Origin: Streptomyces sp. NBC_00483
GTDB taxonomy: Bacteria; Actinomycetota; Actinomycetes; Streptomycetales; Streptomycetaceae
Length of the DNA: 64,000 nucleotides
Reading direction: 5' to 3'
NCBI RefSeq assembly: GCF_036013745.1
Contig: NZ_CP107880.1
Location: forward strand, 7,254,001 to 7,318,000
Below are positions 1 through 64,000 of the stretch, piece after piece. Numbering within the stretch: position 1 is the stretch's first letter; each line of letters begins with the position of its first letter. A program made the translations under genes and the position numbers. Under the pieces are notes generated by a model. That model made no database searches, was not told the origin of the DNA, and worked only from the letters and a program-made list of their open reading frames with translations.

Positions 1-831
1 GGCCCGGAGGCGCTCGGGGCGCTGCGCGCCGACGACGTGCTGATCCTCGCCGTGAAGACGCAGGACAGCGCGGCGGCGCTCGCCGCGTGGGGACCGCGCC
101 CCGTCGAGGGCGGCGGTACGGCGGCCGGGCGGCTGCCCCTCGTCTGCGCGCAGAACGGGGTGGAGAGCGAGCGGCTCGCCCTGCGCACCTTCCAGCGCGT
201 GTACGGGATGTGCGTGTGGCTGCCCGCCACGTTCGTCGAGCCGGGCGTCGTCCGCGCCCCGGGCGCCCCGATCTCCGGCATGCTGCACCTCGGCCGCTAC
301 CCGTCGGGAAGCGACGGGACAGTGCGGGCGATCTCCGCCGACCTGGAGAAGGGGCTCCTCGAAGCGCCCGTCGTCGACGACGTCATGCGCTGGAAGTACG
401 CCAAGCTCCTCGCCAACCTCGCCAATGCGATCGAGGCGGTGTCCGGCGTGCTCACCAGCGACGAGGCCCTCGCCCTGTTCCGCCGGGCCCGCGCCGAGGG
501 AGAGGCGGTGCTCGACGCCGCCGGTGTCGCGTACGCGAGCCAGGACGAGGAGAAGGCCGCCCGCGCCGACAAGATCCGCTTCGAGCCCTTCGACGGCGCC
601 CCGCGCGGCGGCGGCTCCTCCTGGCAGTCCCTCCAGCGCGGCGCGGGCAGCATCGAGGCCGACTACCTCAACGGCGAGATCGCCCTGCTCGGCCGCCTGC
701 ACGGCGTACCGACACCGGTCAACGACGTCCTCCAGGAACTCGCCAACGAGGCGGCGCGGGAAGGGCGTTCGGCCGGGGAGACGAGCGTGGCGGACCTCGT
801 CGCGGCGGTGGACGCGCACCGCGAGTCCTAG
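1..831 (+). CDS. Ketopantoate reductase family protein (ApbA/PanE), 5' end outside window
   Basis: The frame is open from the first base, so the N-terminal NADPH-binding loop lies outside the window and about 276 C-terminal residues are visible. The strand LILAVKTQD, the helix W-K-Y-A-K-L-L-A-N that carries the catalytic lysine in this family, and the terminal TPVNDVLQELANEA stretch match the ApbA/PanE fold. Family members reduce 2-dehydropantoate to pantoate with NADPH in CoA synthesis, but actinomycetes have several paralogues and some may use other 2-oxo acids, so the substrate is open. The next gene follows 55 bases later on the same strand. Confidence 0.8.
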   Translation, partial: GPEALGALRADDVLILAVKTQDSAAALAAWGPRPVEGGGTAAGRLPLVCAQNGVESERLALRTFQRVYGMCVWLPATFVEPGVVRAPGAPISGMLHLGRYPSGSDGTVRAISADLEKGLLEAPVVDDVMRWKYAKLLANLANAIEAVSGVLTSDEALALFRRARAEGEAVLDAAGVAYASQDEEKAARADKIRFEPFDGAPRGGGSSWQSLQRGAGSIEADYLNGEIALLGRLHGVPTPVNDVLQELANEAAREGRSAGETSVADLVAAVDAHRES

Positions 832-886
832 CGTCTGTCGCGTTTGTTCAAGAGGAGCGGGTACCGGTCGCCGTAGCGTCAGCGGC

Positions 887-1471
887 ATGAACGAACTCCG
901 CATGGACACCGTGTACCCGTACCTCACCGAGAGCGCCGCCGAAGCCGTGCGCGTCGCGGCCGGCGTCAAGCCCGACCGGCTCGACGCGGCCTCGGGCTGC
1001 GGCGACTGGGACGTGCGGACGCTCGTGAACCACTGGACCGTGTACACCTCGCACGGCATGGAACACCGGGCGCTGCGCACCCAGTTGCCCGAGGAGCTGA
1101 CCTCGCGCGACCTCACGGCCGACGAGGGCTGGGCGGCGACCTACGCCGCCGACCTCGACCGGGCGGTCGCCGCCTGGGCCGAACCGGCCGTCTGGGAGGG
1201 CGAGGTCGATCTCGGCTTTGCCAAGCAGCCCGCACCCGAGGTCGCCGCCCTGCTGTGGGCCGAACTCGTCCTGCACGGCTGGGACGTGGCCACCGCCACC
1301 GGGCAGGAGTTCCGCGTCTCGGACGGCGCGGCGGCCCTGCTCCTCCAGGTCGTGGAGGCGAACGCCGAGCTGTACCGCCAGTACGAGGGCTTCGCCGCGC
1401 CCGTCGACGTGGCGGACGACGCATCGGTGTACGCGAAGGCCCTCGCCCTCAGCGGCCGCGACCCGCGCTGA
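887..1471 (+). CDS. TIGR03086/DinB-fold protein, mycothiol-dependent isomerase-like
   Basis: A 194-residue protein with the maleylpyruvate-isomerase-like N-terminal helical bundle: 'CGDWDVRTLVNHW' with its histidine is the usual metal/thiol site, and a second histidine sits in 'WAELVLHGWDVA'. The family is common in actinobacteria, and some members act with mycothiol as a cofactor. The specific reaction cannot be read here. I chose the ATG at 887 because a TAGCGT box (874-879) lies 7 bases upstream, which fits the leaderless transcripts frequent in Streptomyces. An ATG at 902 is the alternative. It faces the MFS gene with only 12 bases between stop codons. Confidence 0.75.
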   Translation: MNELRMDTVYPYLTESAAEAVRVAAGVKPDRLDAASGCGDWDVRTLVNHWTVYTSHGMEHRALRTQLPEELTSRDLTADEGWAATYAADLDRAVAAWAEPAVWEGEVDLGFAKQPAPEVAALLWAELVLHGWDVATATGQEFRVSDGAAALLLQVVEANAELYRQYEGFAAPVDVADDASVYAKALALSGRDPR

Positions 1472-1483
1472 CGGGGGCCGGGC

Positions 1484-2743
1484 TCACTCGCCGCGCCACT
1501 GGGAGTCCCGCCGTGCCCACCGCACGGCGGGCCCCACCCCGAGCCCCGCCACCACGAACAGCACCCCGAGCACGGCCCAGCCCGCCGTCCCGTGCCGGAT
1601 CGCGGTGACCGTCACGAGGGCGGGCGCGGCCATCGTCGCCGCGGCCTGCCCGGAGTTGAACACGCCCTGGTAGACGCCCTGCGCCCGGGCGTCCGCCAGG
1701 CCGTAGCCGACGGTCCAGCCGCCCGCCGCCTGCAACACCTCGGCGAGCACCTGCACCACCGCACCGACCACCAGAATCCCCAGCGCCCACAGCGGCGAGG
1801 CCCCCGCCGAGAACGCGAAGAACGCGCAGGACAGCGCGAGCAGCAGCCCCGAGCGCCGCATCGCCTTCACCGCACCGGGCAGGTCCTCCACGCCGCGCGT
1901 CGCCCGCACCTGAAGCAGGGCCACCAGCACACAGTTGAGGACCATGACGAGCGCCGCCGTCCACGTCGGCGCCTCGGTGTGCTGCGCGATCCACAGCGGG
2001 AGACCCACCTCCAACAGGGTGTACTGCAGGGCCAGTACGGCATTGAGGAAGGTCACCGCCAGGAACGGCAGATCGCGCACCGCCCGCCACCGGCTCTCCG
2101 CCGGGGTGTCGGTCAGCGGCCGACGCCCCGCACCGCCCGGCAGCCGGTGCACCATCAGCGCCGACCCGACGAAGGCCGCCGCGTCGACGATGATCAGCGC
2201 CGTGTAGCCGGATCGGCTGTCGAGCTGCAACGCGAGCGCGCCGAACGCGCCGCCCACGCCCATGCCCGCATTGGTGACCATCCGCAGATGCGCCCGGCCC
2301 TCGACACGCTCCCCGGCGGGCAGCACATCCGCGTACAGCGCGTTGCGCACGCCCATGCTGCCCTGGCTCAGCGTGGCGTAACAGATCGCCGTCACCAGGA
2401 ACGAGGCGTACGAGTCGATCAGCGTGTACGCCACGAGGCCCACGCCGCACCCGACCCACAGCCCGGTCAGCACCGGCCGCCGCCCCCACCGGTCCGACGC
2501 CCGCCCGGCCGGCACCCCCGCCGCGAGCCCGAACACCCCGGCCACCGAGAGCCCCACGCCCACCGAGGTCGCGCTCAGGCCCACGAACCGCGTGAAGTAC
2601 AGGACGCTGACCGGGAAGAAGAGCCCGCGCCCGAACGCGTTGAGGAGCGTGAGCAGGGACAGCCTGCGCAGCACCGGCACGGTCGGCAGCATTCCGGCGA
2701 AACGCGTGGTGGGACCGGTGGGGCGGGGTGGTGAAGTGGTCAT
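1484..2743 (-). CDS. MFS transporter
   Basis: A 419-residue, 12-helix major facilitator. The motif-A loop is visible as 'GVPAGRASDRWGRRPVL' between helices 2 and 3, followed by repeated hydrophobic segments up to about residue 410. The start was placed at the ATG at 2743 (MTTSPPRP), since the upstream extension to 2779 would run to the operator. It is divergent from an ArsR-type regulator, and a perfect palindrome lies between them, so a regulated efflux role is likely. The substrate is unknown. Confidence 0.85.
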   Translation of the reverse strand: MTTSPPRPTGPTTRFAGMLPTVPVLRRLSLLTLLNAFGRGLFFPVSVLYFTRFVGLSATSVGVGLSVAGVFGLAAGVPAGRASDRWGRRPVLTGLWVGCGVGLVAYTLIDSYASFLVTAICYATLSQGSMGVRNALYADVLPAGERVEGRAHLRMVTNAGMGVGGAFGALALQLDSRSGYTALIIVDAAAFVGSALMVHRLPGGAGRRPLTDTPAESRWRAVRDLPFLAVTFLNAVLALQYTLLEVGLPLWIAQHTEAPTWTAALVMVLNCVLVALLQVRATRGVEDLPGAVKAMRRSGLLLALSCAFFAFSAGASPLWALGILVVGAVVQVLAEVLQAAGGWTVGYGLADARAQGVYQGVFNSGQAAATMAAPALVTVTAIRHGTAGWAVLGVLFVVAGLGVGPAVRWARRDSQWRGE

Positions 2744-2781
2744 GCCCACAGGGAAGCGGGGTTCCGGGCGCCGCGACATTT

Positions 2782-2800
2782 CTTTAGCGTGGCGCTAAAG
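2782..2800. promoter_or_regulatory. Perfect 19-bp palindrome, candidate ArsR operator
   Basis: CTTTAGCG and CGCTAAAG are perfect 8-bp arms around a TGG spacer. The site sits 38 bp upstream of the MFS start and about 65 bp upstream of the regulator, the only symmetric element in the divergent promoter region. This is what an ArsR-type dimer would bind. Binding is inferred. Confidence 0.7.
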
Positions 2801-2803
2801 GAT

Positions 2804-2888
2804 GGTGGGAGGGCGACGCCGTGATCGAGTTCCGGCTCGTCGTCAAGGTGGGAGGGGGCGCGTCGTGATCGAGTTCCGGTTCGTCGTC
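2804..2888 (+). repeat. Tandem duplication of a ribosome-binding site plus first eight codons
   Basis: The segment with GGTGGGAGGG, a GTG start and the codons for VIEFR-L/F-VV occurs twice, at 2804-2844 and 2847-2888. The GTG codons are 44 bases apart. Only the second copy is in frame with the ArsR-type gene. The first copy reads as a 15-codon ORF ending in the TGA that overlaps the second GTG. Confidence 0.85.
2821..2868 (+). CDS. Fifteen-codon upstream ORF overlapping the ArsR-type start (GTGA)
   Basis: The first copy of the duplicated start region has its own purine-rich Shine-Dalgarno (GGTGGGAGGG) and GTG, and reads VIEFRLVVKVGGGAS before TGA at 2866-2868. That TGA overlaps the GTG at 2865 used by the regulator, the geometry of translational coupling. 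It is probably a by-product of the duplication rather than a functional peptide, but it could set the translation rate of the regulator. Confidence 0.45.
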   Translation: MIEFRLVVKVGGGAS

Positions 2889-3851
2889 GGCGATCTCGCC
2901 CGTACGTCCTTCGCGTACTCGCCCCTCCAAGAGGCCGTGTACTCGCTGCGCTGCTGGCGCGACCCCGCCCGCTATCCGCACCAGCGGCCCTGGCTGCGCC
3001 GCCTGGCCCCGGCCTTCCGGCGCCTCGACACCGAGCTGCTCGGCGCCCTCGTCGCACCGCACCTGTGGCTACCGGACTACCTCACCCCGCGCCCGGAGCG
3101 CCCGCGCCCCGCGTTCGACGGGCAGCTCGCCCGGATCCGTGGCGTGCCGCCCGAGTCCCTGGAGTCCGAATTCACCGCCGCCTACGACACGGTGACGGGC
3201 CGTCTGCCGCAGGTACTGCGCGAGGGGCTCGCCGACCCGGCCGCGTTCCGCCACCGCATCGCCGACGCGCTGGAGGCCTACTGGCACGAGTGCCTCGCCC
3301 CGGACTGGTGGCCCCGCGTGCAGTCCGTCCTGGAGGCCGACCTCACCTACCGCGGCAAGGTGCTCGCGGACGCGGGCGTGGGCGGCCTGTTCACCAGTCT
3401 CGACCGGCGCCTTTCCTGGGACGGCGACGTGCTCACCCTCGTACAGACCGACAGCCTGCACACCTGGCCCGGGGCCGACATTCCCATCGAGGGCCGCGGG
3501 CTCGTCCTCGTCCCCACGCTCTTCTGCCACGGCGCCCACACCATGATCGACCCCGGTCTTCCGCCGCTGCTCAGCTACCCGGCCCGCGGCCGCGCCACCA
3601 TCTCCGAGGCCCCGCCCCCTGCGACCAGCGAGGCCCTGACCCGCCTGCTCGGCGCGGCCCGCGCCCGCATCCTGCGGCTGCTCGCGGAACCCGCGTCGAC
3701 CACGGAACTCGCCCATCGCCTCGACGTCACTCCGGGCGCGGTCAGCCAGCACCTGTCGATCCTGTACGACGCGGGGCTTCTGCTGCGTACGCGCAGCGGG
3801 CGGAGCGTGCGGTATGCGCGCAGCGAGTTGGGGGAGCAGTTGTGCGGGTGA
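2865..3851 (+). CDS. ArsR-type transcriptional regulator with large N-terminal domain
   Basis: A 328-residue protein. Residues about 1-250 form a domain beginning 'VIEFRFVVGDLARTSFAYSP', seen in many Streptomyces regulators of DUF5937 type. The last 75 residues hold a winged helix, including 'AHRLDVTPGAVSQHLSIL', the ArsR recognition helix. The start at GTG 2865 is preceded by GGTGGGAGGG and is the in-frame copy of a duplicated start region. No CxC metal site is visible in the winged helix, so a metal sensor is unlikely. It is divergent from an MFS pump and probably represses it through the palindrome at 2782-2800. Confidence 0.8.
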   Translation: MIEFRFVVGDLARTSFAYSPLQEAVYSLRCWRDPARYPHQRPWLRRLAPAFRRLDTELLGALVAPHLWLPDYLTPRPERPRPAFDGQLARIRGVPPESLESEFTAAYDTVTGRLPQVLREGLADPAAFRHRIADALEAYWHECLAPDWWPRVQSVLEADLTYRGKVLADAGVGGLFTSLDRRLSWDGDVLTLVQTDSLHTWPGADIPIEGRGLVLVPTLFCHGAHTMIDPGLPPLLSYPARGRATISEAPPPATSEALTRLLGAARARILRLLAEPASTTELAHRLDVTPGAVSQHLSILYDAGLLLRTRSGRSVRYARSELGEQLCG

Positions 3852-3858
3852 GCCCGGC

Positions 3859-4599
3859 TCAGGCGCTCACTGCCACCAATTCCCGTACGAGAGACGCCTC
3901 GTAACGGTCCATCAGCACCCGTGCCACCTCCGGCGCGGGCCCCAGCACATCGGCCAGGACATCGGCGTCCGCGGCGCCCGCCGCGATCCGGTCCGGGAGG
4001 CGGCCCGGCGCGAGGACGTAGGGGGCGACGGCCACCCGCTCGCAGCCCAGGGCCCGAAGTTCGCGCACGGCGTCCTCAGTGCGCGGCAGAGATGCGGAGG
4101 CGAACGCAGGCCGCACGGCGCACCAACCGGTGTGCCGCCACTCCCGCGCGATTTCAGCGATCACTGCGATCGCCTCCGGGTCGGAGGAGCCCGCCGAGGC
4201 CAGGACGACCCCGGTCGTGGGCTTGTCGGCGGGGGTCAACCCCGCCTCGTACAGGCGTCGTTCGAGGGCCGACACCAGGAGCGGGTCGGGGCCCAGGACC
4301 TCCGCCTGGTGGATGCGCATCCCGCGGGGCGCCTCGCGCAGCACCGCGGGGATGTCCGTCTTCGCGTGGAAGGCGCGGGTCAGCAGGAGGGGCAGCGCGA
4401 CCACATCGCGTACGCCGTCCGCCGCGAGCGACTCCAACACCCCATGCACGGAAGGGACGTTGAACTCCAGGAACGCCGTCTCCACCCGCACGCCGGGATT
4501 CTGCGCCCGGACCTCGCCCACGAGGGCGTGCACGGTCGCGGCATGGCGCGGGTCGCGGCTGCCGTGGGCTATGACGAGAAGGGCGGGGGAGTGGCTCAT
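3859..4599 (-). CDS. Sirohydrochlorin chelatase (CbiX/SirB-like)
   Basis: A 246-residue two-repeat chelatase with the N-terminal 'AHGSRDP' loop (His12) and 'LLTRAFHAKTDIP', whose histidines bind the metal and tetrapyrrole. The protein inserts iron, or cobalt in cobalamin paths, into sirohydrochlorin. Position supports the iron role: it ends the sulfur-assimilation operon whose sulfite reductase needs siroheme. It starts 7 bases after the stop of the decayed permease and converges with the ArsR-type gene, with 7 bases between the stops. Confidence 0.85.
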   Translation of the reverse strand: MSHSPALLVIAHGSRDPRHAATVHALVGEVRAQNPGVRVETAFLEFNVPSVHGVLESLAADGVRDVVALPLLLTRAFHAKTDIPAVLREAPRGMRIHQAEVLGPDPLLVSALERRLYEAGLTPADKPTTGVVLASAGSSDPEAIAVIAEIAREWRHTGWCAVRPAFASASLPRTEDAVRELRALGCERVAVAPYVLAPGRLPDRIAAGAADADVLADVLGPAPEVARVLMDRYEASLVRELVAVSA

Positions 4600-4606
4600 C
4601 GTTCGC

Positions 4607-5161
4607 TCAGTTCTTGACGAGGAGTCCGCGGCCGCGCAGTGCGCGCCGCTCCAACGGGCTGAAGATCAACAGGTCGACGGCGATGCCGACGGTCGGAATG
4701 AGGAGGACGGCGAGGAGGACCATCGACGTGGACGAGACGGCGTGCTCGCTCCCCTGGAACCGGTCGAGGCCCGTCCCCGACGCCCAGGCGATGAGTTCGG
4801 CCGCCAGCAGCGCGCGCCACGTGAACGCCCAGCCCTGCTTGAGCCCCGCCGGGTAGGCGGGCGGCGACGACCCGACACCGGCCGCGATCGCGGGGGCCGC
4901 GCCCAGCAGGATCACCCCGTACATCACCGGGTCGCTCAGGCCGAGCCACAGCACCACGGCCGGCACCCACAGCACCGACGGCAGCGACCGCAGGCCCGAA
5001 AGGACCGGGCCGACCGTCGCCCGCACGAACCGCATGCGGGAGACGGCGAGCCCGAGCAGCGTGCCGATCACCAGGGCGAGCAGGAAACCGAGCAGCCCGC
5101 GCGAGACGCTCGTCCAGACGAAGCCGGGGAGCGTGCTCGGCAGCCAGGCGCTCGGATTCAT
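4607..5161 (-). pseudogene. Remnant of aliphatic sulfonate ABC permease (SsuC-like)
   Basis: The 184-codon frame is open and clearly SsuC-like: 'WTSVSRGLLGFLLALVIG' near the start, 'GLRSLPSVLWVPAVVLWLG', 'AGLKQGWAFTWRALLAAELI' and the end 'LLIFSPLERRALRGRGLLVKN'. Compared with remembered full-length homologues (about 260-300 residues), two parts are missing. One is the first 70-80 residues with the first membrane span. The other is about 35 residues between 'LLGAAPAIA' and 'PAGLKQGWAF', which contain the EAA loop that docks the ATPase. No substrate-binding or ATP-binding gene accompanies it, though both normally sit between cysN and the permease. It begins 13 bases after the cysN stop. I infer a deletion that removed ssuA, ssuB and part of ssuC. 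Confidence 0.65.
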
Positions 5162-5174
5162 GCCGACTCGGGAC

Positions 5175-6524
5175 TCAGAAGTCCCAACCCTCCTCGTCCA
5201 CCAGTGCCTTGGGGTCCTCGGCCGAGGCGAAGGACTCGCCGGCCATGCCCGCCGCGAGCGTCGTGCCGTCCGACGGATCGACCAGCAGGAACGAGCCCGT
5301 CCGGCGCGAGTCCGCGTACGAGTCGATGGCGAGCGCCTCGGCGATCCGCACCTTGACCCGGCCGATGTCGTTGGCGACGAGTTGGCCCGGCTCGGGGTGC
5401 TGGGAGAGGTCGTCGAGCGTGAGCCGCGACGGGATCTCCTTGACGATCGCCTTGACCGTACGGGTGGTGTGCTTGAGCAGTACCCGCTGGCCGACGACGA
5501 GCGGGGTGTCGGCCACGTGGCACACCGTCGCCTCGATGTCCTGCGAGGTGGCGGGCGCGTCGTGGCTCGGCACGATCAGGTCGCCGCGCGAGATGTCGAT
5601 GTCGTCCTCCAGGAGGAGGGTGATCGACTGCGGCGTCCATGCGACGTCAACCGCCGTTCCCAGCAGGTCGATTCCGGTGACCTTCGACGTGCGGCCCGAG
5701 GGCAGCACGGTGACGGACTCGCCGACGCGGAAGGTGCCGGCCGCGATCTGCCCCGCGTAGCCCCGGTAGTCCGGGTGCTCGGCGGTCTGCGGGCGGATCA
5801 CGTACTGGACGGGCAGGCGCGCGTGGCAGCTGGTGAGGTCGTGGCTGACCGGCACCGTCTCCAGGTGCTCCAGGACCGTCGGGCCGCCGTACCAGTCCAT
5901 GTTGGCGGACGGCTCCACCACGTTGTCGCCCGCGAGCGCCGAGATCGGGATGGCGGTGATCTCCGGGACGCCCAACTGCCCGGCGTACGCGGTGAATTCC
6001 TCGGCGATCTTCGCGAAGACCTGCTCCTGGTAGTCGACGAGGTCCATCTTGTTCACGGCGAGGACGACGTGCGGGACACGGAGCAGCGCGGCGACGGCGG
6101 CGTGCCGGCGGGTCTGCTCGATGACGCCGTTGCGGGCGTCGACGAGAACCACGGCGAGGTCGGCGGTGGAGGCGCCGGTCACCATGTTCCGCGTGTACTG
6201 CACGTGGCCCGGCGTGTCCGCGAGGATGAAGCGGCGGCGCGGGGTCGCGAAGTAGCGGTACGCGACATCGATCGTGATGCCCTGCTCGCGCTCGGCGCGC
6301 AGGCCGTCCGTGAGGAGGGCCAGGTCGGGCTCGGCGGCGCCGCGCGAACGCGACGCGAGCTCGACGGCCTCCAGCTGGTCGGTCAGGACCGACTTGGAGT
6401 CGTGCAGCAGGCGGCCGACGAGCGTGGACTTGCCGTCGTCGACCGAGCCGGCCGTGGCGAACCGCAGCAGGGTCGTCGCCGAAAGCCCGGCCAGCTCTTC
6501 GGCGGCGGAGGTGGTGGTGCTCAT
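5175..6524 (-). CDS. cysN: Sulfate adenylyltransferase subunit 1 (GTPase)
   Basis: A 449-residue GTPase subunit of ATP sulfurylase, which couples GTP hydrolysis to APS formation from sulfate and ATP. G1 is GSVDDGKST (residues 26-34), G3 is DTPGH (103-107) and G4 is NKMD (158-161), followed by EF-Tu-like domains 2 and 3. The start at the ATG at 6524 lies two bases after the cysD stop (TAGACATG), so it is translated with cysD. There is no fused APS kinase domain, in line with the separate cysC. Confidence 0.95.
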   Translation of the reverse strand: MSTTTSAAEELAGLSATTLLRFATAGSVDDGKSTLVGRLLHDSKSVLTDQLEAVELASRSRGAAEPDLALLTDGLRAEREQGITIDVAYRYFATPRRRFILADTPGHVQYTRNMVTGASTADLAVVLVDARNGVIEQTRRHAAVAALLRVPHVVLAVNKMDLVDYQEQVFAKIAEEFTAYAGQLGVPEITAIPISALAGDNVVEPSANMDWYGGPTVLEHLETVPVSHDLTSCHARLPVQYVIRPQTAEHPDYRGYAGQIAAGTFRVGESVTVLPSGRTSKVTGIDLLGTAVDVAWTPQSITLLLEDDIDISRGDLIVPSHDAPATSQDIEATVCHVADTPLVVGQRVLLKHTTRTVKAIVKEIPSRLTLDDLSQHPEPGQLVANDIGRVKVRIAEALAIDSYADSRRTGSFLLVDPSDGTTLAAGMAGESFASAEDPKALVDEEGWDF

Positions 6525-6526
6525 GT

Positions 6527-7474
6527 CTAGAAGTACCCTTCGCGCTTGCGGTCTTCCATCGCGGCCTCGGACATCTTGTCGTCGGCGCGGGTGGCGCCCC
6601 GCTCGGTGAGCCGGGACACGGCGATCTCGGCGATGACCTTGTCGATGGTCGTGGCGTCGGAGTCGACGGCGCCGGTGCAGGACATGTCGCCGACGGTGCG
6701 GTAGCGGACCTGCCGCGTCTCGACCGTCTCGTCGTCCTTCGGGCCGCCCCACTCGCCGGCGGTCAGCCACATGCCGCTGCGCTTGAAGACCGGGCGCTCG
6801 TGCGCGTAGTAGATCTGCGGCAGTTCGATGTTCTCGCGGGCGATGTACTGCCACACGTCCAGCTCGGTCCAGTTGGACAGCGGGAACACGCGGACGTGCT
6901 CGCCGGGGGCGTGCCGGCCGTTGTAGAGCTGCCACAGCTCGGGGCGCTGGCGGCGCGGGTCCCACTGGGAGAACTCGTCGCGCAGGGAGAACACGCGCTC
7001 CTTGGCGCGGGCCTTCTCCTCGTCGCGGCGGCCGCCGCCGAAGACGGCGTCGAACTTCTCCTGCTGGATCTTCTCGGTCAGCGGCACCGTCTGGAGCGGG
7101 TTACGGGTCCCGTCCGGACGCTCGCGCAGCTTGCCGGCGTCGATGTACTCCTGCACGGACGCGACGTGCAGCCGCAGCCCGTGCTTCTCGACGGCGCGGT
7201 CGCGGTACTCGATGACCTCGGGGAAGTTGTGCCCGGTGTCCACGTGAAGGAGCGAGAAGGGGATCGCGGCCGGGGCGAACGCCTTCAGCGCTAGGTGCAG
7301 CATGACGATGGAGTCCTTGCCGCCGGAGAAGAGAATCACCGGCCGCTCGAACTCGCCCGCCACCTCGCGGAAGATGTGCACCGCCTCGGACTCAAGGGCG
7401 TCCAAGTGGCTCAGCGCGTAAGGGCTGTCGGTCTCCTCGGAGCCCTCGGAGACGGAAGAAGCTACGGTCGTCAT
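6527..7474 (-). CDS. cysD: Sulfate adenylyltransferase subunit 2
   Basis: A 315-residue PP-loop ATP pyrophosphatase with the motif SGGKDS at residues 50-55 and the C-terminal 'DRKREGYF' ending typical of CysD. With CysN it forms ATP sulfurylase, making APS from sulfate. Its ATG overlaps the cysC stop (ATGA), and cysN follows two bases after its own stop, so cysC-cysD-cysN is a tightly coupled set. Confidence 0.95.
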   Translation of the reverse strand: MTTVASSVSEGSEETDSPYALSHLDALESEAVHIFREVAGEFERPVILFSGGKDSIVMLHLALKAFAPAAIPFSLLHVDTGHNFPEVIEYRDRAVEKHGLRLHVASVQEYIDAGKLRERPDGTRNPLQTVPLTEKIQQEKFDAVFGGGRRDEEKARAKERVFSLRDEFSQWDPRRQRPELWQLYNGRHAPGEHVRVFPLSNWTELDVWQYIARENIELPQIYYAHERPVFKRSGMWLTAGEWGGPKDDETVETRQVRYRTVGDMSCTGAVDSDATTIDKVIAEIAVSRLTERGATRADDKMSEAAMEDRKREGYF

Positions 7475-8037
7475 GCGGCGAGACCCCTCTCGGTGAGCAG
7501 CGCACGGAGCGCTGCCGCGGACTCCTGCACGGTCTGGTTCTGCGACTCGATGCGCAGGTCGGGCGATTCGGGTGCCTCGTACGGGTCGTCGACGCCGGTA
7601 AGGCCTGACAGCTCACCTGCCGCCTGCTTGGCGTACAGGCCCTTCACATCGCGTACGGAGCACACGTCCACGGGCGTGGCCACGTGCACCTCCAGGTACC
7701 CGGTGCCGCCGGTCTGGTGGCGCTTGCGGACGGCCTCGCGGCTGTCCGCGTAGGGCGCGATGACCGGGACGAGCGCCAACACGCCGTTACGGGCCAGGAG
7801 TTCGGCGAGGTAGCCGATGCGCTGGACGTTCGTGTGCCGGTCCTCCCGGCTGAAGCCGAGGCCCGCCGAGAGGTACTCGCGGATCTCGTCGCCGTCCAGC
7901 ACCTCGACCTTGCGGCCCTCGGCGCGCAGCGTGTTCGCCAGCTCGTACGCGATGGTGGTCTTGCCGGCGGACGGCAGACCCGTGAGCCAGATGGTGGCTC
8001 CGGTCACTTGGTTCTCCAAAGTCCGTGTTTCGTTCAT
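7471..8037 (-). CDS. cysC: Adenylylsulfate (APS) kinase
   Basis: A 188-residue P-loop kinase with GLPSAGKTT at residues 20-28 and the APS-kinase segments 'DGDEIREYLSAGLGFSREDR' and 'FVEV'-like 'YLEVHVATPVDVC'. It phosphorylates APS to PAPS. The ATG at 8037 begins MNETRTLENQ. Its stop overlaps the cysD start by ATGA, and it begins 14 bases after the cysH stop. Confidence 0.93.
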   Translation of the reverse strand: MNETRTLENQVTGATIWLTGLPSAGKTTIAYELANTLRAEGRKVEVLDGDEIREYLSAGLGFSREDRHTNVQRIGYLAELLARNGVLALVPVIAPYADSREAVRKRHQTGGTGYLEVHVATPVDVCSVRDVKGLYAKQAAGELSGLTGVDDPYEAPESPDLRIESQNQTVQESAAALRALLTERGLAA

Positions 8038-8051
8038 GAGTTCAGGCCCGG

Positions 8052-8777
8052 TCAGCCGTGCAGTCCGCACTCGGTCTTGGCCTGGCCCGCCCACCGTCCG
8101 GCGCGCGCGTCCTCGCCTTCGAGGAGGCGGCGGGTGCACGGGGCGCAGCCCACGGAGCCGTAGCCGTCCATCAGGAGCGGGTTGGTGAGCACGCCGTGCT
8201 CGGCGACGTAGGTGTCGACGTCGTCCTGCGTCCAGCGGGCGATCGGCGAGACCTTGACCTTCTGGCGCTTCTCGTCCCAGCCGACGACCGGGGTGTTGGC
8301 GCGGGTCGGGGACTCGTCGCGGCGCAGGCCCGTGGCCCACGCGGAGTACCCGGCAAGTCCCTCTTCCAGGGGCTTGACCTTGCGCATCGCGCAGCACAGG
8401 TCGGGGTCGCGGTCGTGCAGCTTCGGGCCGAACTCGGCGTCCTGCTCGGCGACCGTCTGCCGCGGGGTGAGGGTGATGACGTTGACGTCCATCACGGCCT
8501 CGACGGCGTCCCGCGTGCCGATCGTCTCCTCGAAGTGGTAGCCGGTGTCGAGGAAGACGACGTCCACGCCGGGCATCGCCCGGGAGGCGAGGTGGGCGAC
8601 GACCGCGTCCTCCATGGACGAGGTCACGCAGAACTTCTTGCCGAAGGTCTTCACCGCCCACTGGAGGATCTCCAGCGGGGTGGCGTCCTCCAGGTCGCGC
8701 CCGGCCTGTTCGGCGAGCGCCTTCACGTCTTCGTTGTTCAACTCTTCGGTATCCGAGGCGACCTGAGTCGTCGTCAT
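8052..8777 (-). CDS. cysH: APS/PAPS reductase, iron-sulfur type
   Basis: A 241-residue reductase giving sulfite from APS or PAPS. The Cys pairs that bind a [4Fe-4S] cluster are present (CC at 128-129, CxxC at 211-214), and the catalytic cysteine is C237 in the C-terminal 'KTECGLHG'. Cluster-containing enzymes generally prefer APS, so the co-encoded cysC may serve PAPS supply for other sulfation or a dual route. The ATG at 8777 overlaps the stop of the small zinc-ribbon gene (ATGA). Confidence 0.92.
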   Translation of the reverse strand: MTTTQVASDTEELNNEDVKALAEQAGRDLEDATPLEILQWAVKTFGKKFCVTSSMEDAVVAHLASRAMPGVDVVFLDTGYHFEETIGTRDAVEAVMDVNVITLTPRQTVAEQDAEFGPKLHDRDPDLCCAMRKVKPLEEGLAGYSAWATGLRRDESPTRANTPVVGWDEKRQKVKVSPIARWTQDDVDTYVAEHGVLTNPLLMDGYGSVGCAPCTRRLLEGEDARAGRWAGQAKTECGLHG

Positions 8778-8953
8778 ATCTGTTCCCCTCCACCGTCGTT
8801 GCGCTGAACCCCGCGGGCGAGAAGCCCGCGGAACTTCAACGTGAAGGCTCGGTTGCAGGCCGCGCATTCCCAGGCGCCGTGACCTTCTTCGCTCGGACGA
8901 AGGTCCTCGTCGCCGCAGTAGGGGCAGAAGAACGGGGCCGCGCGCTCGCTCAC
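8774..8953 (-). CDS. Small zinc-ribbon protein in the cys operon (59 aa)
   Basis: A 59-residue ORF begins at GTG 8953 and overlaps both neighbours: its GTG shares bases with the sulfite reductase TGA (GTGA) and its TGA with the cysH ATG (ATGA). It carries two cysteine knuckles, C-P-Y-C near residue 10 and C-A-A-C near residue 30, the layout of a zinc or iron ribbon. The coupled overlaps and third-position GC bias indicate a real gene. The function is unknown. A metal- or cluster-related helper for sulfite or APS reductase is a reasonable guess, no more. Confidence 0.8.
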   Translation of the reverse strand: MSERAAPFFCPYCGDEDLRPSEEGHGAWECAACNRAFTLKFRGLLARGVQRNDGGGEQI

Positions 8954-10647
8954 GACAGGGCCTCCGCACTCGCACGGGCGGCCCAGGTCGCGAAGCGCTC
9001 GCCGTCCTCGCGCTCCGCCTCGAAGTTCCTGACCACGCGCTCGATGTAGTCGGGCAGTTCGGCCGATGTGACCTTCAGGCCGCGCACCTTGCGGCCGAAC
9101 CCGGCCTCCAGGCCGAGCGCGCCGCCGAGGTGCACCTGGTAGCCCTCGACCTGCTCGCCGTCCTTGTTGAGCATCAGCTGGCCCTTGAGACCGATGTCCG
9201 CGACCTGGATGCGGGCGCAGGCGTTCGGGCAGCCGTTGAGGTTGATGGTGAGCGGCTCGTCGAAGTCCGGGAGGCGCTTCTCCAGCTCGTCGATCAGCTG
9301 CGAGCCGCGGGCCTTGGTCTCGACGATGGCGAGCTTGCAGAACTCGATGCCGGTGCAGGCCATCGTGCCGCGCCGGAACGGCGAGGGCTTGACCTGGAAG
9401 TCAAGGGCCTCGAGCCCGGCGACGAGTGAGTCGATCTGGTCCTCGGTGACATCGAGGATGATCATCTTCTGCTCGACGGTGGTCCGCAGCCGGTCCGAGC
9501 CGTGCGCACCGGCCAGTTCGGCGATCTTGGTGAGCGTGGTGCCGTCCACCCGGCCGACGCGCGGCGCGAACCCGACGTAGAAGCGGCCGTCCTGCTGGCG
9601 GTGGACGCCGATGTGGTCGCGCCACCGGTGCGAGGGCTCCTCGGGCGCGGGACCGTCGACCAGCTTCCGCTTCAGGTACTCGTCCTCAAGGACCTGGCGG
9701 AACTTCTCCGGGCCCCAGTCGGCCATCAGGAACTTCAGGCGGGCGCGGGTGCGCAGGCGGCGGTAGCCGTAGTCACGGAAGATGCCGACGACGCCGGCCC
9801 ACACGTCGGAGACCTCGTCCAGCGGCACCCACGCGCCGAGGCGCTGCGCGAGCTTGGGGTTGGTGGACAGGCCGCCGCCGACCCACAGGTCGAAGCCGGG
9901 CCCGTGCTCGGGGTGGTTCACGCCCACGAAGGCCACGTCATTGATCTCGTGGACCACATCCTGGACAGGAGAGCCGGAGATCGCGGTCTTGAACTTGCGC
10001 GGCAGGTTGGAGAATTCCTTGTTGCCGATGTACCGCTCGTGGATCTCGTCCACGGCGGGGGTGCCGTCGATGATCTCGTCGGCGGCGATCCCGGCCACCG
10101 GGGAGCCGATGATCACGCGCGGGCAGTCGCCGCAGGCCTCGGTCGTGGACAGGCCCACGGCCTCCAGCTTGTCCCAGATCGCCGGGACGTCCTCGATACG
10201 GATCCAGTGCAGCTGGATGTTCTGCCGGTCGGTGATGTCGGCGGTGCCGCGCGCGTACTGCTCGGAGACCTCGCCGATCGCGCGCAGCTGCGGCACGGTC
10301 AGCCGGCCGCCGTCCACGCGCACCCGCAGCATGAAGTACTCGTCGTCCAGCTCCTCCGGCTCAAGGACGGCCGTCTTGCCGCCGTCGATGCCGGGCTTGC
10401 GCTGGGTGTACAGACCCCACCAGCGCATGCGTCCGCGCAGGTCCTGGGGGTCGATGGAGTCGAAACCGCGCTTGGAGTAGATCGTCTCAATACGTGTCCG
10501 TACATTGAGACCGTCGTCGTCCTTCTTGAACTGCTCGTTGCCGTTGAGCGGAGTGAAGTGACCCACGGCCCACTGGCCCTCGCCACGGTGACGGCTCACC
10601 TTGCGGCGGGGCGTGACGGGGGTAGGCGTATCCGGGGTGGCAGCCAT
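8950..10647 (-). CDS. cysI: Siroheme-dependent sulfite (nitrite/sulfite) reductase
   Basis: A 565-residue hemoprotein with the two ferredoxin-like and siroheme/[4Fe-4S] half-domains. The cluster and siroheme cysteines are C431, C437 ('CTGIEFC'), C473 and C477 ('NGCPNACA'). It reduces sulfite to sulfide with six electrons, probably from ferredoxin. The locus (followed by cysH and a chelatase) argues for sulfite rather than nitrite. The start MAATPDTP is preceded by AAGGA seven bases upstream. A leader peptide lies about 110 bp upstream. Confidence 0.93.
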   Translation of the reverse strand: MAATPDTPTPVTPRRKVSRHRGEGQWAVGHFTPLNGNEQFKKDDDGLNVRTRIETIYSKRGFDSIDPQDLRGRMRWWGLYTQRKPGIDGGKTAVLEPEELDDEYFMLRVRVDGGRLTVPQLRAIGEVSEQYARGTADITDRQNIQLHWIRIEDVPAIWDKLEAVGLSTTEACGDCPRVIIGSPVAGIAADEIIDGTPAVDEIHERYIGNKEFSNLPRKFKTAISGSPVQDVVHEINDVAFVGVNHPEHGPGFDLWVGGGLSTNPKLAQRLGAWVPLDEVSDVWAGVVGIFRDYGYRRLRTRARLKFLMADWGPEKFRQVLEDEYLKRKLVDGPAPEEPSHRWRDHIGVHRQQDGRFYVGFAPRVGRVDGTTLTKIAELAGAHGSDRLRTTVEQKMIILDVTEDQIDSLVAGLEALDFQVKPSPFRRGTMACTGIEFCKLAIVETKARGSQLIDELEKRLPDFDEPLTINLNGCPNACARIQVADIGLKGQLMLNKDGEQVEGYQVHLGGALGLEAGFGRKVRGLKVTSAELPDYIERVVRNFEAEREDGERFATWAARASAEALS

Positions 10648-10687
10648 GGAGATTGTCCTTCAGGCAGGCTTAGGGCGGCTCTGACCA

Positions 10688-10718
10688 GCACACTTCGCGC
10701 TGAGGCGCGGCGGTGCGC
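10688..10718 (-). promoter_or_regulatory. Hairpin in the cysI leader RNA
   Basis: Between the leader peptide and cysI, arms GCACAC/GTGCGC enclose a perfect CGCGC-TGAG-GCGCG hairpin. There is no U-tract after it in the transcribed direction, so it may act on translation or as part of an attenuation switch rather than as a simple terminator. The role is inferred from position. Confidence 0.4.
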
Positions 10719-10759
10719 AGTGGATCAGGTGTAACGAGGAATCGGCGGTGCTGGAGAGA

Positions 10760-10843
10760 TCAGCGCGCCGGACAGATGGCGCTGGACATGCGGCCGAAGT
10801 CGACGTGACGTCGACTCACCAAGGCGGTTCCAGCTGTAGACAT
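10760..10843 (-). CDS. Leader peptide upstream of cysI (27 aa)
   Basis: A 27-codon ORF from ATG 10843 carries the core LVSRRHVDF and ends near ICPAR, with one cysteine codon close to the end. It matches from memory the short putative leader peptides with an LVSRRHVDL core found ahead of sulfur genes in Streptomyces. The sequence gives the ORF and its place 112 bp before cysI. Control by cysteine supply is inferred. Confidence 0.75.
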   Translation of the reverse strand: MSTAGTALVSRRHVDFGRMSSAICPAR

Positions 10844-10977
10844 GACGAAAGCGTGTCACGGGACTTTGGGCCCGGTCCACCATCGTCCGTAATCTGGACG
10901 GGATCGTCTCGAATCGTGGACGACAGTGGCGCCGGTCACAGTGCTGAGGGCTTGCTCGACGGGCAGGCGGGACGCGC

Positions 10978-11565
10978 TCAGGCGGCGGGAAAGGCCCCCG
11001 GCCACGGCCCCGCGGTCGGAAGGTCCGGCTCCTCTTCGGTCGCCGTGTGGAACAGCTTGAACCCGCGCCGCTCGTAGTTCGCCATCGCGTGCTCGCCGTC
11101 CTTGCTGCAGGTGTGCAGCCACACCCGCTTCGTGGGCGTCAGCTCGGGCCACCGCTCGGCGAGATCCCACGCGCGCGCGACCGCGTACGACAGGAGGTGG
11201 CCGCCGATCCGCCGCCCGCGGAACGCCGGGATCAGGCCGAAGTAGACGACCTCCACCACGCCGTCGTCCTGCGCGTCCAGCTCCACGTACCCGGCGGGCG
11301 TCCCCTTCTCGTACGCGACCCATGTCTCGGCACCCGGACGCGACAGCTGCTCCTGCCACTGCGCGTAGGTCCAGCCGAGCCGGTCGAGCCAGCGGATGTC
11401 GCTGCCCACGGACGCGTACAGGAACCGGCTGAACTCCGGGGAGGGGACCTCGGCGCGGGCGACGCGCACGTCGTCGCCCTCCGGCGGGGACGCGGGGCGC
11501 AGGTCGGAGGGCGCGGTCTGCTCCAGCGACCACGTGGTGACGGTGAGGGTGTTGCTGCTGCTCAT
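10978..11565 (-). CDS. GNAT family N-acetyltransferase
   Basis: A 195-residue acetyltransferase fold. The acetyl-CoA-binding segment is 'YFGLIPAFRGRRIGGHLL' (R-x-x-G-x-G/A type), followed by 'HTCSKDGEHAMANYERRGF', the usual beta6-alpha4 end of GNATs. The substrate is unknown. The start was taken at ATG 11565 (MSSSNTLTV); an ATG at 11574 adds three residues. Neither has a clear Shine-Dalgarno. The gene lies between the cys operon leader and a strong terminator, so it is probably transcribed alone. Confidence 0.8.
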   Translation of the reverse strand: MSSSNTLTVTTWSLEQTAPSDLRPASPPEGDDVRVARAEVPSPEFSRFLYASVGSDIRWLDRLGWTYAQWQEQLSRPGAETWVAYEKGTPAGYVELDAQDDGVVEVVYFGLIPAFRGRRIGGHLLSYAVARAWDLAERWPELTPTKRVWLHTCSKDGEHAMANYERRGFKLFHTATEEEPDLPTAGPWPGAFPAA

Positions 11566-11612
11566 GCGGCACATCGGATCACGGCCGACGCGCTATGGCC
11601 AGGGCTGCTCAG

Positions 11613-11654
11613 GATGCGGGAGGATCCGGCAGCGCTGCCGGATCCTCCCGCATC
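11613..11654. terminator. 42-nt perfect palindrome, terminator after the MMPL gene
   Basis: The sequence is a perfect 21+21 palindrome beginning GATGCGGGAGGATCC and mirrored. It lies 8 bp past the MMPL stop and about 48 bp upstream of the GNAT start. There is no T-run, as is usual for Streptomyces terminators. Confidence 0.75.
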
Positions 11655-11662
11655 CCGGGCTC

Positions 11663-13753
11663 TCAGTCGGTGTCGTGGGTGCGGCCGAGGCGGCCGGGCC
11701 ACCAGGACTTCGGGCCGATGTCCCGGACCAGTGCGGGGACCAGCAGCGACCGTACGACCAGGGTGTCGAGCAGGACGCCGAAGGCCACGATGAACGCGAT
11801 CTGCACCAGGAAGGCGAGCGGGATCACGCCGAGTGCGGCGAAGGTGGCGGCCAGCACGACGCCGGCCGACGTGATCACGCCGCCCGTCGCGACGAGCGCC
11901 CGCAGGATCCCGTCCCGCACCCCGTGCTCCAGGGACTCCTCGCGGGCCCTCGACATCAGGAAGATGTTGTAGTCCACGCCGAGCGCGACCAGGAACACGA
12001 ACCCGTACAGCGGCACGGACGCGTCGGTGCCGCTGAAGCCGAAGACGTGCTTGAAGACGAGCGCGGAAATGCCCAGCGTCGCCACGAAGTTGAGCGCCAC
12101 CGTCGCCACCAGGAGCAACGGCATCACCAGGGACCGCAGCAGCCCGATGAGGATCACCAGGATGATGGCGAGGACCACGGGAACGATCAGCGTCCGGTCG
12201 CGTTCTGCGGTGTGCTGGGTGTCGTACTGCTGCGCGGTGTAGCCGCCGACGAGGGCGTCGGCGCCGTCGACGGAGTGCAGCGCCGTACGGAGTTCGACGA
12301 CCGTCTCCTTGGCCGTGTCGCTGTCGGCCGGGTCCTTCAGTGTGACGTCGACGCGCACCTTGCCGTCCACGACGCGGGGGGAACCGCCGCCCGGCCGTCC
12401 CTGCTCGGTGAGGACGGCCGCGCTCGCGACGCCGTCGACCTTCTCGGCACGCGAGACGACCGCGTCCCGGTGTCCGGCGTCCGCGATCACCACGGCCGGG
12501 TTCCCGGAGCCGCCGGGGAAGTGCTCGGCCAGTGTGGCCTGCGCGGCGACCGAGGGTGCGTCGTTGACGAAGATCTCGTCGAGCGGCACGCCCTTCGAGT
12601 CGAGGGCGGGAGCGAAGGCCGCGCACGCCAGCAGGCCGGCGAGGGCGATCGCCCAGATCTTGCGCGGCGCCCGCTCCACCGCCCGCGCGACGCGCCGCCA
12701 CAGACCGTGCCCCGCGCCCGAGCCGTCGTCGGTGCGCACCTTCGCGGGCCAGTACGCGGCGCCGCCCAGCAGGACAAGCGCGGCCGGCAGGAACGTGAGG
12801 GTGCTCAGGACGGCGCAGCCGATGCCGATGGCGCCGACCGGGCCGAGCGCCCGGTTGTTGGTGAGATCGCTCAGCAGCAGGGCGAGCAGGCCGAGGGCCA
12901 CGGTGGCGGCGCTGGCCACGATCGCCCCGGAGGAGCGGCGCAGCGCGGCCCGCATCGCGGCGAACCGGTCGGTGCCCGAGGCGAGTTCCTCGCGGTAGCG
13001 GGCGGTGAGCAGCAGCGCGTAGTCCGTCGCGGCGCCGATGACCAGGATCGACAGGATGCCCTGCACCTGCCCGTCGACGCGTACGACGTCGTGGTCGGCC
13101 AGGGCGTAGACGACGGCGCAGGCGGCGCCGAGGGCGAGGACCGCCCCGATGATGATCACGAAGGGGAGCAGAACGCTGCGGTAGACCAGGATCAGGATCA
13201 CCAGGACCGCCACGAGCGCGACCGACAGGAGCAGCCCATCGATCCCGGCGAAGGCGTCGGACAGGTCGGCCTGGCTCGCCGCGGGGCCCGCGACGGCGAC
13301 CGTCGTGCCCGGCACCTTCGACGCCGCGGACTCGACCGCGTCGAGCGTCGGCGCGAGTCGGTCCCCCAGATCGGGGCGGAGCTGCACGACCCCTTGCAGG
13401 GCCTCGCGGTCGTCCGACGGCAGGGCGGGCGACACCTGTCCCACGACGCCGGGCTCGCCCTTCAGCGTGGCCAACGCGCGGGTGGCGGCGGCCTGTTGGT
13501 CGTCGGCTATCCGGCCCCCGCCGTCGGCGGTCCACACGACCACCGCGGGGAGCGTCTCGTCCTCGCTGAAGGCGCGCTGCGCGTCGATCACGCGCGTGGA
13601 CTCCGCGTTGCGCGGCAGGAAGGCCGCCTGGTCGTTGGTGGCTACCTCGCCGAGTTTCCCGGCGTACGGACCGAGCGTGCCGCCGATGGCGAGCCAGCCG
13701 AAGAGCAGGACGATCGGCACGAGCCAGCGGGCGCGTCGGTGGGTGCGGGGCAT
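11663..13753 (-). CDS. MMPL/RND family transporter
   Basis: A 696-residue protein with two repeats: a first helix (about residues 9-30), a large periplasmic-type loop, five clustered helices, then the same arrangement from about residue 360. Motifs such as 'GAATDYALLLTARYREEL' and 'GVDYNIFLMSRAREE' are the conserved MMPL helix-4 acidic segments that carry protons. Actinobacterial MMPL proteins export lipids or drugs. The substrate here is unknown. A MarR regulator sits 170 bp upstream on the same strand with a palindrome between them. Confidence 0.9.
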   Translation of the reverse strand: MPRTHRRARWLVPIVLLFGWLAIGGTLGPYAGKLGEVATNDQAAFLPRNAESTRVIDAQRAFSEDETLPAVVVWTADGGGRIADDQQAAATRALATLKGEPGVVGQVSPALPSDDREALQGVVQLRPDLGDRLAPTLDAVESAASKVPGTTVAVAGPAASQADLSDAFAGIDGLLLSVALVAVLVILILVYRSVLLPFVIIIGAVLALGAACAVVYALADHDVVRVDGQVQGILSILVIGAATDYALLLTARYREELASGTDRFAAMRAALRRSSGAIVASAATVALGLLALLLSDLTNNRALGPVGAIGIGCAVLSTLTFLPAALVLLGGAAYWPAKVRTDDGSGAGHGLWRRVARAVERAPRKIWAIALAGLLACAAFAPALDSKGVPLDEIFVNDAPSVAAQATLAEHFPGGSGNPAVVIADAGHRDAVVSRAEKVDGVASAAVLTEQGRPGGGSPRVVDGKVRVDVTLKDPADSDTAKETVVELRTALHSVDGADALVGGYTAQQYDTQHTAERDRTLIVPVVLAIILVILIGLLRSLVMPLLLVATVALNFVATLGISALVFKHVFGFSGTDASVPLYGFVFLVALGVDYNIFLMSRAREESLEHGVRDGILRALVATGGVITSAGVVLAATFAALGVIPLAFLVQIAFIVAFGVLLDTLVVRSLLVPALVRDIGPKSWWPGRLGRTHDTD

Positions 13754-13780
13754 GGTTCTCCCAAGGAAGGCGGCCGGACA

Positions 13781-13811
13781 ATCTCAATCGGAAAGTATCT
13801 CAATGATTGAG
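13781..13811. promoter_or_regulatory. Candidate MarR operator ahead of the MMPL gene
   Basis: CTCAAT-G-ATTGAG (13799-13811) is a perfect inverted repeat, and ATCTCAAT recurs at 13781-13788, 16 bp away. Both sit 28-58 bp upstream of the MMPL start, in a short AT-rich island within GC-rich DNA. This is where a MarR dimer would block the MMPL promoter. Binding is inferred. Confidence 0.6.
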
Positions 13812-13906
13812 TTAACCCGGATGGTGGCATACGCCGTTCCTTCTGCCGAAGTCGGGCCCGTGGATGCGGGGGATACGGTCGAAAAGGATCTGGACCCGAG
13901 GGTTGC

Positions 13907-13940
13907 CCAGGTTCGAGGGCTGCCTAGGTTCGAGGGCTCT
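13907..13940 (-). repeat. Tandem duplication of the marR gene tail including the stop
   Basis: A 17-bp unit containing AGGTTCGAGGGCT occurs at 13924-13940, where it encodes the last residues and TAG of the MarR gene, and again at 13907-13923 just past the stop. In the second copy the TAG reads TGG. Confidence 0.7.
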
Positions 13941-14421
13941 CGACCGCGGCGAGCTCCTCGTTGAGCGAGCCCAGGAACCGCACCACCACGTCCAGTTCCG
14001 CCGCGCTGAAGTCGCCGCGCACCCGGTCGGCCGCCTCGGCGAGCGGCCCGAAGTACTTGCGCGCCCGCGCCTGCGCCCCCGGCACGTACTGAAGATGAAC
14101 CACCCGCCGGTCCTGGCTCTCCCGCACCCGCCGCAGATGCCCGGCGCGTTCGAGCCGGTCCACGCAGGCGCTCACCGCGCCGGACGTCAGGCCGAGGCGG
14201 CGGCGCAGCACACTCGGGGTGACGGGTTCCGCGGAGTCCAGGACGACGGCGAGCGCCTGCACGTCCGTGGGGTGCAGGCTCTGGCCGGTGGCGAAGCCGT
14301 GCACCACCCGCGTGAGTTCTCCGTTGAGGCGGCGCAGCTCCACCGCGAGATGCCGCAGGTCCGCCTGCGCGGACGCGGCCCCTTCGGCGGCTTTCTCGGC
14401 CCGTCCACCCACGCCCACCAC
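13924..14421 (-). CDS. MarR family transcriptional regulator
   Basis: A 165-residue winged-helix regulator with recognition helix 'RLGLTSGAVSACVDRLERAGHLRRV' followed by the wing 'ESQDRRVVHLQY'. The GTG start at 14421 is preceded by AAGGGA with 5-base spacing. It most likely represses the downstream MMPL exporter (same strand, 170 bp gap) through the CTCAAT palindrome. The inducing ligand is unknown. Its last bases are repeated after the stop. Confidence 0.88.
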   Translation of the reverse strand: MVGVGGRAEKAAEGAASAQADLRHLAVELRRLNGELTRVVHGFATGQSLHPTDVQALAVVLDSAEPVTPSVLRRRLGLTSGAVSACVDRLERAGHLRRVRESQDRRVVHLQYVPGAQARARKYFGPLAEAADRVRGDFSAAELDVVVRFLGSLNEELAAVESPRT

Positions 14422-14491
14422 TGCGTTCCCTTCGCGTGGGACGGTGCCCGTTCGGCGCCGTCCGCTCGATCCTGTACGAGGGTGCGCCAGC

Positions 14492-15154
14492 TTACTCGGG
14501 CCGCCCGGGCGCGCCTGACGTGCGGCTTCGGTCGGCGGGCCGGTCGGGGCGGCGGATGACGTCCAGCGGCGCCCGGTGCCACGGGCTCTTGCGGTTCGCC
14601 GGATCGAGCAGGGACTTCATGTGGGCGTCGGCGACGTCCCGCGGGGCGATCAGCGACTCGGAGGGCGTCCCCTGCGCGCCTTCGTGCCAGACCGAGAGGC
14701 CGAGGAGGTAGTGGTCGGCGTACTCCTGCCACGTGTTGTACGTGCCCGCCACCTGCGGCACCACGTTCTTGAGCAGGTTCCACGCGTCCGCCTCGGAGAG
14801 CAGCCCCGCGGCGAAGCCGCAGCGCGCGATGTCCGCGTACAGGGCGATGTCCCAGGCCAGCGGCGCCACGCCGACCCGGGCGCGGGCCTGCTCCCGGAAC
14901 CCCGACCGCGCCAGCGCGCCGAGCCACCCCAGCAGCTCGTCCCGCGTGCCGCTCTCCCACTGCCCGGCCAGCCGGCGCCGCGCCTTGTCGTCGTCGATGC
15001 GGGTGAACGGATAGAGCGTGGTGCGCGACGCGTCCTTGTCCGGGCGTACGGGTGCGCTCAGGGACACCATCCAGAGCTGGTGCAGGGTGAGCGGTGTGCG
15101 GTAGCGCCGCTCCGCCTTGGGTCTGATGCGCGGGATACGTTCGAACATGGACAT
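14492..15154 (-). CDS. DUF1266 domain-containing protein
   Basis: A 220-residue soluble protein. The segment 'SGTRDELLGWLGALARSGFREQ' and the later 'AWDIALYADIARCGFAAGLLSEADAW' with 'TWQEYADHYLLGLSVW' are the conserved blocks of DUF1266. The function of the family is not established, though members often lie near secretion or conflict genes. The start was placed at ATG 15154 (MSMFERI); the C-terminal 25 residues are Arg/Pro-rich and probably disordered. No link to its neighbours is visible. Confidence 0.75.
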   Translation of the reverse strand: MSMFERIPRIRPKAERRYRTPLTLHQLWMVSLSAPVRPDKDASRTTLYPFTRIDDDKARRRLAGQWESGTRDELLGWLGALARSGFREQARARVGVAPLAWDIALYADIARCGFAAGLLSEADAWNLLKNVVPQVAGTYNTWQEYADHYLLGLSVWHEGAQGTPSESLIAPRDVADAHMKSLLDPANRKSPWHRAPLDVIRRPDRPADRSRTSGAPGRPE

Positions 15155-15215
15155 GCCGCCGGAGCGTACCGAACCAATCTGAGCCCCTCCGGGGAGCCTC
15201 TCAATCACCCACGGA

Positions 15216-16190
15216 TCAGCGCCGCGCCAACCGCACCGCCAACTCGAACGCGTTCCGGATCGACCCGGTGTTGGCCGCCCCCCGTCCGACCAGGTCGAAC
15301 GCAGTGCCATGCGCCGGCGTACAGATCGGAATCGGCAGCCCACCCGCGATGGTCACACCCCCGTCGAACCCCATCAGCTTCATCGCGATCTGCCCCTGGT
15401 CGTGGTACATCGTCAGCACCCCGTCGAACTCCCCGGCCCGTGCCTTCAGAAAGATCGTGTCGGAGGGGAACGGCCCGCTCAGGTCGAGCCCACCCTCGCG
15501 AAGGTCGCGAATCGCGGGCGCGATGATGTCCAGCTCATGACGGCCGAAGCGCCCGTTCTCACCCGCGTGCGGATTCAGCGCACACACCCCGATACGTGGC
15601 GCCCCGACCCCCGCGCCCCGCAGCACCCGGTCCAGGAGCCGCCCCGCCTCCGTCACCCGCTCGTACGTGATCCCCGCGTCGACCTCGGCGATGGAGACGT
15701 GCGAGGTGACACGCGCGGTCCACAGCCCGGGCACCACATTCAGCTCGGAGGTGAAGGAGTCGACGCCCAACTCCTCCTCGAACCACCGCAGTTCATCGCT
15801 CTGCGTCATCCCGGCCAGATGCAGCGAGGACTTGTTGAGCGGGGCGAAAAGCATCGCGCCGACCTCACCCGCGCGCGCCAGATCGAGCCCGGTCTTCAGA
15901 CGACCGAGCGCCCAGCGCCCGCCCTCCGCCGTCGCCGCCTTGCGCTGGAAGCCGCCGCCCGGACGCTCGGGCGCGGGCCCCGGGTGCAGCAACTCCCGTG
16001 CCCAGCCCAGGTCCACGCCCGCGTCCTCGCCGGCCGAGCGCAGCTCCTCCTCGTCGGCGAGGAGCACGAGGTCGGCGGCTGAGCGGGTCTTCGGATCGTC
16101 GAGCAATCGGGCCACCAGATCGGGCCCGATCCCGGCCGGGTCGCCGAACGTTACGGCCACACGCGGGAGTTCAGAAGTCTGCGTAGTCAT
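15216..16190 (-). CDS. pdxA2: 4-phosphothreonate/erythronate 3-dehydrogenase (PdxA2-type)
   Basis: A 324-residue PdxA-fold dehydrogenase with the three metal-ligand histidine motifs: 'VTSHVSIAEV', 'NPHAGENG' and 'TMYHDQGQ'. PdxA proteins oxidise 4-phosphohydroxy-threonine. The PdxA2 branch oxidises 4-phosphothreonate or 4-phosphoerythronate to dihydroxyacetone phosphate in four-carbon sugar-acid catabolism. Context decides for PdxA2: its ATG overlaps the stop of a tripartite tricarboxylate-type permease (ATGA) in the tct operon, and no pyridoxine gene is near. The DUF1537 kinase that should supply its substrate is not in the window. Confidence 0.8.
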   Translation of the reverse strand: MTTQTSELPRVAVTFGDPAGIGPDLVARLLDDPKTRSAADLVLLADEEELRSAGEDAGVDLGWARELLHPGPAPERPGGGFQRKAATAEGGRWALGRLKTGLDLARAGEVGAMLFAPLNKSSLHLAGMTQSDELRWFEEELGVDSFTSELNVVPGLWTARVTSHVSIAEVDAGITYERVTEAGRLLDRVLRGAGVGAPRIGVCALNPHAGENGRFGRHELDIIAPAIRDLREGGLDLSGPFPSDTIFLKARAGEFDGVLTMYHDQGQIAMKLMGFDGGVTIAGGLPIPICTPAHGTAFDLVGRGAANTGSIRNAFELAVRLARR

Positions 16191-17716
16191 GAGGTCTTCT
16201 CCGGAGTCTTGGGTTCGGGGGCCTCTGCGGCCTCGGGGACGGTACGTGCGCGGCGCAGCCGGCGCGTTACCGGCGGACCGGCCACCAGCACCACGGCGAG
16301 CGCCAGGATCGTCACCGCGGCCGGGCTGTGCAGGATGAGCAGGGAGTTCTCGCCCGACAGTGCTGATGTCTGCACCAGCGCCTTCTCGAACAGCGGGCCG
16401 ATGACCAGGCCAAGGACGAGCGGCGCCACGGGGAAGTTGAGCCGCTTCATCGCGTAGCCGACGAGCCCGAAGAACAGCACGATCCAGATGCTGAACATGC
16501 TGTTCTTCACCGAGTACGCGCCGATCAGCGAGGTCACGATGATCAGCGGGTACAGGAACGCGTAGCGCACACGCAGGAGTTGGGCGAAGACCGGCGCGAG
16601 CGGCAGGTTGAGGATCAGCAGCAGAAGGTTGCCGATGAAGAAGGAGACCAGCAGGCCCCACACCAGCTCCGGCTGGTTCTCGAAGAGCAGCGGGCCCGGC
16701 TGGATCCCGTAGACGAGGAACGCGCCGAGCAGTACCGCCGTCGTCGCGCCACCGGGGACGCCGAGGACGAGGGTCGGCACGAAGTTGGCGTTGGAGGCGG
16801 AGTTCGTGGCCGCGTCCGGGGCGACGACGCCCTCGATGGCGCCCGTGCCGAGCTGCTTGCGGTTGCGGGAGAACCGCTTCTCCGCCCCGTACGCCATGAA
16901 CGAGGCGAGCGTCGTGCCCGCGCCCGGCAGACAGCCGAGGAGGAAGCCGAGGACGGTGCCGCGTGCGGTCGGGGCCGCCGCCCGCTTCAGGTCCTCCTTC
17001 GTCAGGAGCAGATCGCGGAACCGGGCCCGGATCGGCTCGGCCATGCCGATGTGCAGCTGGTTGAGCAGCTCGCCGATCGCGAACAGGCCGATCATGACCT
17101 CGACGAACGGGATGCCGCCGAACAGATCGATCTGGCCGAACGTGTAGCGGGGCGTGCCGCTGCCGCCGTCCACGCCGACGCAGCCGATGAGCACGCCGGT
17201 GAGGCCGAGCGCCATACCGAGCAGCAGATTGCGGCCCGAGAAGACGACGATCGTGCACAGGCCGAGGATCATCACCGCGAGCATCTCGGGTGGCCCGAAG
17301 TCGAGCGCGAGATGCGCGAAGAACGGGGCCACCGCCATCAGCGCAACCAGCGACACCATCGCCGAGACGAACGCGCCGAGCGCCGAGATCGCGAGCGCGG
17401 GCCCGGCTCTCCCGGCCCGTGCCATGCGATAGCCGTCGAGGGTGCTGACCACCGATGACGCCTCGCCGGGCGTCGCGATGAGGATCGCGGTGATCGTCGC
17501 CCCGAACTGGGCGCCGTGGTAGATCCCGGCCAGCATGATCAGCGCGGTGAGCGGCGAGAAGGTGAGCGTGACCGGGATCAGGATGGCGACACCGGTCGCC
17601 GAACCGAGCCCCGGCAGAATGCCGATCACGGTGCCGAGGAGCACGCCGACGAAGCACCACAGGACGTTCTCGGGGCTGAGCGCCGCACCGAATCCGGTGA
17701 CGAGATGGTCGATCAC
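16187..17716 (-). CDS. tctA: Tripartite tricarboxylate transporter large permease
   Basis: A 509-residue membrane protein of about 12 spans with the TctA signatures 'GVLLGTVIGILPGLGSATG' (residues about 23-41) and 'GFLLGCLPGAGTTLASFMAYG'. It is the transport channel of a TTT system that takes up organic or sugar acids with a binding protein. The GTG start at 17716 overlaps the TctB stop (GTGA), and its own stop overlaps pdxA2 (ATGA), so permease and enzyme are translated together. Confidence 0.92.
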   Translation of the reverse strand: MIDHLVTGFGAALSPENVLWCFVGVLLGTVIGILPGLGSATGVAILIPVTLTFSPLTALIMLAGIYHGAQFGATITAILIATPGEASSVVSTLDGYRMARAGRAGPALAISALGAFVSAMVSLVALMAVAPFFAHLALDFGPPEMLAVMILGLCTIVVFSGRNLLLGMALGLTGVLIGCVGVDGGSGTPRYTFGQIDLFGGIPFVEVMIGLFAIGELLNQLHIGMAEPIRARFRDLLLTKEDLKRAAAPTARGTVLGFLLGCLPGAGTTLASFMAYGAEKRFSRNRKQLGTGAIEGVVAPDAATNSASNANFVPTLVLGVPGGATTAVLLGAFLVYGIQPGPLLFENQPELVWGLLVSFFIGNLLLLILNLPLAPVFAQLLRVRYAFLYPLIIVTSLIGAYSVKNSMFSIWIVLFFGLVGYAMKRLNFPVAPLVLGLVIGPLFEKALVQTSALSGENSLLILHSPAAVTILALAVVLVAGPPVTRRLRRARTVPEAAEAPEPKTPEKTS

Positions 17717-18246
17717 AGCTGGCTCCAGACGGCGGGGTCGAAGAGACCGAACGGCAGCGGGATGCTGAGGATCGTGATGAACAGCAGATAGGACACGGCG
17801 AACACGAGCACCGCCACGAGCACGCTGCGTGCGAGCGGCTGACGCTCCACAACTGCCGTGAGGAACAAGGTCATCAGGGTCAGCGCGGGCAGCAGCCCGA
17901 GGAACGGCACGAGCAGCGCGGTGACCACCATCGTCACCACGACCACGATCAGCTTCGTGCGGACCCGCTGCGCCTCCTCGGCGCCGACCTCGGCCGCCTC
18001 CTCGACGTGCCCGTCGCCCTCCAACACCGAGCCCGTACGCAGTTCCTGACGCACCAGCAGCAGGCCGAGGACGGCGAGCAGCAGGCCGGCCGTGCGAGGC
18101 ATCACGCCGGCGCCGATGGTGCCGTCCTCCGGCTGGGTCCACGGGTAGGCGAAGGAGCCCGCGAAGAACAGCGTGCCGAGCGCGGTCAGTACGCCGTACG
18201 CGATGAGGACCGGGCGGCGCGCCCGCGCGGGGGCAGGGGTCGTCAC
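17713..18246 (-). CDS. tctB: Tripartite tricarboxylate transporter small permease
   Basis: A 177-residue protein with four hydrophobic segments and the family start region 'GAGVMPRTAGLLLAVLGLLL'. It is the small membrane partner of TctA. Its GTG overlaps the TctC stop (GTGA) and its stop overlaps the TctA GTG. Confidence 0.88.
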   Translation of the reverse strand: MTTPAPARARRPVLIAYGVLTALGTLFFAGSFAYPWTQPEDGTIGAGVMPRTAGLLLAVLGLLLVRQELRTGSVLEGDGHVEEAAEVGAEEAQRVRTKLIVVVVTMVVTALLVPFLGLLPALTLMTLFLTAVVERQPLARSVLVAVLVFAVSYLLFITILSIPLPFGLFDPAVWSQL

Positions 18247-19217
18247 TTGAGGTCCTCCTTCACCTGGGCGTCGTACGTCTTGAGATACGCGGCGAACTCC
18301 GGGCCGCTGCGGTGGGCGGGCGTGAGCATGTCGGCCTTCAGGTACTCGTGGTACGCCTTCGACTTCATGGCCCGCTCCAGCGACCTGATCCAGTACCTGC
18401 GCTGTACGTCGTCGATGCCGGCGGGCGCGAACACCCCTCGCCACAAAGTGACTTCGGCGTCGAGCCCCTGTTCCTTGGCGGTAGGGACCTTGCCGAGGAC
18501 CGGGTCGTCGTAGCGCTTCGCGGTCATGGTGCACAGCGCCTTCATGTCACCGCTCTGCAGATACGGCTTCGCCGACGAGGCGCTGGAGGGCGCGATGTCG
18601 ATCTGCTTGCCGAGCAGCCCGGTCAGCACCTCGCCGGTCGACCCGTAGGGCACGACGCCGAACTTTCCGCCCTGCTTCTTGAACTTGCCGATCACCAGCG
18701 CGTCCGCGCCCGTCTTGCCGCTCGACCCGGTGACGACACGCTTCTCGCGCGCGGCCCGCACCACGTCCGGGCAGGTCTTGTACGGGGAGTCCTTGCGGGC
18801 CACGACGATGCGGGAGTCCTCCGCGAACATCATCAACGGCGTGAACGACTTGTACGTGAACGGCACGTCGTACACGAGCGGGAGCGTGTTGAGGGCGCCC
18901 TCCGCGACGAGCAGCGCGTTGCCGTTGCCCTCCTCGGCGAGGAAGCCGGCCCAGCCGACGGCGCCCGAACCACCCTCCTTGTTCTCGACGTTGACGTGAT
19001 AGCCGCCGTCGAGCTCATTGAGCCCCTGAGCCATCACACGCGCCGAGCGGTCGCTGCCGCCACCCGGCGCGAACGCGACGAGCGCGGAGACCGAGCCGCG
19101 CGGATGCCAGTCCTTCGGCACCTCGGGGGTGGCGTTGAGCAAGGTGCACGAGGTGAGTGCGGTGACCAATGCCGTGGCTCCGGCGAGACGGCGCGCCGCA
19201 CGCAGTGGTGACGTCAT
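18243..19217 (-). CDS. tctC: TTT substrate-binding lipoprotein
   Basis: A 324-residue Bug/TctC-fold binding protein. The N-terminus is a lipoprotein signal: basic start, hydrophobic core, then the lipobox LTSC with the acylated cysteine at about residue 24. 'ALVAFAPGGGSDRSARVMA' is the usual ligand-loop region. It captures the substrate outside the membrane for TctAB. An operator-like palindrome GATCCTATGGGAT lies 24 bp upstream and resembles the one in the GntR promoter region. Confidence 0.9.
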   Translation of the reverse strand: MTSPLRAARRLAGATALVTALTSCTLLNATPEVPKDWHPRGSVSALVAFAPGGGSDRSARVMAQGLNELDGGYHVNVENKEGGSGAVGWAGFLAEEGNGNALLVAEGALNTLPLVYDVPFTYKSFTPLMMFAEDSRIVVARKDSPYKTCPDVVRAAREKRVVTGSSGKTGADALVIGKFKKQGGKFGVVPYGSTGEVLTGLLGKQIDIAPSSASSAKPYLQSGDMKALCTMTAKRYDDPVLGKVPTAKEQGLDAEVTLWRGVFAPAGIDDVQRRYWIRSLERAMKSKAYHEYLKADMLTPAHRSGPEFAAYLKTYDAQVKEDLK

Positions 19218-19240
19218 CGTCGACCTTCCTGCGGATCCGA

Positions 19241-19253
19241 GATCCTATGGGAT
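19241..19253. promoter_or_regulatory. Candidate GntR operator upstream of tctC
   Basis: GATCCTATGGGAT has half-sites ATCC/GGAT and is nearly identical to the site at 20152-20165 in the GntR/isomerase intergenic region. It lies 24 bp before the tctC start. Shared use by the GntR protein is inferred. Confidence 0.6.
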
Positions 19254-19364
19254 ATGGCCGTGACCGTAGGTGTGCCGAAGGAGCCATGACAAGAGGCGTG
19301 CGTGAATTGCCGCCGTGCAAGCGGAAGTTGACCTTGGAGTGCGTCTCGCCGCTACGCGCCGTTG

Positions 19365-20096
19365 TTACGCGTCATCGAGCGAGCGCCGCTCGACACCCTC
19401 CAGGTGCGTGCGCATCGCGCGGGCCGGCGCCTCGGGGTCGCCGGACTCGAACGCGGCGAGGATCGCGGTGTGCTCGGCGATGGCCTGGTCGATGTCGAAC
19501 GTGCCGTGGTCTACGGTCTGCCGCATCCGGTGCACGTGCGCGCTCAGCGACTCGGCCATCGCGGCCATGAACCGGTTCTGCGCCGCCTGGATGATCAGCA
19601 GGTGGAACGCCCAGTCGGCGGCGAAGTACTCGCGCAGATCGGAGTTGTCGGTGGTGGTGCCGTGCGCTTGGTCGCCGCCGCGCAGCTTGCGCACGCGGTG
19701 CGCCGCGAGCACATGGCGGGCGTGCGCGGCCTGCAGCTCCGGCACCAGGTCCTCGGTGTGCGCGAGGGCCCGCTCCACCGCGCCGAGTTCCAACATGATG
19801 CGGGCGTCGAAGAGTTCGGTGACCTGCTCGGGGGAGAGTGGCGGCGCCACCTTGTACCCCTTGAGCGCGACCCGGTTGACCAGACCCGTGTGCTCCATTT
19901 GAACGAGGGCCTCGCGCACGGGAGTTGGCGACACCCCCAACTCGCGGGCGAGCGAGTCGATGCCGAGCGAGGAGCCGGGCGGCGTCGAGCCGTCGAGCAG
20001 CTTCTCCAGGATCGCGTCGTACACCCCGTCGCGCAGCGCGCGGCGTTCCACGAGCGGGGAGTTGGGGCTCTGTGGGTGCGTGCTCTTCGGGGTCAT
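19365..20096 (-). CDS. GntR family regulator, FadR/FCD subfamily
   Basis: A 243-residue regulator with an N-terminal GntR winged helix ('LARELGVSPTPVREALVQMEHTGLV' near residues 50-75) and an all-helical FCD ligand domain ('FDARIMLELGAVERAL' and later metal-ligand histidines such as 'HLLIIQAAQNRF'). FCD regulators sense small organic or sugar acids. It sits between the tct/pdxA2 operon and two divergent isomerase genes, and two matching GATCCTATRGG palindromes mark both promoters, so it likely controls the whole locus. Confidence 0.88.
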   Translation of the reverse strand: MTPKSTHPQSPNSPLVERRALRDGVYDAILEKLLDGSTPPGSSLGIDSLARELGVSPTPVREALVQMEHTGLVNRVALKGYKVAPPLSPEQVTELFDARIMLELGAVERALAHTEDLVPELQAAHARHVLAAHRVRKLRGGDQAHGTTTDNSDLREYFAADWAFHLLIIQAAQNRFMAAMAESLSAHVHRMRQTVDHGTFDIDQAIAEHTAILAAFESGDPEAPARAMRTHLEGVERRSLDDA

Positions 20097-20149
20097 CTCG
20101 CCGTCCAGGTTATCCGAGGGGGAGTGCGGACAGTCTGTCGGGGACAGAA

Positions 20150-20167
20150 TAGATCCTATAGGGTCTA
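20150..20167. promoter_or_regulatory. Candidate GntR operator in the divergent promoter
   Basis: TAGATCC-TATA-GGGTCTA is a near-perfect inverted repeat (6 of 7 in each arm), midway between the GntR start (20096) and the isomerase start (20209). Its core GATCCTATAGGGTC matches the site ahead of tctC. Confidence 0.65.
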
Positions 20168-20208
20168 CGATTCAGTGAGGACCGTTCAGGCCGACGAGGG
20201 AGTCGCCC

Positions 20209-21153
20209 ATGCCGCCCACCGTCCACCGCGCTTCGCCCCGCACTTCCCGTGACTGGCCCATCGGCGCCGCCCTCCTCCAATTCCCCGACGCTCACAACGC
20301 ACCTATCAGCCAGTGGAGTTCGGTACTCGACGAGGTGGCGGGCGAGGGCTTCGACCACGTCGACCTCACCGACAGCTGGGTACGCCCCGGCGACCTCGAC
20401 GCCGACCGCAGAGCCGAACTCGGCCGCACCATCAAGGAGTCGGGCCTCGGCGTCACCGCGATCTCCGCGATCCGCCGCAGCGTCATCGACCCCGACGAGG
20501 ACGCGGCCCGCGCCCACCTCGCGTACCTCCTGCGCACCATCGACGCGGCCGCCGACCTCGGCACCGGCGTCGTATCGGTGGGCCTGCACCGAGAGTTGAC
20601 GCAGGCTCAGCAGGAAGCACTCTGGTTCTGGCACGAACAGGGCGCCACCGACCCGATCGGCGACTTCCGCACCTGGGAACGCGCGGTCACCCGCCTGCGC
20701 GAACTCGGCGAACGCGCCGACCAGCACGGCATACGCCTGTCCCTGGAGATGTACGAGGACACCTACCTCGGCACGGCCGACAGCGCGGTCTCCCTCGTCA
20801 CCGACATCGATCTCCCGAACGTCGGCCTCAACCCCGACATCGGCAACCTCGTCCGCCTGCACCGCCCGGTCGAGGATTGGCAGTCCATGCTGCGGAAGAC
20901 CCTCCCGCACACCAACTACTGGCACATCAAGAACTATTACCGCGACCACGACCTGGCCACCGGCGCCTACTTCACCCACCCCGCGCCCTGCGAAGGCGGC
21001 GTCATCGACTACCGGCGCGCCCTCGCCATGGCCCTGGAGTGCGGCTTCGACGGCCCGATCTGCGTCGAGCACTACGGCGGCGACGGCCTGGGCGTCTCGG
21101 CCGCCAACCGCGACTACCTGCGACGTGTGCTGCGCGCCCGCATCGGGGAGTGA
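20209..21153 (+). CDS. Sugar phosphate isomerase/epimerase (AP-endonuclease-2 fold, EryC-like)
   Basis: A 314-residue TIM barrel of the xylose-isomerase-like family. Metal-ligand segments are visible: 'LSLEMYEDTYLG' (Glu), 'VGLNPDIGNLVRLH' (Asp), 'TNYWHIKNYY' (His), and 'CVEHYGGDG' (Glu/His). The family includes hydroxypyruvate and oxo-tetronate isomerases and the EryC tetrulose-phosphate racemase. Pairing with a TIM-like isomerase 50 bp downstream resembles EryC-EryH of erythritol catabolism. The exact substrate is not fixed. Confidence 0.75.
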   Translation: MPPTVHRASPRTSRDWPIGAALLQFPDAHNAPISQWSSVLDEVAGEGFDHVDLTDSWVRPGDLDADRRAELGRTIKESGLGVTAISAIRRSVIDPDEDAARAHLAYLLRTIDAAADLGTGVVSVGLHRELTQAQQEALWFWHEQGATDPIGDFRTWERAVTRLRELGERADQHGIRLSLEMYEDTYLGTADSAVSLVTDIDLPNVGLNPDIGNLVRLHRPVEDWQSMLRKTLPHTNYWHIKNYYRDHDLATGAYFTHPAPCEGGVIDYRRALAMALECGFDGPICVEHYGGDGLGVSAANRDYLRRVLRARIGE

Positions 21154-21203
21154 TCCGGGTGGAAGACCGCCCCCATCACCACGTACGAGCAGGAGGACAG
21201 CAC

Positions 21204-21929
21204 GTGAGCCGCTGGATCGGGACCAGTTTCAAGATGACCAAGACCCGTTCCGAGTCCGCGAGTTACGCGGCACGTGTGCGGGCCGCGGTCGGCGACGGCA
21301 TCGACGGCGTGCAACCCTTCCTGATCCCCTCGGCGACCGCCGTCTCCGCCGTCGCCGACACCCTCGGCCCCGGCTCGCCCGTCCTGACCGGCGTACAGAA
21401 CGCCCACTGGGACGACGCGGGCGCCTGGACCGGCGAGATCTCGGTGCCGCAGGCCGCCGACGCGGGCGCCCGGCTCGTCGAGATCGGGCACTCGGAGCGG
21501 CGCGCCCACTTCGCCGAGACCGATGAGACGGTCCGCCTCAAGACGGCCGCGGCCCTGCGCCACGGCCTCACCCCGCTGGTCTGCGTCGGCGAGGACGCGG
21601 CGGCCAGGGACGCGCGGCGCGGCGCCGACGTCGTACGCGCGCAGGCCGAGGCGGCGCTCGAGGGCCAGTCGGACCCGGGAGCGGTGCTGCTCGCCTACGA
21701 ACCGGTCTGGGCGATCGGCGAACACGGCCGGCCGCCCCGCCCCGAGGAGATCGCCCCCGCCCTCGCGACCCTCGCCGAACTCCCGGCGCGCGCCGTGCTG
21801 TACGGGGGATCGGTCGACCTGGCGAACGCGCCGTGGCTGCTTGAGCTGCCGGGGGTGCAGGGGCTGTTCGTGGGGCGTGCTGCCTGGGATGTGGATGCGT
21901 TTTTGAAGTTGCTCGCTCTGGGACTGTGA
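21204..21929 (+). CDS. Triose-phosphate-isomerase-like enzyme (erythrulose-1-phosphate isomerase-like)
   Basis: A 241-residue TIM-family protein with the catalytic lysine K10 ('IGTSFKMTKT'), histidine H96 ('EIGHSERR') and glutamate E166 ('AYEPVWAIG'). The N-terminal 'WIGTSFKM' differs from the 'GNWKMN' of housekeeping TpiA and resembles the EryH/LerI branch that isomerises L-erythrulose 1-phosphate. The GTG at 21204 has AGGAGG eight bases upstream. It follows the isomerase gene in the same operon. Its last codons form one arm of a terminator hairpin. Confidence 0.8.
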   Translation: MSRWIGTSFKMTKTRSESASYAARVRAAVGDGIDGVQPFLIPSATAVSAVADTLGPGSPVLTGVQNAHWDDAGAWTGEISVPQAADAGARLVEIGHSERRAHFAETDETVRLKTAAALRHGLTPLVCVGEDAAARDARRGADVVRAQAEAALEGQSDPGAVLLAYEPVWAIGEHGRPPRPEEIAPALATLAELPARAVLYGGSVDLANAPWLLELPGVQGLFVGRAAWDVDAFLKLLALGL

Positions 21930-21970
21930 CGGCTGACTACGAAGGAGTCGTAGTTCGGCGTCACAGTCCC
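21920..21970. terminator. Bidirectional terminator hairpin with GGGACTGTGACG core
   Basis: GGGACTGTGACG (12 bp) and, inside it, seven further bases (ACTACGA/TCGTAGT) pair with the mirrored copy ending at 21970. The stem starts in the last codons of the TIM-like gene and lies 14 bp before the stop of the convergent GAF regulator gene. The same 12-bp core forms the hairpin at 48106-48158. Confidence 0.8.
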
Positions 21971-21983
21971 AAGGCGACCAACT

Positions 21984-23273
21984 TCAGGACCCGGCCGCCT
22001 CCCGCGCCGCCACCACCGCCGGCGCGACCGAGTGCGGAAGCAGGTCCCGCAGGTCCTCCGGCAGCAGCACGTCCACCTCCGCGTCGTCCGCGAAGCGGTA
22101 CGGCCGGTGCGCGAGGAGGGCGCCGAGGTAGCGGCGGACGCGGGACATCTCGGCGCGCACCGTCACCGTACGGGTCCGGTCGCCGAACAGGTCGTCGGCC
22201 AGCGCGGAGGCGCTGCGGCCGGCCGGGTGCAGCGCCAGGACGTACAGCAACTCGGCGTGCCGCGGGCTCAGTTCATGGGTCCAGGTGGCCGCGGCCCCGG
22301 ACACCTCGAGGGACCAGCGGCGCGGGCGGCTCACGTCGAGCGCGATACGGGTCGCGTCGAGCGGCAGCGGCGTCTCGTCCACCATCAGGAGCCAGCCCCC
22401 GGGCAGCGGCGTCACGCTGCAGGCGCCGAGCGAAGGGACCCAGCAGCAGCCCTCCGCGAGGGACTTGGGCAGCGCCACCCGGTCCACCGGCGCCATTCCG
22501 GTGACCGCCGCCGTCCAGCCGAACGGGTCGACCGCGAGCGCCCGCCCGCTCATCCGGGCGAGGACCGGCGCGGCGACCGAACGCAGTCGCTCAAGGCCGC
22601 CCTGCAACTGTTCGCGCAGCCGGGCCTCGGCGAGCTGCGCCACCGAGTGCACCCACGACAGCGTCGCCGGATGCATCGTGTCCATCGGCCCGCTGATGTC
22701 TACGACCCCGAGGACCCGACCGTCGCGCGGGTCCGTGATCGGGGCACCCGTGCATATCCATGGGTGCTGCGACTGCACGAAGTGCTCGGCGGAGAAGACC
22801 TGTACGGGACGGCGGGCCACCAGCGGCGTACCTATCCCGTTCGTGCCGACGACGTCCTCCGCCCAGTGCGCGCCCAGCTCGAAGCCGAGTTTGTCGGCCA
22901 TGCGCAGGACGCCGGGATGTCCCTCGCGCCACATGATCCGGCCGTCGGCGTCGCTGATCACCATGATGTGCTGCGCCGCGTCGGCCACCGTCACCAGTGC
23001 CTCGCGCAGCATCGGGATGAGCGGGAGGAGCGGTGAGGCCTGCCGCTTCTCCTCCAGCTCCTCCGCGGTGAGCAGCCCCGCCCGGACGTCGTGGTCCGGG
23101 TCGACGCCGTCCCGGAGCATCCGCTGCCAGGAGTCGCGGATCACCGGTCGGGGGCGTACCCGCGGCCGCTGTCCCGAGAGCGTGGCGTCGCGCACGCCCT
23201 TGAGCAGGCGGGACGAGTGCGCCACGTCCATGGCGGACAACCGTGCGAGGTCGATCGTCGAATCCTTGTTCAT
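21984..23273 (-). CDS. GAF-domain transcriptional regulator
   Basis: A 429-residue protein. The N-terminal part ('VIRDSWQRMLRDGVDPD', then 'HWAEDVVGTNGIGTPLVARRPVQVF') is the GAF sensor seen in AcoR-type activators. There is no AAA+ domain. The C-terminal 100 residues ('LSPRHAELLYVLALHPAGRS', 'TVTVRAEMSRVRRYLGALL') form a winged helix. Such proteins in Streptomyces often regulate alcohol or aldehyde oxidation, but no such target is adjacent. The start is ATG 23273 (MNKDSTID). The gene converges on the TIM-like gene. Confidence 0.78.
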   Translation of the reverse strand: MNKDSTIDLARLSAMDVAHSSRLLKGVRDATLSGQRPRVRPRPVIRDSWQRMLRDGVDPDHDVRAGLLTAEELEEKRQASPLLPLIPMLREALVTVADAAQHIMVISDADGRIMWREGHPGVLRMADKLGFELGAHWAEDVVGTNGIGTPLVARRPVQVFSAEHFVQSQHPWICTGAPITDPRDGRVLGVVDISGPMDTMHPATLSWVHSVAQLAEARLREQLQGGLERLRSVAAPVLARMSGRALAVDPFGWTAAVTGMAPVDRVALPKSLAEGCCWVPSLGACSVTPLPGGWLLMVDETPLPLDATRIALDVSRPRRWSLEVSGAAATWTHELSPRHAELLYVLALHPAGRSASALADDLFGDRTRTVTVRAEMSRVRRYLGALLAHRPYRFADDAEVDVLLPEDLRDLLPHSVAPAVVAAREAAGS

Positions 23274-23404
23274 GCGGGGAACCTCGGTTGTGGGGAGTTG
23301 CGTCCATCCTGCCCTGAGAACCCGCGCAGGCGTGCGCCTTCCCGAGAACGTTGCAACCCCCTGCAACCCTGGTGAACAACCGTGCGGGGTTTGAAGATGG
23401 GGAC

Positions 23405-23520
23405 GACGCCGCTGATGCGGCGTCCGAGCTCCTCTAGGGGCCCTGATGAGTGGGGATGGTGCCGTGTCGGCGCAGCACCATCCCCGCGTCGGTTTCCGGA
23501 CCTCGTATCAGCGTCCGGAC
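23405..23520 (-). terminator. Three hairpins downstream of aidB
   Basis: Within the 267-bp gap between the aidB stop and the GAF regulator start are three perfect stem-loops: GACGCCGC/GCGGCGTC (23405-23424), GGGGATGGTGC/GCACCATCCCC (23452-23485) and TCCGGAC/GTCCGGA (23495-23519). They probably end the long upstream operon. No ORF of interest was seen in this gap. Confidence 0.6.
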
Positions 23521-23540
23521 CCTTGCAAGTCTCCAGGCGC

Positions 23541-25175
23541 TCAGATCTGTGGGCGGGCCCGTTCCGCCAGTGCCGTCAGGTCCAGCGTGTGCGGCAGTGT
23601 TCCGAAGCCCGCGCCCCTGTCGCCCCCGAACCGCGCCGCGCAGAACGCGTCCGACACGTCGTCGGGTCCGTACCGCGCGAGCAGCGAACCCTGGAGCACC
23701 AGCGCGATCCGCTCCGCGATCCGGCGCGCCCGCGCCTCGATGCCGTCCAGGTCGCCGAGTTCGGTCAGTAGATCCTTCACCGCCGCGTCGAGCCGGTGAT
23801 CGGCGCCGCGCGCCTTGCCGATCTCGATCAGGAACGCGTTGAGCGCCTGCGGCTCCCGCTGCAACGCCCGCAGGACGTCCAGGGCCTGTACGTTCCCCGC
23901 GCCCTCCCAGATCGAGTTCAGCGGTGACTCGCGCAGCAGCCGCGGCATGCCGGACTCCTCCACGTACCCGTTGCCCCCGAGGCATTCGAGGGCCTCCGCC
24001 ACCAGCGGCGTACAGCGCTTCGTCACCCAGTACTTGGCCGCGGGCACCGCGATCCGCAGGAAGGCACGCTCCTGCTCGCCCCCGTCGTCGTACGCCGCCG
24101 CGAGCCGCAGCGCGAGCGTGGTCGCGGCCTCCGACTCCAGGGCCAGATCCGCCAATACGTTGCTCATCAGCGGCTGGTCGGCCAGCTTCGCGCCGAACGC
24201 CTCGCGGTACGCGCAGTGGTGGGTCGCCTGCGCCACCGCCTGCCGCATCAGGGCCGCGGAGCCGAGCACGCAGTCGAGCCGGGTCGCCGAGACCATCTCG
24301 ATGATGGTGCGCACCCCGCGCCCCTCCTCACCGACCCGGCGCGCCCACGTCCCGTCGAACTCGACCTCGGCCGACGCGTTGGACCGGTTGCCCAGCTTGT
24401 CCTTCAGGCGCTGGAGGGCGAACGGGTTGCGGGTGCCGTCCTCCAGGACGCGCGGCACGAGGAAACAGGTGAGGCCCGCGCCGGTCTGCGCGAGCACCAG
24501 GAAACCGTCCGACATCGGCGCGCTGCAGAACCATTTGTGGCCGGTGAGCGTGTACGTCCCGTCCTCGGACAGGGGCACGGCCCGCGTCGTATTGGCCCGT
24601 ACGTCGCTGCCGCCCTGCTTCTCCGTCATCGCCATGCCGAAGAGCGCCCCGGCCTTCTGCCCCGCGGGGCGCAGCCCGGAGTCGTAGACCGGGGACGTCA
24701 GCAGGGGCTCCCACACGGCGGCGAGGTTCGGCTCGGCGCGCAGCGCGGGCACCGCCGCGTGCGTCATCGACAGCGGGCACAGGTGTCCCGCCTCCACCTG
24801 CGACCACACCAGGAACGCGGCGGCGCGCCGCAGATGACCTCCCGGCCGTGTCCACGCCGACGTGAGCCCCGCCGACACGCTCTTGCCCAGGAGCCGGTGC
24901 CACGCGGGATGGAACTCCACCTCGTCGATCCGGTGGCCGTAGCGGTCGTGGGTGCGAAGGCGTGGCGGGTTCTCGTTCGCGAGCCGGCCCCACTCCTGGG
25001 CCTGCGTCGACCCGGCGGTGCGGCCGAGCAGTTCGAGCTCGGCCCCGACCTCGGCCAGCAGGTCGGGGGCCAGATGCCGCCGCACACCCCCGACGAGGGC
25101 CGCGTCGGCGCTGTAGACGTCGTACCCGGTCAGCGGCGGGGGCTGATTGGTGACGGTGTGTGTGCTGCCTGCCAT
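23541..25175 (-). CDS. aidB: AidB-type acyl-CoA dehydrogenase
   Basis: A 544-residue flavoprotein with the AidB hallmarks 'GMAMTEKQGGSDVRANTT' and 'GHKWFCSAPMSDGFLVLAQT', plus the C-terminal 'ALECLGGNGYVEESGMPRLLRESPLN'. AidB has an acyl-CoA dehydrogenase fold with a DNA-binding surface and is part of the alkylation response in E. coli. The precise activity remains uncertain. It begins 36 bp after the SbnA-like stop on the same strand, so it may be read through from the diaminopropionate operon, perhaps by chance. Confidence 0.88.
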   Translation of the reverse strand: MAGSTHTVTNQPPPLTGYDVYSADAALVGGVRRHLAPDLLAEVGAELELLGRTAGSTQAQEWGRLANENPPRLRTHDRYGHRIDEVEFHPAWHRLLGKSVSAGLTSAWTRPGGHLRRAAAFLVWSQVEAGHLCPLSMTHAAVPALRAEPNLAAVWEPLLTSPVYDSGLRPAGQKAGALFGMAMTEKQGGSDVRANTTRAVPLSEDGTYTLTGHKWFCSAPMSDGFLVLAQTGAGLTCFLVPRVLEDGTRNPFALQRLKDKLGNRSNASAEVEFDGTWARRVGEEGRGVRTIIEMVSATRLDCVLGSAALMRQAVAQATHHCAYREAFGAKLADQPLMSNVLADLALESEAATTLALRLAAAYDDGGEQERAFLRIAVPAAKYWVTKRCTPLVAEALECLGGNGYVEESGMPRLLRESPLNSIWEGAGNVQALDVLRALQREPQALNAFLIEIGKARGADHRLDAAVKDLLTELGDLDGIEARARRIAERIALVLQGSLLARYGPDDVSDAFCAARFGGDRGAGFGTLPHTLDLTALAERARPQI

Positions 25176-25211
25176 GTACGGGAACTTACCCGCGACAGGG
25201 CAGGCACCACG

Positions 25212-26192
25212 TCACCCGCTGTGCGTCAGTGCGGTCTCACGCTCCCGTTCCGGCCACGCGAGGTCGTCGTGCGGCCAGCCGGGGCGGTAGACGGTGTCGA
25301 GGTAGCGCTCGCCGAAGTCAGGGGCGATCGCCACCGAGGTGAGTCCGCGCCGCCCGTGCCGGGCCAGCCACTGCTCGGCGCCGCACACCACGGTGCCGGT
25401 CGACCCGCCGAACAGGAAACCCCGGCCGGCGAGCGTGCGGCACGCGTGCAGCGCGTCCGCCTCGTCGACGTGCACCACGTCGTCGATGTACGAGGTGTCG
25501 AGCAGCGGCGGCCGCACACTGGCGCCGAGGCCCGGGATGAGCCGGCGCCCGGCGGGCCGGCCGAAGCTCACCGAGCCGACACTGTCGACGGCGACGATGC
25601 GCACCGGGCGCCGCCACTGCCAGAACCAGCGGGCACACCCCATCAGGGTGCCCGTCGTCCCCGCCCCGACGAACAGCACGTCCAGGCGCGGGAAGCGGTG
25701 GGCGATGGCCGGAGCCGTGGTGCGGAAGTGCGCCCGCCAGTTGTGCTCGTTGCTGTGCTGGTCGAGCCACACGTACCGGTCGTCGGTCGCGCACAGCGCC
25801 CGTACGTACGCGAGCCGGGCCGCCAGCAGACCGCCGTGCGCCGCCGGTTCGCGCACCACGTGCACATGACTGCCGAGCGCCTCCATCAGCCGGATCGTCG
25901 GCTGGTTGCAGCGGTCGTCGGTCACGCACAGGAACCGATATCCGCGGTGCGCCGCGATGATGCTGAGCGCGAGGCCCAGATTCCCCGACGACGACTCGAT
26001 GAGGACCCGGCCGGGCCGCAGCCGACCGTCGCGCTCGGCCGCGTCGACCATCTCGGTGGCGGCCTTCAGCTTGATGGATCCGGCGAAGTTGAACCCTTCG
26101 CACTTGAGGAAGAGCGGCAGGCCGAGGGCCCCCCGCAGATCGACGTACAGCTCTTCCTCGTTGAACTGTGCGGGATCGTCAATGACTGGCAT
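25212..26192 (-). CDS. sbnA: SbnA-like PLP enzyme for 2,3-diaminopropionate synthesis
   Basis: A 326-residue fold-type II PLP enzyme of the cysteine-synthase family. The Schiff-base lysine is K41 ('GFNFAGSIKLKAA'), the substrate loop is 'IESSSGNLGLALS', and the phosphate cradle is 'GAGTTGTLMG'. SbnA joins O-phosphoserine and glutamate to N-(2-amino-2-carboxyethyl)-glutamate, the first step to L-2,3-diaminopropionate. Assignment over O-acetylserine sulfhydrylase rests on the adjacent SbnB-like gene (57 bp upstream) and the AGSIK and SSSGN variants typical of SbnA. Confidence 0.87.
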   Translation of the reverse strand: MPVIDDPAQFNEEELYVDLRGALGLPLFLKCEGFNFAGSIKLKAATEMVDAAERDGRLRPGRVLIESSSGNLGLALSIIAAHRGYRFLCVTDDRCNQPTIRLMEALGSHVHVVREPAAHGGLLAARLAYVRALCATDDRYVWLDQHSNEHNWRAHFRTTAPAIAHRFPRLDVLFVGAGTTGTLMGCARWFWQWRRPVRIVAVDSVGSVSFGRPAGRRLIPGLGASVRPPLLDTSYIDDVVHVDEADALHACRTLAGRGFLFGGSTGTVVCGAEQWLARHGRRGLTSVAIAPDFGERYLDTVYRPGWPHDDLAWPERERETALTHSG

Positions 26193-26249
26193 GACGTGCG
26201 CCGCCCCCCTCCTGCATGTGTCCCCCGTGTTCCATGTCCTTCCCGCCCT

Positions 26250-27278
26250 TCAGCCGTGCCGTCGCAGTTCGTGGAAGAAGCCGTCCACGACGTGCAGGTG
26301 GCCGCGCCGGGCCACTTCGTCGTGGACGTACCGCCCGACGGCCAGGTCGAGTACCCCGAGCCCGAACGGCGAGAACACCACCGTCCTGTCGCCCGGGACA
26401 TCGACACGACCCGTCAGTACGTCGTCGAGCGTGCCGTCGATGAAGTCCCTTCCTCCGGTGAGTTGTTCGGCCAGGTGCGGTGAGGTGTCCGCCTTGAGGC
26501 AGTGCTCGATGTCGTCCACGAAGTTCGCGCTCTCGAGCAGGATCTCGGGTGCGAGATCGCGCAGCGACACATGCAGCACCAGTGGATGGTGTGCGAACCA
26601 GGCCGGGTCGTGGATGTGCGGTTTCGCCGTGACCGTGGCGAAGACCACCAGGTCGCTGGTGCGGATGAGGGATTCGGCGGTCTCGTGCACCGTGATCCGT
26701 CCCTTGGTGCCCGCCCGCTCCAGATAGCCGCGGAACCCGGCCGCGCTCTCCGCCGACACGTCGTGCACACCCGTGTCCTCGAACTCCTGGCCGGTCGCCG
26801 CGAGATGGGTGTGGATGTGCCGGGCGATCAGTCCGGTGCCGACGAAGCCGACGCGCCGCGGGCGCGCCCGGCCCCGGCCGAGCCGGTCGGCCGCGAGTGC
26901 CGCGGACGACGCCGTGCGTGTCGCGCTGATCACCGAACTCTCCAGGCACGCGTACGGATAGCCGGTGTCCGGGTCGTTGAGGATGAGCACGGCGGAGGCG
27001 CGCGGCAGCCCCGAGCGGGTGTTCTCCGGGAAACTGGAGATCCACTTGATGCCGTCCGTGCGCAGCGGCCCGCCGAGCGAGGCGGGCAGCGCGATGATCC
27101 GTGCGCTCGGTCGGTCAGGGAACCGCAGGAAGTACGAGGGCGGGTTCACGGTGTCGCCCGTCCCGTGCAGCCGGTACACCGCCTCGATCAGCTCGGCGAT
27201 CTCCAACTGGTGGCCGGTTACGATCCGTTGGACCTGTTCGCCGGATATCACGGCGAACCGAGGTGCGGCGGCGGTCAT
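26250..27278 (-). CDS. sbnB: SbnB-like 2,3-diaminopropionate-forming dehydrogenase
   Basis: A 342-residue protein of the ornithine cyclodeaminase/mu-crystallin family with the Rossmann motif 'VGFVGTGLIARHIHTHL' and 'SLRDLAPEILLESANFVDDIEHCLKA'. SbnB oxidatively cleaves the SbnA product with NAD to release L-Dap, 2-oxoglutarate and ammonia-derived products. The ATG at 27278 overlaps the stop of the dioxygenase gene (ATGA). With SbnA it provides Dap, the probable monomer of the synthetase encoded upstream. Confidence 0.87.
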   Translation of the reverse strand: MTAAAPRFAVISGEQVQRIVTGHQLEIAELIEAVYRLHGTGDTVNPPSYFLRFPDRPSARIIALPASLGGPLRTDGIKWISSFPENTRSGLPRASAVLILNDPDTGYPYACLESSVISATRTASSAALAADRLGRGRARPRRVGFVGTGLIARHIHTHLAATGQEFEDTGVHDVSAESAAGFRGYLERAGTKGRITVHETAESLIRTSDLVVFATVTAKPHIHDPAWFAHHPLVLHVSLRDLAPEILLESANFVDDIEHCLKADTSPHLAEQLTGGRDFIDGTLDDVLTGRVDVPGDRTVVFSPFGLGVLDLAVGRYVHDEVARRGHLHVVDGFFHELRRHG

Positions 27279-28273
27279 CCGGTGACCGCCTCGACGGTCG
27301 GCTTGCAGTCCGCGAGCCGGACCGGGTCGGCGAGCGCGACGAGCACCTCGCGCGGCCCGTCGAACGGCTCCCGACTGTGCGCGGTGCGGATGTTGTCGAC
27401 GAGCAGCAGGTCGCCCCGCTGCCACCGGGTGCGCAGGGTGTGCGCCTCGTACACCTCGTTGAGGGTGCGCACGACGTCCTCGTCGAGCGGATCGCCGTTG
27501 CCGTACAGGGTGTTGAAGGGCAGCCCGTCGGCCCCGTACTCGTCGACGAGGTACTCGCGGACCTCCGGCTCCATCGTCCACTGGCTCAGGAACGCGATCT
27601 GGTTGAACCAGACCGGGGCGCCGTCGCGCGGATGACGGAGGACGGCGCTGCGCCGCTGCCGGGTCCGCAGCGAGCCGTCGTCCTGCCAGGCGAACTCGAT
27701 GGCGTGGGCGCGGCAGTAGGCCGCGACGGCATCGCGGTCGTCGGTGCCGAACGCCTCGGCCACCGACGCGCCGAGCTCCTCGTGGTACGTCCGCGTGAGG
27801 ATCCAGCCCTCCCGCTCGAACCGCTCGGCGAGCGGGGCGGGCAGCGCGTGCAGGACGGCCCGCGCGTCGGCGAGACCGGTCTCGCCACCGCTCGCGGACG
27901 CCTCCAGGCAGGCGAACTGCAGCAGCCCGGGGAACTCCAGGCAGTAGCTCAACTCATGGTGCATGCACATCGGTTGGTTGGGCGGCCACTTGGTGGCGGA
28001 GTACACGCCGTCCGGGTACGTGCGGCGCGGCGCGAACGGCTCGCGGTCGGCCATCAGGGTGTCCGCCGCCTGTTTGAAGACGGCGGCGGTGACGTCCGGG
28101 GTCGTGAGGCCGAGGCCGCGCACCATGGCGCAGCCGTGCTCGGCGACGACGGTGTGCAGCGCCTCGCGGTGCTCGGCGGTCCACCCCTCCGGGTCGCCGG
28201 CGCAGTCGGCGTGCACCAGAGGAGGGCCTTCGGTGGACGTGTCGATGTCTGGGAACGGATTCGAGAGCGGCAT
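27275..28273 (-). CDS. TauD/TfdA-family Fe(II)/2-oxoglutarate dioxygenase
   Basis: A 332-residue oxygenase with the iron triad H105-x-E107 ('CMHHELSY') and H299 ('DNIRTAHSREPF'), plus R308 for 2-oxoglutarate. It resembles SyrP-like hydroxylases that act on amino acids, free or carrier-bound, in peptide natural products. A glutamate instead of aspartate in the H-x-D/E motif still binds iron. Being overlapped with sbnB and 46 bp from the adenylation gene, it probably hydroxylates Dap or the tethered residue. The substrate is inferred. Confidence 0.8.
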   Translation of the reverse strand: MPLSNPFPDIDTSTEGPPLVHADCAGDPEGWTAEHREALHTVVAEHGCAMVRGLGLTTPDVTAAVFKQAADTLMADREPFAPRRTYPDGVYSATKWPPNQPMCMHHELSYCLEFPGLLQFACLEASASGGETGLADARAVLHALPAPLAERFEREGWILTRTYHEELGASVAEAFGTDDRDAVAAYCRAHAIEFAWQDDGSLRTRQRRSAVLRHPRDGAPVWFNQIAFLSQWTMEPEVREYLVDEYGADGLPFNTLYGNGDPLDEDVVRTLNEVYEAHTLRTRWQRGDLLLVDNIRTAHSREPFDGPREVLVALADPVRLADCKPTVEAVTG

Positions 28274-28319
28274 GCGGGTGCGCTTCCTTTCCGGTGATTC
28301 GGATGGCTGTGGTGGTGGT

Positions 28320-30356
28320 TCAGGGGGACCGGTCGAGCAGCTCGGCCAGGTCCGCGAGAACCGGATGGCGTGTGACGTCCTTGAGGGTGATCGCCCGGTC
28401 CAGGGAGATCGCCAGCTTCACGGCGGCCAGTGAGGTACCGCCCAGGTCGAAGAAGTGGTCGTGCCGGCCGATGTGTTCGGCCGGCACGCCGAGCACATCG
28501 GCCCAGAGCACGGCGAGCCGACGCTCGACCTGCGTACGGGGAGGCTCGGTTCCGCTCGCCAACTGCTCGGCGAGCGCGGTCAGGGCACGGCGGTCGGTCT
28601 TGCCGTTGGCGGTCAGCGGCAGCCGCTCGCGCCAGTGCACGACCGACGGCACCATGTATGCGGGCAGCGCGGCCGCCACCGGCTTCTTCACGTCCACGGG
28701 CCGGGGCCCGGTGCAGAACGCCGCCAACTGCGTGCCCCGCACCACGACCACCGCCGCCTCGCGGACGCCGTCCACCCGCGTCAACGCGTTCTCGACCTCA
28801 CCGATCTCGACGCGGAAGCCGCGGATCTTGACCTGGCCGTCGCGGCGCCCGAGGAACTCCAGCTTTCCGTCGGGCCGCCAGCGCCCGTGGTCGCCGCTGC
28901 GGTACAGGCGCTCGCCGGGCCGGTACGGGTCCTCGGCGAACGCCGCCTTCGTGCGCTCCGGATCGTTGACATAACCACGCCCGACGCACACCCCCGAGAA
29001 GACGATCTCGCCGGGCGCGCCCAGCGGAACCGGCAGCAGGTCCTCGTCGACGACGTAGACGCGCACGTTCCTGACCGGCGGCCCGAGTGGTACCCGGTCG
29101 CCGTCCGGCGGGCGGTCCATCACCTCGTGGTTGGTGTCGTCGGACGTCTCCGTGAGGCCGTACGCGTTGACGAGCCTCACCCCGGGCCGCGCTGCGAACC
29201 AGCGGCGCACCAGCTCCGCCTTCACGGCCTCCCCGGTGACCGACACACAGTGCAGGGCGGGGAGGGGACGGGGCCGCAGCGCCAGCTCCGCGAGCACCGC
29301 CTCCAGATAGGACGGGACCACCTGCAGCACGTTCACCCGACCCCGCTCGACCGTGTCCACGAACCGGGCGACGTCGAGGATCGTGTCCTGCCCGACGACG
29401 AGGGCGCGACCGCCGACGACCAGCGCGGACACCAGCTGCCACAGCGAGATGTCGAAGCACTGCGGAGCCGTCTGCGCCACCACGTCGTGCGGGCCGATGC
29501 CCAGATCCTCGACCTTGGCGAGGACATGGTTGAGGAACCCGGCGTGCTCGCACAGCGCCCCCTTGGGCTCGCCGGTGGACCCCGAGGTGAAGTACAGATA
29601 GGCGAGTTGGTCCGCGTGGACCGGTACGCCCGGGTCGGTGTCGGGGTGGCCCTCGGCGTACGCGTCCGCCACGGACAGGGTGCCGTCCCGGTCGGCGACA
29701 ACGAGCCGGCAGTCGGCGCGGGCGAGCATCGTCGCGACGCGCTCGGCCGGGAAGTGCGGCTCGACCGGCAGATACACCCCGCCGGCCTTGAGGACGCCGA
29801 GGACGGCGGCCGCCCAGTCGAGGCCGCGCTCCATGACGACGGCGACGACCCCCTCGGGCCGCAGGCCGCGCGCGAGCAGGGCCCGACCCACCTGGTTCGC
29901 ACGGGAGTTGAGCTCGGCGTATGTCCACTGCCGGTACTCGTCCGCGATGGCCGGCGCGTCCGGGTGGGCGGTCACCCGCTCCTCGAACAACTCGTGCACC
30001 CGCCGGTCCGGCAGGGCGCGCGGTGGTCCCGCCAAGTCCTCCAACTGGTACCGGAGTTCGGCCTCGGACAGCAGGTTCCGGAGTGGCGGTCCGGTCAGCG
30101 CGGCCAGGTGGTAGCCCGCGACACGGGCGGCGGCCTCGGCGTCGAGGGCGTCGGTGCGGTAGCTCAGCCGCAGGCTGCCCTCTTCCGTGACATCTACCCC
30201 GAACACCGGGTCATCGGGGTGCAGGGACAGGGCGGCGCGTACCCGCGCGTGGGCCGCGTCGAGCACCTCATCGGTCACCGACAGGCCGACGGGGAGCGGT
30301 ACGTCGTGTGTCGCGATACCCGGAGCGGGGTTGCGGGCCCACTGATAGTCCGTCAT
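28320..30356 (-). CDS. NRPS-like adenylation-thiolation protein (Pls/PosA front half)
   Basis: A 678-residue protein. Residues 1-115 look like a short linker or degenerate condensation tail. An adenylation domain spans about 118-590, with A3 'YFTSGSTGEPKG' at 255-266, A5 'NAYGLTETSD', A7 'YRSGDHGRW' and A10 'LPLTANGKTDR'. A thiolation domain ends the protein, with the phosphopantetheine serine S642 in 'DLGGTSL'. Aligning by hand to GrsA gives pocket residues D-I-W-Q-S-T-A-D-D-K. The two acidic residues at GrsA positions 330/331 fit a diamino-acid side chain. The ATG overlaps the stop of the membrane synthetase part. There is no C, E or TE domain. Confidence 0.88.
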   Translation of the reverse strand: MTDYQWARNPAPGIATHDVPLPVGLSVTDEVLDAAHARVRAALSLHPDDPVFGVDVTEEGSLRLSYRTDALDAEAAARVAGYHLAALTGPPLRNLLSEAELRYQLEDLAGPPRALPDRRVHELFEERVTAHPDAPAIADEYRQWTYAELNSRANQVGRALLARGLRPEGVVAVVMERGLDWAAAVLGVLKAGGVYLPVEPHFPAERVATMLARADCRLVVADRDGTLSVADAYAEGHPDTDPGVPVHADQLAYLYFTSGSTGEPKGALCEHAGFLNHVLAKVEDLGIGPHDVVAQTAPQCFDISLWQLVSALVVGGRALVVGQDTILDVARFVDTVERGRVNVLQVVPSYLEAVLAELALRPRPLPALHCVSVTGEAVKAELVRRWFAARPGVRLVNAYGLTETSDDTNHEVMDRPPDGDRVPLGPPVRNVRVYVVDEDLLPVPLGAPGEIVFSGVCVGRGYVNDPERTKAAFAEDPYRPGERLYRSGDHGRWRPDGKLEFLGRRDGQVKIRGFRVEIGEVENALTRVDGVREAAVVVVRGTQLAAFCTGPRPVDVKKPVAAALPAYMVPSVVHWRERLPLTANGKTDRRALTALAEQLASGTEPPRTQVERRLAVLWADVLGVPAEHIGRHDHFFDLGGTSLAAVKLAISLDRAITLKDVTRHPVLADLAELLDRSP

Positions 30357-32782
30357 GACTGCCTCTCCACTGCCGGGTTGCCGCCCCAGTCGGCGCCCGC
30401 CGGCATCTGCTCGCCCTTCATCAGGAAGGAGTCGGGCGCGAGCACGGCGCCGTCGCTCATCTCGACGCCGTAGTGCACCAGCGCGCCCGTGCCGACCGTG
30501 CAGCCCGAACCGATCACGATCCGGTCCGACTTGAAGGTGCCGTCCTCCTGCGAGTGGGCCTGCACCTTGCTGTGCGCGCCGAGCGTGGAGTCGTCGCCGA
30601 TCGCCGTCAGCGTGCGCTCGGTGATGGAGGCCCCGTCGTCGAAGACCCGGCGCCCGACCCGCACGCCGAGCAGCCGCCACACCACGTTCTTGAACGGTGT
30701 CCCGTTGAACGCCACGAGATGGTTGGACGGCACCTTCCACAGCCGCTCGTGCCACCGGAAGTACGGGTCGTAGATCGAGCACAACTGGGGTGCGAGCGGC
30801 CGGAAGCGGCAGATCAGCCGCTCCACGAGGACGTAGAAGCAGGTGCTGAACACGAGCGCGAAGACCATCGCCGCACCGATCACCAGGCCGCCTGCGACAC
30901 CCGCGCCGCCGTACAGGTCGATCGCGCCGAACGCGACGACCGACAGCGCGAACCAGTGCAGCCACCGCACGCACAGGAACAGGCCCATCGTGCGCAGGTT
31001 GTAGCGGTTCTTCGCGGCCAGCCTGCGCCGGAACTCGGCGCCCTGCTTGAAGTGGTCGAAGCGGCTGTCGCGCTCCACCGTGCGCGGGATCTCGAACGGC
31101 GGTGAGCCGAGCAGGCCGACATTCGAACGGACCTCGCCGTCGAGCGGCACCATCACCTTCGTGGCGAGCAGCACGTTCTCGCCGGTGCGGCCGCCCGCCG
31201 GGTAGGCGATGTGGTTGCCGAGGAAGCTGTGCGCCCCGATCGTCGCGCGGCTGACCCGGAACGAGGTCGCCGAGAACTCCGCGTTCATGATCGAGAGCCC
31301 GTCGGCGACCATCGTGCCGCTGCCGACCGTCGCCAGGTACGGCGTCTCGTGCTGCACCTCCGTACCGAAGTTCGAGCCTGTCTGCTCCACGTGCGAGAGG
31401 TCGTACCCGAGGGACTGCAGATAGCCGACGATGTGCGAGCTGTCACCGCACAGCCACTTGAAGAACTTGATGTTGGTCAGCCGTGCGACGGTGCGCTGCA
31501 CGCCGTACCGGAAGCCGTACAGCGGATACGTGCGGTCCGGCCGCACCAGTGGCGCCAGTGCGCGCGGCAGCCACGCCACGGTCGCGAAGCCGAACCCGAT
31601 GAACGCCAGGTACCCGATGAGGGACACGCCGAGCGCCTCGCCGTAGAAGGCCGGCGAGCCCAGATCCTGCGAGCCGGGATCCAACAGCACATCGAGCGTG
31701 GGCAGCTCCGTCAGCGCGAGATAGCTGCCTCCGACCGCGAGCGGCGTGTACACGAGGAGCACGTGCGCGAGGCCCGCGAGCGCGAAGCCGGCGCGCCGCG
31801 GCGCGGACGGGCGGGCCGGTGGTACGCGGACGTAGTCGACGTCGGTCGGCTGCGCGGGAGAGCCGTGCCAGTGCTCGCCCGCCGGTACCGCCGCGCCGTC
31901 GTACAGGGCGGAGGCATGGCCGAGTTGGGCGCCGTCGCCCAGCGCCGTGCCGATGTCGAGGACGGTCTTCTCGCCGACGAAGACGTCACGGCCGAGGGTC
32001 ACGGGGCCGGTGCGGATGCGTCCCGCGATCGCCCGATACCCCAGGAAATGGGCCTCTTTGCGGACGACGGTGTCCGCGCCGATCGTCAACAGGTCGGTAC
32101 AGACCGGCACGACACGGGACAGGATCGTCACGTTCGGGCCGATGCGCGCGCCCAGGAGTCGCAGGTACTGCACGTACAGCGGGCTGCCGACGAACAGGAT
32201 CATGGGGTTGGCGTGCAGCAGCGCCTTCACCGTCCAGAAGCGGAGGTAGGCGAGGCTCCACACCGGGAACTCGGTCTCCCGCCAACGGCCCACGAGCAGC
32301 CACTTCGCCGCGATGGGCAGCAGGCAAGCGCCCGCGAACAGGGCGCCGCCGAAGAGCGCGGAGCGCGTGTACACCTCGACGACACCACTGCCCGTCGAGA
32401 CCCACTCGTAGCCATGGCCGGCGGCCACCCCCGCGAGTGCGCAGTACGCGACGAACACCAGGAACTGCAGTGCCCCGCAGAGCAGATAGCGGGGTGTGCT
32501 GCCGGGCTCGGGCGGCGGCGGTGGTGGCTTCGGTGGTGACTTCGTGGCCAGCGGGGCGGCGTCGATCGCCGCGGCCAGCGAACGGATCGTCGGATACCCG
32601 TAGACGTCCCGCATGGACACCGACGGCAGGTCCTCCCGTTTCCGTACCCGCGCACAGAAGTGAGCCATCACGAGGGAGTTGGCGCATAAATCGTCGAAGA
32701 AATGGCTTTCTGGTGGGACATGATCCACCCGGACGACACCCGCCAGGACTTCGGCGAGAACGTGCTCCGTGCCTTGTGCCAC
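30353..32782 (-). CDS. Thiolation plus six-TM tandem-domain protein (Pls/PosA back half)
   Basis: An 809-residue protein that begins with its own carrier domain (S36 in 'DDLCANSLVMAHF'), a Pro-rich linker, then six membrane helices (near 97-125, 140-165, 325-350, 372-400, 610-635, 640-668) alternating with three soluble domains. The soluble parts contain left-handed beta-helix hexapeptide-like repeats ('GADTVVRKEAHFLG', 'GDDSTLGAHSKV'). This is the layout of the C-terminal half of epsilon-poly-L-lysine synthetase, whose tandem domains join carrier-bound monomers into an isopeptide chain. Here it is a separate polypeptide, first gene of a five-gene operon. Confidence 0.85.
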   Translation of the reverse strand: MAQGTEHVLAEVLAGVVRVDHVPPESHFFDDLCANSLVMAHFCARVRKREDLPSVSMRDVYGYPTIRSLAAAIDAAPLATKSPPKPPPPPPEPGSTPRYLLCGALQFLVFVAYCALAGVAAGHGYEWVSTGSGVVEVYTRSALFGGALFAGACLLPIAAKWLLVGRWRETEFPVWSLAYLRFWTVKALLHANPMILFVGSPLYVQYLRLLGARIGPNVTILSRVVPVCTDLLTIGADTVVRKEAHFLGYRAIAGRIRTGPVTLGRDVFVGEKTVLDIGTALGDGAQLGHASALYDGAAVPAGEHWHGSPAQPTDVDYVRVPPARPSAPRRAGFALAGLAHVLLVYTPLAVGGSYLALTELPTLDVLLDPGSQDLGSPAFYGEALGVSLIGYLAFIGFGFATVAWLPRALAPLVRPDRTYPLYGFRYGVQRTVARLTNIKFFKWLCGDSSHIVGYLQSLGYDLSHVEQTGSNFGTEVQHETPYLATVGSGTMVADGLSIMNAEFSATSFRVSRATIGAHSFLGNHIAYPAGGRTGENVLLATKVMVPLDGEVRSNVGLLGSPPFEIPRTVERDSRFDHFKQGAEFRRRLAAKNRYNLRTMGLFLCVRWLHWFALSVVAFGAIDLYGGAGVAGGLVIGAAMVFALVFSTCFYVLVERLICRFRPLAPQLCSIYDPYFRWHERLWKVPSNHLVAFNGTPFKNVVWRLLGVRVGRRVFDDGASITERTLTAIGDDSTLGAHSKVQAHSQEDGTFKSDRIVIGSGCTVGTGALVHYGVEMSDGAVLAPDSFLMKGEQMPAGADWGGNPAVERQS

Positions 32783-33237
32783 AACAGCTCCTCATGAATG
32801 GTTGATGTTGTTTCCGTTGCATGGGAAAGGCGCGTCACAATGGCTGTGATCCGCGTGGAACGCACACGGATCACGGGCAGCACGCAGTGAACGGGCACGG
32901 CCCGTGGCCCCCCGTATCCCCCTTGTCGCAGGCGCTCTGCAGACCCCCCGAGGAGCGCACCGCTTTCAATCCCGATTCTTTCGGGAATTTCATGAACGGT
33001 TCAAGCGGGCGTCAGGGATTGGCGATTTTCCATAATCTGTTCCTGACGCGCGCATGTCGGTCTCCCGATCATTTCGTGCGGCTCGCCGGGCGACTCATCA
33101 AAGAGACGGTTCAATTACTTCCCGTGGTTCCACGGTGAAGACAGAACCGATCGATTGTCGAGGACGAGGAGCCCCGACCGGGGGCCGCGCCGGTACCGGG
33201 GATGGGTGCCGCGGCCTGCGACGGATACCTTTGAGAC
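32783..33237. promoter_or_regulatory. 455-bp promoter region of the poly-amino-acid operon
   Basis: This gap between two divergent genes holds no convincing ORF and is visibly less GC-rich near the operon start. Two inverted repeats are seen: GTGATCCG/CGGATCAC (32846-32853 and 32867-32874), 64 bp upstream of the synthetase start, and GCGTCAGG/CCTGACGC (33009-33016 and 33042-33049). The first is well placed to be an operator. No iron box was recognised. A TACCTT-like -10 six bases before the GTG at 33238 suggests a leaderless transcript for the YihY gene. Confidence 0.45.
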
Positions 33238-34398
33238 GTGCAGCCAGCAAGTGAATCCCCCCAGGAAGTGACGTCCGGACGCCTCCATCGGGCTCGCGTC
33301 CTCTATCAGAACGTCTCCAAGCGCAGGACTGCCTGGCTGCTCCTGAAGGACACCGTCAACTCGTGCATGGAGTACCGCATCCTGGGCCTCGCGGCCGAGG
33401 CGGCGTTCTTCACGCTCCTGTCGGTGCCGCCGCTGCTGCTGTCCCTGGTGGGTCTGCTGGCGTACGTCGACACCTGGACCGGCGCCGACACCATCGCGGG
33501 CGTCCGCGACAACATCCTGGAGGCCTCCCGCACGGTCCTCACCGACCAGGGCGTGAAGGAGATCGCAGAACCGATTTTGGACGACGTCATCAAGGGCGGC
33601 AGGCCCGACGTCATCTCCATCGGCTTCCTGCTCTCGCTCTGGTCGGGCTCGCGCGCGGTGTCGACGTTCGTGGACACGGTGACCGTGATGTACGGACTCG
33701 ACGGCGTCCGCGGCATCGTGAAGACGCGGCTGCTCGCCTTTCTGCTCTTCCTGGTGGGGCTCGTCGTCGGCGCGATAGCGCTGCCGCTGATGATCGCGGG
33801 TCCGGACGCGGTGATCGGGCTCGTGCCCTGGTCCCAGTCCCTCGTCCAGATCTTCTACTGGCCCGTGGTCCTGGTGCTGTCCATCGCGTTCCTGACGACT
33901 CTGTACCACGTGTCGGTGCCGGTGCGTTCGCCGTGGATCGAGGACGTGCCGGGGGCCCTCGTGGCGCTGGCGATGTGGATTCCCGGCAGCTTCCTGCTGC
34001 GGCTCTACCTCACCAACACCATCGAGGGCCCGACCATCTACGGCTCCCTCGCCGCACCCGTCGCCGTGCTGCTGTGGATCGGTGTCTCGGCGTTCGCGGT
34101 GCTCGTCGGCGCCGCGGTGAACGCCGCGATCGACCGCGTGTGGCCGTCGGTCGCGACGGCGGCGGCGCGCGCCGCGAACGAGCGGGTGCGCAGGGCGGCC
34201 GCCACCGAGCAGTTGGCCCGGGCGGCCGCGCTGGGCTTCCCCGACGACGACGAGGAGCTGGACGACGGCGACGACCCGGGCATGCCGTCCGAGTTCCCGG
34301 AGCGCTGGTCGAAGTTCCTGCCTCCGGAGGACGTCACGTCCCGCCTGCGCACGCACGTCCGGAAGAACGGTGACGGGTCGGAGGACGAGGAGGACTGA
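33238..34398 (+). CDS. YihY/BrkB family membrane protein
   Basis: A 386-residue inner-membrane protein with six hydrophobic spans between residues about 50 and 300 and the family segments 'RILGLAAEAAFFTLLSVPPLLLSL' and 'YHVSVPVRSPWIEDVPGALVALAMWI'. The acidic C-terminus ('DDDEELDDGDDPG') is cytoplasmic and disordered. YihY proteins are not RNases despite old annotations; their role is unsettled. The gene is divergent from the poly-amino-acid operon and has no evident link to it. Confidence 0.85.
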   Translation: MQPASESPQEVTSGRLHRARVLYQNVSKRRTAWLLLKDTVNSCMEYRILGLAAEAAFFTLLSVPPLLLSLVGLLAYVDTWTGADTIAGVRDNILEASRTVLTDQGVKEIAEPILDDVIKGGRPDVISIGFLLSLWSGSRAVSTFVDTVTVMYGLDGVRGIVKTRLLAFLLFLVGLVVGAIALPLMIAGPDAVIGLVPWSQSLVQIFYWPVVLVLSIAFLTTLYHVSVPVRSPWIEDVPGALVALAMWIPGSFLLRLYLTNTIEGPTIYGSLAAPVAVLLWIGVSAFAVLVGAAVNAAIDRVWPSVATAAARAANERVRRAAATEQLARAAALGFPDDDEELDDGDDPGMPSEFPERWSKFLPPEDVTSRLRTHVRKNGDGSEDEED

Positions 34399-34421
34399 CG
34401 CCGCCGGGCGGCACCGGCCGG

Positions 34422-35267
34422 CTACTTCCAGGCGCCGGCCGCCGCCTCCCGCTCCGCGAACTCCCCGAACGTGCGCGGCCCGCGCCCGAGCACCCGCTCC
34501 ACGTCACCGGTGACCGCGGCGTTCCGCCCGTCGAGCAGCGCCCCGAACAGCTCCATCAGGAACGCCACTTCCTCCTCCGGCACCCCGAACCCGCCCAGCG
34601 CCGCCCCGTACTCCCGCACCGGAACCGGGACATAGCGCTTCTCGGTCCCGGTGGCCGCCGCGACGGCCGCGAGCGCCTCGCCCCACGTCAGCAGCGCGGG
34701 CCCGGTGAGCTCCAGGACCTCGCCCGCGTACCGCCCCGACGGTTCGCGCAGCACGGCGACCGCGACCTCCGCGATGTCCGTCGCGTCGATGAACGGCTCG
34801 CGCAGCGCCTCCGGTGCCGCGAACGCCAGTTCCCCACCGCGCACCTGGTCCGCGAGGTGGCCCTCGCTGAAGTTCTGCTGGAACCAGGCGCACCGCAGCA
34901 CGGTCCACTGCGCCCCCGACTCCCGCAGCGCCTGCTCCGCCGGCAGCGCCTGGTCCTCGCCGCGCGCCGACAGCAGCACGAGCCGCGTCACCCCGAGCTC
35001 CACCGCCCGCCGCGCCAGCGCGCCCACCAGGCCGGCGGCGTCCGGCGCCCCGATGTCCGTGGGGAAGGCGAGATACGCCCCGTCGGCGCCGCGCAGCGCC
35101 TCGTCCCAGGTCCCGGGCTCCTCCCAGTCGAACCGCACCGCGCCCGACCGGGAGGCCGCCCGGACGTCAAGACCGGCGGCGCGCGCCGCGTCGGCGACCC
35201 TGCGCCCCGTACGACCGGTCACCCCGGTCACCAGCACCGTCTGTGTGTTCCGCTCCGTCTGCGTCAT
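34422..35267 (-). CDS. NmrA-like NAD(P)-binding protein
   Basis: A 281-residue atypical short-chain dehydrogenase-like protein with 'VLVTGVTGRTGRRVADAARAAG' as the nucleotide loop. There is no YxxxK pair, as in NmrA/quinone-oxidoreductase-2 relatives that sense or reduce with NAD(P)H. The start was set at ATG 35267 (MTQTERNT). It is divergent from an AraC regulator whose start lies 80 bp away, so that regulator may control it. Confidence 0.8.
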   Translation of the reverse strand: MTQTERNTQTVLVTGVTGRTGRRVADAARAAGLDVRAASRSGAVRFDWEEPGTWDEALRGADGAYLAFPTDIGAPDAAGLVGALARRAVELGVTRLVLLSARGEDQALPAEQALRESGAQWTVLRCAWFQQNFSEGHLADQVRGGELAFAAPEALREPFIDATDIAEVAVAVLREPSGRYAGEVLELTGPALLTWGEALAAVAAATGTEKRYVPVPVREYGAALGGFGVPEEEVAFLMELFGALLDGRNAAVTGDVERVLGRGPRTFGEFAEREAAAGAWK

Positions 35268-35347
35268 GCCTCCACTCAACTGCCGGGCGCCATCCGCCGA
35301 CATCGCCGAGCCGCTCGCTGCCATGCGCGGCCGTCTACTCTGCATTC

Positions 35348-36280
35348 ATGGACGTACTCGCAGGGCTCCTGGAAGGGCCGAGGGCGCGCGGGGCCTTCAT
35401 GATGCGGGCCTGCTTCGAGCCGCCGTGGGCCGTGCGGATCGCCGACGAGGCGCCGCTCTCCGTGATGATCATGGTGGAGGGCGAGGCGTGGATCCTGCCG
35501 GAGGGCGACGAGGACAAGCCCCGGCACATCCGCCCCGGCGACATCGCCATCGCCCGCGGCCCCGACCCGTACGTCTGCTGCGACGACCCGGCCACCGCAC
35601 CGCGCGCCGAGATCGGACCCGGCCAGGAGTGCCGACCGCTGGGCCCCGCGCACGTCGGCCGCTACAAGGAGTTCGGCGTGCGGGAGTGGGGCGAGTCCCC
35701 GGACGCCCCGGCCAAGATGCTCATCGGCACGTACCAGCTGCGCGGCGAGCTGACCGCGCGGCTGCTCGACGCGCTGCCCGCGCTGCTCGTGCTGCCCACC
35801 GAGGTGTGGCGCTGCCCGCTCACCCCGCTGGTCGCCGAGGAGATCGTGAAGGACGAGCCCGGCCAGGACGTCGTCCTCGACCGCCTCCTCGACCTCCTGC
35901 TCATCGCCTCGCTGCGCGCCTGGTTCTCCCGGCCGGAGGCCGACGCGCCCGCCTGGTACCGGGCGATGGGCGACCCGGTCGTGGGCCGCGCGCTGCGCCT
36001 CATCCAGGACGACCCCGCCCACCCCTGGACGGTCGTCGAACTCGCCGAGCGGTCCGGCGTCTCACGCGCCGCGCTCGCCCGCCGTTTTACGGAGCTGGTG
36101 GGCGAACCCCCGATGGCGTACCTGACCGGCTGGCGCCTCGCGCTCGCCGCGGACCTGCTGCGTGAGGGCGGGGCGACGGTCGCGGCGATCGCCCGGCGCG
36201 TCGGGTACGGCAGCGCGTTCGCCCTGTCCACCGCGTTCAAGCGGGAGTACGGGGTGAGCCCGCAGGAGTACCGGTCATGA
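35348..36280 (+). CDS. AraC-family regulator with cupin N-terminus
   Basis: A 310-residue protein with an N-terminal cupin ('[17 protein letters not shown]', '[15 protein letters not shown]') and a C-terminal pair of AraC helices ('[22 protein letters not shown]' and '[25 protein letters not shown]'). Cupin_6-type AraC proteins usually control the divergent reductase, here the NmrA-like gene. The ATG at 35348 is preceded 8 bases upstream by TACTCT, suggesting a leaderless mRNA. Its stop overlaps the next regulator gene by ATGA. Confidence 0.87.
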
Positions 36281-36981
36281 GCGGCGGCTACGCGGAGAGG
36301 ACCGCGCGGGTGCCGGGCGCGGTGGTGTGGACCCGGACCGTCGCGGACGACGAGAGCGCCGCGGCCCCGGTGCTGCCCGACGGCTGCATGGACCTGATCT
36401 GGAGCGAGGGCCGGCTCTTCGTCGCGGGACCCGACACACGCGCCCACTCCACGGACCCCGGCGAAGGCTGCCGCTACGCGGGCATCCGCTTCGCACCCGG
36501 CACGGCGCCCGGCTACCTCGGCGTACCGGCACACGAACTGCGGGACACCCGTGTCGAGTTGGAGCGTCTGTGGCAGGGGAGCGAGGCCCGGCGGCTGACC
36601 GAGCGCCTGGACGCCGCCGCCGACCCGGCCGCCGAACTGGAGGACCTGGCGGCCCGCCTCGCCCACGTCGCCGGGCCGCCCGACCCGCTGCTCACGCATG
36701 TGGCGCGGGCGCTCGACGCGGGCCGCACCGTCACGTCCGTCGCCGACGAGACGGGCCTGGGCGCCCGCACCCTGCACCGCCGCTCGCTGGCCGCGTTCGG
36801 CTACGGCCCCAAGACCCTGGCCCGCGTCCTGCGCCTGCAACGGGCCCTGGCGCTCGTCCGCGCCGACGTCCCGTTCGCCGAGGCGGCGGCCCGCGCGGGC
36901 TATACGGACCAGGCCCATCTGGCGCGCGACGTAAGGGACTTGACGGGCCGTACGCTGAGCGAGCTCAGGCGGCGGGCGTGA
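36277..36981 (+). CDS. Second AraC-family regulator
   Basis: A 234-residue protein with a DUF6597-like N-terminal sensor ('[22 protein letters not shown]') and a C-terminal AraC DNA-binding part ('[37 protein letters not shown]'). Translation is coupled to the upstream AraC gene (ATGA). Its last 17 bases overlap the end of the convergent VOC gene. Confidence 0.83.
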
Positions 36982-37351
36982 GCGGCGCGAAGAGGTCCAC
37001 CTGGTTGCCGTCGGGGTCCCGCATCACGCAGTACCGCTGCCCCCACTCGGCGTCCCACGGTTTCATCACGCACTGGTGACCCGCGGCGGTCAGCTTCTCG
37101 TACGTGGCGTCGACCCCCGCGGCGTCGCCGCAGAGGAACGCGAGCGAGACACGACCGGAGCCCCGGTCGTCCCCGCTGGGGTCGGGATCGAACATCAAGC
37201 GGATACCGCCGGCCAACTCGGCCTCCACGTGCGGAAGTTCCTCGGCGCCCGCGGGGAACGTGAGGCCGAGGAGCCGGTAGAAGGCGAGTGAGGCGGTCAG
37301 GTCGGAGCTGCTGACGCCGATGGCGTCCATACGCGGAGTGACATCGTTCAT
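36965..37351 (-). CDS. VOC (glyoxalase/bleomycin-resistance fold) protein
   Basis: A 128-residue protein with two beta-alpha-beta-beta-beta repeats. '[20 protein letters not shown]' starts the first and '[18 protein letters not shown]' ends the second, with the usual metal-ligand glutamate replaced by aspartate/glutamine near the end (NQVDL). The function is unknown and an enzyme or a binding/resistance protein are both possible. It overlaps the convergent AraC gene by 17 bp. Confidence 0.8.
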
Positions 37352-37450
37352 GGCCTCACCGTAGGCACCGGACAGGCCCGCGGTCTTGTACGAAACGGAC
37401 ACCTTCCGTCCCTCCTTGCGCGCGGGCCGAAACCGCCGTACACGAGGCAT

Positions 37451-38104
37451 ATGGCAGAAAACGAGTTCCTCGTCACCAAGGTGGTCCCCGCGAACCCGGT
37501 CACCCTGGAAGCCGATTACGATCCGGCCGTGTCCCGATGGCTGTGGCTGGTGAAGTGGCTGCTCGCCCTGCCGCACTACCTGATTCTCGTCTTCCTCTTC
37601 ATCGCCTCGGGTCTCACCACGCTCGTCGCCCTGTTCGCGATCCTGTTCACGACCCGCTACCCGCGTCTCCTCTTCGACTTCAACGTCGGGGTGATGCGCT
37701 GGACCTGGCGCGTCGGCTACTACACGTACGGAACCCTCGGCACCGACCGCTACCCTCCGTTCACGCTCGCGCCCGTCCCCGACTATCCGGCCCGCCTCGA
37801 CGTCGCCTACCCCGAGCACCTGTCGCGCGGCCTGGTCCTGGTCAAGTGGTGGCTGCTCGTGCTGCCCCAGCTGCTGATGGTGTCGCTGCTCGTCGGCGGC
37901 TCCAGCACGGCGGGCGGCGTCGCGGGACTGCTCACGTTCTTCGCCGCCGTCGCCCTGCTCTTCACCGGCGTCTACCCGCGCGGCATGTACGACTTCAACA
38001 TCGGCCTGCACCGCTGGGCGGCGCGGGTGGCGGCGTACGCGGGGCTGATGACGGACATCTATCCGCCGTTCCGCCTCGACCAGGGGGAGCGCGAGCCCCA
38101 CTAG
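37451..38104 (+). CDS. DUF4389 membrane protein
   Basis: A 217-residue protein with two copies of the same unit: a hydrophobic helix pair followed by 'RYPRLLFDFNVGVMRWTWRVGYYTYG..TDRYPPF' in the first, and 'VYPRGMYDFNIGLHRWAARVAAYAGLMTDIYPPF' in the second. This duplicated pattern defines DUF4389, a family of unknown function. Four membrane segments are predicted by eye. No operon partner is evident; the next gene starts 35 bp later after a hairpin. Confidence 0.8.
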   Translation: MAENEFLVTKVVPANPVTLEADYDPAVSRWLWLVKWLLALPHYLILVFLFIASGLTTLVALFAILFTTRYPRLLFDFNVGVMRWTWRVGYYTYGTLGTDRYPPFTLAPVPDYPARLDVAYPEHLSRGLVLVKWWLLVLPQLLMVSLLVGGSSTAGGVAGLLTFFAAVALLFTGVYPRGMYDFNIGLHRWAARVAAYAGLMTDIYPPFRLDQGEREPH

Positions 38105-38128
38105 GGCCTGTCGTTTGGATCAGGCCCT
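38103..38128. terminator. Hairpin between DUF4389 and ThuA genes
   Basis: AGGGCCTG and CAGGCCCT are perfect 8-bp arms around a 10-base loop. The stem begins at the stop codon of the DUF4389 gene and ends 11 bases before the ThuA ATG. From memory, closely similar elements are frequent between genes in Streptomyces genomes. Confidence 0.6.
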
Positions 38129-38139
38129 AACATCCGGGC

Positions 38140-38799
38140 ATGCCCGCAGCCACACTCCTCGTGTACACCCGCACCACCGACTACCGCCACGACTCCATCC
38201 CGGGCGCCGTCGAGTCCCTGCGCACACTCGGCTTCGCCGTGCGGCACACCGAGGACCCGGCCGACTTCGAGACGGGGCTCGACGCGGGGCCCGACGCCGT
38301 CGTCTTCCTCTCCACGAGTGGTGACGTGCTCACGGGCGGGGGCCGCGAACGGCTCGCTGGGTACGTCGACGGGGGCGGCGGCTTCGTCGGGGTGCACGCC
38401 GCGGCGTGCACGGAGTACGGGTGGCCGTACTACGGGGACCTGCTCGCGGCGCGCTTCGACCGGCACCCCGCGTACCAGCCGGGCCGCATCCGGATCGCCG
38501 ACCACGACCACCCGGCAACCCAACACCTGCCGCCCCAATGGGAGTTCACCGACGAGTGGTACGACTTCCGCTCCGACCCGCGCGAGGACCCGACCGTACG
38601 AGTCCTCGCGTACGCCGACGAGTCCTCGTACGAGGGGGCGGCCATGGGCGGCGACCATCCGCTGGTGTGGTGCCGGGACCCGGAGGCATCGGGCCGCATG
38701 TTCTACACGGCCCTCGGCCACGCCGCCGAGGCGTACGACGACCCGGCCTTCCGGGCGCATCTGGCGGGGGCGATCCACTGGGCGGCACGCCGGGCCTAG
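38140..38799 (+). CDS. ThuA-like protein (class I glutamine amidotransferase-like fold)
   Basis: A 219-residue ThuA-domain protein: 'VYTRTTDYRHDSIPGAVESL' near the N-terminus, 'GGGFVGVHAAACTEYGWPYYGDLLAARFDRHP' in the middle and 'MFYTALGHAAEAYDDPAF' near the end. ThuA is associated with disaccharide (trehalose, sucrose) use in rhizobia, and its biochemical role is not settled. The cysteine nucleophile of true amidotransferases is not in its usual place. The gene appears monocistronic. Confidence 0.8.
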   Translation: MPAATLLVYTRTTDYRHDSIPGAVESLRTLGFAVRHTEDPADFETGLDAGPDAVVFLSTSGDVLTGGGRERLAGYVDGGGGFVGVHAAACTEYGWPYYGDLLAARFDRHPAYQPGRIRIADHDHPATQHLPPQWEFTDEWYDFRSDPREDPTVRVLAYADESSYEGAAMGGDHPLVWCRDPEASGRMFYTALGHAAEAYDDPAFRAHLAGAIHWAARRA

Positions 38800-38803
38800 C
38801 GTC

Positions 38804-38852
38804 CCCGTGGCTCAGTGGCCCAGCGGCCCAGCGCGCCCGTGGCTCAGCGGCC
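38804..38852 (-). repeat. Duplicated tail of the homocysteine methyltransferase gene
   Basis: The 17-bp block CCCGTGGCTCAGCGGCC at 38836-38852 contains the TGA (tca on this strand) of the mmuM gene. It recurs at 38804-38820 with one mismatch, 32 bp downstream of the gene end. GGCCCAGC fragments fill the gap. Confidence 0.65.
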
Positions 38853-39749
38853 GAGCGCCGCCGCGATCCCCGCCACCGCGCTCGGCCCGACCCGACAGCA
38901 GCCGCCGATCAACCGGGCCCCGGCGTCCCGCCACGCGGTCACCTGTTCCGGGGCGGACGTGGCGCTGCCCGTCCAGGCGCGCGCCTCGGCGTCCCACTCC
39001 TCGCCGCTGTTGGGGTAGACGACGACCGGCTTGCCGGTGACGCGGGACGCGAGGCGCACGGCCGGCTCGACGTCGCGCGGGGCGCAGCAGTTGACGCCGA
39101 CCGCGACGACCTCCTCCGAGTCCGCGGCGACCGCGAACGCCTCCTCCAGCGACTGCCCGGCGCGGGTGCGCGCGCCGTCGACGCTGTACGACAGCCAGGC
39201 CGGCACGCCGAGCCCGCGCACGGCCCGCACCAGGGCCCGCGCCTCGTCCGCGTCGGGCACGGTCTCCAGGGCGAACACGTCGGGCGCGGCCCCCGCGAGC
39301 ACCTCAAGCCGGGGCCGGTGGAAGGCGTACAGCTCCTCCTCGCTCAGCCCGTACCGCCCCCGGTACTCCGACCCGTCGGCGAGCATCGCCCCGTACGGAC
39401 CCGCGGACGCGGCCACCCACAGGGGCCGGACGGTGTCGGTGTCGGTGGCCGCCGCACGCGCCAACTCGACGCTGGAGACCATGAGTTCGGCGGCCCGATC
39501 GTGCCCGATGCCGCGCCGTGCGAACCCGTCGAACGTGGCCTGATAGCTGGCCGTGATGGCGACGTTCGCGCCCGCCTCGTAGTACGTGCGGTGCGCCGCG
39601 ACGATCGCCTCCGGCTCCTCGGCGAGCAGCCGCGCCGACCAGAGCTCGTCGCTCAGATCGTGCCCGGCGGCCTCCAGCTGGTTGGACAGGCCGCCGTCGA
39701 GAACGAGCGTGCCTCCGGCGAGGGCGCGGGTGAAGGAGTTGCTGGTCAT
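38844..39749 (-). CDS. mmuM: Homocysteine S-methyltransferase
   Basis: A 301-residue TIM barrel with the zinc-binding cysteines in place: C221 in 'GVNCCAPRDV' and the pair C284-C285 in 'LIGGCCRVGP'. It transfers a methyl group from S-methylmethionine (or SAM) to homocysteine to give methionine. The N-terminus 'LVLDGGLSNQLEAAGHDL' is standard for MmuM. The gene runs antisense to ThuA with 44 bp between stops. Its last codons and stop are repeated downstream. Confidence 0.9.
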   Translation of the reverse strand: MTSNSFTRALAGGTLVLDGGLSNQLEAAGHDLSDELWSARLLAEEPEAIVAAHRTYYEAGANVAITASYQATFDGFARRGIGHDRAAELMVSSVELARAAATDTDTVRPLWVAASAGPYGAMLADGSEYRGRYGLSEEELYAFHRPRLEVLAGAAPDVFALETVPDADEARALVRAVRGLGVPAWLSYSVDGARTRAGQSLEEAFAVAADSEEVVAVGVNCCAPRDVEPAVRLASRVTGKPVVVYPNSGEEWDAEARAWTGSATSAPEQVTAWRDAGARLIGGCCRVGPSAVAGIAAALGR

Positions 39750-39810
39750 GACGTCGACGCTAACCGACCGAGCGGCGGGCCGGGTCAGGCCCTAAGGGCT
39801 CCAAGGCCTC

Positions 39811-39846
39811 TGAGGCCCCTGAGGCCCCTGAGGCCCCTGAGGCCCT
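39811..39846 (-). repeat. Four 9-bp tandem repeats at the lyase stop codon
   Basis: TGAGGCCCC (or TGAGGCCCT) occurs four times head to tail, and the last unit runs into the TAG of the rhamnogalacturonan lyase gene. The repeats extend only into non-coding sequence. Confidence 0.75.
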
Positions 39847-41515
39847 ACGCCAGCAGATCGATCGCGTCGATCGCCGTCCCGGCGCTCAGGTACGAGGTCG
39901 TCCCTGAGCCGCTCACCACCTGGATCTTCAGCGTGTTGTACGCGCTGGTGTCCGTCTGCCAGGCGGAGGCGGGGACCGAGTACGTGAACGTGTGGTTGTT
40001 GCCGCGGTACGAGCCGTTCGTGAGGGAGCGGGTGGCCGGCTGGGTCGGCGGCGTGGGGATCGCGGACGTCCATGTGTCGTTGACGACGACCTGCGGGCGG
40101 CCGTTGGCGTACGCCGTCGTCACGCCGATGCGGAGGGTGTGCGCGGCGGCGGCCTGCGCGGCGGTCAGCTTGAAGTAGACGATGACCCCGCTGTTGACGT
40201 CCTTCCAGAGGTAGCAGGGAAAGGCCGAGGTCTCGGTGCCGCTGCCGACGACGACGTTGCCGGTCCAGGAGGCGGCGCGCACGTCGGACGGGTGCGCGTA
40301 CGTCATCAGGTCCGCGTTCTTGAACCCGCTCGGCGTCCCGTTCCAGTCGTTGATCCGCCAGATCGCGGTGGCGTTGGAGGGGTCGTTCGTCGAGGGGATC
40401 GCGATCGTGTTCACCGTCGTCGTCGCGCCCGCCGTGACCGTCACCGACCCTGTGTGGACGGCGAGTTCGCCCTTGAAGACGGTGAGCGTGTAGGTGCCGG
40501 GCAGAACCTTCGCGATCGAGAAGTAGCCGTCCGACGCGCGCGCCGAACCCCAGTACTGGGCCGTGGAGTTGGCGATTTCGACGGTGTAGGCGTGGGACGT
40601 GTCCCGACCGCTGATGCCGACGCCCGCCACCCGCCCGCGCCCGCTCGCGGCGACGTACCCGGACATGCCGAGCGCGTCCGCCCACGACGTGTCGATGTTC
40701 CCGGGGTACAGCGACGACGAGGGCGCGCCGCCGTCCGTGAGCGCGATGACGTACGGGCCCTGGAGGCCGAACCGCTCGCTCTCCGTCTGGTTCTGGCCGT
40801 AGTACAGGATCTCGTAGAGCCCGCCGCCGTCCGCGCTCTGGTGCCTGAGCAGCGAGCGGTAGAAGGGCCCGCCGGACGCCTTCTCGTGGTTCGAGCGGAC
40901 CACCCACAACCCGACGCCGCCCGCGCTCCAGCCGACGTGGTCGTAGTCGATGACGCGCAGCTTCGAGTAGTGCTTCGACCTGGTCTGACCGTCCGCCTTC
41001 GCGAACACGTCGGACGCCTCGATCGTCGTCGGCGCGTACGTGTAGGAGTCCGGCTGGTCGTTGAGGAAGAGGCCGGCCTTGACGCGCAGGATGAAGCGGG
41101 TGGCGCTGACGGAGGTGTCCGCCTTGTTGGTCCACACGTAGACGTTGTTCTCGCCGCTCCGGGCCGCGTAGTAGTGCAGAAGCGTCCCGTACGCCACGGA
41201 GATCAGGATCGTCGAACCGGACTGTTTGACGCCGACCGAGGACGCGCCGAGCCCCGACTCGATGTGCGAGTTCTTGCCGCCGTAGCCCTGGTACTCAACT
41301 CCCTTGTAGGACAGGGACGTCAGGTCGCCGTTCGCCTTGCTGACCTTGAACACGAGGCTGGCGCCGGTGTCGACGACGTAGTTCGAGCCGTCGTCGCTGT
41401 AGCCGAAAGTCGCGGCGGACGCGGTGGGGGAGAGGGGTCCTGCCACCGCCGCGGTGGCGGCCGTCGCGGCGGCCGCCGTCAGCAGGGCGCGGCGTCCGAT
41501 GGGGGTTTCGGGCAT
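39845..41515 (-). CDS. Rhamnogalacturonan lyase (polysaccharide lyase family 4)
   Basis: A 556-residue secreted enzyme. The N-terminus 'GRRALLTAAAATAATAAVAG' is a Tat-like signal peptide with cleavage near ASA-ATF (about residue 34). Then come the PL4 catalytic beta-sandwich ('VLRVKAGLFLNDQPDSY'-like region and 'VIDYDHVGWSAGGVGLWVV'), a fibronectin-III-like middle domain ('VLPGTYTLTVFKGELAV') and a C-terminal carbohydrate-binding jelly roll. PL4 cleaves the Rha-GalA backbone of pectin. It is divergent from a rhamnogalacturonan acetylesterase, a natural partner, with palindromes in the shared promoter. Confidence 0.88.
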   Translation of the reverse strand: MPETPIGRRALLTAAAATAATAAVAGPLSPTASAATFGYSDDGSNYVVDTGASLVFKVSKANGDLTSLSYKGVEYQGYGGKNSHIESGLGASSVGVKQSGSTILISVAYGTLLHYYAARSGENNVYVWTNKADTSVSATRFILRVKAGLFLNDQPDSYTYAPTTIEASDVFAKADGQTRSKHYSKLRVIDYDHVGWSAGGVGLWVVRSNHEKASGGPFYRSLLRHQSADGGGLYEILYYGQNQTESERFGLQGPYVIALTDGGAPSSSLYPGNIDTSWADALGMSGYVAASGRGRVAGVGISGRDTSHAYTVEIANSTAQYWGSARASDGYFSIAKVLPGTYTLTVFKGELAVHTGSVTVTAGATTTVNTIAIPSTNDPSNATAIWRINDWNGTPSGFKNADLMTYAHPSDVRAASWTGNVVVGSGTETSAFPCYLWKDVNSGVIVYFKLTAAQAAAAHTLRIGVTTAYANGRPQVVVNDTWTSAIPTPPTQPATRSLTNGSYRGNNHTFTYSVPASAWQTDTSAYNTLKIQVVSGSGTTSYLSAGTAIDAIDLLA

Positions 41516-41592
41516 GGGGGTGCCCTCCTGAGTGAGGTGGGAGGTGCGGATGGTGCGGATGACTCGGCAGCGTGACAGTCGAACGACGTTCG

Positions 41593-41684
41593 CGAAAGCC
41601 CTTTCGGTGAACGGGACTTGAAGGCGTCGACCGGTTTCTCGCCGAAAACTTTGAATCGTTGCAGGGGGTCTAGAAAGCGCTTGC
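41593..41684. promoter_or_regulatory. Two palindromes in the pectin-degradation promoter
   Basis: CGAAAG-CC-CTTTCG (41593-41606) is a perfect inverted repeat near the lyase start. GAAAGCGCTTGC (41673-41684), with a perfect AAGCGCTT core, lies near the esterase start. Both resemble operators of LacI or ROK regulators of carbohydrate genes. The first has the same GAAAG-N2-CTTTC core as the site at 57364 ahead of the ROK gene. Confidence 0.55.
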
Positions 41685-41734
41685 CCACTGGGCTATGGTC
41701 CGTCCGCCGTACGCCCTGCCGAAGGAGTCCACCC

Positions 41735-42808
41735 GTGAGACGTGCCCGGAGCCGCTTCCGTAGACCTGCACTCGTCGCCGCCTGCCTCGCCGCGGCCGTG
41801 TCCGCCGGTGGGCTCGCGCCCGCCCACGCCGCTTCCGGGGCCTCCCCGGCTTCCGGCCTCGACCACTGCACCGGAACCGCGCCCGTGAACTGCCACTTCG
41901 ATGTGGCTCCCGGACAGTACGACGTGCGCGTCACGCTGGGCGGTGCCGAAGCGGGCAGTACGTCGATATCCGGCGAGGCCCGCCGCGCCCTGCTCGCCGA
42001 GACACCGACGGCCGCAGGCCGGACGGCCCACCGCTCCTTCACGGTCGACGTCCGCACCCCGGAAGGCGAGCCCACGGGCCCCACCGGCACGGAAGGCCTC
42101 GACCTCACCTTCGCCGGATCGTCCCCGCTCCTTGCATCGATTCAGATCAAGAAGGCACGCGCCACCACCCCACGCGTCTTCCTCCTCGGCGACTCGACGG
42201 TGTGCGACCAGGCGGCGGACCCGTACACGGGCTGGGGCCAGGAGCTGCCGCAGTTCCTCAAGCGGGGCGTGAGTGTCGCCAACTACGCGGACAGCGGCGA
42301 GAGTTCAGTGACATACCTCCAGAACCCCGCCCTCTTCCCGGCCGTCGAACCGCAGCTCCGCCGCGGCGGCCTGGCCCTGATCCAGCTCGCCCACAACGAC
42401 AAGACCACCGACGCGGCGACGTACCGGGCCAACCTCAAGACCCTCGTCGACCGTGTCCGGGCGCGGGGCGCCCGCCCGGTCCTCGTGACGCCGATCGTGC
42501 GCCGCTGGTTCAACGCGGACGGAACCCTGAACAACGACATGGCCCTCCTCGTGAACGGCCTCGGCGTCAACCACCCTGCTGTCGTGCGGGAGTTGGCGGC
42601 GACGGAGCGGGTCCCCCTGATCGACCTGACGGCGCTGACGAAGGCGCGCGTGGAGGAGCTGGGCCCGGAGGCCTCGAAGGCGCTCTACCTCTACGACGAG
42701 AAGCGCGACAACACGCACACGTCGGTGCGCGGCGCCACGGAGTTCGCGCAGTTCGTCCGGAACGAACTGCGCGAACAGGGCCTTGTGCGGGATGAGTTGG
42801 TCCGCTGA
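41735..42808 (+). CDS. Rhamnogalacturonan acetylesterase (SGNH/GDSL)
   Basis: A 357-residue secreted esterase. A signal peptide runs from the basic RRARSRFRR start through a hydrophobic stretch to AHA-ASG near residue 33. An N-terminal beta domain (about 35-145) precedes the SGNH hydrolase. The catalytic serine is S154 in 'GDSTVCDQ', the block III residue is in 'LAHNDK', and D325/H328 are in 'DNTHTS'. It removes acetyl groups from rhamnogalacturonan I so the lyase can act. The GTG at 41735 has GAAGGAG eight bases upstream. Confidence 0.87.
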   Translation: MRRARSRFRRPALVAACLAAAVSAGGLAPAHAASGASPASGLDHCTGTAPVNCHFDVAPGQYDVRVTLGGAEAGSTSISGEARRALLAETPTAAGRTAHRSFTVDVRTPEGEPTGPTGTEGLDLTFAGSSPLLASIQIKKARATTPRVFLLGDSTVCDQAADPYTGWGQELPQFLKRGVSVANYADSGESSVTYLQNPALFPAVEPQLRRGGLALIQLAHNDKTTDAATYRANLKTLVDRVRARGARPVLVTPIVRRWFNADGTLNNDMALLVNGLGVNHPAVVRELAATERVPLIDLTALTKARVEELGPEASKALYLYDEKRDNTHTSVRGATEFAQFVRNELREQGLVRDELVR

Positions 42809-42817
42809 GGGCTGGGC

Positions 42818-43975
42818 TCAGCGCATGCTCTCCTCGGCCGCCCGCGCCACCGCCGCGACGAGTCGCTGGTTCTCCGGTGCCGGGCAGCCCGGGAAGGCGA
42901 AGCGGCGGCGGGTGTAGCCGTAGGCCAGGCCGGTGCGCGGGTCCGCGAGCGCCTCGGAGCCCGCGGCCCCGGCGTGGCCGAACGCGGTGGCCCCCAAGGC
43001 CGGGTAGCGCACCCCCTCCGTCTCGAAACCGAGCGTGAAGTGGTCCGGATCGCCCGTCACCGCGTCGGGGCCCGTCCAGCGGCGCTCCGTGAACTCCGCG
43101 ATCGTCTCCGGCTTCAGCAGCGCCGGCGCCCCGTCGACCCCGCTGAGCGCCGCCGCGTACAGCCGGGCGAGGCCCCGCGCGGTGCCCACGCCGCCACCGG
43201 AGGCCGGCCCGAGGGCGCGCACCGTACGGGAGTTGGCGTAGTCGATGATGGCGAAGGACGGGTCGGCGGCCCGGTTGAACGCGACGGGGAGGAGGCCCTC
43301 GGGCGAGGGCCGGTTCGCGTCCAGGAGTGCCTGTTGCTCGGGCGTCGGCGCCATCGGCCGCGTCGGCTGGAGCCGCGCCTCCTCGGCCTCCGGGAGCCCC
43401 AGCCACAGGTCGAGGCCGTGCGGCGCCCGGATCCGCTCCTCGTAGACCTCCTGGAGCGTGCGGCCCGTCGCCCTGCGCACCACCTCACCCGTCAGGGCCC
43501 CGATGGTCAGCGCGTGATAGCCGTACGCCGTCCCCGGCTCCCAGAACGGCCGCTGCCCGGCGAGACGGGCGGCGACGACACGGTCGTCCGCCAGCTCCTC
43601 CAGCGTGAACCCGCCGTCCACACCGATCAGGCCCGAACGGTGCGCGATCAGCTCGCGCAGCGTCAGCCGCTCCTTGCCCCCGCCCACGAACTCGGGCCAG
43701 TAGGACACCACTTGGCGATCCAGATCGAGCACGCCCTCCTGCACGAGCAGCGCGACCACCAGATGTGCGGCGCCCTTGCTGTTGGAGTAGACGGGCAGCA
43801 GCGTCGACCCGTCGATGTCGTCACCGGCCCACAGGTCGACGACGGGCCGCCCCTGGACGTACGCCGCCAGCTGCGCGCCCGGCTCGGCCGTCTCCTCGGC
43901 GACCGCCGCGGCGAACTCCTCACGGACCTCCTCGAAGCCGTCCGCGACGCTTCCGTACACCTCGATGCCGCTCAT
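42818..43975 (-). CDS. Serine hydrolase of the class C beta-lactamase/esterase family
   Basis: A 385-residue protein with the SxxK motif S64-N-S-K67, a Y-G-Y-H segment ('GTAYGYHALTIG') in the YxN position, and 'FGHAGAAGS' in place of KTG. These changes are typical of EstB-like esterases rather than true beta-lactamases. There is no signal peptide, so it acts in the cytoplasm. The gene is divergent from the Cml-type pump, and the first TetR-like operator lies 95 bp upstream, so it may share that control. It converges with the acetylesterase gene (9 bp gap). Confidence 0.85.
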   Translation of the reverse strand: MSGIEVYGSVADGFEEVREEFAAAVAEETAEPGAQLAAYVQGRPVVDLWAGDDIDGSTLLPVYSNSKGAAHLVVALLVQEGVLDLDRQVVSYWPEFVGGGKERLTLRELIAHRSGLIGVDGGFTLEELADDRVVAARLAGQRPFWEPGTAYGYHALTIGALTGEVVRRATGRTLQEVYEERIRAPHGLDLWLGLPEAEEARLQPTRPMAPTPEQQALLDANRPSPEGLLPVAFNRAADPSFAIIDYANSRTVRALGPASGGGVGTARGLARLYAAALSGVDGAPALLKPETIAEFTERRWTGPDAVTGDPDHFTLGFETEGVRYPALGATAFGHAGAAGSEALADPRTGLAYGYTRRRFAFPGCPAPENQRLVAAVARAAEESMR

Positions 43976-44069
43976 CCTGCCGACCCCCTGTGCGAGTTGA
44001 CCGCCCGTATACGTACGAGGTGATCGAACCGGGGGTCCGCCACGGGTATTCCCGCACGGCTGCCTGTCT

Positions 44070-44165
44070 GGTTTTGGAGCGAGTGCTACATAACGTGCTA
44101 GCGTCCTGCGGTGAGGGCGCGGCGGACTGTCGCCGCGCTAGTTATGAAGCGCACGCTCCAAAACC
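44070..44165. promoter_or_regulatory. Mirrored pair of TetR-type operators
   Basis: GGTTTTGGAGCG (44070-44081) and its exact reverse complement (44154-44165) face each other. The similarity extends inward to about 25 bases (GYGCT then CATAAC). Between them lies a perfect hairpin GCGCGGCG/CGCCGCGC (44117-44138). Each operator is itself a loose palindrome (TGGAGC-N4-GCTaCA). A TAGCGT -10 box at 44099-44104 sits between them. The TTTTGGAGC core recurs ahead of the TetR gene. Confidence 0.7.
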
Positions 44166-44225
44166 ATTGGAGCGAGAAGTGGACGGGGCGCGCGCTCGAG
44201 AACGACAGGGAAAGGAAGAGAACCC

Positions 44226-45416
44226 ATGCCACTCGCCGTCTACGTCCTGGGGCTCGGCATCTTCACGCAGGGCACGTCCGAGTTCATGCTCTCCGGGCTG
44301 CTCCCGGACATGGCCGCCGACCTGGGGGTGTCGATCCCCGACGCGGGGCTGCTCATCTCGGCCTTCGCGCTCGGCATGGTCGTCGGTGCGCCGCTGCTCG
44401 CCGTGGCGACGCTGCGCCTGCCGCGCCGCGCCACGCTCGTCGGGCTCCAGGTGGTGTTCGTGGCGGCGCACGTCGTCGGCGCGCTCGCCCCCGGGTACGG
44501 GCTGCTGTTCGCGACCCGGGTGATCGGTGCCCTCGCATACGCCGGGTTCTGGGCCGTCGCCGTGGCCACCGCCGTCAGCCTCGTGCCCGCGAGCGCCAAG
44601 AGCCGTGCGGTCGCCGTGGTCGCGGGCGGCCTCACTCTCGCCACGATCGTGGGCGTCCCCGCCGGAACCATCCTGAGCCAGCACGCCAGTTGGCGCGCCG
44701 CGTTCTGGGCGGTGGCCGCGGCGACCGTGGTCAGTGCGGTCAGTACCGTCCTCGCGCTACCGGCCGACCGGGCCGCGAAGGGCGGCGCGGAGGGGGCTCG
44801 CTCGGTCCGTGCGGAGCTGCGCGGCATGGCCCGCCCCGCCCTCTGGCTCTCCTACGCCATCACCGCCTTCACCTTCGGCGCGGTCATCGTGACCTTCAGC
44901 TATCTGGCGTCGCTGCTCACCGACGTCACCGGGATCCGCGACGCCTGGGTGCCCGTACTGCTCGCGCTCTTCGGCGCGGGCGGACTGCTCGGCCTCGTCA
45001 TCGGCGGCCGCACCGCGCAGGTCGCCCCGCTGGCCACGCTCGGCTGGGGGCTCGGGGCCCTCGCCGTGATCTCGGGGCTGCTCGCGGTGGCCGCGCACAC
45101 GGCGGTCGTGGTCGTCGCCCTCGTCTTCGCGCTCGGCGTGGCCGGATACGTCACCAACCCTGCTCTCCAGTCCCGCGTGTTCACGCTCGTGCCCGCCGCG
45201 CCCACCCTCGTCGGCGCCACCAACACGGCCGCGTTCAACGTCGGCAACACCCTCGCCCCGCTCCTCGGCGGGCTCGCGATCGACGCGGGCCTCGGGTACG
45301 CGTCCGTGGCGTGGGTGGGAGCGGCGCTCGCGGCGGTGGGTCTGGTGGGCGTGCTGTGGGCAGTCCGCCTGGAGCGTCGAGCCGAGAGTTTTGTACCAGT
45401 GCTCCAAAACTCGTAG
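44226..45416 (+). CDS. MFS efflux pump, Cmx/CmlR chloramphenicol-resistance type
   Basis: A 396-residue, 12-helix transporter whose N-terminus 'MPLAVYVLGLGIF' followed by 'TQGTSEFMLSGLLPDMA' is the hallmark of the Streptomyces Cml/Cmx chloramphenicol exporters. Helix 5 keeps the antiporter motif C region 'AGGLTLATIVGVPAGTILSQ'. The ATG is preceded by AAGGAAGAG. It is expected to export phenicols or similar molecules. A TetR gene follows 9 bp downstream, and three TTTTGGAGC operators flank the pump, so induction by a ligand of that TetR is likely. Confidence 0.87.
   Translation: MPLAVYVLGLGIFTQGTSEFMLSGLLPDMAADLGVSIPDAGLLISAFALGMVVGAPLLAVATLRLPRRATLVGLQVVFVAAHVVGALAPGYGLLFATRVIGALAYAGFWAVAVATAVSLVPASAKSRAVAVVAGGLTLATIVGVPAGTILSQHASWRAAFWAVAAATVVSAVSTVLALPADRAAKGGAEGARSVRAELRGMARPALWLSYAITAFTFGAVIVTFSYLASLLTDVTGIRDAWVPVLLALFGAGGLLGLVIGGRTAQVAPLATLGWGLGALAVISGLLAVAAHTAVVVVALVFALGVAGYVTNPALQSRVFTLVPAAPTLVGATNTAAFNVGNTLAPLLGGLAIDAGLGYASVAWVGAALAAVGLVGVLWAVRLERRAESFVPVLQNS
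45386..45412. promoter_or_regulatory. Third TetR-type operator, inside the pump's 3' end
   Basis: GAGTTTTG and CAAAACTC are perfect 8-bp arms around 11 bases. The reverse strand reads TTTTGGAGC as in the pump operators. The site covers the last codons of the pump gene and ends 13 bp before the TetR ATG, so it could let the repressor control itself separately. Confidence 0.65.
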
Positions 45417-45425
45417 TCTTGCGGT

Positions 45426-46046
45426 ATGGCGAGGCCACGGCAGTTCGACGAGGAGCGGGTCATCGGCGCGGCGATGGACACGTTCTGGCGGCACGGGTAC
45501 GAGGGGACGTCCACGCGCGACCTGTGCGACAGCACCGGGCTCGGCCCCTCCAGCCTCTACAACACCTTCGGCGGCAAGCGGCAGTTGTACCTGCGCGCCC
45601 TGGAGCGCTACCACGACACCGCCACCGCCGAGCAGATGGAGATCCTCGCCGGGCCCGGTTCGGCGGGCCGGCGGCTGCGCGCCCTGATGGTGCACGCCGT
45701 CGACACCGACCTCGCCGCCGCGGAGGCGGACCCGCACGGCTGCTTCGCGATCAACGCCGCGATCGAGGCGGCGGCGCACGACCCCGACGTCAAGCAGGTG
45801 GTGCGCCGCACCTTCGACCGGGTCGAGGGCGCGATCCGGACGGTCGTCGCGGCGGGGCAGGGCGCGGGCGAGTTCCGCACGGACATCGACACGCGCACCC
45901 TGGCCCGCCAGGTGCAGAGCGCGTACTACGGCCTACGGGTACTGAGCCGGGCCCAGGACCGCCGCACCCTCCTGTCGACGATCCGGGCCACGCTGACCAC
46001 GCTGAGCGCGCCCCCGGAGAGGGCCGGGGCTACGGCCGCACCGTGA
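45426..46046 (+). CDS. TetR family regulator
   Basis: A 206-residue regulator with the N-terminal HTH 'TSTRDLCDSTGLGPSSLYNTFGGKRQLYLRAL' (residues about 25-56). The C-terminal ligand domain is of the TetR_C_16/33 kind ('GCFAINAAIEAAAHDPDV', 'QVQSAYYGLRVLSRA'). It follows the efflux gene and three matching palindromes flank both, so it is probably the pump's repressor and autoregulated. Its stop overlaps the end of the convergent oxidoreductase gene by 17 bp. Confidence 0.87.
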   Translation: MARPRQFDEERVIGAAMDTFWRHGYEGTSTRDLCDSTGLGPSSLYNTFGGKRQLYLRALERYHDTATAEQMEILAGPGSAGRRLRALMVHAVDTDLAAAEADPHGCFAINAAIEAAAHDPDVKQVVRRTFDRVEGAIRTVVAAGQGAGEFRTDIDTRTLARQVQSAYYGLRVLSRAQDRRTLLSTIRATLTTLSAPPERAGATAAP

Positions 46047-46989
46047 GCACGAGCTTCCCGGTCACCCGCCCCGTGTCACCCTCCGCGTGCGCCTTGGCGG
46101 CCTCGGCCAGCGGGTACGTGTCCGCCACGTGCACCTTGAGCTTGCCCGACTCGACGAGTTCGGTGACGGCCCGCATCCCCGCCTGATCGTGCTCGACGAG
46201 CATGTCCGTCGCTCGCACCCCGAGCTCGGCGGCGCGCGCCGCGACGTCCCCGAACTGCCCCGGCAGCAGTGAGACGAGAATGCCGCCCGGCTTCAGCACG
46301 TCCAGGGAGCGCAGCCGGTCCTCGCCGCCCAGGGTGTCGAGCACGATGTCGATGTCACGGACCTCGGCCGCGACGTCCGTGGTGCGGTAGTCGACGACCT
46401 CGTCCGCGCCAAGGCCCCGTACGAACTCGTGCTTGGCGGCCGACGCCGTCCCGATGACGTACGCGCCGCGTTCCTTGGCGATCTGCACCGCCACATGCCC
46501 CACGCCGCCGGCCGCGGCCTGCACCAACACCCGCTGTCCCGGCGCCACTTGGGCGATGTCGACCAGGGCCTGCCAGGCGGTGAGCCCGACGAGCGGCAGC
46601 GCACCCGCCTCGACATGGCTCAGCCCCGCGGGCTTCGGCACGAAGGCGCGGGCGGGCCCGGCCACGTACTCGGCGTGCGAGCCGGCCCCGTACGGATACG
46701 GCAGCATGCCGAGCACCTCGTCGCCCGGCTTGAACAGGGCGACGCCGAGACCCACGGCCTCGACGACCCCGGACACGTCCCAGCCGAGCACGAACGGCGG
46801 CTCGCCCAGGAAGAGCCCGGAGCTGCGGTGCTTGTAGTCGGTGGGGTTGAGGCCCGCCGCGTGCACGGCGACCACGATCTGCCCGATGCCCGGCTTCGGG
46901 CGCGGAACCTCGACTTCCTGGAGCACCTCGGGCGCCCCGAGGGTGTCCTGGCTGATGGCCTTCATGGTGGTGGTGTTCTCGTCGCTCAT
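46030..46989 (-). CDS. NADP-dependent oxidoreductase (quinone reductase-like MDR)
   Basis: A 319-residue zinc-free medium-chain dehydrogenase. The N-terminal GroES-like half contains 'AVHAAGLNPTDYKHRSSG', and the Rossmann loop is 'VLVQAAAGGVGHVAVQIAKERGA'. The absence of the catalytic zinc ligands places it with quinone oxidoreductases and enoyl reductases. The start was set at ATG 46989 (MSDENTTT); ATG 46962 (MKAISQD) is nearly as good. It is divergent from an AraC/DJ-1 regulator that probably controls it. Confidence 0.87.
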   Translation of the reverse strand: MSDENTTTMKAISQDTLGAPEVLQEVEVPRPKPGIGQIVVAVHAAGLNPTDYKHRSSGLFLGEPPFVLGWDVSGVVEAVGLGVALFKPGDEVLGMLPYPYGAGSHAEYVAGPARAFVPKPAGLSHVEAGALPLVGLTAWQALVDIAQVAPGQRVLVQAAAGGVGHVAVQIAKERGAYVIGTASAAKHEFVRGLGADEVVDYRTTDVAAEVRDIDIVLDTLGGEDRLRSLDVLKPGGILVSLLPGQFGDVAARAAELGVRATDMLVEHDQAGMRAVTELVESGKLKVHVADTYPLAEAAKAHAEGDTGRVTGKLVLTVRP

Positions 46990-47047
46990 GAATCCAGCCT
47001 GCGCCACGGAAGCGGAACCGGACAATGGCAAGATGGTCATCCAGCGA

Positions 47048-47053
47048 TAGAAT
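47048..47053 (+). promoter_or_regulatory. TAGAAT -10 box of a leaderless transcript
   Basis: TAGAAT lies 6 bases before the ATG at 47060, the spacing expected when transcription begins at the start codon. TGGCAA at 47026-47031 could be the -35 (16-base spacer). Confidence 0.45.
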
Positions 47054-47059
47054 CGTGCC

Positions 47060-48061
47060 ATGACTGGATTGGGTGCCGAATCTCCCCTCGCCCGGCACGA
47101 GGGCCCGCCCCACCGCGTGGTCGTGCTCGCGCTCGACGGGGTCTACCCCTTCGAGCTCGGCATCCCGAAGCGGGTCTTCGGCTCGGCGGGCGACGCCTAC
47201 GAGGTCGTGACCTGCGCCGCGACATCGACCCGCACCGTACGCACGGACGCCGACTTCACGATCACCGTCGCGCACGGCCCGGAGGCCCTGGAGACCGCGG
47301 ACACCGTGATCGTCCCGCCGTACGACATGTCCCGCATCGCCGAGCCGCTGCCCGCCGCCGAACGGGCCGCGCTCGCCCGCATCAGGCCCGGCGCCCGTAC
47401 CGTCTCCATCTGCACGGGAGCGTTCGCGCTGGCCGAGGCCGGCATGCTCGACGGCCGGCGCGCCACCACGCACTGGTCGCTCGCGGACCGCTTCCGCCGG
47501 ATGTTCCCGTACGTCGCCCTGGACCCGGACGTGCTGTTCGTCGAGGACGGCGACGTACTGACGTCCGCGGGCGCGGCCTCCGGCCTCGACGTCTGCCTGC
47601 ACCTGGTGCGCTCCGACCACGGCAGCGCCCTCGCCAACTTCGTGGCCAAGTGCTGCGTCGTCCCGCCGTGGCGCGAGGGCGGCCAGGCCCAGTACATCGA
47701 GCAGCCCGTCCCCGACGAGGGCGAGACCGGCACCGCGCCCGCCCGCGCCTGGGCCCTGGAGCGGCTCGACCGGCCACTCGCCCTGCGGGAGCTGGCCGCG
47801 CACGCCCGGATGAGCCCGCGCACGTTCGCCCGCCGCTTCCAGGAGGAGACCGGCACGAGCCCCGGCCGCTGGCTGATCCTGCAGCGCGTGCACCGCGCCC
47901 GCCATCTCCTGGAATCCACGGACCTCCCGGTGGACCGCATCGCGGCGGAGGTCGGCTTCGCCACCGGCACGTCCCTGCGCCAGCACCTGCACGCCACCAT
48001 CGGGGTCACCCCGCAGGCGTACCGCCGCACGTTCAGGGCGGGGCCGGTGGGGGCGACGTGA
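47060..48061 (+). CDS. DJ-1/PfpI-AraC fusion regulator (GlxA family)
   Basis: A 333-residue regulator. Residues about 15-190 are a DJ-1/PfpI domain ('VVVLALDGVYPFELGIPKRVF', with 'SICTGAFALAEAGMLDGRRATTHW' carrying the nucleophile-elbow cysteine). Residues 225-325 hold two AraC helices ('LRELAAHARMSPRTFARRFQEE', 'VDRIAAEVGFATGTSLRQHL'). It starts 70 bp from the divergent oxidoreductase gene, its likely target. Three 14-bp repeats resembling the gene's own last bases follow the stop. Confidence 0.88.
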   Translation: MTGLGAESPLARHEGPPHRVVVLALDGVYPFELGIPKRVFGSAGDAYEVVTCAATSTRTVRTDADFTITVAHGPEALETADTVIVPPYDMSRIAEPLPAAERAALARIRPGARTVSICTGAFALAEAGMLDGRRATTHWSLADRFRRMFPYVALDPDVLFVEDGDVLTSAGAASGLDVCLHLVRSDHGSALANFVAKCCVVPPWREGGQAQYIEQPVPDEGETGTAPARAWALERLDRPLALRELAAHARMSPRTFARRFQEETGTSPGRWLILQRVHRARHLLESTDLPVDRIAAEVGFATGTSLRQHLHATIGVTPQAYRRTFRAGPVGAT

Positions 48062-48103
48062 GGGGCGCGATGCAAGGGGCGCGACGCAAGGGGCGCGATG
48101 TGA
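48062..48103 (+). repeat. Three 14-bp tandem repeats after the GlxA-type gene
   Basis: GGGGCGCGATGCAA, GGGGCGCGACGCAA and GGGGCGCGATGTGA follow each other directly after the TGA. The gene ends GGGGGCGACGTGA, so the units look like diverged copies of the gene tail. Confidence 0.7.
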
Positions 48104-48105
48104 GC

Positions 48106-48158
48106 GGGGACTGTGACGTCTGACCACGGAAATATCGTGGTCAGACGTCACAGTCCCC
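48106..48158. terminator. Bidirectional terminator, perfect 23-bp stem
   Basis: Arms of 23 bp beginning GGGGACTGTGACGTC pair perfectly around the loop GAAATAT. The element lies between the convergent GlxA-type and nadE genes. Its GGGACTGTGACG core is the same as in the hairpin at 21920-21970. Confidence 0.85.
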
Positions 48159-48183
48159 AGAGATCACGGGAACACCCTCCGGA

Positions 48184-50229
<2,046 letters not shown>

Positions 50230-50293
50230 CCGTCCATGATGTCAACCGGGCCGGGGCCGTGCGCGGCGGGGCCCCGGACGGCGGGGCTCCGGG

Positions 50294-50359
50294 GCGCGGG
50301 CGTCCGAGTTCGGAAGCGCGGGCGCCCGAATGCGGAGGCGCGGGCGCCCGGGTTCGGGA
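50294..50359. repeat. Three 22-bp tandem repeats upstream of nadE
   Basis: Units beginning GCGCGGGCG(T/C)CCGA and ending in TCGGAA/GCGGAG/TCGGGA occur at 50294-50315, 50316-50337 and 50338-50359. They lie 65 bp or more before the nadE start, in the 319-bp gap shared with the EACC1-like gene. No ORF was recognised there. Confidence 0.65.
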
Positions 50360-50474
50360 TTTCGGACGTTTCGTGAACTGTTCTGTCGGGAGTCGGCCGG
50401 GAAGCGACGGTTCCCTGATCGTGGCGTGACCGTAGTGGTTCGGCAGGCTCCTCGTGCGGGGAGACTTCTCCGCG

Positions 50475-50497
50475 ATTCCCTTACGCAGTAGGGGAAT
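50475..50497. promoter_or_regulatory. 10-3-10 inverted repeat upstream of the caspase module
   Basis: ATTCCCTTAC-GCA-GTAGGGGAAT has 9 of 10 paired positions and lies 52 bp before the EACC1-like start. Its AT content and symmetry stand out in this GC-rich gap. It is a candidate operator or promoter-associated site for the two-gene module. Confidence 0.5.
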
Positions 50498-50548
50498 TGT
50501 GGAAGCGTCTTCGTGGCGCGGGCGGAGGGCACGCGAACAGGGGGAAGC

Positions 50549-50962
50549 GTGGAGATCAGGTTCTCGGTACCGCAGGGCGTGGGGGACACAGGGGGAGAGG
50601 GCGGAGAGGGCGCCAAGGAACTCGCGTCGCTCCGGGACTGGCTGGAGGACGACGACGAGCTGCGCTCCGCGGGAGCGCGCGTCGAGAGCGCGTACGCGGA
50701 CCGGCCCGGCGCGATGGGCGACGTACTCGAATGGGTCGGCGTCGCCTGCGGTGCGGCGTCCCTGGCGATCGACGTGACGCACAGCGTGCGCGCCTGGTGG
50801 CGCAGCCGCGGCCACGACGGGGAGATCACGTTCGTCGTGCGGGGCGAGGACGTCGACCGGATCCGCGGGCTGCTGCACGATGCCGGCCTGAGAGATGGCG
50901 ACCGTGACGGCGACAGCGACCGCGATGGCGAGAGTGACCGTGACGGCGGAGCCTCCCGATGA
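50549..50962 (+). CDS. EACC1-like effector-associated small protein
   Basis: A 137-residue protein beginning VEIRFSVPQG, with 'LASLRDWLEDDDELR', one hydrophobic helix ('MGDVLEWVGVACGAASLAIDV') and 'ITFVVRGEDVDRIRGLL'. This pattern matches effector-associated constant component 1, a small adaptor that accompanies variable effectors in actinobacterial conflict systems. The last 20 residues are an Asp/Arg/Gly repeat (RDGDRDGDSDRDG), encoded by short DNA repeats. The GTG at 50549 has AGGGGGAAG just upstream. Its TGA overlaps the caspase ATG (ATGA), so the two are produced together. Confidence 0.75.
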   Translation: MEIRFSVPQGVGDTGGEGGEGAKELASLRDWLEDDDELRSAGARVESAYADRPGAMGDVLEWVGVACGAASLAIDVTHSVRAWWRSRGHDGEITFVVRGEDVDRIRGLLHDAGLRDGDRDGDSDRDGESDRDGGASR

Positions 50963-53031
50963 CGCAGGCCGAGGGCCCCGCGAGAAACGGGGCGCGCCGC
51001 GCGGACCCGGGGAGCGCAGAGCCGCAGCGCATCGGCCCGCAACGCGGGGACCCGCAGCGCGTCGGTGCGCGGCGCATCGACCCGGAGAAGTCGGCCTGCC
51101 TGCTGATCGGGGTCAACGACTACCGGCACGACACGATGGAGCGCCTCGACAGCGTCGAGCACAACCTGCGGCGACTGCGGGACGTGCTGACCGACCCGGA
51201 CATCGGCGGCTTCCCCGACGAGCGCGTCCAGGTCCTGCCCAATCCCGTCGCGGCCCGCGACGTGACCGTGGCGATCGAGGTCGCGGGCCGGCTCGCCGCC
51301 GAGGACACGCTCATCGTCTACTACGCGGGCCACGGCGTGCGCGAGGGCGAGGACAACCGGCTGTTCCTGACGCTGCCCGGCACGGAGCGGGGCCAGCCGG
51401 AGACCTGCGTCGACACCATGTACGTACGCAAGGCCATCAACCGGTCGCCCGCTCCCCGGACCGTGCTCATCCTGGACTGCTGCTACAGCGCCCAGTGGGC
51501 CAGGGACAGCCGGATGTCCGGGGGAGAGAGCGGCGCCGACCTCGCTGCGCGCTCCGTCCGCGACCTCAAGGGCCTCTACCTGATGGCCTCTTCGCCGCAC
51601 AACCGCGCCTCGCACGCGCCCGACCCGGACCGCTGCTCGGTCTTCACCGGCGCCCTCGTCGACGTGCTCGAACAGGGCGACCCGGACCCCGGCGCGGGCG
51701 AGACGGTCACCCTGAAGGACATCTACCAGCGGGTGCGGACGCGCGTCGAGGAGTGGGTGGCCGAGCAGGACCGCAGCGACGCGGCGGCCCCGCTGTGCAC
51801 GGACGAGAACGGGCTGGGGGAGTACGCCTTCGTCCGCAACGCCGCCCGCCGCCCCGTCCAGGCCCCGCCCCCGGCGCCGGTGCCGCCGCCGAAGCGGGGC
51901 CGCCTCGCCATCGGCATCGCGATCGGCCTGGTGCTCGGTCTCACCGCAGGATTCGGCATCCCCTACCTCCAGGACCGGCTGGACGAACCGCCTCCCAAGC
52001 CCCACAAAGAGGCGCGCGGCCCCTGCTCCGCGCGTGCGGCCCTGCTCGACCACTCCGACGCGCTCGACAAGACGGAGGTCGACAACGAGCCGGTGGCGGG
52101 GCTGTCCGGACTCGCGTACGCGCCGGACGAGTCGAGGCTGGCGTACGCGGTGGCCGACAACGACGCCGTGCGGATCTTCCCGATCAGGTTCGGCTCGCCC
52201 GACGCGCTGGCACCGGTGGCCCAGCGGGCGCGCACCCTGCGCGCGGCCGGGGGCGGCCCGCTGAGCGGCTGGTTCGACGCCGAGGCCGTCGCCGTGGAGA
52301 AGGACGGCGGCACGGCGCTCGTGGCGGGCGAGACCGAACCCACCATCCGCCGGTTCGACCTGCGCACGGGCCGCCAGAAGGGGGAACCGCTGCCGATCCC
52401 CGAGGTCTTCGAGATCTACCCGAAGGGCGCCGCGACGGCGGGCCGCACCATCGAGGCCATGGCGCTGTCGCCGAGCGACAAGTACCTGTTCGTGGCGGTG
52501 GAGGCCCCGCTCGCCGGGGACGGCGACGAACGCGGCCGCAACCTCATGCGCATCCAGCGCTACGAGCGGCGCACCGACGGCACCTTCGAACCCGACGCCC
52601 AGTTCGCCTACCGCGGCGACGAGGGCCTCGGCCTCGCCGACCTCGTGGCGGTCTCCGACACCCGGCTGCTCGCCCTGGAACGGCAGTACGTGGCCGGGCT
52701 CGGGAACTCGGTGCACGTCAAGGACCTCTCGCTGGCCGAGGCCCAGGACGTGACCGACAAGAAGCAGCTCTACAGGGCGCCCGCCGACGTCTTCATCGCG
52801 GGCCGCGCCCTCTTCGACCTGGCCCGTTGCCCCGAAGGCAGCCCCGGCGAGGTGAGCGGCGCCGGGAACCCCCAGTCGAACGAGCTCCTGGACAACGTGG
52901 AGGGCATGACCCTCGGCGACTCCATCAAGAACGGACCGTACAAGGGCCGCAGACACCTGCTCCTCGTCTCGGACGACAACCGCAACAAGGCGCAGACGAC
53001 GCGGCTCTACTCCTTCGCGGTGAGACTCTGA
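50959..53031 (+). CDS. Caspase-TM-phytase-like fusion protein
   Basis: A 690-residue protein in three parts. A caspase/metacaspase domain covers about 45-290, with His125 in 'YYAGHG' and catalytic Cys175 in 'LDCCYSAQ'. After a Pro-rich linker and a K-R-G-R stop there is one membrane helix at about 313-333. Residues about 360-690 match the esterase-like phytase beta-propeller ('LSGLAYAPDESRLAYAV', 'FDAEAVAVEKDGG', 'IEAMALSPSDKYLFVAVEAP', 'NVEGMTLGD'). By the positive-inside rule the caspase is cytoplasmic and the propeller outside. Coupled to the EACC1-like gene, it looks like a membrane-spanning sensor-protease. Activity is unproven. Confidence 0.85.
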   Translation: MTQAEGPARNGARRADPGSAEPQRIGPQRGDPQRVGARRIDPEKSACLLIGVNDYRHDTMERLDSVEHNLRRLRDVLTDPDIGGFPDERVQVLPNPVAARDVTVAIEVAGRLAAEDTLIVYYAGHGVREGEDNRLFLTLPGTERGQPETCVDTMYVRKAINRSPAPRTVLILDCCYSAQWARDSRMSGGESGADLAARSVRDLKGLYLMASSPHNRASHAPDPDRCSVFTGALVDVLEQGDPDPGAGETVTLKDIYQRVRTRVEEWVAEQDRSDAAAPLCTDENGLGEYAFVRNAARRPVQAPPPAPVPPPKRGRLAIGIAIGLVLGLTAGFGIPYLQDRLDEPPPKPHKEARGPCSARAALLDHSDALDKTEVDNEPVAGLSGLAYAPDESRLAYAVADNDAVRIFPIRFGSPDALAPVAQRARTLRAAGGGPLSGWFDAEAVAVEKDGGTALVAGETEPTIRRFDLRTGRQKGEPLPIPEVFEIYPKGAATAGRTIEAMALSPSDKYLFVAVEAPLAGDGDERGRNLMRIQRYERRTDGTFEPDAQFAYRGDEGLGLADLVAVSDTRLLALERQYVAGLGNSVHVKDLSLAEAQDVTDKKQLYRAPADVFIAGRALFDLARCPEGSPGEVSGAGNPQSNELLDNVEGMTLGDSIKNGPYKGRRHLLLVSDDNRNKAQTTRLYSFAVRL

Positions 53032-53068
53032 CGCGGTGAAACCCTGATCCTTCGCGGTGAGACTCTGA
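53011..53068 (+). repeat. Duplicated tail of the caspase gene with its stop
   Basis: The last 21 bases of the gene (TCCTTCGCGGTGAG then ACTCTGA) recur identically at 53048-53068, 37 bp downstream. A shorter variant, CGCGGTGAAACCCTGA, lies between them. Confidence 0.8.
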
Positions 53069-53163
53069 GCAGAGCGCGGGAATCTGGCGGCAACCTTCCC
53101 GCCCCCGGCGGCGACTTCCGTACACGACGGCCGCTACGCCCCTGCCCCTAGGGCGGTCGTCAG

Positions 53164-53202
53164 GTCGGCCGGGGCAGCGATGGGACCGCCGCCCCGGCCG
53201 AC
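53164..53202. terminator. Terminator hairpin between caspase and lacZ genes
   Basis: GTCGGCCGGGGC and GCCCCGGCCGAC are perfect 12-bp arms around a 15-base loop, placed between the convergent caspase and beta-galactosidase genes. No T-run follows. Confidence 0.75.
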
Positions 53203-53217
53203 ACGGGCGTGAGGGGG

Positions 53218-56106
<2,889 letters not shown>

Positions 56107-57318
56107 TCAAGCCGTATGTGGGTGAGGAACGGGTGCGGTGCCGCTCAACACGCCCTCCAACGCAAACGTCGCCGCACCCAGACTCACCGGATCCGTAGGG
56201 ACGGGCGAAAGGACAATCTCCGCCGCGGCGAACGGCCCCGCCAACGAATGCCGCTCCACCGCCCCCCGAACCTCGCTCACCAGGGGACCGCCCAACGCAC
56301 TGGCGACCCAGCTGCTGAGCACGACGACCTCGGGATTGAGCAGGTTGACGAGATCGGCGACCGCCGCGCCGAGATACCGCGCGGTCTCCCGCACCACATC
56401 GAGCGCCTGCACCGACCCCTCCGCCGCGGCCCGCCCGATCGCCTCGATCGTGGCGGTCTGGTCGTCGGGGTGCAGAAGTGCCGAACTGGGGTACAGCTCC
56501 CGCAAGTTGCGCATGATGCCCGGCGCCCCCGCATACGCCTCCACACACCCCCGGTCACCGCAGTGGCACGGCCGCCCGTCGAGCACGAGCGTGGTGTGCC
56601 CCCACTCGCCGGCACTGTTGGTGACACCCCGATGCAGCGCCCCGCCGAGCGCGAGCCCCGCACCGACACCCGTGCCGAGATTGACGACGACCGCGTCGTC
56701 CCGCCCGCGCGCCGCGCCGAACCACAACTCGGCGACGGTGGACGCACGCAGCGGATTGTCCAAGTACAGGGGTACGTCGAGGTGTTGGGCGAGGAGTTCA
56801 CGCAGCGGCACCGCTTCCCGCCACCCCCAGTTGGGGGCGTACACGCTGATGCCGCCCTGCCGGTCGACGAGCCCCGGCATGCAGACGCCCGCGCCGAGCA
56901 CGGGCCCGCCGGTGTTGGCGTCGAGCACCGCCCGGACCGCGTCCGCGATCACGGCGACCACGTGCCCGGGTTCGTGCGCACCGGGCCGCAGTTGGCGGTC
57001 GGCGCGGGCGACGACTCGCAGGTTCAGGTCGAACAGCTCGGCGTGCACATACGTCTCCGCGACGTCCACGCCGACGAGCGAACCGTGGCCCGCGTCGACG
57101 GAGACGAGGCCGCGCGGCCGCCCGCCCGCCGAGTCCACGAAGCCGCCCGTGACCAGGATCCCCAGGTCGAGCAGCTCCCCGACGAGCGTGGCGACGGTCG
57201 CCGAGCTGAGGCCCGTCTCTGCGGCCAACTCCTGCCGGGAGACGGCGGACCGGTCGAGGCAGCGGCGCAGCACCTCGTACCGGTTCGCCGTCCGTATGTC
57301 GCGGGACGTGCGCTTCAT
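56107..57318 (-). CDS. ROK family transcriptional regulator
   Basis: A 403-residue protein with an N-terminal winged helix ('VSRQELAAETGLSSATVATLVGELLDLGIL', residues about 25-55). A ROK sugar-binding domain follows, with zinc-site cysteines 'CHCGDRGCVE' and 'VVVNLGTGVGAGLALGG'. It likely controls its own operon with the downstream beta-galactosidase and responds to a sugar or sugar phosphate. A GAAAG-GG-CTTTC palindrome lies about 46 bp upstream. Confidence 0.9.
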   Translation of the reverse strand: MKRTSRDIRTANRYEVLRRCLDRSAVSRQELAAETGLSSATVATLVGELLDLGILVTGGFVDSAGGRPRGLVSVDAGHGSLVGVDVAETYVHAELFDLNLRVVARADRQLRPGAHEPGHVVAVIADAVRAVLDANTGGPVLGAGVCMPGLVDRQGGISVYAPNWGWREAVPLRELLAQHLDVPLYLDNPLRASTVAELWFGAARGRDDAVVVNLGTGVGAGLALGGALHRGVTNSAGEWGHTTLVLDGRPCHCGDRGCVEAYAGAPGIMRNLRELYPSSALLHPDDQTATIEAIGRAAAEGSVQALDVVRETARYLGAAVADLVNLLNPEVVVLSSWVASALGGPLVSEVRGAVERHSLAGPFAAAEIVLSPVPTDPVSLGAATFALEGVLSGTAPVPHPHTA

Positions 57319-57363
57319 ACCGTCAGGCTAGGAGCGCCCGACGGACTTCGACAAGGGGTTGGA

Positions 57364-57375
57364 GAAAGGGCTTTC
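57364..57375. promoter_or_regulatory. GAAAGGGCTTTC palindrome upstream of the ROK gene
   Basis: GAAAG-GG-CTTTC is a perfect 5-2-5 inverted repeat in the ROK/lacZ promoter. It is the exact reverse complement of the core of the site ahead of the rhamnogalacturonan lyase (41594-41605), suggesting the same or related regulators. Confidence 0.5.
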
Positions 57376-57398
57376 AAAAGTCCTCTAGAAGCCCCTCC

Positions 57399-59485
<2,087 letters not shown>

Positions 59486-59550
59486 CCGGCGGCCGGGGCG
59501 TACCGTGAAGGGTCGAACCGTAGAACAGCAGAGGGTCGAGGAGTAACGGG

Positions 59551-60873
59551 ATGCAGAGCCGAACGGCGCTGGTAGAGGACCTGATGGAGCGCTTCCCGCA
59601 CGTTCCGAAGGAAGCGGTCTTCAAGGAGGACCTGCTGCGCGGCGGCGTCGCCTTCGACGCGTCGGCGCTGAGTGACAACGAGGACGGCGAGGTCAAGCCG
59701 AAGTCGTACTTCATCTTCTCCTTCGACCACGGCACGCTGCCCGAGCTGGGCGAGGCCGCGCTGCGCCGCCCGCCGGAGGAGATCGTCCTCACGGGCGGCC
59801 CCTACGACCTGCGCCGCACGGTCGTCTCGGTCCGCGTGAACCCGAAGTCCCCGTACCGCGTCGCCGCGAACGAGGACGGCATGCTCGGCCTCTACCTCGA
59901 CGGCAAGCGCATCTCCGACGTGGGCGTGCCGCCGATGCCGGAGTACTACCGGCACAAGCTCTCCAACGGGAAGTCGGTCATGGAGGTGGCGCCCACGATC
60001 CAGTGGGGCTACCTGATCTACCTGACCGCGTTCCGGGTCTGCCAGTACTTCGGCGCCAAGGAGGAGTGCCAGTACTGCGACATCAACCACAACTGGCGCC
60101 AGCACAAGGCGGCCGGCCGCCCGTACACGGGCGTGAAGGACGTGGACGAGGTCCTCGAGGCCCTCGAGATCATCGACAAGTACGACACCGCGAAGGCGTC
60201 GACCGCGTACACGCTCACCGGCGGCGCGATCACGTCGAAGGTCCAGGGCCTGGACGAGGCGGACTTCTACGGGCGGTACGCCAAGGCCATCGAGGAGTAC
60301 TTCCCGGGCCGCTGGATCGGCAAGGTCGTCGCCCAGGCGCTGCCCAAGGACGATGTGCAGCGCTTCAAGGACTACGGCGTGCAGATCTACCACCCCAACT
60401 TCGAGGTGTGGGACGAGTACCTGTTCAAGATGTACTGCCCCGGCAAGGAGCGCTACGTCGGCCGCGACGAGTGGCACAAGCGGATCCTCGACTCGCGCGA
60501 GGTCTTCGGCGCGCGCAACGTGATCCCGAACTTCGTGGCGGGCGTCGAGATGGCCGAGCCGTTCGGCTTCAAGACCGTCGACGAGGCCATCGCCTCCACC
60601 ACCGAGGGCCTGCGCTTCTTCATGTCGAACGGCATCACGCCGCGCTTCACCACGTGGTGCCCCGAGCCGACGACGCCGCTCGGCAAGGAGAACCCGGACG
60701 GCGCGCCGCTGGAGTACCACATCCGGCTGCTCGACGCCTACCGCTCGACCATGGACGAGTACGGCCTGTCGTCGCCTCCCGGCTACGGTCCGGCGGGCGC
60801 GGGCCGGGCCGTGTTCTCGGTCAGCTCGTTCATGGACAGCCTCGCGCCCAACGAAGAGGCCGTGGAGTTCTGA
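59551..60873 (+). CDS. Radical SAM protein with unusual CX8CX2C motif
   Basis: A 440-residue protein. The cluster cysteines appear to be C164, C173 and C176 in 'VCQYFGAKEECQYCDI', a CX8CX2C spacing instead of CX3CX2C. Downstream 'STAYTLTGGAITSK' is the GGE-like SAM-contact strand, and the rest reads as a TIM-type barrel ('HPNFEVWDEYLFKMYCPGKE', 'IPNFVAGVEMAEPFGF', 'TPRFTTWCPEPTTPL'). A 150-residue N-terminal part precedes the motif. An AGGAG lies eight bases before the ATG. The reaction is unknown. It converges with asparaginase. Confidence 0.78.
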   Translation: MQSRTALVEDLMERFPHVPKEAVFKEDLLRGGVAFDASALSDNEDGEVKPKSYFIFSFDHGTLPELGEAALRRPPEEIVLTGGPYDLRRTVVSVRVNPKSPYRVAANEDGMLGLYLDGKRISDVGVPPMPEYYRHKLSNGKSVMEVAPTIQWGYLIYLTAFRVCQYFGAKEECQYCDINHNWRQHKAAGRPYTGVKDVDEVLEALEIIDKYDTAKASTAYTLTGGAITSKVQGLDEADFYGRYAKAIEEYFPGRWIGKVVAQALPKDDVQRFKDYGVQIYHPNFEVWDEYLFKMYCPGKERYVGRDEWHKRILDSREVFGARNVIPNFVAGVEMAEPFGFKTVDEAIASTTEGLRFFMSNGITPRFTTWCPEPTTPLGKENPDGAPLEYHIRLLDAYRSTMDEYGLSSPPGYGPAGAGRAVFSVSSFMDSLAPNEEAVEF

Positions 60874-60892
60874 GTCCCGCTCTCTGATCCTG

Positions 60893-61921
60893 TTACGCGG
60901 CCGCCTGCTCGCCGGACGCCTCGGTGCCGGCGGGCAGTGCGCCCGGCGCGTCGATCAGGCGGCCGAGCAGGTCGGGCCGGGCGGCGGGGGAGACGTCCGC
61001 GAGGAGCGCGGCCAGGACGGCGATTCGGGTCTGGCCCGCGCGCAGCGTGCCGCTGAGCACGGCGCCCGCGGCGACCAGGTCGACGGCGCCGCCGCCCGTG
61101 TAGATCTCGGCGAGCGGGCCCGCGGATACGCGCGTAGACACGGCGACGAGGACTCCGCGGCGTACAGCTGAGGACACCGCGTCGACCAGCTCCGGCGTCG
61201 CGTTCCCCGCGCCCGTGGCCACCAGCACGATGCCGCGCGCGCCCGCGGCGACGGCCGCCTCGAAGAGCGTGGCGTCGGCGTCGCTGTGGTGCATGACGAT
61301 GTCGACGCGCGGTATCTCCGTTCCGGCCCCCGGCTGCGGCAGCGGGGCCGGGCGGCTCGGCTTGTGGCGCAGGTCTACGCGGCCGAAACCGAGCCGGCCG
61401 AGCGGGCCTGCCGACGGGTCGGCGAAGGCGTCGGCCGCGAGGGTCTGCGTCTTCACGGTGCCGCGAGCGGCGTGCACCTTTCCGTCGAAGGCGACGAGTA
61501 CGCCCAGGTCACGCACGTTCGCGGCGAGCTGGAGCGCGTCGTACATGTTCCCGGGCCCGTCGCCCTCGGCCTGGCCGAGCGGCTTCTGGGCGCCGGTGAA
61601 GACGACCGGGCGCGGGTCGTCGTGGTGCAGGTCGAGCAGGAACGCGGACTCCTCCAGGGTGTCCGTGCCGTGCGTGACCACGATGCCGTCGACGGACGGG
61701 TCGGCGAGCACCTCGCGCACCGTGCGCAGCAGCGTCAGCTGGAGCTCCGTCGTCATCCGCGAGCTGTTCACGTTGAACAGGTCGACGACGTCCACCTCGA
61801 CCCCCTCCGGCAGCGCGGCCGACGCGAGCACCGTGTCCCCGCCGGCGTCGGCGGCGTAGCCGGTGCCCTGCCAGCGGCTCGCGATGGTGCCGCCGGTGCT
61901 GATGAGGGTGATGCGTGCCAT
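60893..61921 (-). CDS. ansA: Asparaginase
   Basis: A 342-residue type I/II asparaginase. The N-terminal nucleophile threonine is in 'LISTGGTIAS' (T12), and the second triad is in 'VVTHGTDTLEES' and 'TGAQKPLGQ'. It has no signal peptide, so it is the cytoplasmic form that hydrolyses L-asparagine to aspartate and ammonia. It is divergent from an Lrp/AsnC regulator with two GCGCAAT-type inverted repeats between them. Confidence 0.92.
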   Translation of the reverse strand: MARITLISTGGTIASRWQGTGYAADAGGDTVLASAALPEGVEVDVVDLFNVNSSRMTTELQLTLLRTVREVLADPSVDGIVVTHGTDTLEESAFLLDLHHDDPRPVVFTGAQKPLGQAEGDGPGNMYDALQLAANVRDLGVLVAFDGKVHAARGTVKTQTLAADAFADPSAGPLGRLGFGRVDLRHKPSRPAPLPQPGAGTEIPRVDIVMHHSDADATLFEAAVAAGARGIVLVATGAGNATPELVDAVSSAVRRGVLVAVSTRVSAGPLAEIYTGGGAVDLVAAGAVLSGTLRAGQTRIAVLAALLADVSPAARPDLLGRLIDAPGALPAGTEASGEQAAA

Positions 61922-62017
61922 GTGACCTGCCTCGCGAATAGTCGGCGCTCGCGTAGTGGGCGCTCGCGCGCGTGGGGAGCGTATGTTCGATCTACAGCAA
62001 GGATAAATCGTGATCTG

Positions 62018-62075
62018 CGCAATCGGATTGCGAATCCTGGCCGATGATCGCGCAAAGCGTGGTGCATGATTGCGC
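62018..62075. promoter_or_regulatory. Two Lrp-type inverted repeats between ansA and the regulator
   Basis: CGCAAT-CGG-ATTGCG (62018-62032) and GCGCAA-N14-TTGCGC (62050-62075) share the half-site CGCAA. The second ends one base before the regulator ATG. Lrp octamers bind such spaced half-sites, so both genes are likely controlled from here. Confidence 0.6.
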
Positions 62076-62076
62076 C

Positions 62077-62526
62077 ATGGACCGGATCGACCTGCATATC
62101 TTGCGCGAGCTCCAGGAGGACGGCCGCCTGAGCAATCAGGACCTGGCCGCCCGCGTCGGCCTCAGCCCGTCCCCGTGCATGCGCCGCGTGCGGCAGCTGG
62201 AGAAGGACGGCGTCATCCAGGGCTACCGCGCGATCGTCGACCCGGACGCCGTCGGCCGCGGCTTCGAGGTCCTCGTCTCCATCGAGGTGCGTCGCGACCG
62301 GGCCTCCGTCGAGGCCTTCGAGCACGCGCTCCAGGACATCCCCGACGTCATCGAGGCCTACCGCCTCTTCGGCAGCCCCGGCTGCCTGCTGCGCATCGCG
62401 GTCGCCGACCTCGCCGCGTACGAACGCCTGTGGATCGAGGAGCTCACCGCGCTCGACGGGGTCACCGAGGTGAACTCGCAGATCATCATGAAGCGCATCA
62501 AGGAGCCGAAGGGGCTGCCGGTCTAG
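62077..62526 (+). CDS. Lrp/AsnC family regulator
   Basis: A 149-residue protein with an N-terminal winged helix ('RLSNQDLAARVGLSPSPCMRRVRQLEKDGVIQGY') and a C-terminal RAM ligand domain ('VIEAYRLFGSPGCLLRIAV'). It is divergent from asparaginase and probably senses asparagine or aspartate. The ATG at 62077 (MDRIDLHIL) was chosen by family alignment. The last 18 bases are repeated twice downstream. Confidence 0.9.
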   Translation: MDRIDLHILRELQEDGRLSNQDLAARVGLSPSPCMRRVRQLEKDGVIQGYRAIVDPDAVGRGFEVLVSIEVRRDRASVEAFEHALQDIPDVIEAYRLFGSPGCLLRIAVADLAAYERLWIEELTALDGVTEVNSQIIMKRIKEPKGLPV

Positions 62527-62562
62527 AGGCAGCTGCCGGTCTGGAAGGGGCTGCCGGTCTGG
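62509..62562 (+). repeat. Three 18-bp copies of the Lrp gene tail
   Basis: AAGGGGCTGCCGGTCTAG ends the gene. AGGCAGCTGCCGGTCTGG and AAGGGGCTGCCGGTCTGG follow head to tail, with the TAG changed to TGG in both. Confidence 0.85.
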
Positions 62563-62573
62563 CCGACAGCCCC
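62547..62573. terminator. Terminator hairpin after the Lrp gene
   Basis: GGGGCTGCCGG and CCGACAGCCCC pair in 10 of 11 positions around TCTGG, between the convergent Lrp and AlaRS-like genes. The left arm is part of the third repeat unit. Confidence 0.75.
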
Positions 62574-62580
62574 TGGGGCG

Positions 62581-63747
62581 CTACCGCTCCCGCAGGTTCA
62601 GCACCAGCTCGCGCGGCAGCCCGTGGGTGTCGTGCAGATAGTGCAGGTCCTCCTCGCTCAGCGGGCCCGAGAATCGCGGCCGTGACAGCACCTTCCTGCC
62701 GCGCTCCAGGAGCCGGTCGAAGCGCAGCTCCTCGTCGAGCAGTACCTGGCGGACGTACGACGGGTCGACGTCCTGGCGGAAGTGGTCCAGGGTGTGCCGG
62801 ATCAGCTCGACCGGCAGGTCCCCGAGCGTGCGGGTCGGATCCTCGCGGCGCAGCACGGTCAGCACCCTGCGGATCAGCCGGCGCAGCACGTATCCGCGCC
62901 CGGTGTTCGACGGCCGCACCCCGTCGCCGACGACCACGACGGACGAGCGCAGATGGTCGCCGACCACCCGGAACGACGGCTCGTCCAGCGGCCACAGGCC
63001 CGGCAGCAACCGCCGCCACGGATCGAAGACATCGCACTCGAAGACGGACGTCCTGCCCTGCAACAGCGTGGAAAGCCGCTCCAGGCCGAGGCCCGTGTCG
63101 ACGTTGCGCTGGGGGAGCGGCACCAACGAGCCGTCGTCCAGGCGCCGGTAACGCATCGTCACGTGGTTCCACACCTCCACCCAGCGCTCGTCCTTGGTCG
63201 GCGTCGACTCCGGCGGGGTGTCCCCGGTCCACAGGAAGATCTCCGAGTCGGGACCGCACGGCCCGGTCGGCCCGTTGTCCCACCAGTTGTCCTCGACGGT
63301 CTCCTCGATCGGCAACCCGCGCCGCTCCCACACCTCCCGCGAACCGGTGTCGGGCCCTGTCTGCTCGTCGCCGCCGAACACGGTCACGTACAGCATCCGC
63401 GGATCGATGCCGAAGCCCTCGGTGAGCAACTCGTATCCCCACTCCAGGCTCTGCGGCCCCTCGTAGTCGCCGAGCGACCACGTGCCGAGCATCTCGAAGA
63501 CCGTCAGATGCGTGGGGTCGCCGACCTCCTCCAGGTCCGTGGTCCGCAGACACCGCTGTACGTTGACGAGCCGTCGGCCCAGCGGATGGGGGCGGCCCTC
63601 CAGGTACGGGGTGAGCGGGTGCATCCCGGAGGTGGTGAACAGGACCGGGTCGCCGGGCGGCGGCAGCAGGGTCGAGCCGGTGATCCGGCGGTGGCCGCGG
63701 TCCTCGTAGAACTCGGTGAACGTGCGGATGACGTCGTCGGTGCGCAT
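62581..63747 (-). CDS. AlaRS-like protein, catalytic domain only
   Basis: A 388-residue class II aminoacyl-tRNA synthetase catalytic domain of the alanyl type: motif 1 near 'GSTLLPPPGDPVLFTTSGMH', motif 2 'NVQRCLRTTDLEEVGDPTHL' with 'VFEMLGTWSLGDY', and motif 3 'GLGLERLSTLLQG'. 'YVLRRLIRRVL' begins the tRNA-recognition helices, but the protein stops about 60 residues later. It lacks the editing and C-Ala domains of AlaRS (about 880 residues). It could charge a tRNA, a carrier protein or a small molecule, or be regulatory. AAGGAG lies eight bases before the ATG at 63747. A leader peptide and terminator precede it. Confidence 0.82.
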   Translation of the reverse strand: MRTDDVIRTFTEFYEDRGHRRITGSTLLPPPGDPVLFTTSGMHPLTPYLEGRPHPLGRRLVNVQRCLRTTDLEEVGDPTHLTVFEMLGTWSLGDYEGPQSLEWGYELLTEGFGIDPRMLYVTVFGGDEQTGPDTGSREVWERRGLPIEETVEDNWWDNGPTGPCGPDSEIFLWTGDTPPESTPTKDERWVEVWNHVTMRYRRLDDGSLVPLPQRNVDTGLGLERLSTLLQGRTSVFECDVFDPWRRLLPGLWPLDEPSFRVVGDHLRSSVVVVGDGVRPSNTGRGYVLRRLIRRVLTVLRREDPTRTLGDLPVELIRHTLDHFRQDVDPSYVRQVLLDEELRFDRLLERGRKVLSRPRFSGPLSEEDLHYLHDTHGLPRELVLNLRER

Positions 63748-63813
63748 GGGGTGACTCCTTCGCGTGATGCGGGCGGGAGGCACCGGAAGCGGCCGGACGG
63801 AGCGCGGTGGGGC

Positions 63814-63847
63814 AAAAAAGTACCGGCGGCCGTTTCCGGTCGCCGGT
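63814..63847 (-). terminator. Intrinsic terminator with U-tract in the leader (attenuator)
   Basis: On this strand ACCGGCG (63847-63841) pairs with CGCCGGT (63828-63822), with an inner CCG/CGG stem and a small loop, and is followed by AC and six T residues. Such a U-tract is rare in Streptomyces terminators. The hairpin lies 67 bp before the AlaRS-like start and 17 bp after the leader stop, so it would stop transcription before the gene. Confidence 0.75.
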
Positions 63848-63864
63848 GGGAAGAGGTGGGTACG

Positions 63865-63936
63865 TCAGGCGGCGGCAACCGGCGAGCTGGTCGCTCGCGC
63901 GGTCGCGGTGGTGGTGCTGCGGTCCATGACGTCCAT
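63865..63936 (-). CDS. Thr/Ala-rich leader peptide of the AlaRS-like gene (23 aa)
   Basis: A 23-codon ORF from ATG 63936 contains RSTTTATARATSS and ends PVAAA; five Thr, six Ala and three Ser codons make up more than half of it, with three ACC codons in a row. A TACCTT box (63944-63949) lies 7 bases upstream, so the transcript may be leaderless. Its codons 18-20 contain CGCCGGT (63884-63878), identical to the 3' arm of the terminator, so it can pair with the terminator's 5' arm. This is the design of amino-acid attenuators. Confidence 0.7.
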   Translation of the reverse strand: MDVMDRSTTTATARATSSPVAAA

Positions 63937-63943
63937 GCCCTCG

Positions 63944-63949
63944 AAGGTA
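63944..63949 (-). promoter_or_regulatory. TACCTT -10 box of the attenuated transcript
   Basis: TACCTT lies 7 bases before the leader ATG, the spacing of leaderless Streptomyces promoters. No clear -35 was seen. The rest of the sequence to the window end shows no gene. Confidence 0.4.
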
Positions 63950-64000
63950 ACGCGGTCCGCCCCGCCGCGGCCAGGCATTTTCTGTGGGTCCGCCCACGGT

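What the first reader, a model, noticed from the sequence alone, without database searches (positions are those of the whole stretch)
25212..32782. Split Pls/PosA-type synthetase with dedicated diaminopropionate supply
SbnA- and SbnB-like genes make L-Dap. The same operon encodes an A-T protein and a separate T plus six-TM, three-domain protein that together reproduce epsilon-polylysine synthetase. A poly(Dap) or Dap-containing isopeptide is therefore likely. Published poly-amino-acid synthetases are single polypeptides as far as I recall, whereas this one is cut between two carrier domains, so that two T domains face each other in trans.
Basis: partly seen in the sequence, partly recalled or inferred. 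Interest (0 to 1): 0.85.

Follow-up and report, generated by a model that had tools for sequence, protein, structure and literature searches.

The report
Split membrane synthetase using diaminopropionate
A five-gene bacterial operon, found in about a third of the sampled relatives in the same genus, appears to make a polymer of the small amino acid diaminopropionate with a membrane polymerase that has lost its own activating half and uses a borrowed activating-and-oxidising cassette instead.

Summary
Confirmed: five co-directional genes encode a carrier plus six-TM Pls/PosA terminal protein (T-TM-C), an A-T protein, a TauD-type oxygenase, SbnB and SbnA. It is no assembly artefact: T-TM-C lies upstream of A-T, 95 of 100 loci with 7 kb or more downstream hold all five genes, and 28 of 90 sampled same-genus genomes hold the split form. 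The 'cut between two carriers' reading is wrong. T-TM-C proteins form one clade beside fused Pls enzymes, while A-T proteins nest among A-T(-TE)/TauD cassettes from loci without T-TM-C, far from 23 Pls A domains. A Pls thus seems to have lost its A domain and to work in trans with an imported cassette. The A-domain signature is DIWQSTADD in 121 of 121 cases. All 12 cassettes with it elsewhere carry a likely Dap-making pair, so Dap is the probable substrate. TauD accompanies A-T in 96 of 97 loci and is fused to it in three, so an oxidised Dap oligomer is likelier than plain poly-Dap. Two Pseudonocardia plasmids show a possible intermediate: degenerate A, three carriers, TM-C and TauD. Product and enzymology are untested.

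The parts
30353..32782 (-). T-TM-C protein (809 aa): carrier domain (residues ~8-73, Ser36) plus six TM helices and three soluble domains, Pls/PosA terminal domain
   Evidence: PF00550, TIGR02353 763 bits full length; TM 98-123,141-165,331-352,382-406,599-621,623-658 by hydropathy; model helices 96-129,134-164,327-359,377-412,581-627,630-657
32558..32782 (-). T2: native Pls-type carrier domain of the T-TM-C protein (DLCANSL)
   Evidence: PF00550; carrier Ser in 99 of 99 split and 23 of 23 fused rows
28320..30356 (-). A-T protein (678 aa): short N-terminal stretch, adenylation domain, carrier T1 (DLGGTS); no thioesterase here
   Evidence: PF00501, PF13193, PF00550 (as part of P0004); start by ATGA overlap; of six relatives' proteins examined three have a partial condensation-domain match and two a thioesterase (one of the six is a fused Pls)
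28599..29987 (-). Adenylation domain, nine-residue signature DIWQSTADD
   Evidence: A-domain core motifs present
28335..28520 (-). T1 carrier domain of the A-T protein
   Evidence: PF00550; phosphopantetheine Ser in 119 of 119 A-T homologues
27275..28273 (-). TauD/SyrP-like Fe(II)/2-oxoglutarate oxygenase (332 aa), candidate metal ligands HHE (from 105) and HSR (from 299)
   Evidence: PF02668 152 bits; HH[DE] in 116 of 116 homologues
26250..27278 (-). SbnB-like dehydrogenase (342 aa), second enzyme of Dap formation
   Evidence: TIGR03944 403 bits, cutoff 327
25212..26192 (-). SbnA-like PLP enzyme (326 aa), first enzyme of Dap formation
   Evidence: TIGR03945 365 bits, cutoff 350

Best explanation
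A two-protein, membrane-bound Pls-type synthetase. SbnA and SbnB make L-2,3-diaminopropionate (Dap). The A domain of the A-T protein activates Dap and loads its carrier T1. TauD oxidises the carrier-bound Dap, most likely at C3. The aminoacyl unit reaches the second carrier T2 on the membrane protein, by direct loading of T2 by the A domain or by T1-to-T2 transfer. The three soluble domains held by six TM helices then link Dap units through side-chain amides and pass the chain out, which would fit the absence of a recurring transporter gene. It arose when a fused Pls lost its A domain and an A-T(-TE)/TauD/SbnB/SbnA cassette of the kind found beside NRPS genes took over in trans. Shown by sequence: gene content, domain integrity, conservation, separate ancestry of the two halves. 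Inferred: Dap as A substrate (about 0.85), trans cooperation (0.8), TauD acting on carrier-bound Dap (0.65), isopeptide oligomer as product (0.6).
For: 95 of 100 loci with at least 7 kb downstream hold all four partners (a few genomes are in the set twice and the window is one of the 100). In 36 loci no other gene family recurs beyond 6 loci, apart from an antisense ORF over SbnB in 11. T-TM-C clade: 47 split plus 2 solitary rows together, SH-aLRT 98, fused L056 and L058 just outside. A domains: operon rows nest in a 49-row clade (99) with 12 A domains from loci without T-TM-C, apart from 23 Pls A domains. Signature DIWQSTADD in 121 of 121 of these; fused Pls examined have DAESIGTVV (L056, L061), DFECLSVVT (L058, L209, L213) or DFEALGTVT (L211). 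12 of 12 cassette loci have a likely Dap pair: SbnA+SbnB in 7, SbnA-like+ArgH-like lyase in 5. A-T-TauD single ORFs in L044, L173, L175. Carrier and A-domain key residues kept. The same operon occurs in another family of the class (L233, L234).
Against: No product, activity or expression data. Free 3-hydroxy-Dap would be an unstable hemiaminal (chemical reasoning), so the oxidised unit is uncertain. 51 of 99 complete loci carry a TE, which could mean the A-T module releases its amino acid. Solitary T-TM-C proteins without A-T nearby exist (L046, L053, L206, L208, L210, L232, L235); the genomes of L046, L053, L232 and L235 do hold a full or nearly full operon elsewhere, but on six plasmids with T-TM-C relatives no cassette A-T was found (best 30%). 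One locus (L055) has A-T but no TauD or SbnB was detected. The signature register was set by eye against recalled GrsA motifs. The trees are quick ones with long-branch and composition warnings.
Confidence: 0.6

Rival explanations
1. Plain poly(Dap) homopolymer; TauD acts only on ends or on something else.
For: T-TM-C keeps 63 of 70 positions nearly invariant in fused Pls; SbnA and SbnB are in 95 of 100 loci; poly-Dap made by a single-chain Pls relative is known (PMC4668381, parts read).
Against: TauD is in 96 of the 97 loci that have A-T among the 100 with enough flank, the TauD of the T-TM-C loci and of the Pseudonocardia Pls form one clade (support 86), and TauD is fused to A-T in three loci.
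Confidence: 0.15
2. The A-T(-TE)/TauD pair makes a modified amino acid that is released or passed on, and T-TM-C joins it to free Dap or to another acceptor (dipeptide, lipid or cell envelope), so there is no polymer.
For: A TE is present in 51 of 99 complete loci, as part of the A-T protein where examined; A-T-TE plus TauD occurs apart from any T-TM-C.
Against: The operon has no second A domain to load T2 with a released amino acid; 48 of 99 complete loci, the window among them, have no TE; the T-TM-C part belongs to polymerising enzymes in the two papers looked into.
Confidence: 0.17
3. The A domain activates another amino acid and Dap is only the acceptor.
For: The signature DIWQSTADD was not found in any paper of the library, so its substrate is unproven; VioC-like hydroxylases sit beside some cassettes.
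Against: One A domain per operon; two acidic signature residues suit a small cationic side chain (inference); all 12 cassettes elsewhere have a likely Dap pair, five by a different lyase.
Confidence: 0.1
4. Assembly frameshift or broken fused Pls.
For: Nothing in the window; degenerate A domains exist in Pseudonocardia relatives.
Against: Gene order is T-TM-C then A-T; A-T has another ancestry; conserved in dozens of assemblies.
Confidence: 0.01

Closest known systems
Poly(L-diaminopropionic acid) synthetase PDAPs with NjxA/NjxB, Streptomyces albulus PD-1 (PMC4668381)
   Same: Dap made by a cysteine-synthase homologue and an ornithine-cyclodeaminase homologue; carrier followed by TM helices and three tandem soluble domains
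   Different: PDAPs is one polypeptide of 4,338 bp with seven predicted TM segments, Dap genes are not close to it, no oxygenase is mentioned in the parts read; here the A domain is on another protein of other ancestry
epsilon-Poly-L-lysine synthetase Pls and delta-poly-L-ornithine synthetase PosA (PMC10522769, passages)
   Same: Terminal domain TIGR02353, carrier directly before TM1
   Different: Described there as adenylation, carrier and terminal membrane domain in one protein with a conserved Glu in the substrate pocket; here Trp at that signature position and the A domain is in trans
A-T(-TE) plus TauD plus SbnA/SbnB cassettes without T-TM-C
   Same: A-T 59-62% identical with the same signature, TauD 52-61%, SbnA and SbnB 61-72%
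   Different: No T-TM-C within the 20 kb fetched; product unknown
SyrP/AmbC-type oxygenases acting on carrier-bound amino acids (recalled; 'AmbC' also appears as a source name of close homologues)
   Same: TauD family with HxE beside an A-T protein
   Different: Substrate and site not tested here

Membership tests
Pls/PosA (cationic homopolyamino acid synthetase) | Terminal membrane domain TIGR02353 with six TM helices and three soluble domains | tested here: met
   763 bits, positions 1-695; six TM; 63 of 70 near-invariant positions kept
Pls/PosA (cationic homopolyamino acid synthetase) | Carrier domain directly before TM1 | tested here: met
   PF00550 8-73, Ser invariant
Pls/PosA (cationic homopolyamino acid synthetase) | A domain in the same polypeptide | tested here: not met
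   A domain is in the next gene
Pls/PosA (cationic homopolyamino acid synthetase) | A domain of Pls lineage with Glu at signature position 3 | tested here: not met
   DIWQSTADD; outside the Pls A domains in the tree; Glu conserved per PMC10522769 passages
Pls/PosA (cationic homopolyamino acid synthetase) | Makes a homopolymer by side-chain amide bonds | not testable with these tools
   needs product analysis
2,3-diaminopropionate synthase pair SbnA/SbnB | Both proteins above the NCBIfam equivalog cutoffs | tested here: met
   TIGR03945 365 vs 350; TIGR03944 403 vs 327
2,3-diaminopropionate synthase pair SbnA/SbnB | Forms Dap in vitro | not testable with these tools
   needs enzyme assay
TauD/SyrP-type Fe(II)/2OG hydroxylase | HxD/E and distal His metal ligands, not the halogenase HxG/A (rule recalled) | tested here: met
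   HHE at 105 and HSR at 299 in the window protein; HH[DE] in 116 of 116; a loose pattern for the distal site matched 88 of 101 operon, 11 of 11 cassette and 0 of 4 Pseudonocardia sequences
Canonical NRPS module | Condensation domain with HHxxxDG | tested here: not met
   No Condensation match in the window protein at E 0.001; three relatives match only profile positions 186-291 of 456

The most novel reading that the evidence does not exclude
A distributive form of the Pls machine: the membrane polymerase has discarded its own activating domain and receives carrier-bound, enzymatically oxidised Dap from a separate soluble module, carrier to carrier. This would make a new class of oxidised Dap isopeptide polymer. 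Fused Pls with a degenerate A domain and multiplied carriers, as in Pseudonocardia, would be relics of the transition.
Probability: 0.35. Interest if true: 0.78.

Novelty: new variant of a known kind. Interest (0 to 1): 0.62.

Why it matters
Pls-type synthetases are described in the two papers looked into as self-contained single chains. A split form, frequent in the genus, would show that the membrane polymerising part can be fed in trans by a foreign A-T module, which makes its carrier recognition and chain-growth chemistry testable with soluble parts and opens a route to other monomers. It also points to a common actinobacterial metabolite family that I did not find described in the papers searched.

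Tried and rejected
Frameshift or assembly join: rejected by gene order and conservation. A-T as the severed half of a Pls: rejected by tree and signature. A first guess that relatives' longer A-T proteins carry an N-terminal full condensation domain was wrong: in L034 and L049 the extra length is a C-terminal thioesterase plus a partial condensation-domain match. A first motif count for T1 failed because my pattern was too narrow (17 of 124 matched); redone by aligned position. Paper searches found no split Pls and no mention of the signature (listings only); most subscription papers are not in that library. Comparison of the predicted fold with solved structures could not be run. The trees are quick ones (SH-aLRT only, LG+G4), and the tool warned of long branches and uneven composition among fused rows. 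The distance correlations of the five proteins (r 0.73-0.87 over 60 of 96 complete loci) have no species control. Of the 14 best non-operon A-T hits fetched, two (L184, L185; signature DIWELTADD) were left out of the count of 12; L184 has SbnA/SbnB-like genes (49/52%), L185 none in the fetched stretch. Weaker A-T hits were not fetched.
Full report
What is there. The five genes lie on the minus strand and are read from 32782 down to 25212: T-TM-C (30353-32782), A-T (28320-30356), TauD (27275-28273), SbnB-like (26250-27278), SbnA-like (25212-26192). Two junctions are ATGA overlaps (for T-TM-C/A-T; for TauD/SbnB). Family matches are above curated cutoffs for SbnA, SbnB and the Pls/PosA terminal domain, and PP-binding, AMP-binding and TauD are clear. 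The genome is a single 10.24 Mb contig that also holds a second, fused Pls (open frame 1927 aa) at another place. The genus is taken as Streptomyces because a 99% identical T-TM-C protein comes from a named Streptomyces.

Not an artefact. The carrier-plus-membrane gene comes first and the A-T gene second, so no frameshift between them could yield the Pls order. In 150 related genomes, full-length T-TM-C proteins 57-76% identical and in open frames of 812-1118 aa occur in 28 of the 90 same-genus genomes (my count from the rows); two fused relatives are 53-54% identical (G060, G126) and full-length hits to other fused Pls 27-31%. In an even sample of 394 genomes of the class, 17 have a match at E 1e-120 or better, 4 of them outside the genus, and the matches include two fused enzymes (G126, G492). 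A scan of the named genome collection with two short patterns found 553 stretches encoding some relative, of which the best 80 were kept: 79 Streptomyces and one Kutzneria. Of 114 T-TM-C loci examined, 100 had at least 7 kb downstream, and 95 of these held A-T, TauD, SbnB and SbnA: 49 with a thioesterase and 46 without. A-T was found in 97 of the 100 and TauD in 96. The five exceptions are L046 and L053 (solitary), L055 (A-T and SbnA only), L059 (pieces and SbnA only) and L078 (genes in pieces; SbnB below my threshold). The set includes the window and some genomes fetched twice. SbnA lies upstream on the other strand in four loci (L045, L054, L055, L057). Among 36 loci no other gene family recurs in more than 6, except an ORF antisense to SbnB in 11, which I take as spurious. 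The operon also occurs in another family of the class (L233 complete; L234 complete up to the contig end), each genome with a solitary T-TM-C paralogue as well.

Two ancestries. A quick tree of 72 T-TM-C regions puts the 47 split and 2 solitary rows in one clade (98), with the fused enzymes L056 and L058 just outside and 21 other fused enzymes far away. A quick tree of 86 A domains puts 36 of 37 operon A domains in one clade (99) inside a larger clade (99) with 12 A domains from loci that lack T-TM-C; the 23 A domains of fused Pls lie elsewhere. The nine-residue signature is DIWQSTADD in 121 of 121 of these A domains aligned over 330 positions or more (109 operon, 12 cassette; duplicates of genomes included). 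Of the fused Pls examined for the signature, L056 and L061 show DAESIGTVV, L058, L209 and L213 DFECLSVVT, L211 DFEALGTVT, in the register of the strings quoted in PMC10522769, where the pocket Glu is called conserved and Phe at position 2 is given for Dap/Dab synthetases. L209 has ectB directly upstream, which fits diaminobutyrate.

What the A-T family does elsewhere. I fetched the 14 best A-T hits that lie apart from a T-TM-C gene. Twelve carry the signature. In these, A-T (with or without TE) stands near TauD in 11 (none seen in 20 kb of L182). A likely Dap supply is present in all 12: SbnA plus SbnB in 7, and a 30-31% SbnA-like protein plus an argininosuccinate-lyase-like protein in 5. The lyase route to Dap is my inference, and the SbnA-like protein of L181 is below the SbnA cutoff (202 vs 350 bits). 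The other two loci (L184, L185) have DIWELTADD; L184 has SbnA/SbnB-like genes, L185 none in the stretch. A-T and TauD are one ORF in L044 (operon), L173 and L175 (cassettes), which lie on different branches of the A tree. Two cassette loci (L172, L175) also carry a phosphoglycerate dehydrogenase next to SbnA, fitting O-phosphoserine supply. These are the grounds for taking Dap as the A substrate and carrier-bound Dap as the TauD substrate.

Integrity. A-domain core motifs are present. The A10 Lys and T1 Ser are kept in 119 of 119 A-T homologues, and the T2 Ser in 99 of 99 split rows. T-TM-C keeps 63 of 70 positions that are near-invariant in 23 fused enzymes; seven are lost, among them the Gly of the carrier motif DLGANSL, which is Cys here. 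The TauD motif HH[DE] is present in 116 of 116; a second, loose pattern for the distal His region matched 88 of 101 operon, 11 of 11 cassette and 0 of 4 Pseudonocardia sequences. The AlphaFold2 model (mean pLDDT 70.3, pTM 0.74, 11 sequences) shows six long helices and three strand-rich regions. By sequence profile parts of the first and last of these resemble hexapeptide acyltransferases and gamma-carbonic anhydrases; whether the three soluble domains form an internal trimer is untested.

Possible intermediates. Plasmid records (annotation as in PLSDB) show fused Pls in Pseudonocardia autotrophica (L207) and P. alni (L212) with a degenerate A domain (A3 motif SFDTDG instead of TSGSTG; no AMP-binding_C match), three tandem carriers, a TM-C 50-51% identical to the window, and directly downstream a TauD 51% identical. 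Pseudonocardia sp. EC080610-09 (L214) has a degenerate A ORF, T-TM-C, TauD and an SbnA-like gene. Their TauD groups with the operon TauD (support 86), with the cassette TauD of L174 next and the other ten cassette TauD apart. No cassette A-T was found on the six plasmids searched (best 30%), so what loads their carriers is unknown.

Mechanism and doubt. The best reading is a two-protein synthetase in which the A-T module activates and, with TauD, oxidises Dap, and the membrane protein polymerises it. Whether the A domain loads T2 directly or T1 hands its unit to T2 is open. The TE present in 51 of 99 complete loci is not essential, because the window and 47 other complete loci lack it. An oxidised C3 of Dap would be a hemiaminal, stable only when N3 is acylated, or could end as a double bond or aldehyde; this is chemical reasoning, not a result. 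Plain poly(Dap) remains possible.

Known or new. PMC4668381 (abstract, parts 1 and 2 of 5, and passages read) reports PDAP synthetase as one ORF of 4,338 bp, with Dap genes not close to it. PMC10522769 (passages read) treats the family as single proteins with adenylation, carrier and terminal membrane domain. The listings of ten paper searches showed no split member. I therefore call it a new variant of a known kind, with the ancestry result and the degenerate-A relatives as the most unexpected parts.

Noticed in passing
L207:10207-15470, L212:4622-10143, L214:7706-15251 (Pseudonocardia plasmids): Pls with a degenerate A domain, TM-C and an adjacent TauD; three tandem carriers in L207 and L212; what loads the carriers is unknown.
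   Followed up: partly
L206:8923-11463, L208:8629-11733, L210:9013-11748, L046, L053, L232, L235: Solitary T-TM-C proteins without A-T nearby, with one to three carriers in the plasmid ones; L206 and L208 sit among copper or metal-handling genes (CopC, CDF, DUF305; ZIP), and L208 has an 84-residue SbnA match upstream.
   Followed up: partly
L172-L183: A-T(-TE)/TauD/Dap-supply cassettes, several beside large NRPS genes, four also with a VioC-like hydroxylase homologue at 57% or more; products unknown.
   Followed up: partly
L178-L182: SbnA-like (30-31%) plus argininosuccinate-lyase-like gene in place of SbnA/SbnB, suggesting an aspartate-based route to diaminopropionate.
   Followed up: no
L209:4861-10403 (Skermanella mucosa plasmid): Fused Pls with signature DFECLSVVT directly after ectB, pointing to a poly-diaminobutyrate synthetase; its carrier-TM-C part is 48% identical to the window protein.
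   Followed up: no
L059, L060 (genome G107): Several T-TM-C and A-T copies or pieces on two contigs, with up to three carriers in one protein; perhaps a tandem repeat collapsed in assembly.
   Followed up: no
L044:11066-14635, L173:8634-11984, L175:8044-11574: A-T and TauD encoded as one protein.
   Followed up: yes
window 23541-25175 and 33238-34398: Isovaleryl-CoA dehydrogenase-like gene and YihY-like membrane protein gene flank the operon; among 36 relatives' loci each is shared with only five, close ones, so I do not count them as part of it.
   Followed up: yes
genome G000:C1:9082865-9084919 (L061): Second, fused Pls with signature DAESIGTVV and a long N-terminal extension in the same genome.
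   Followed up: partly
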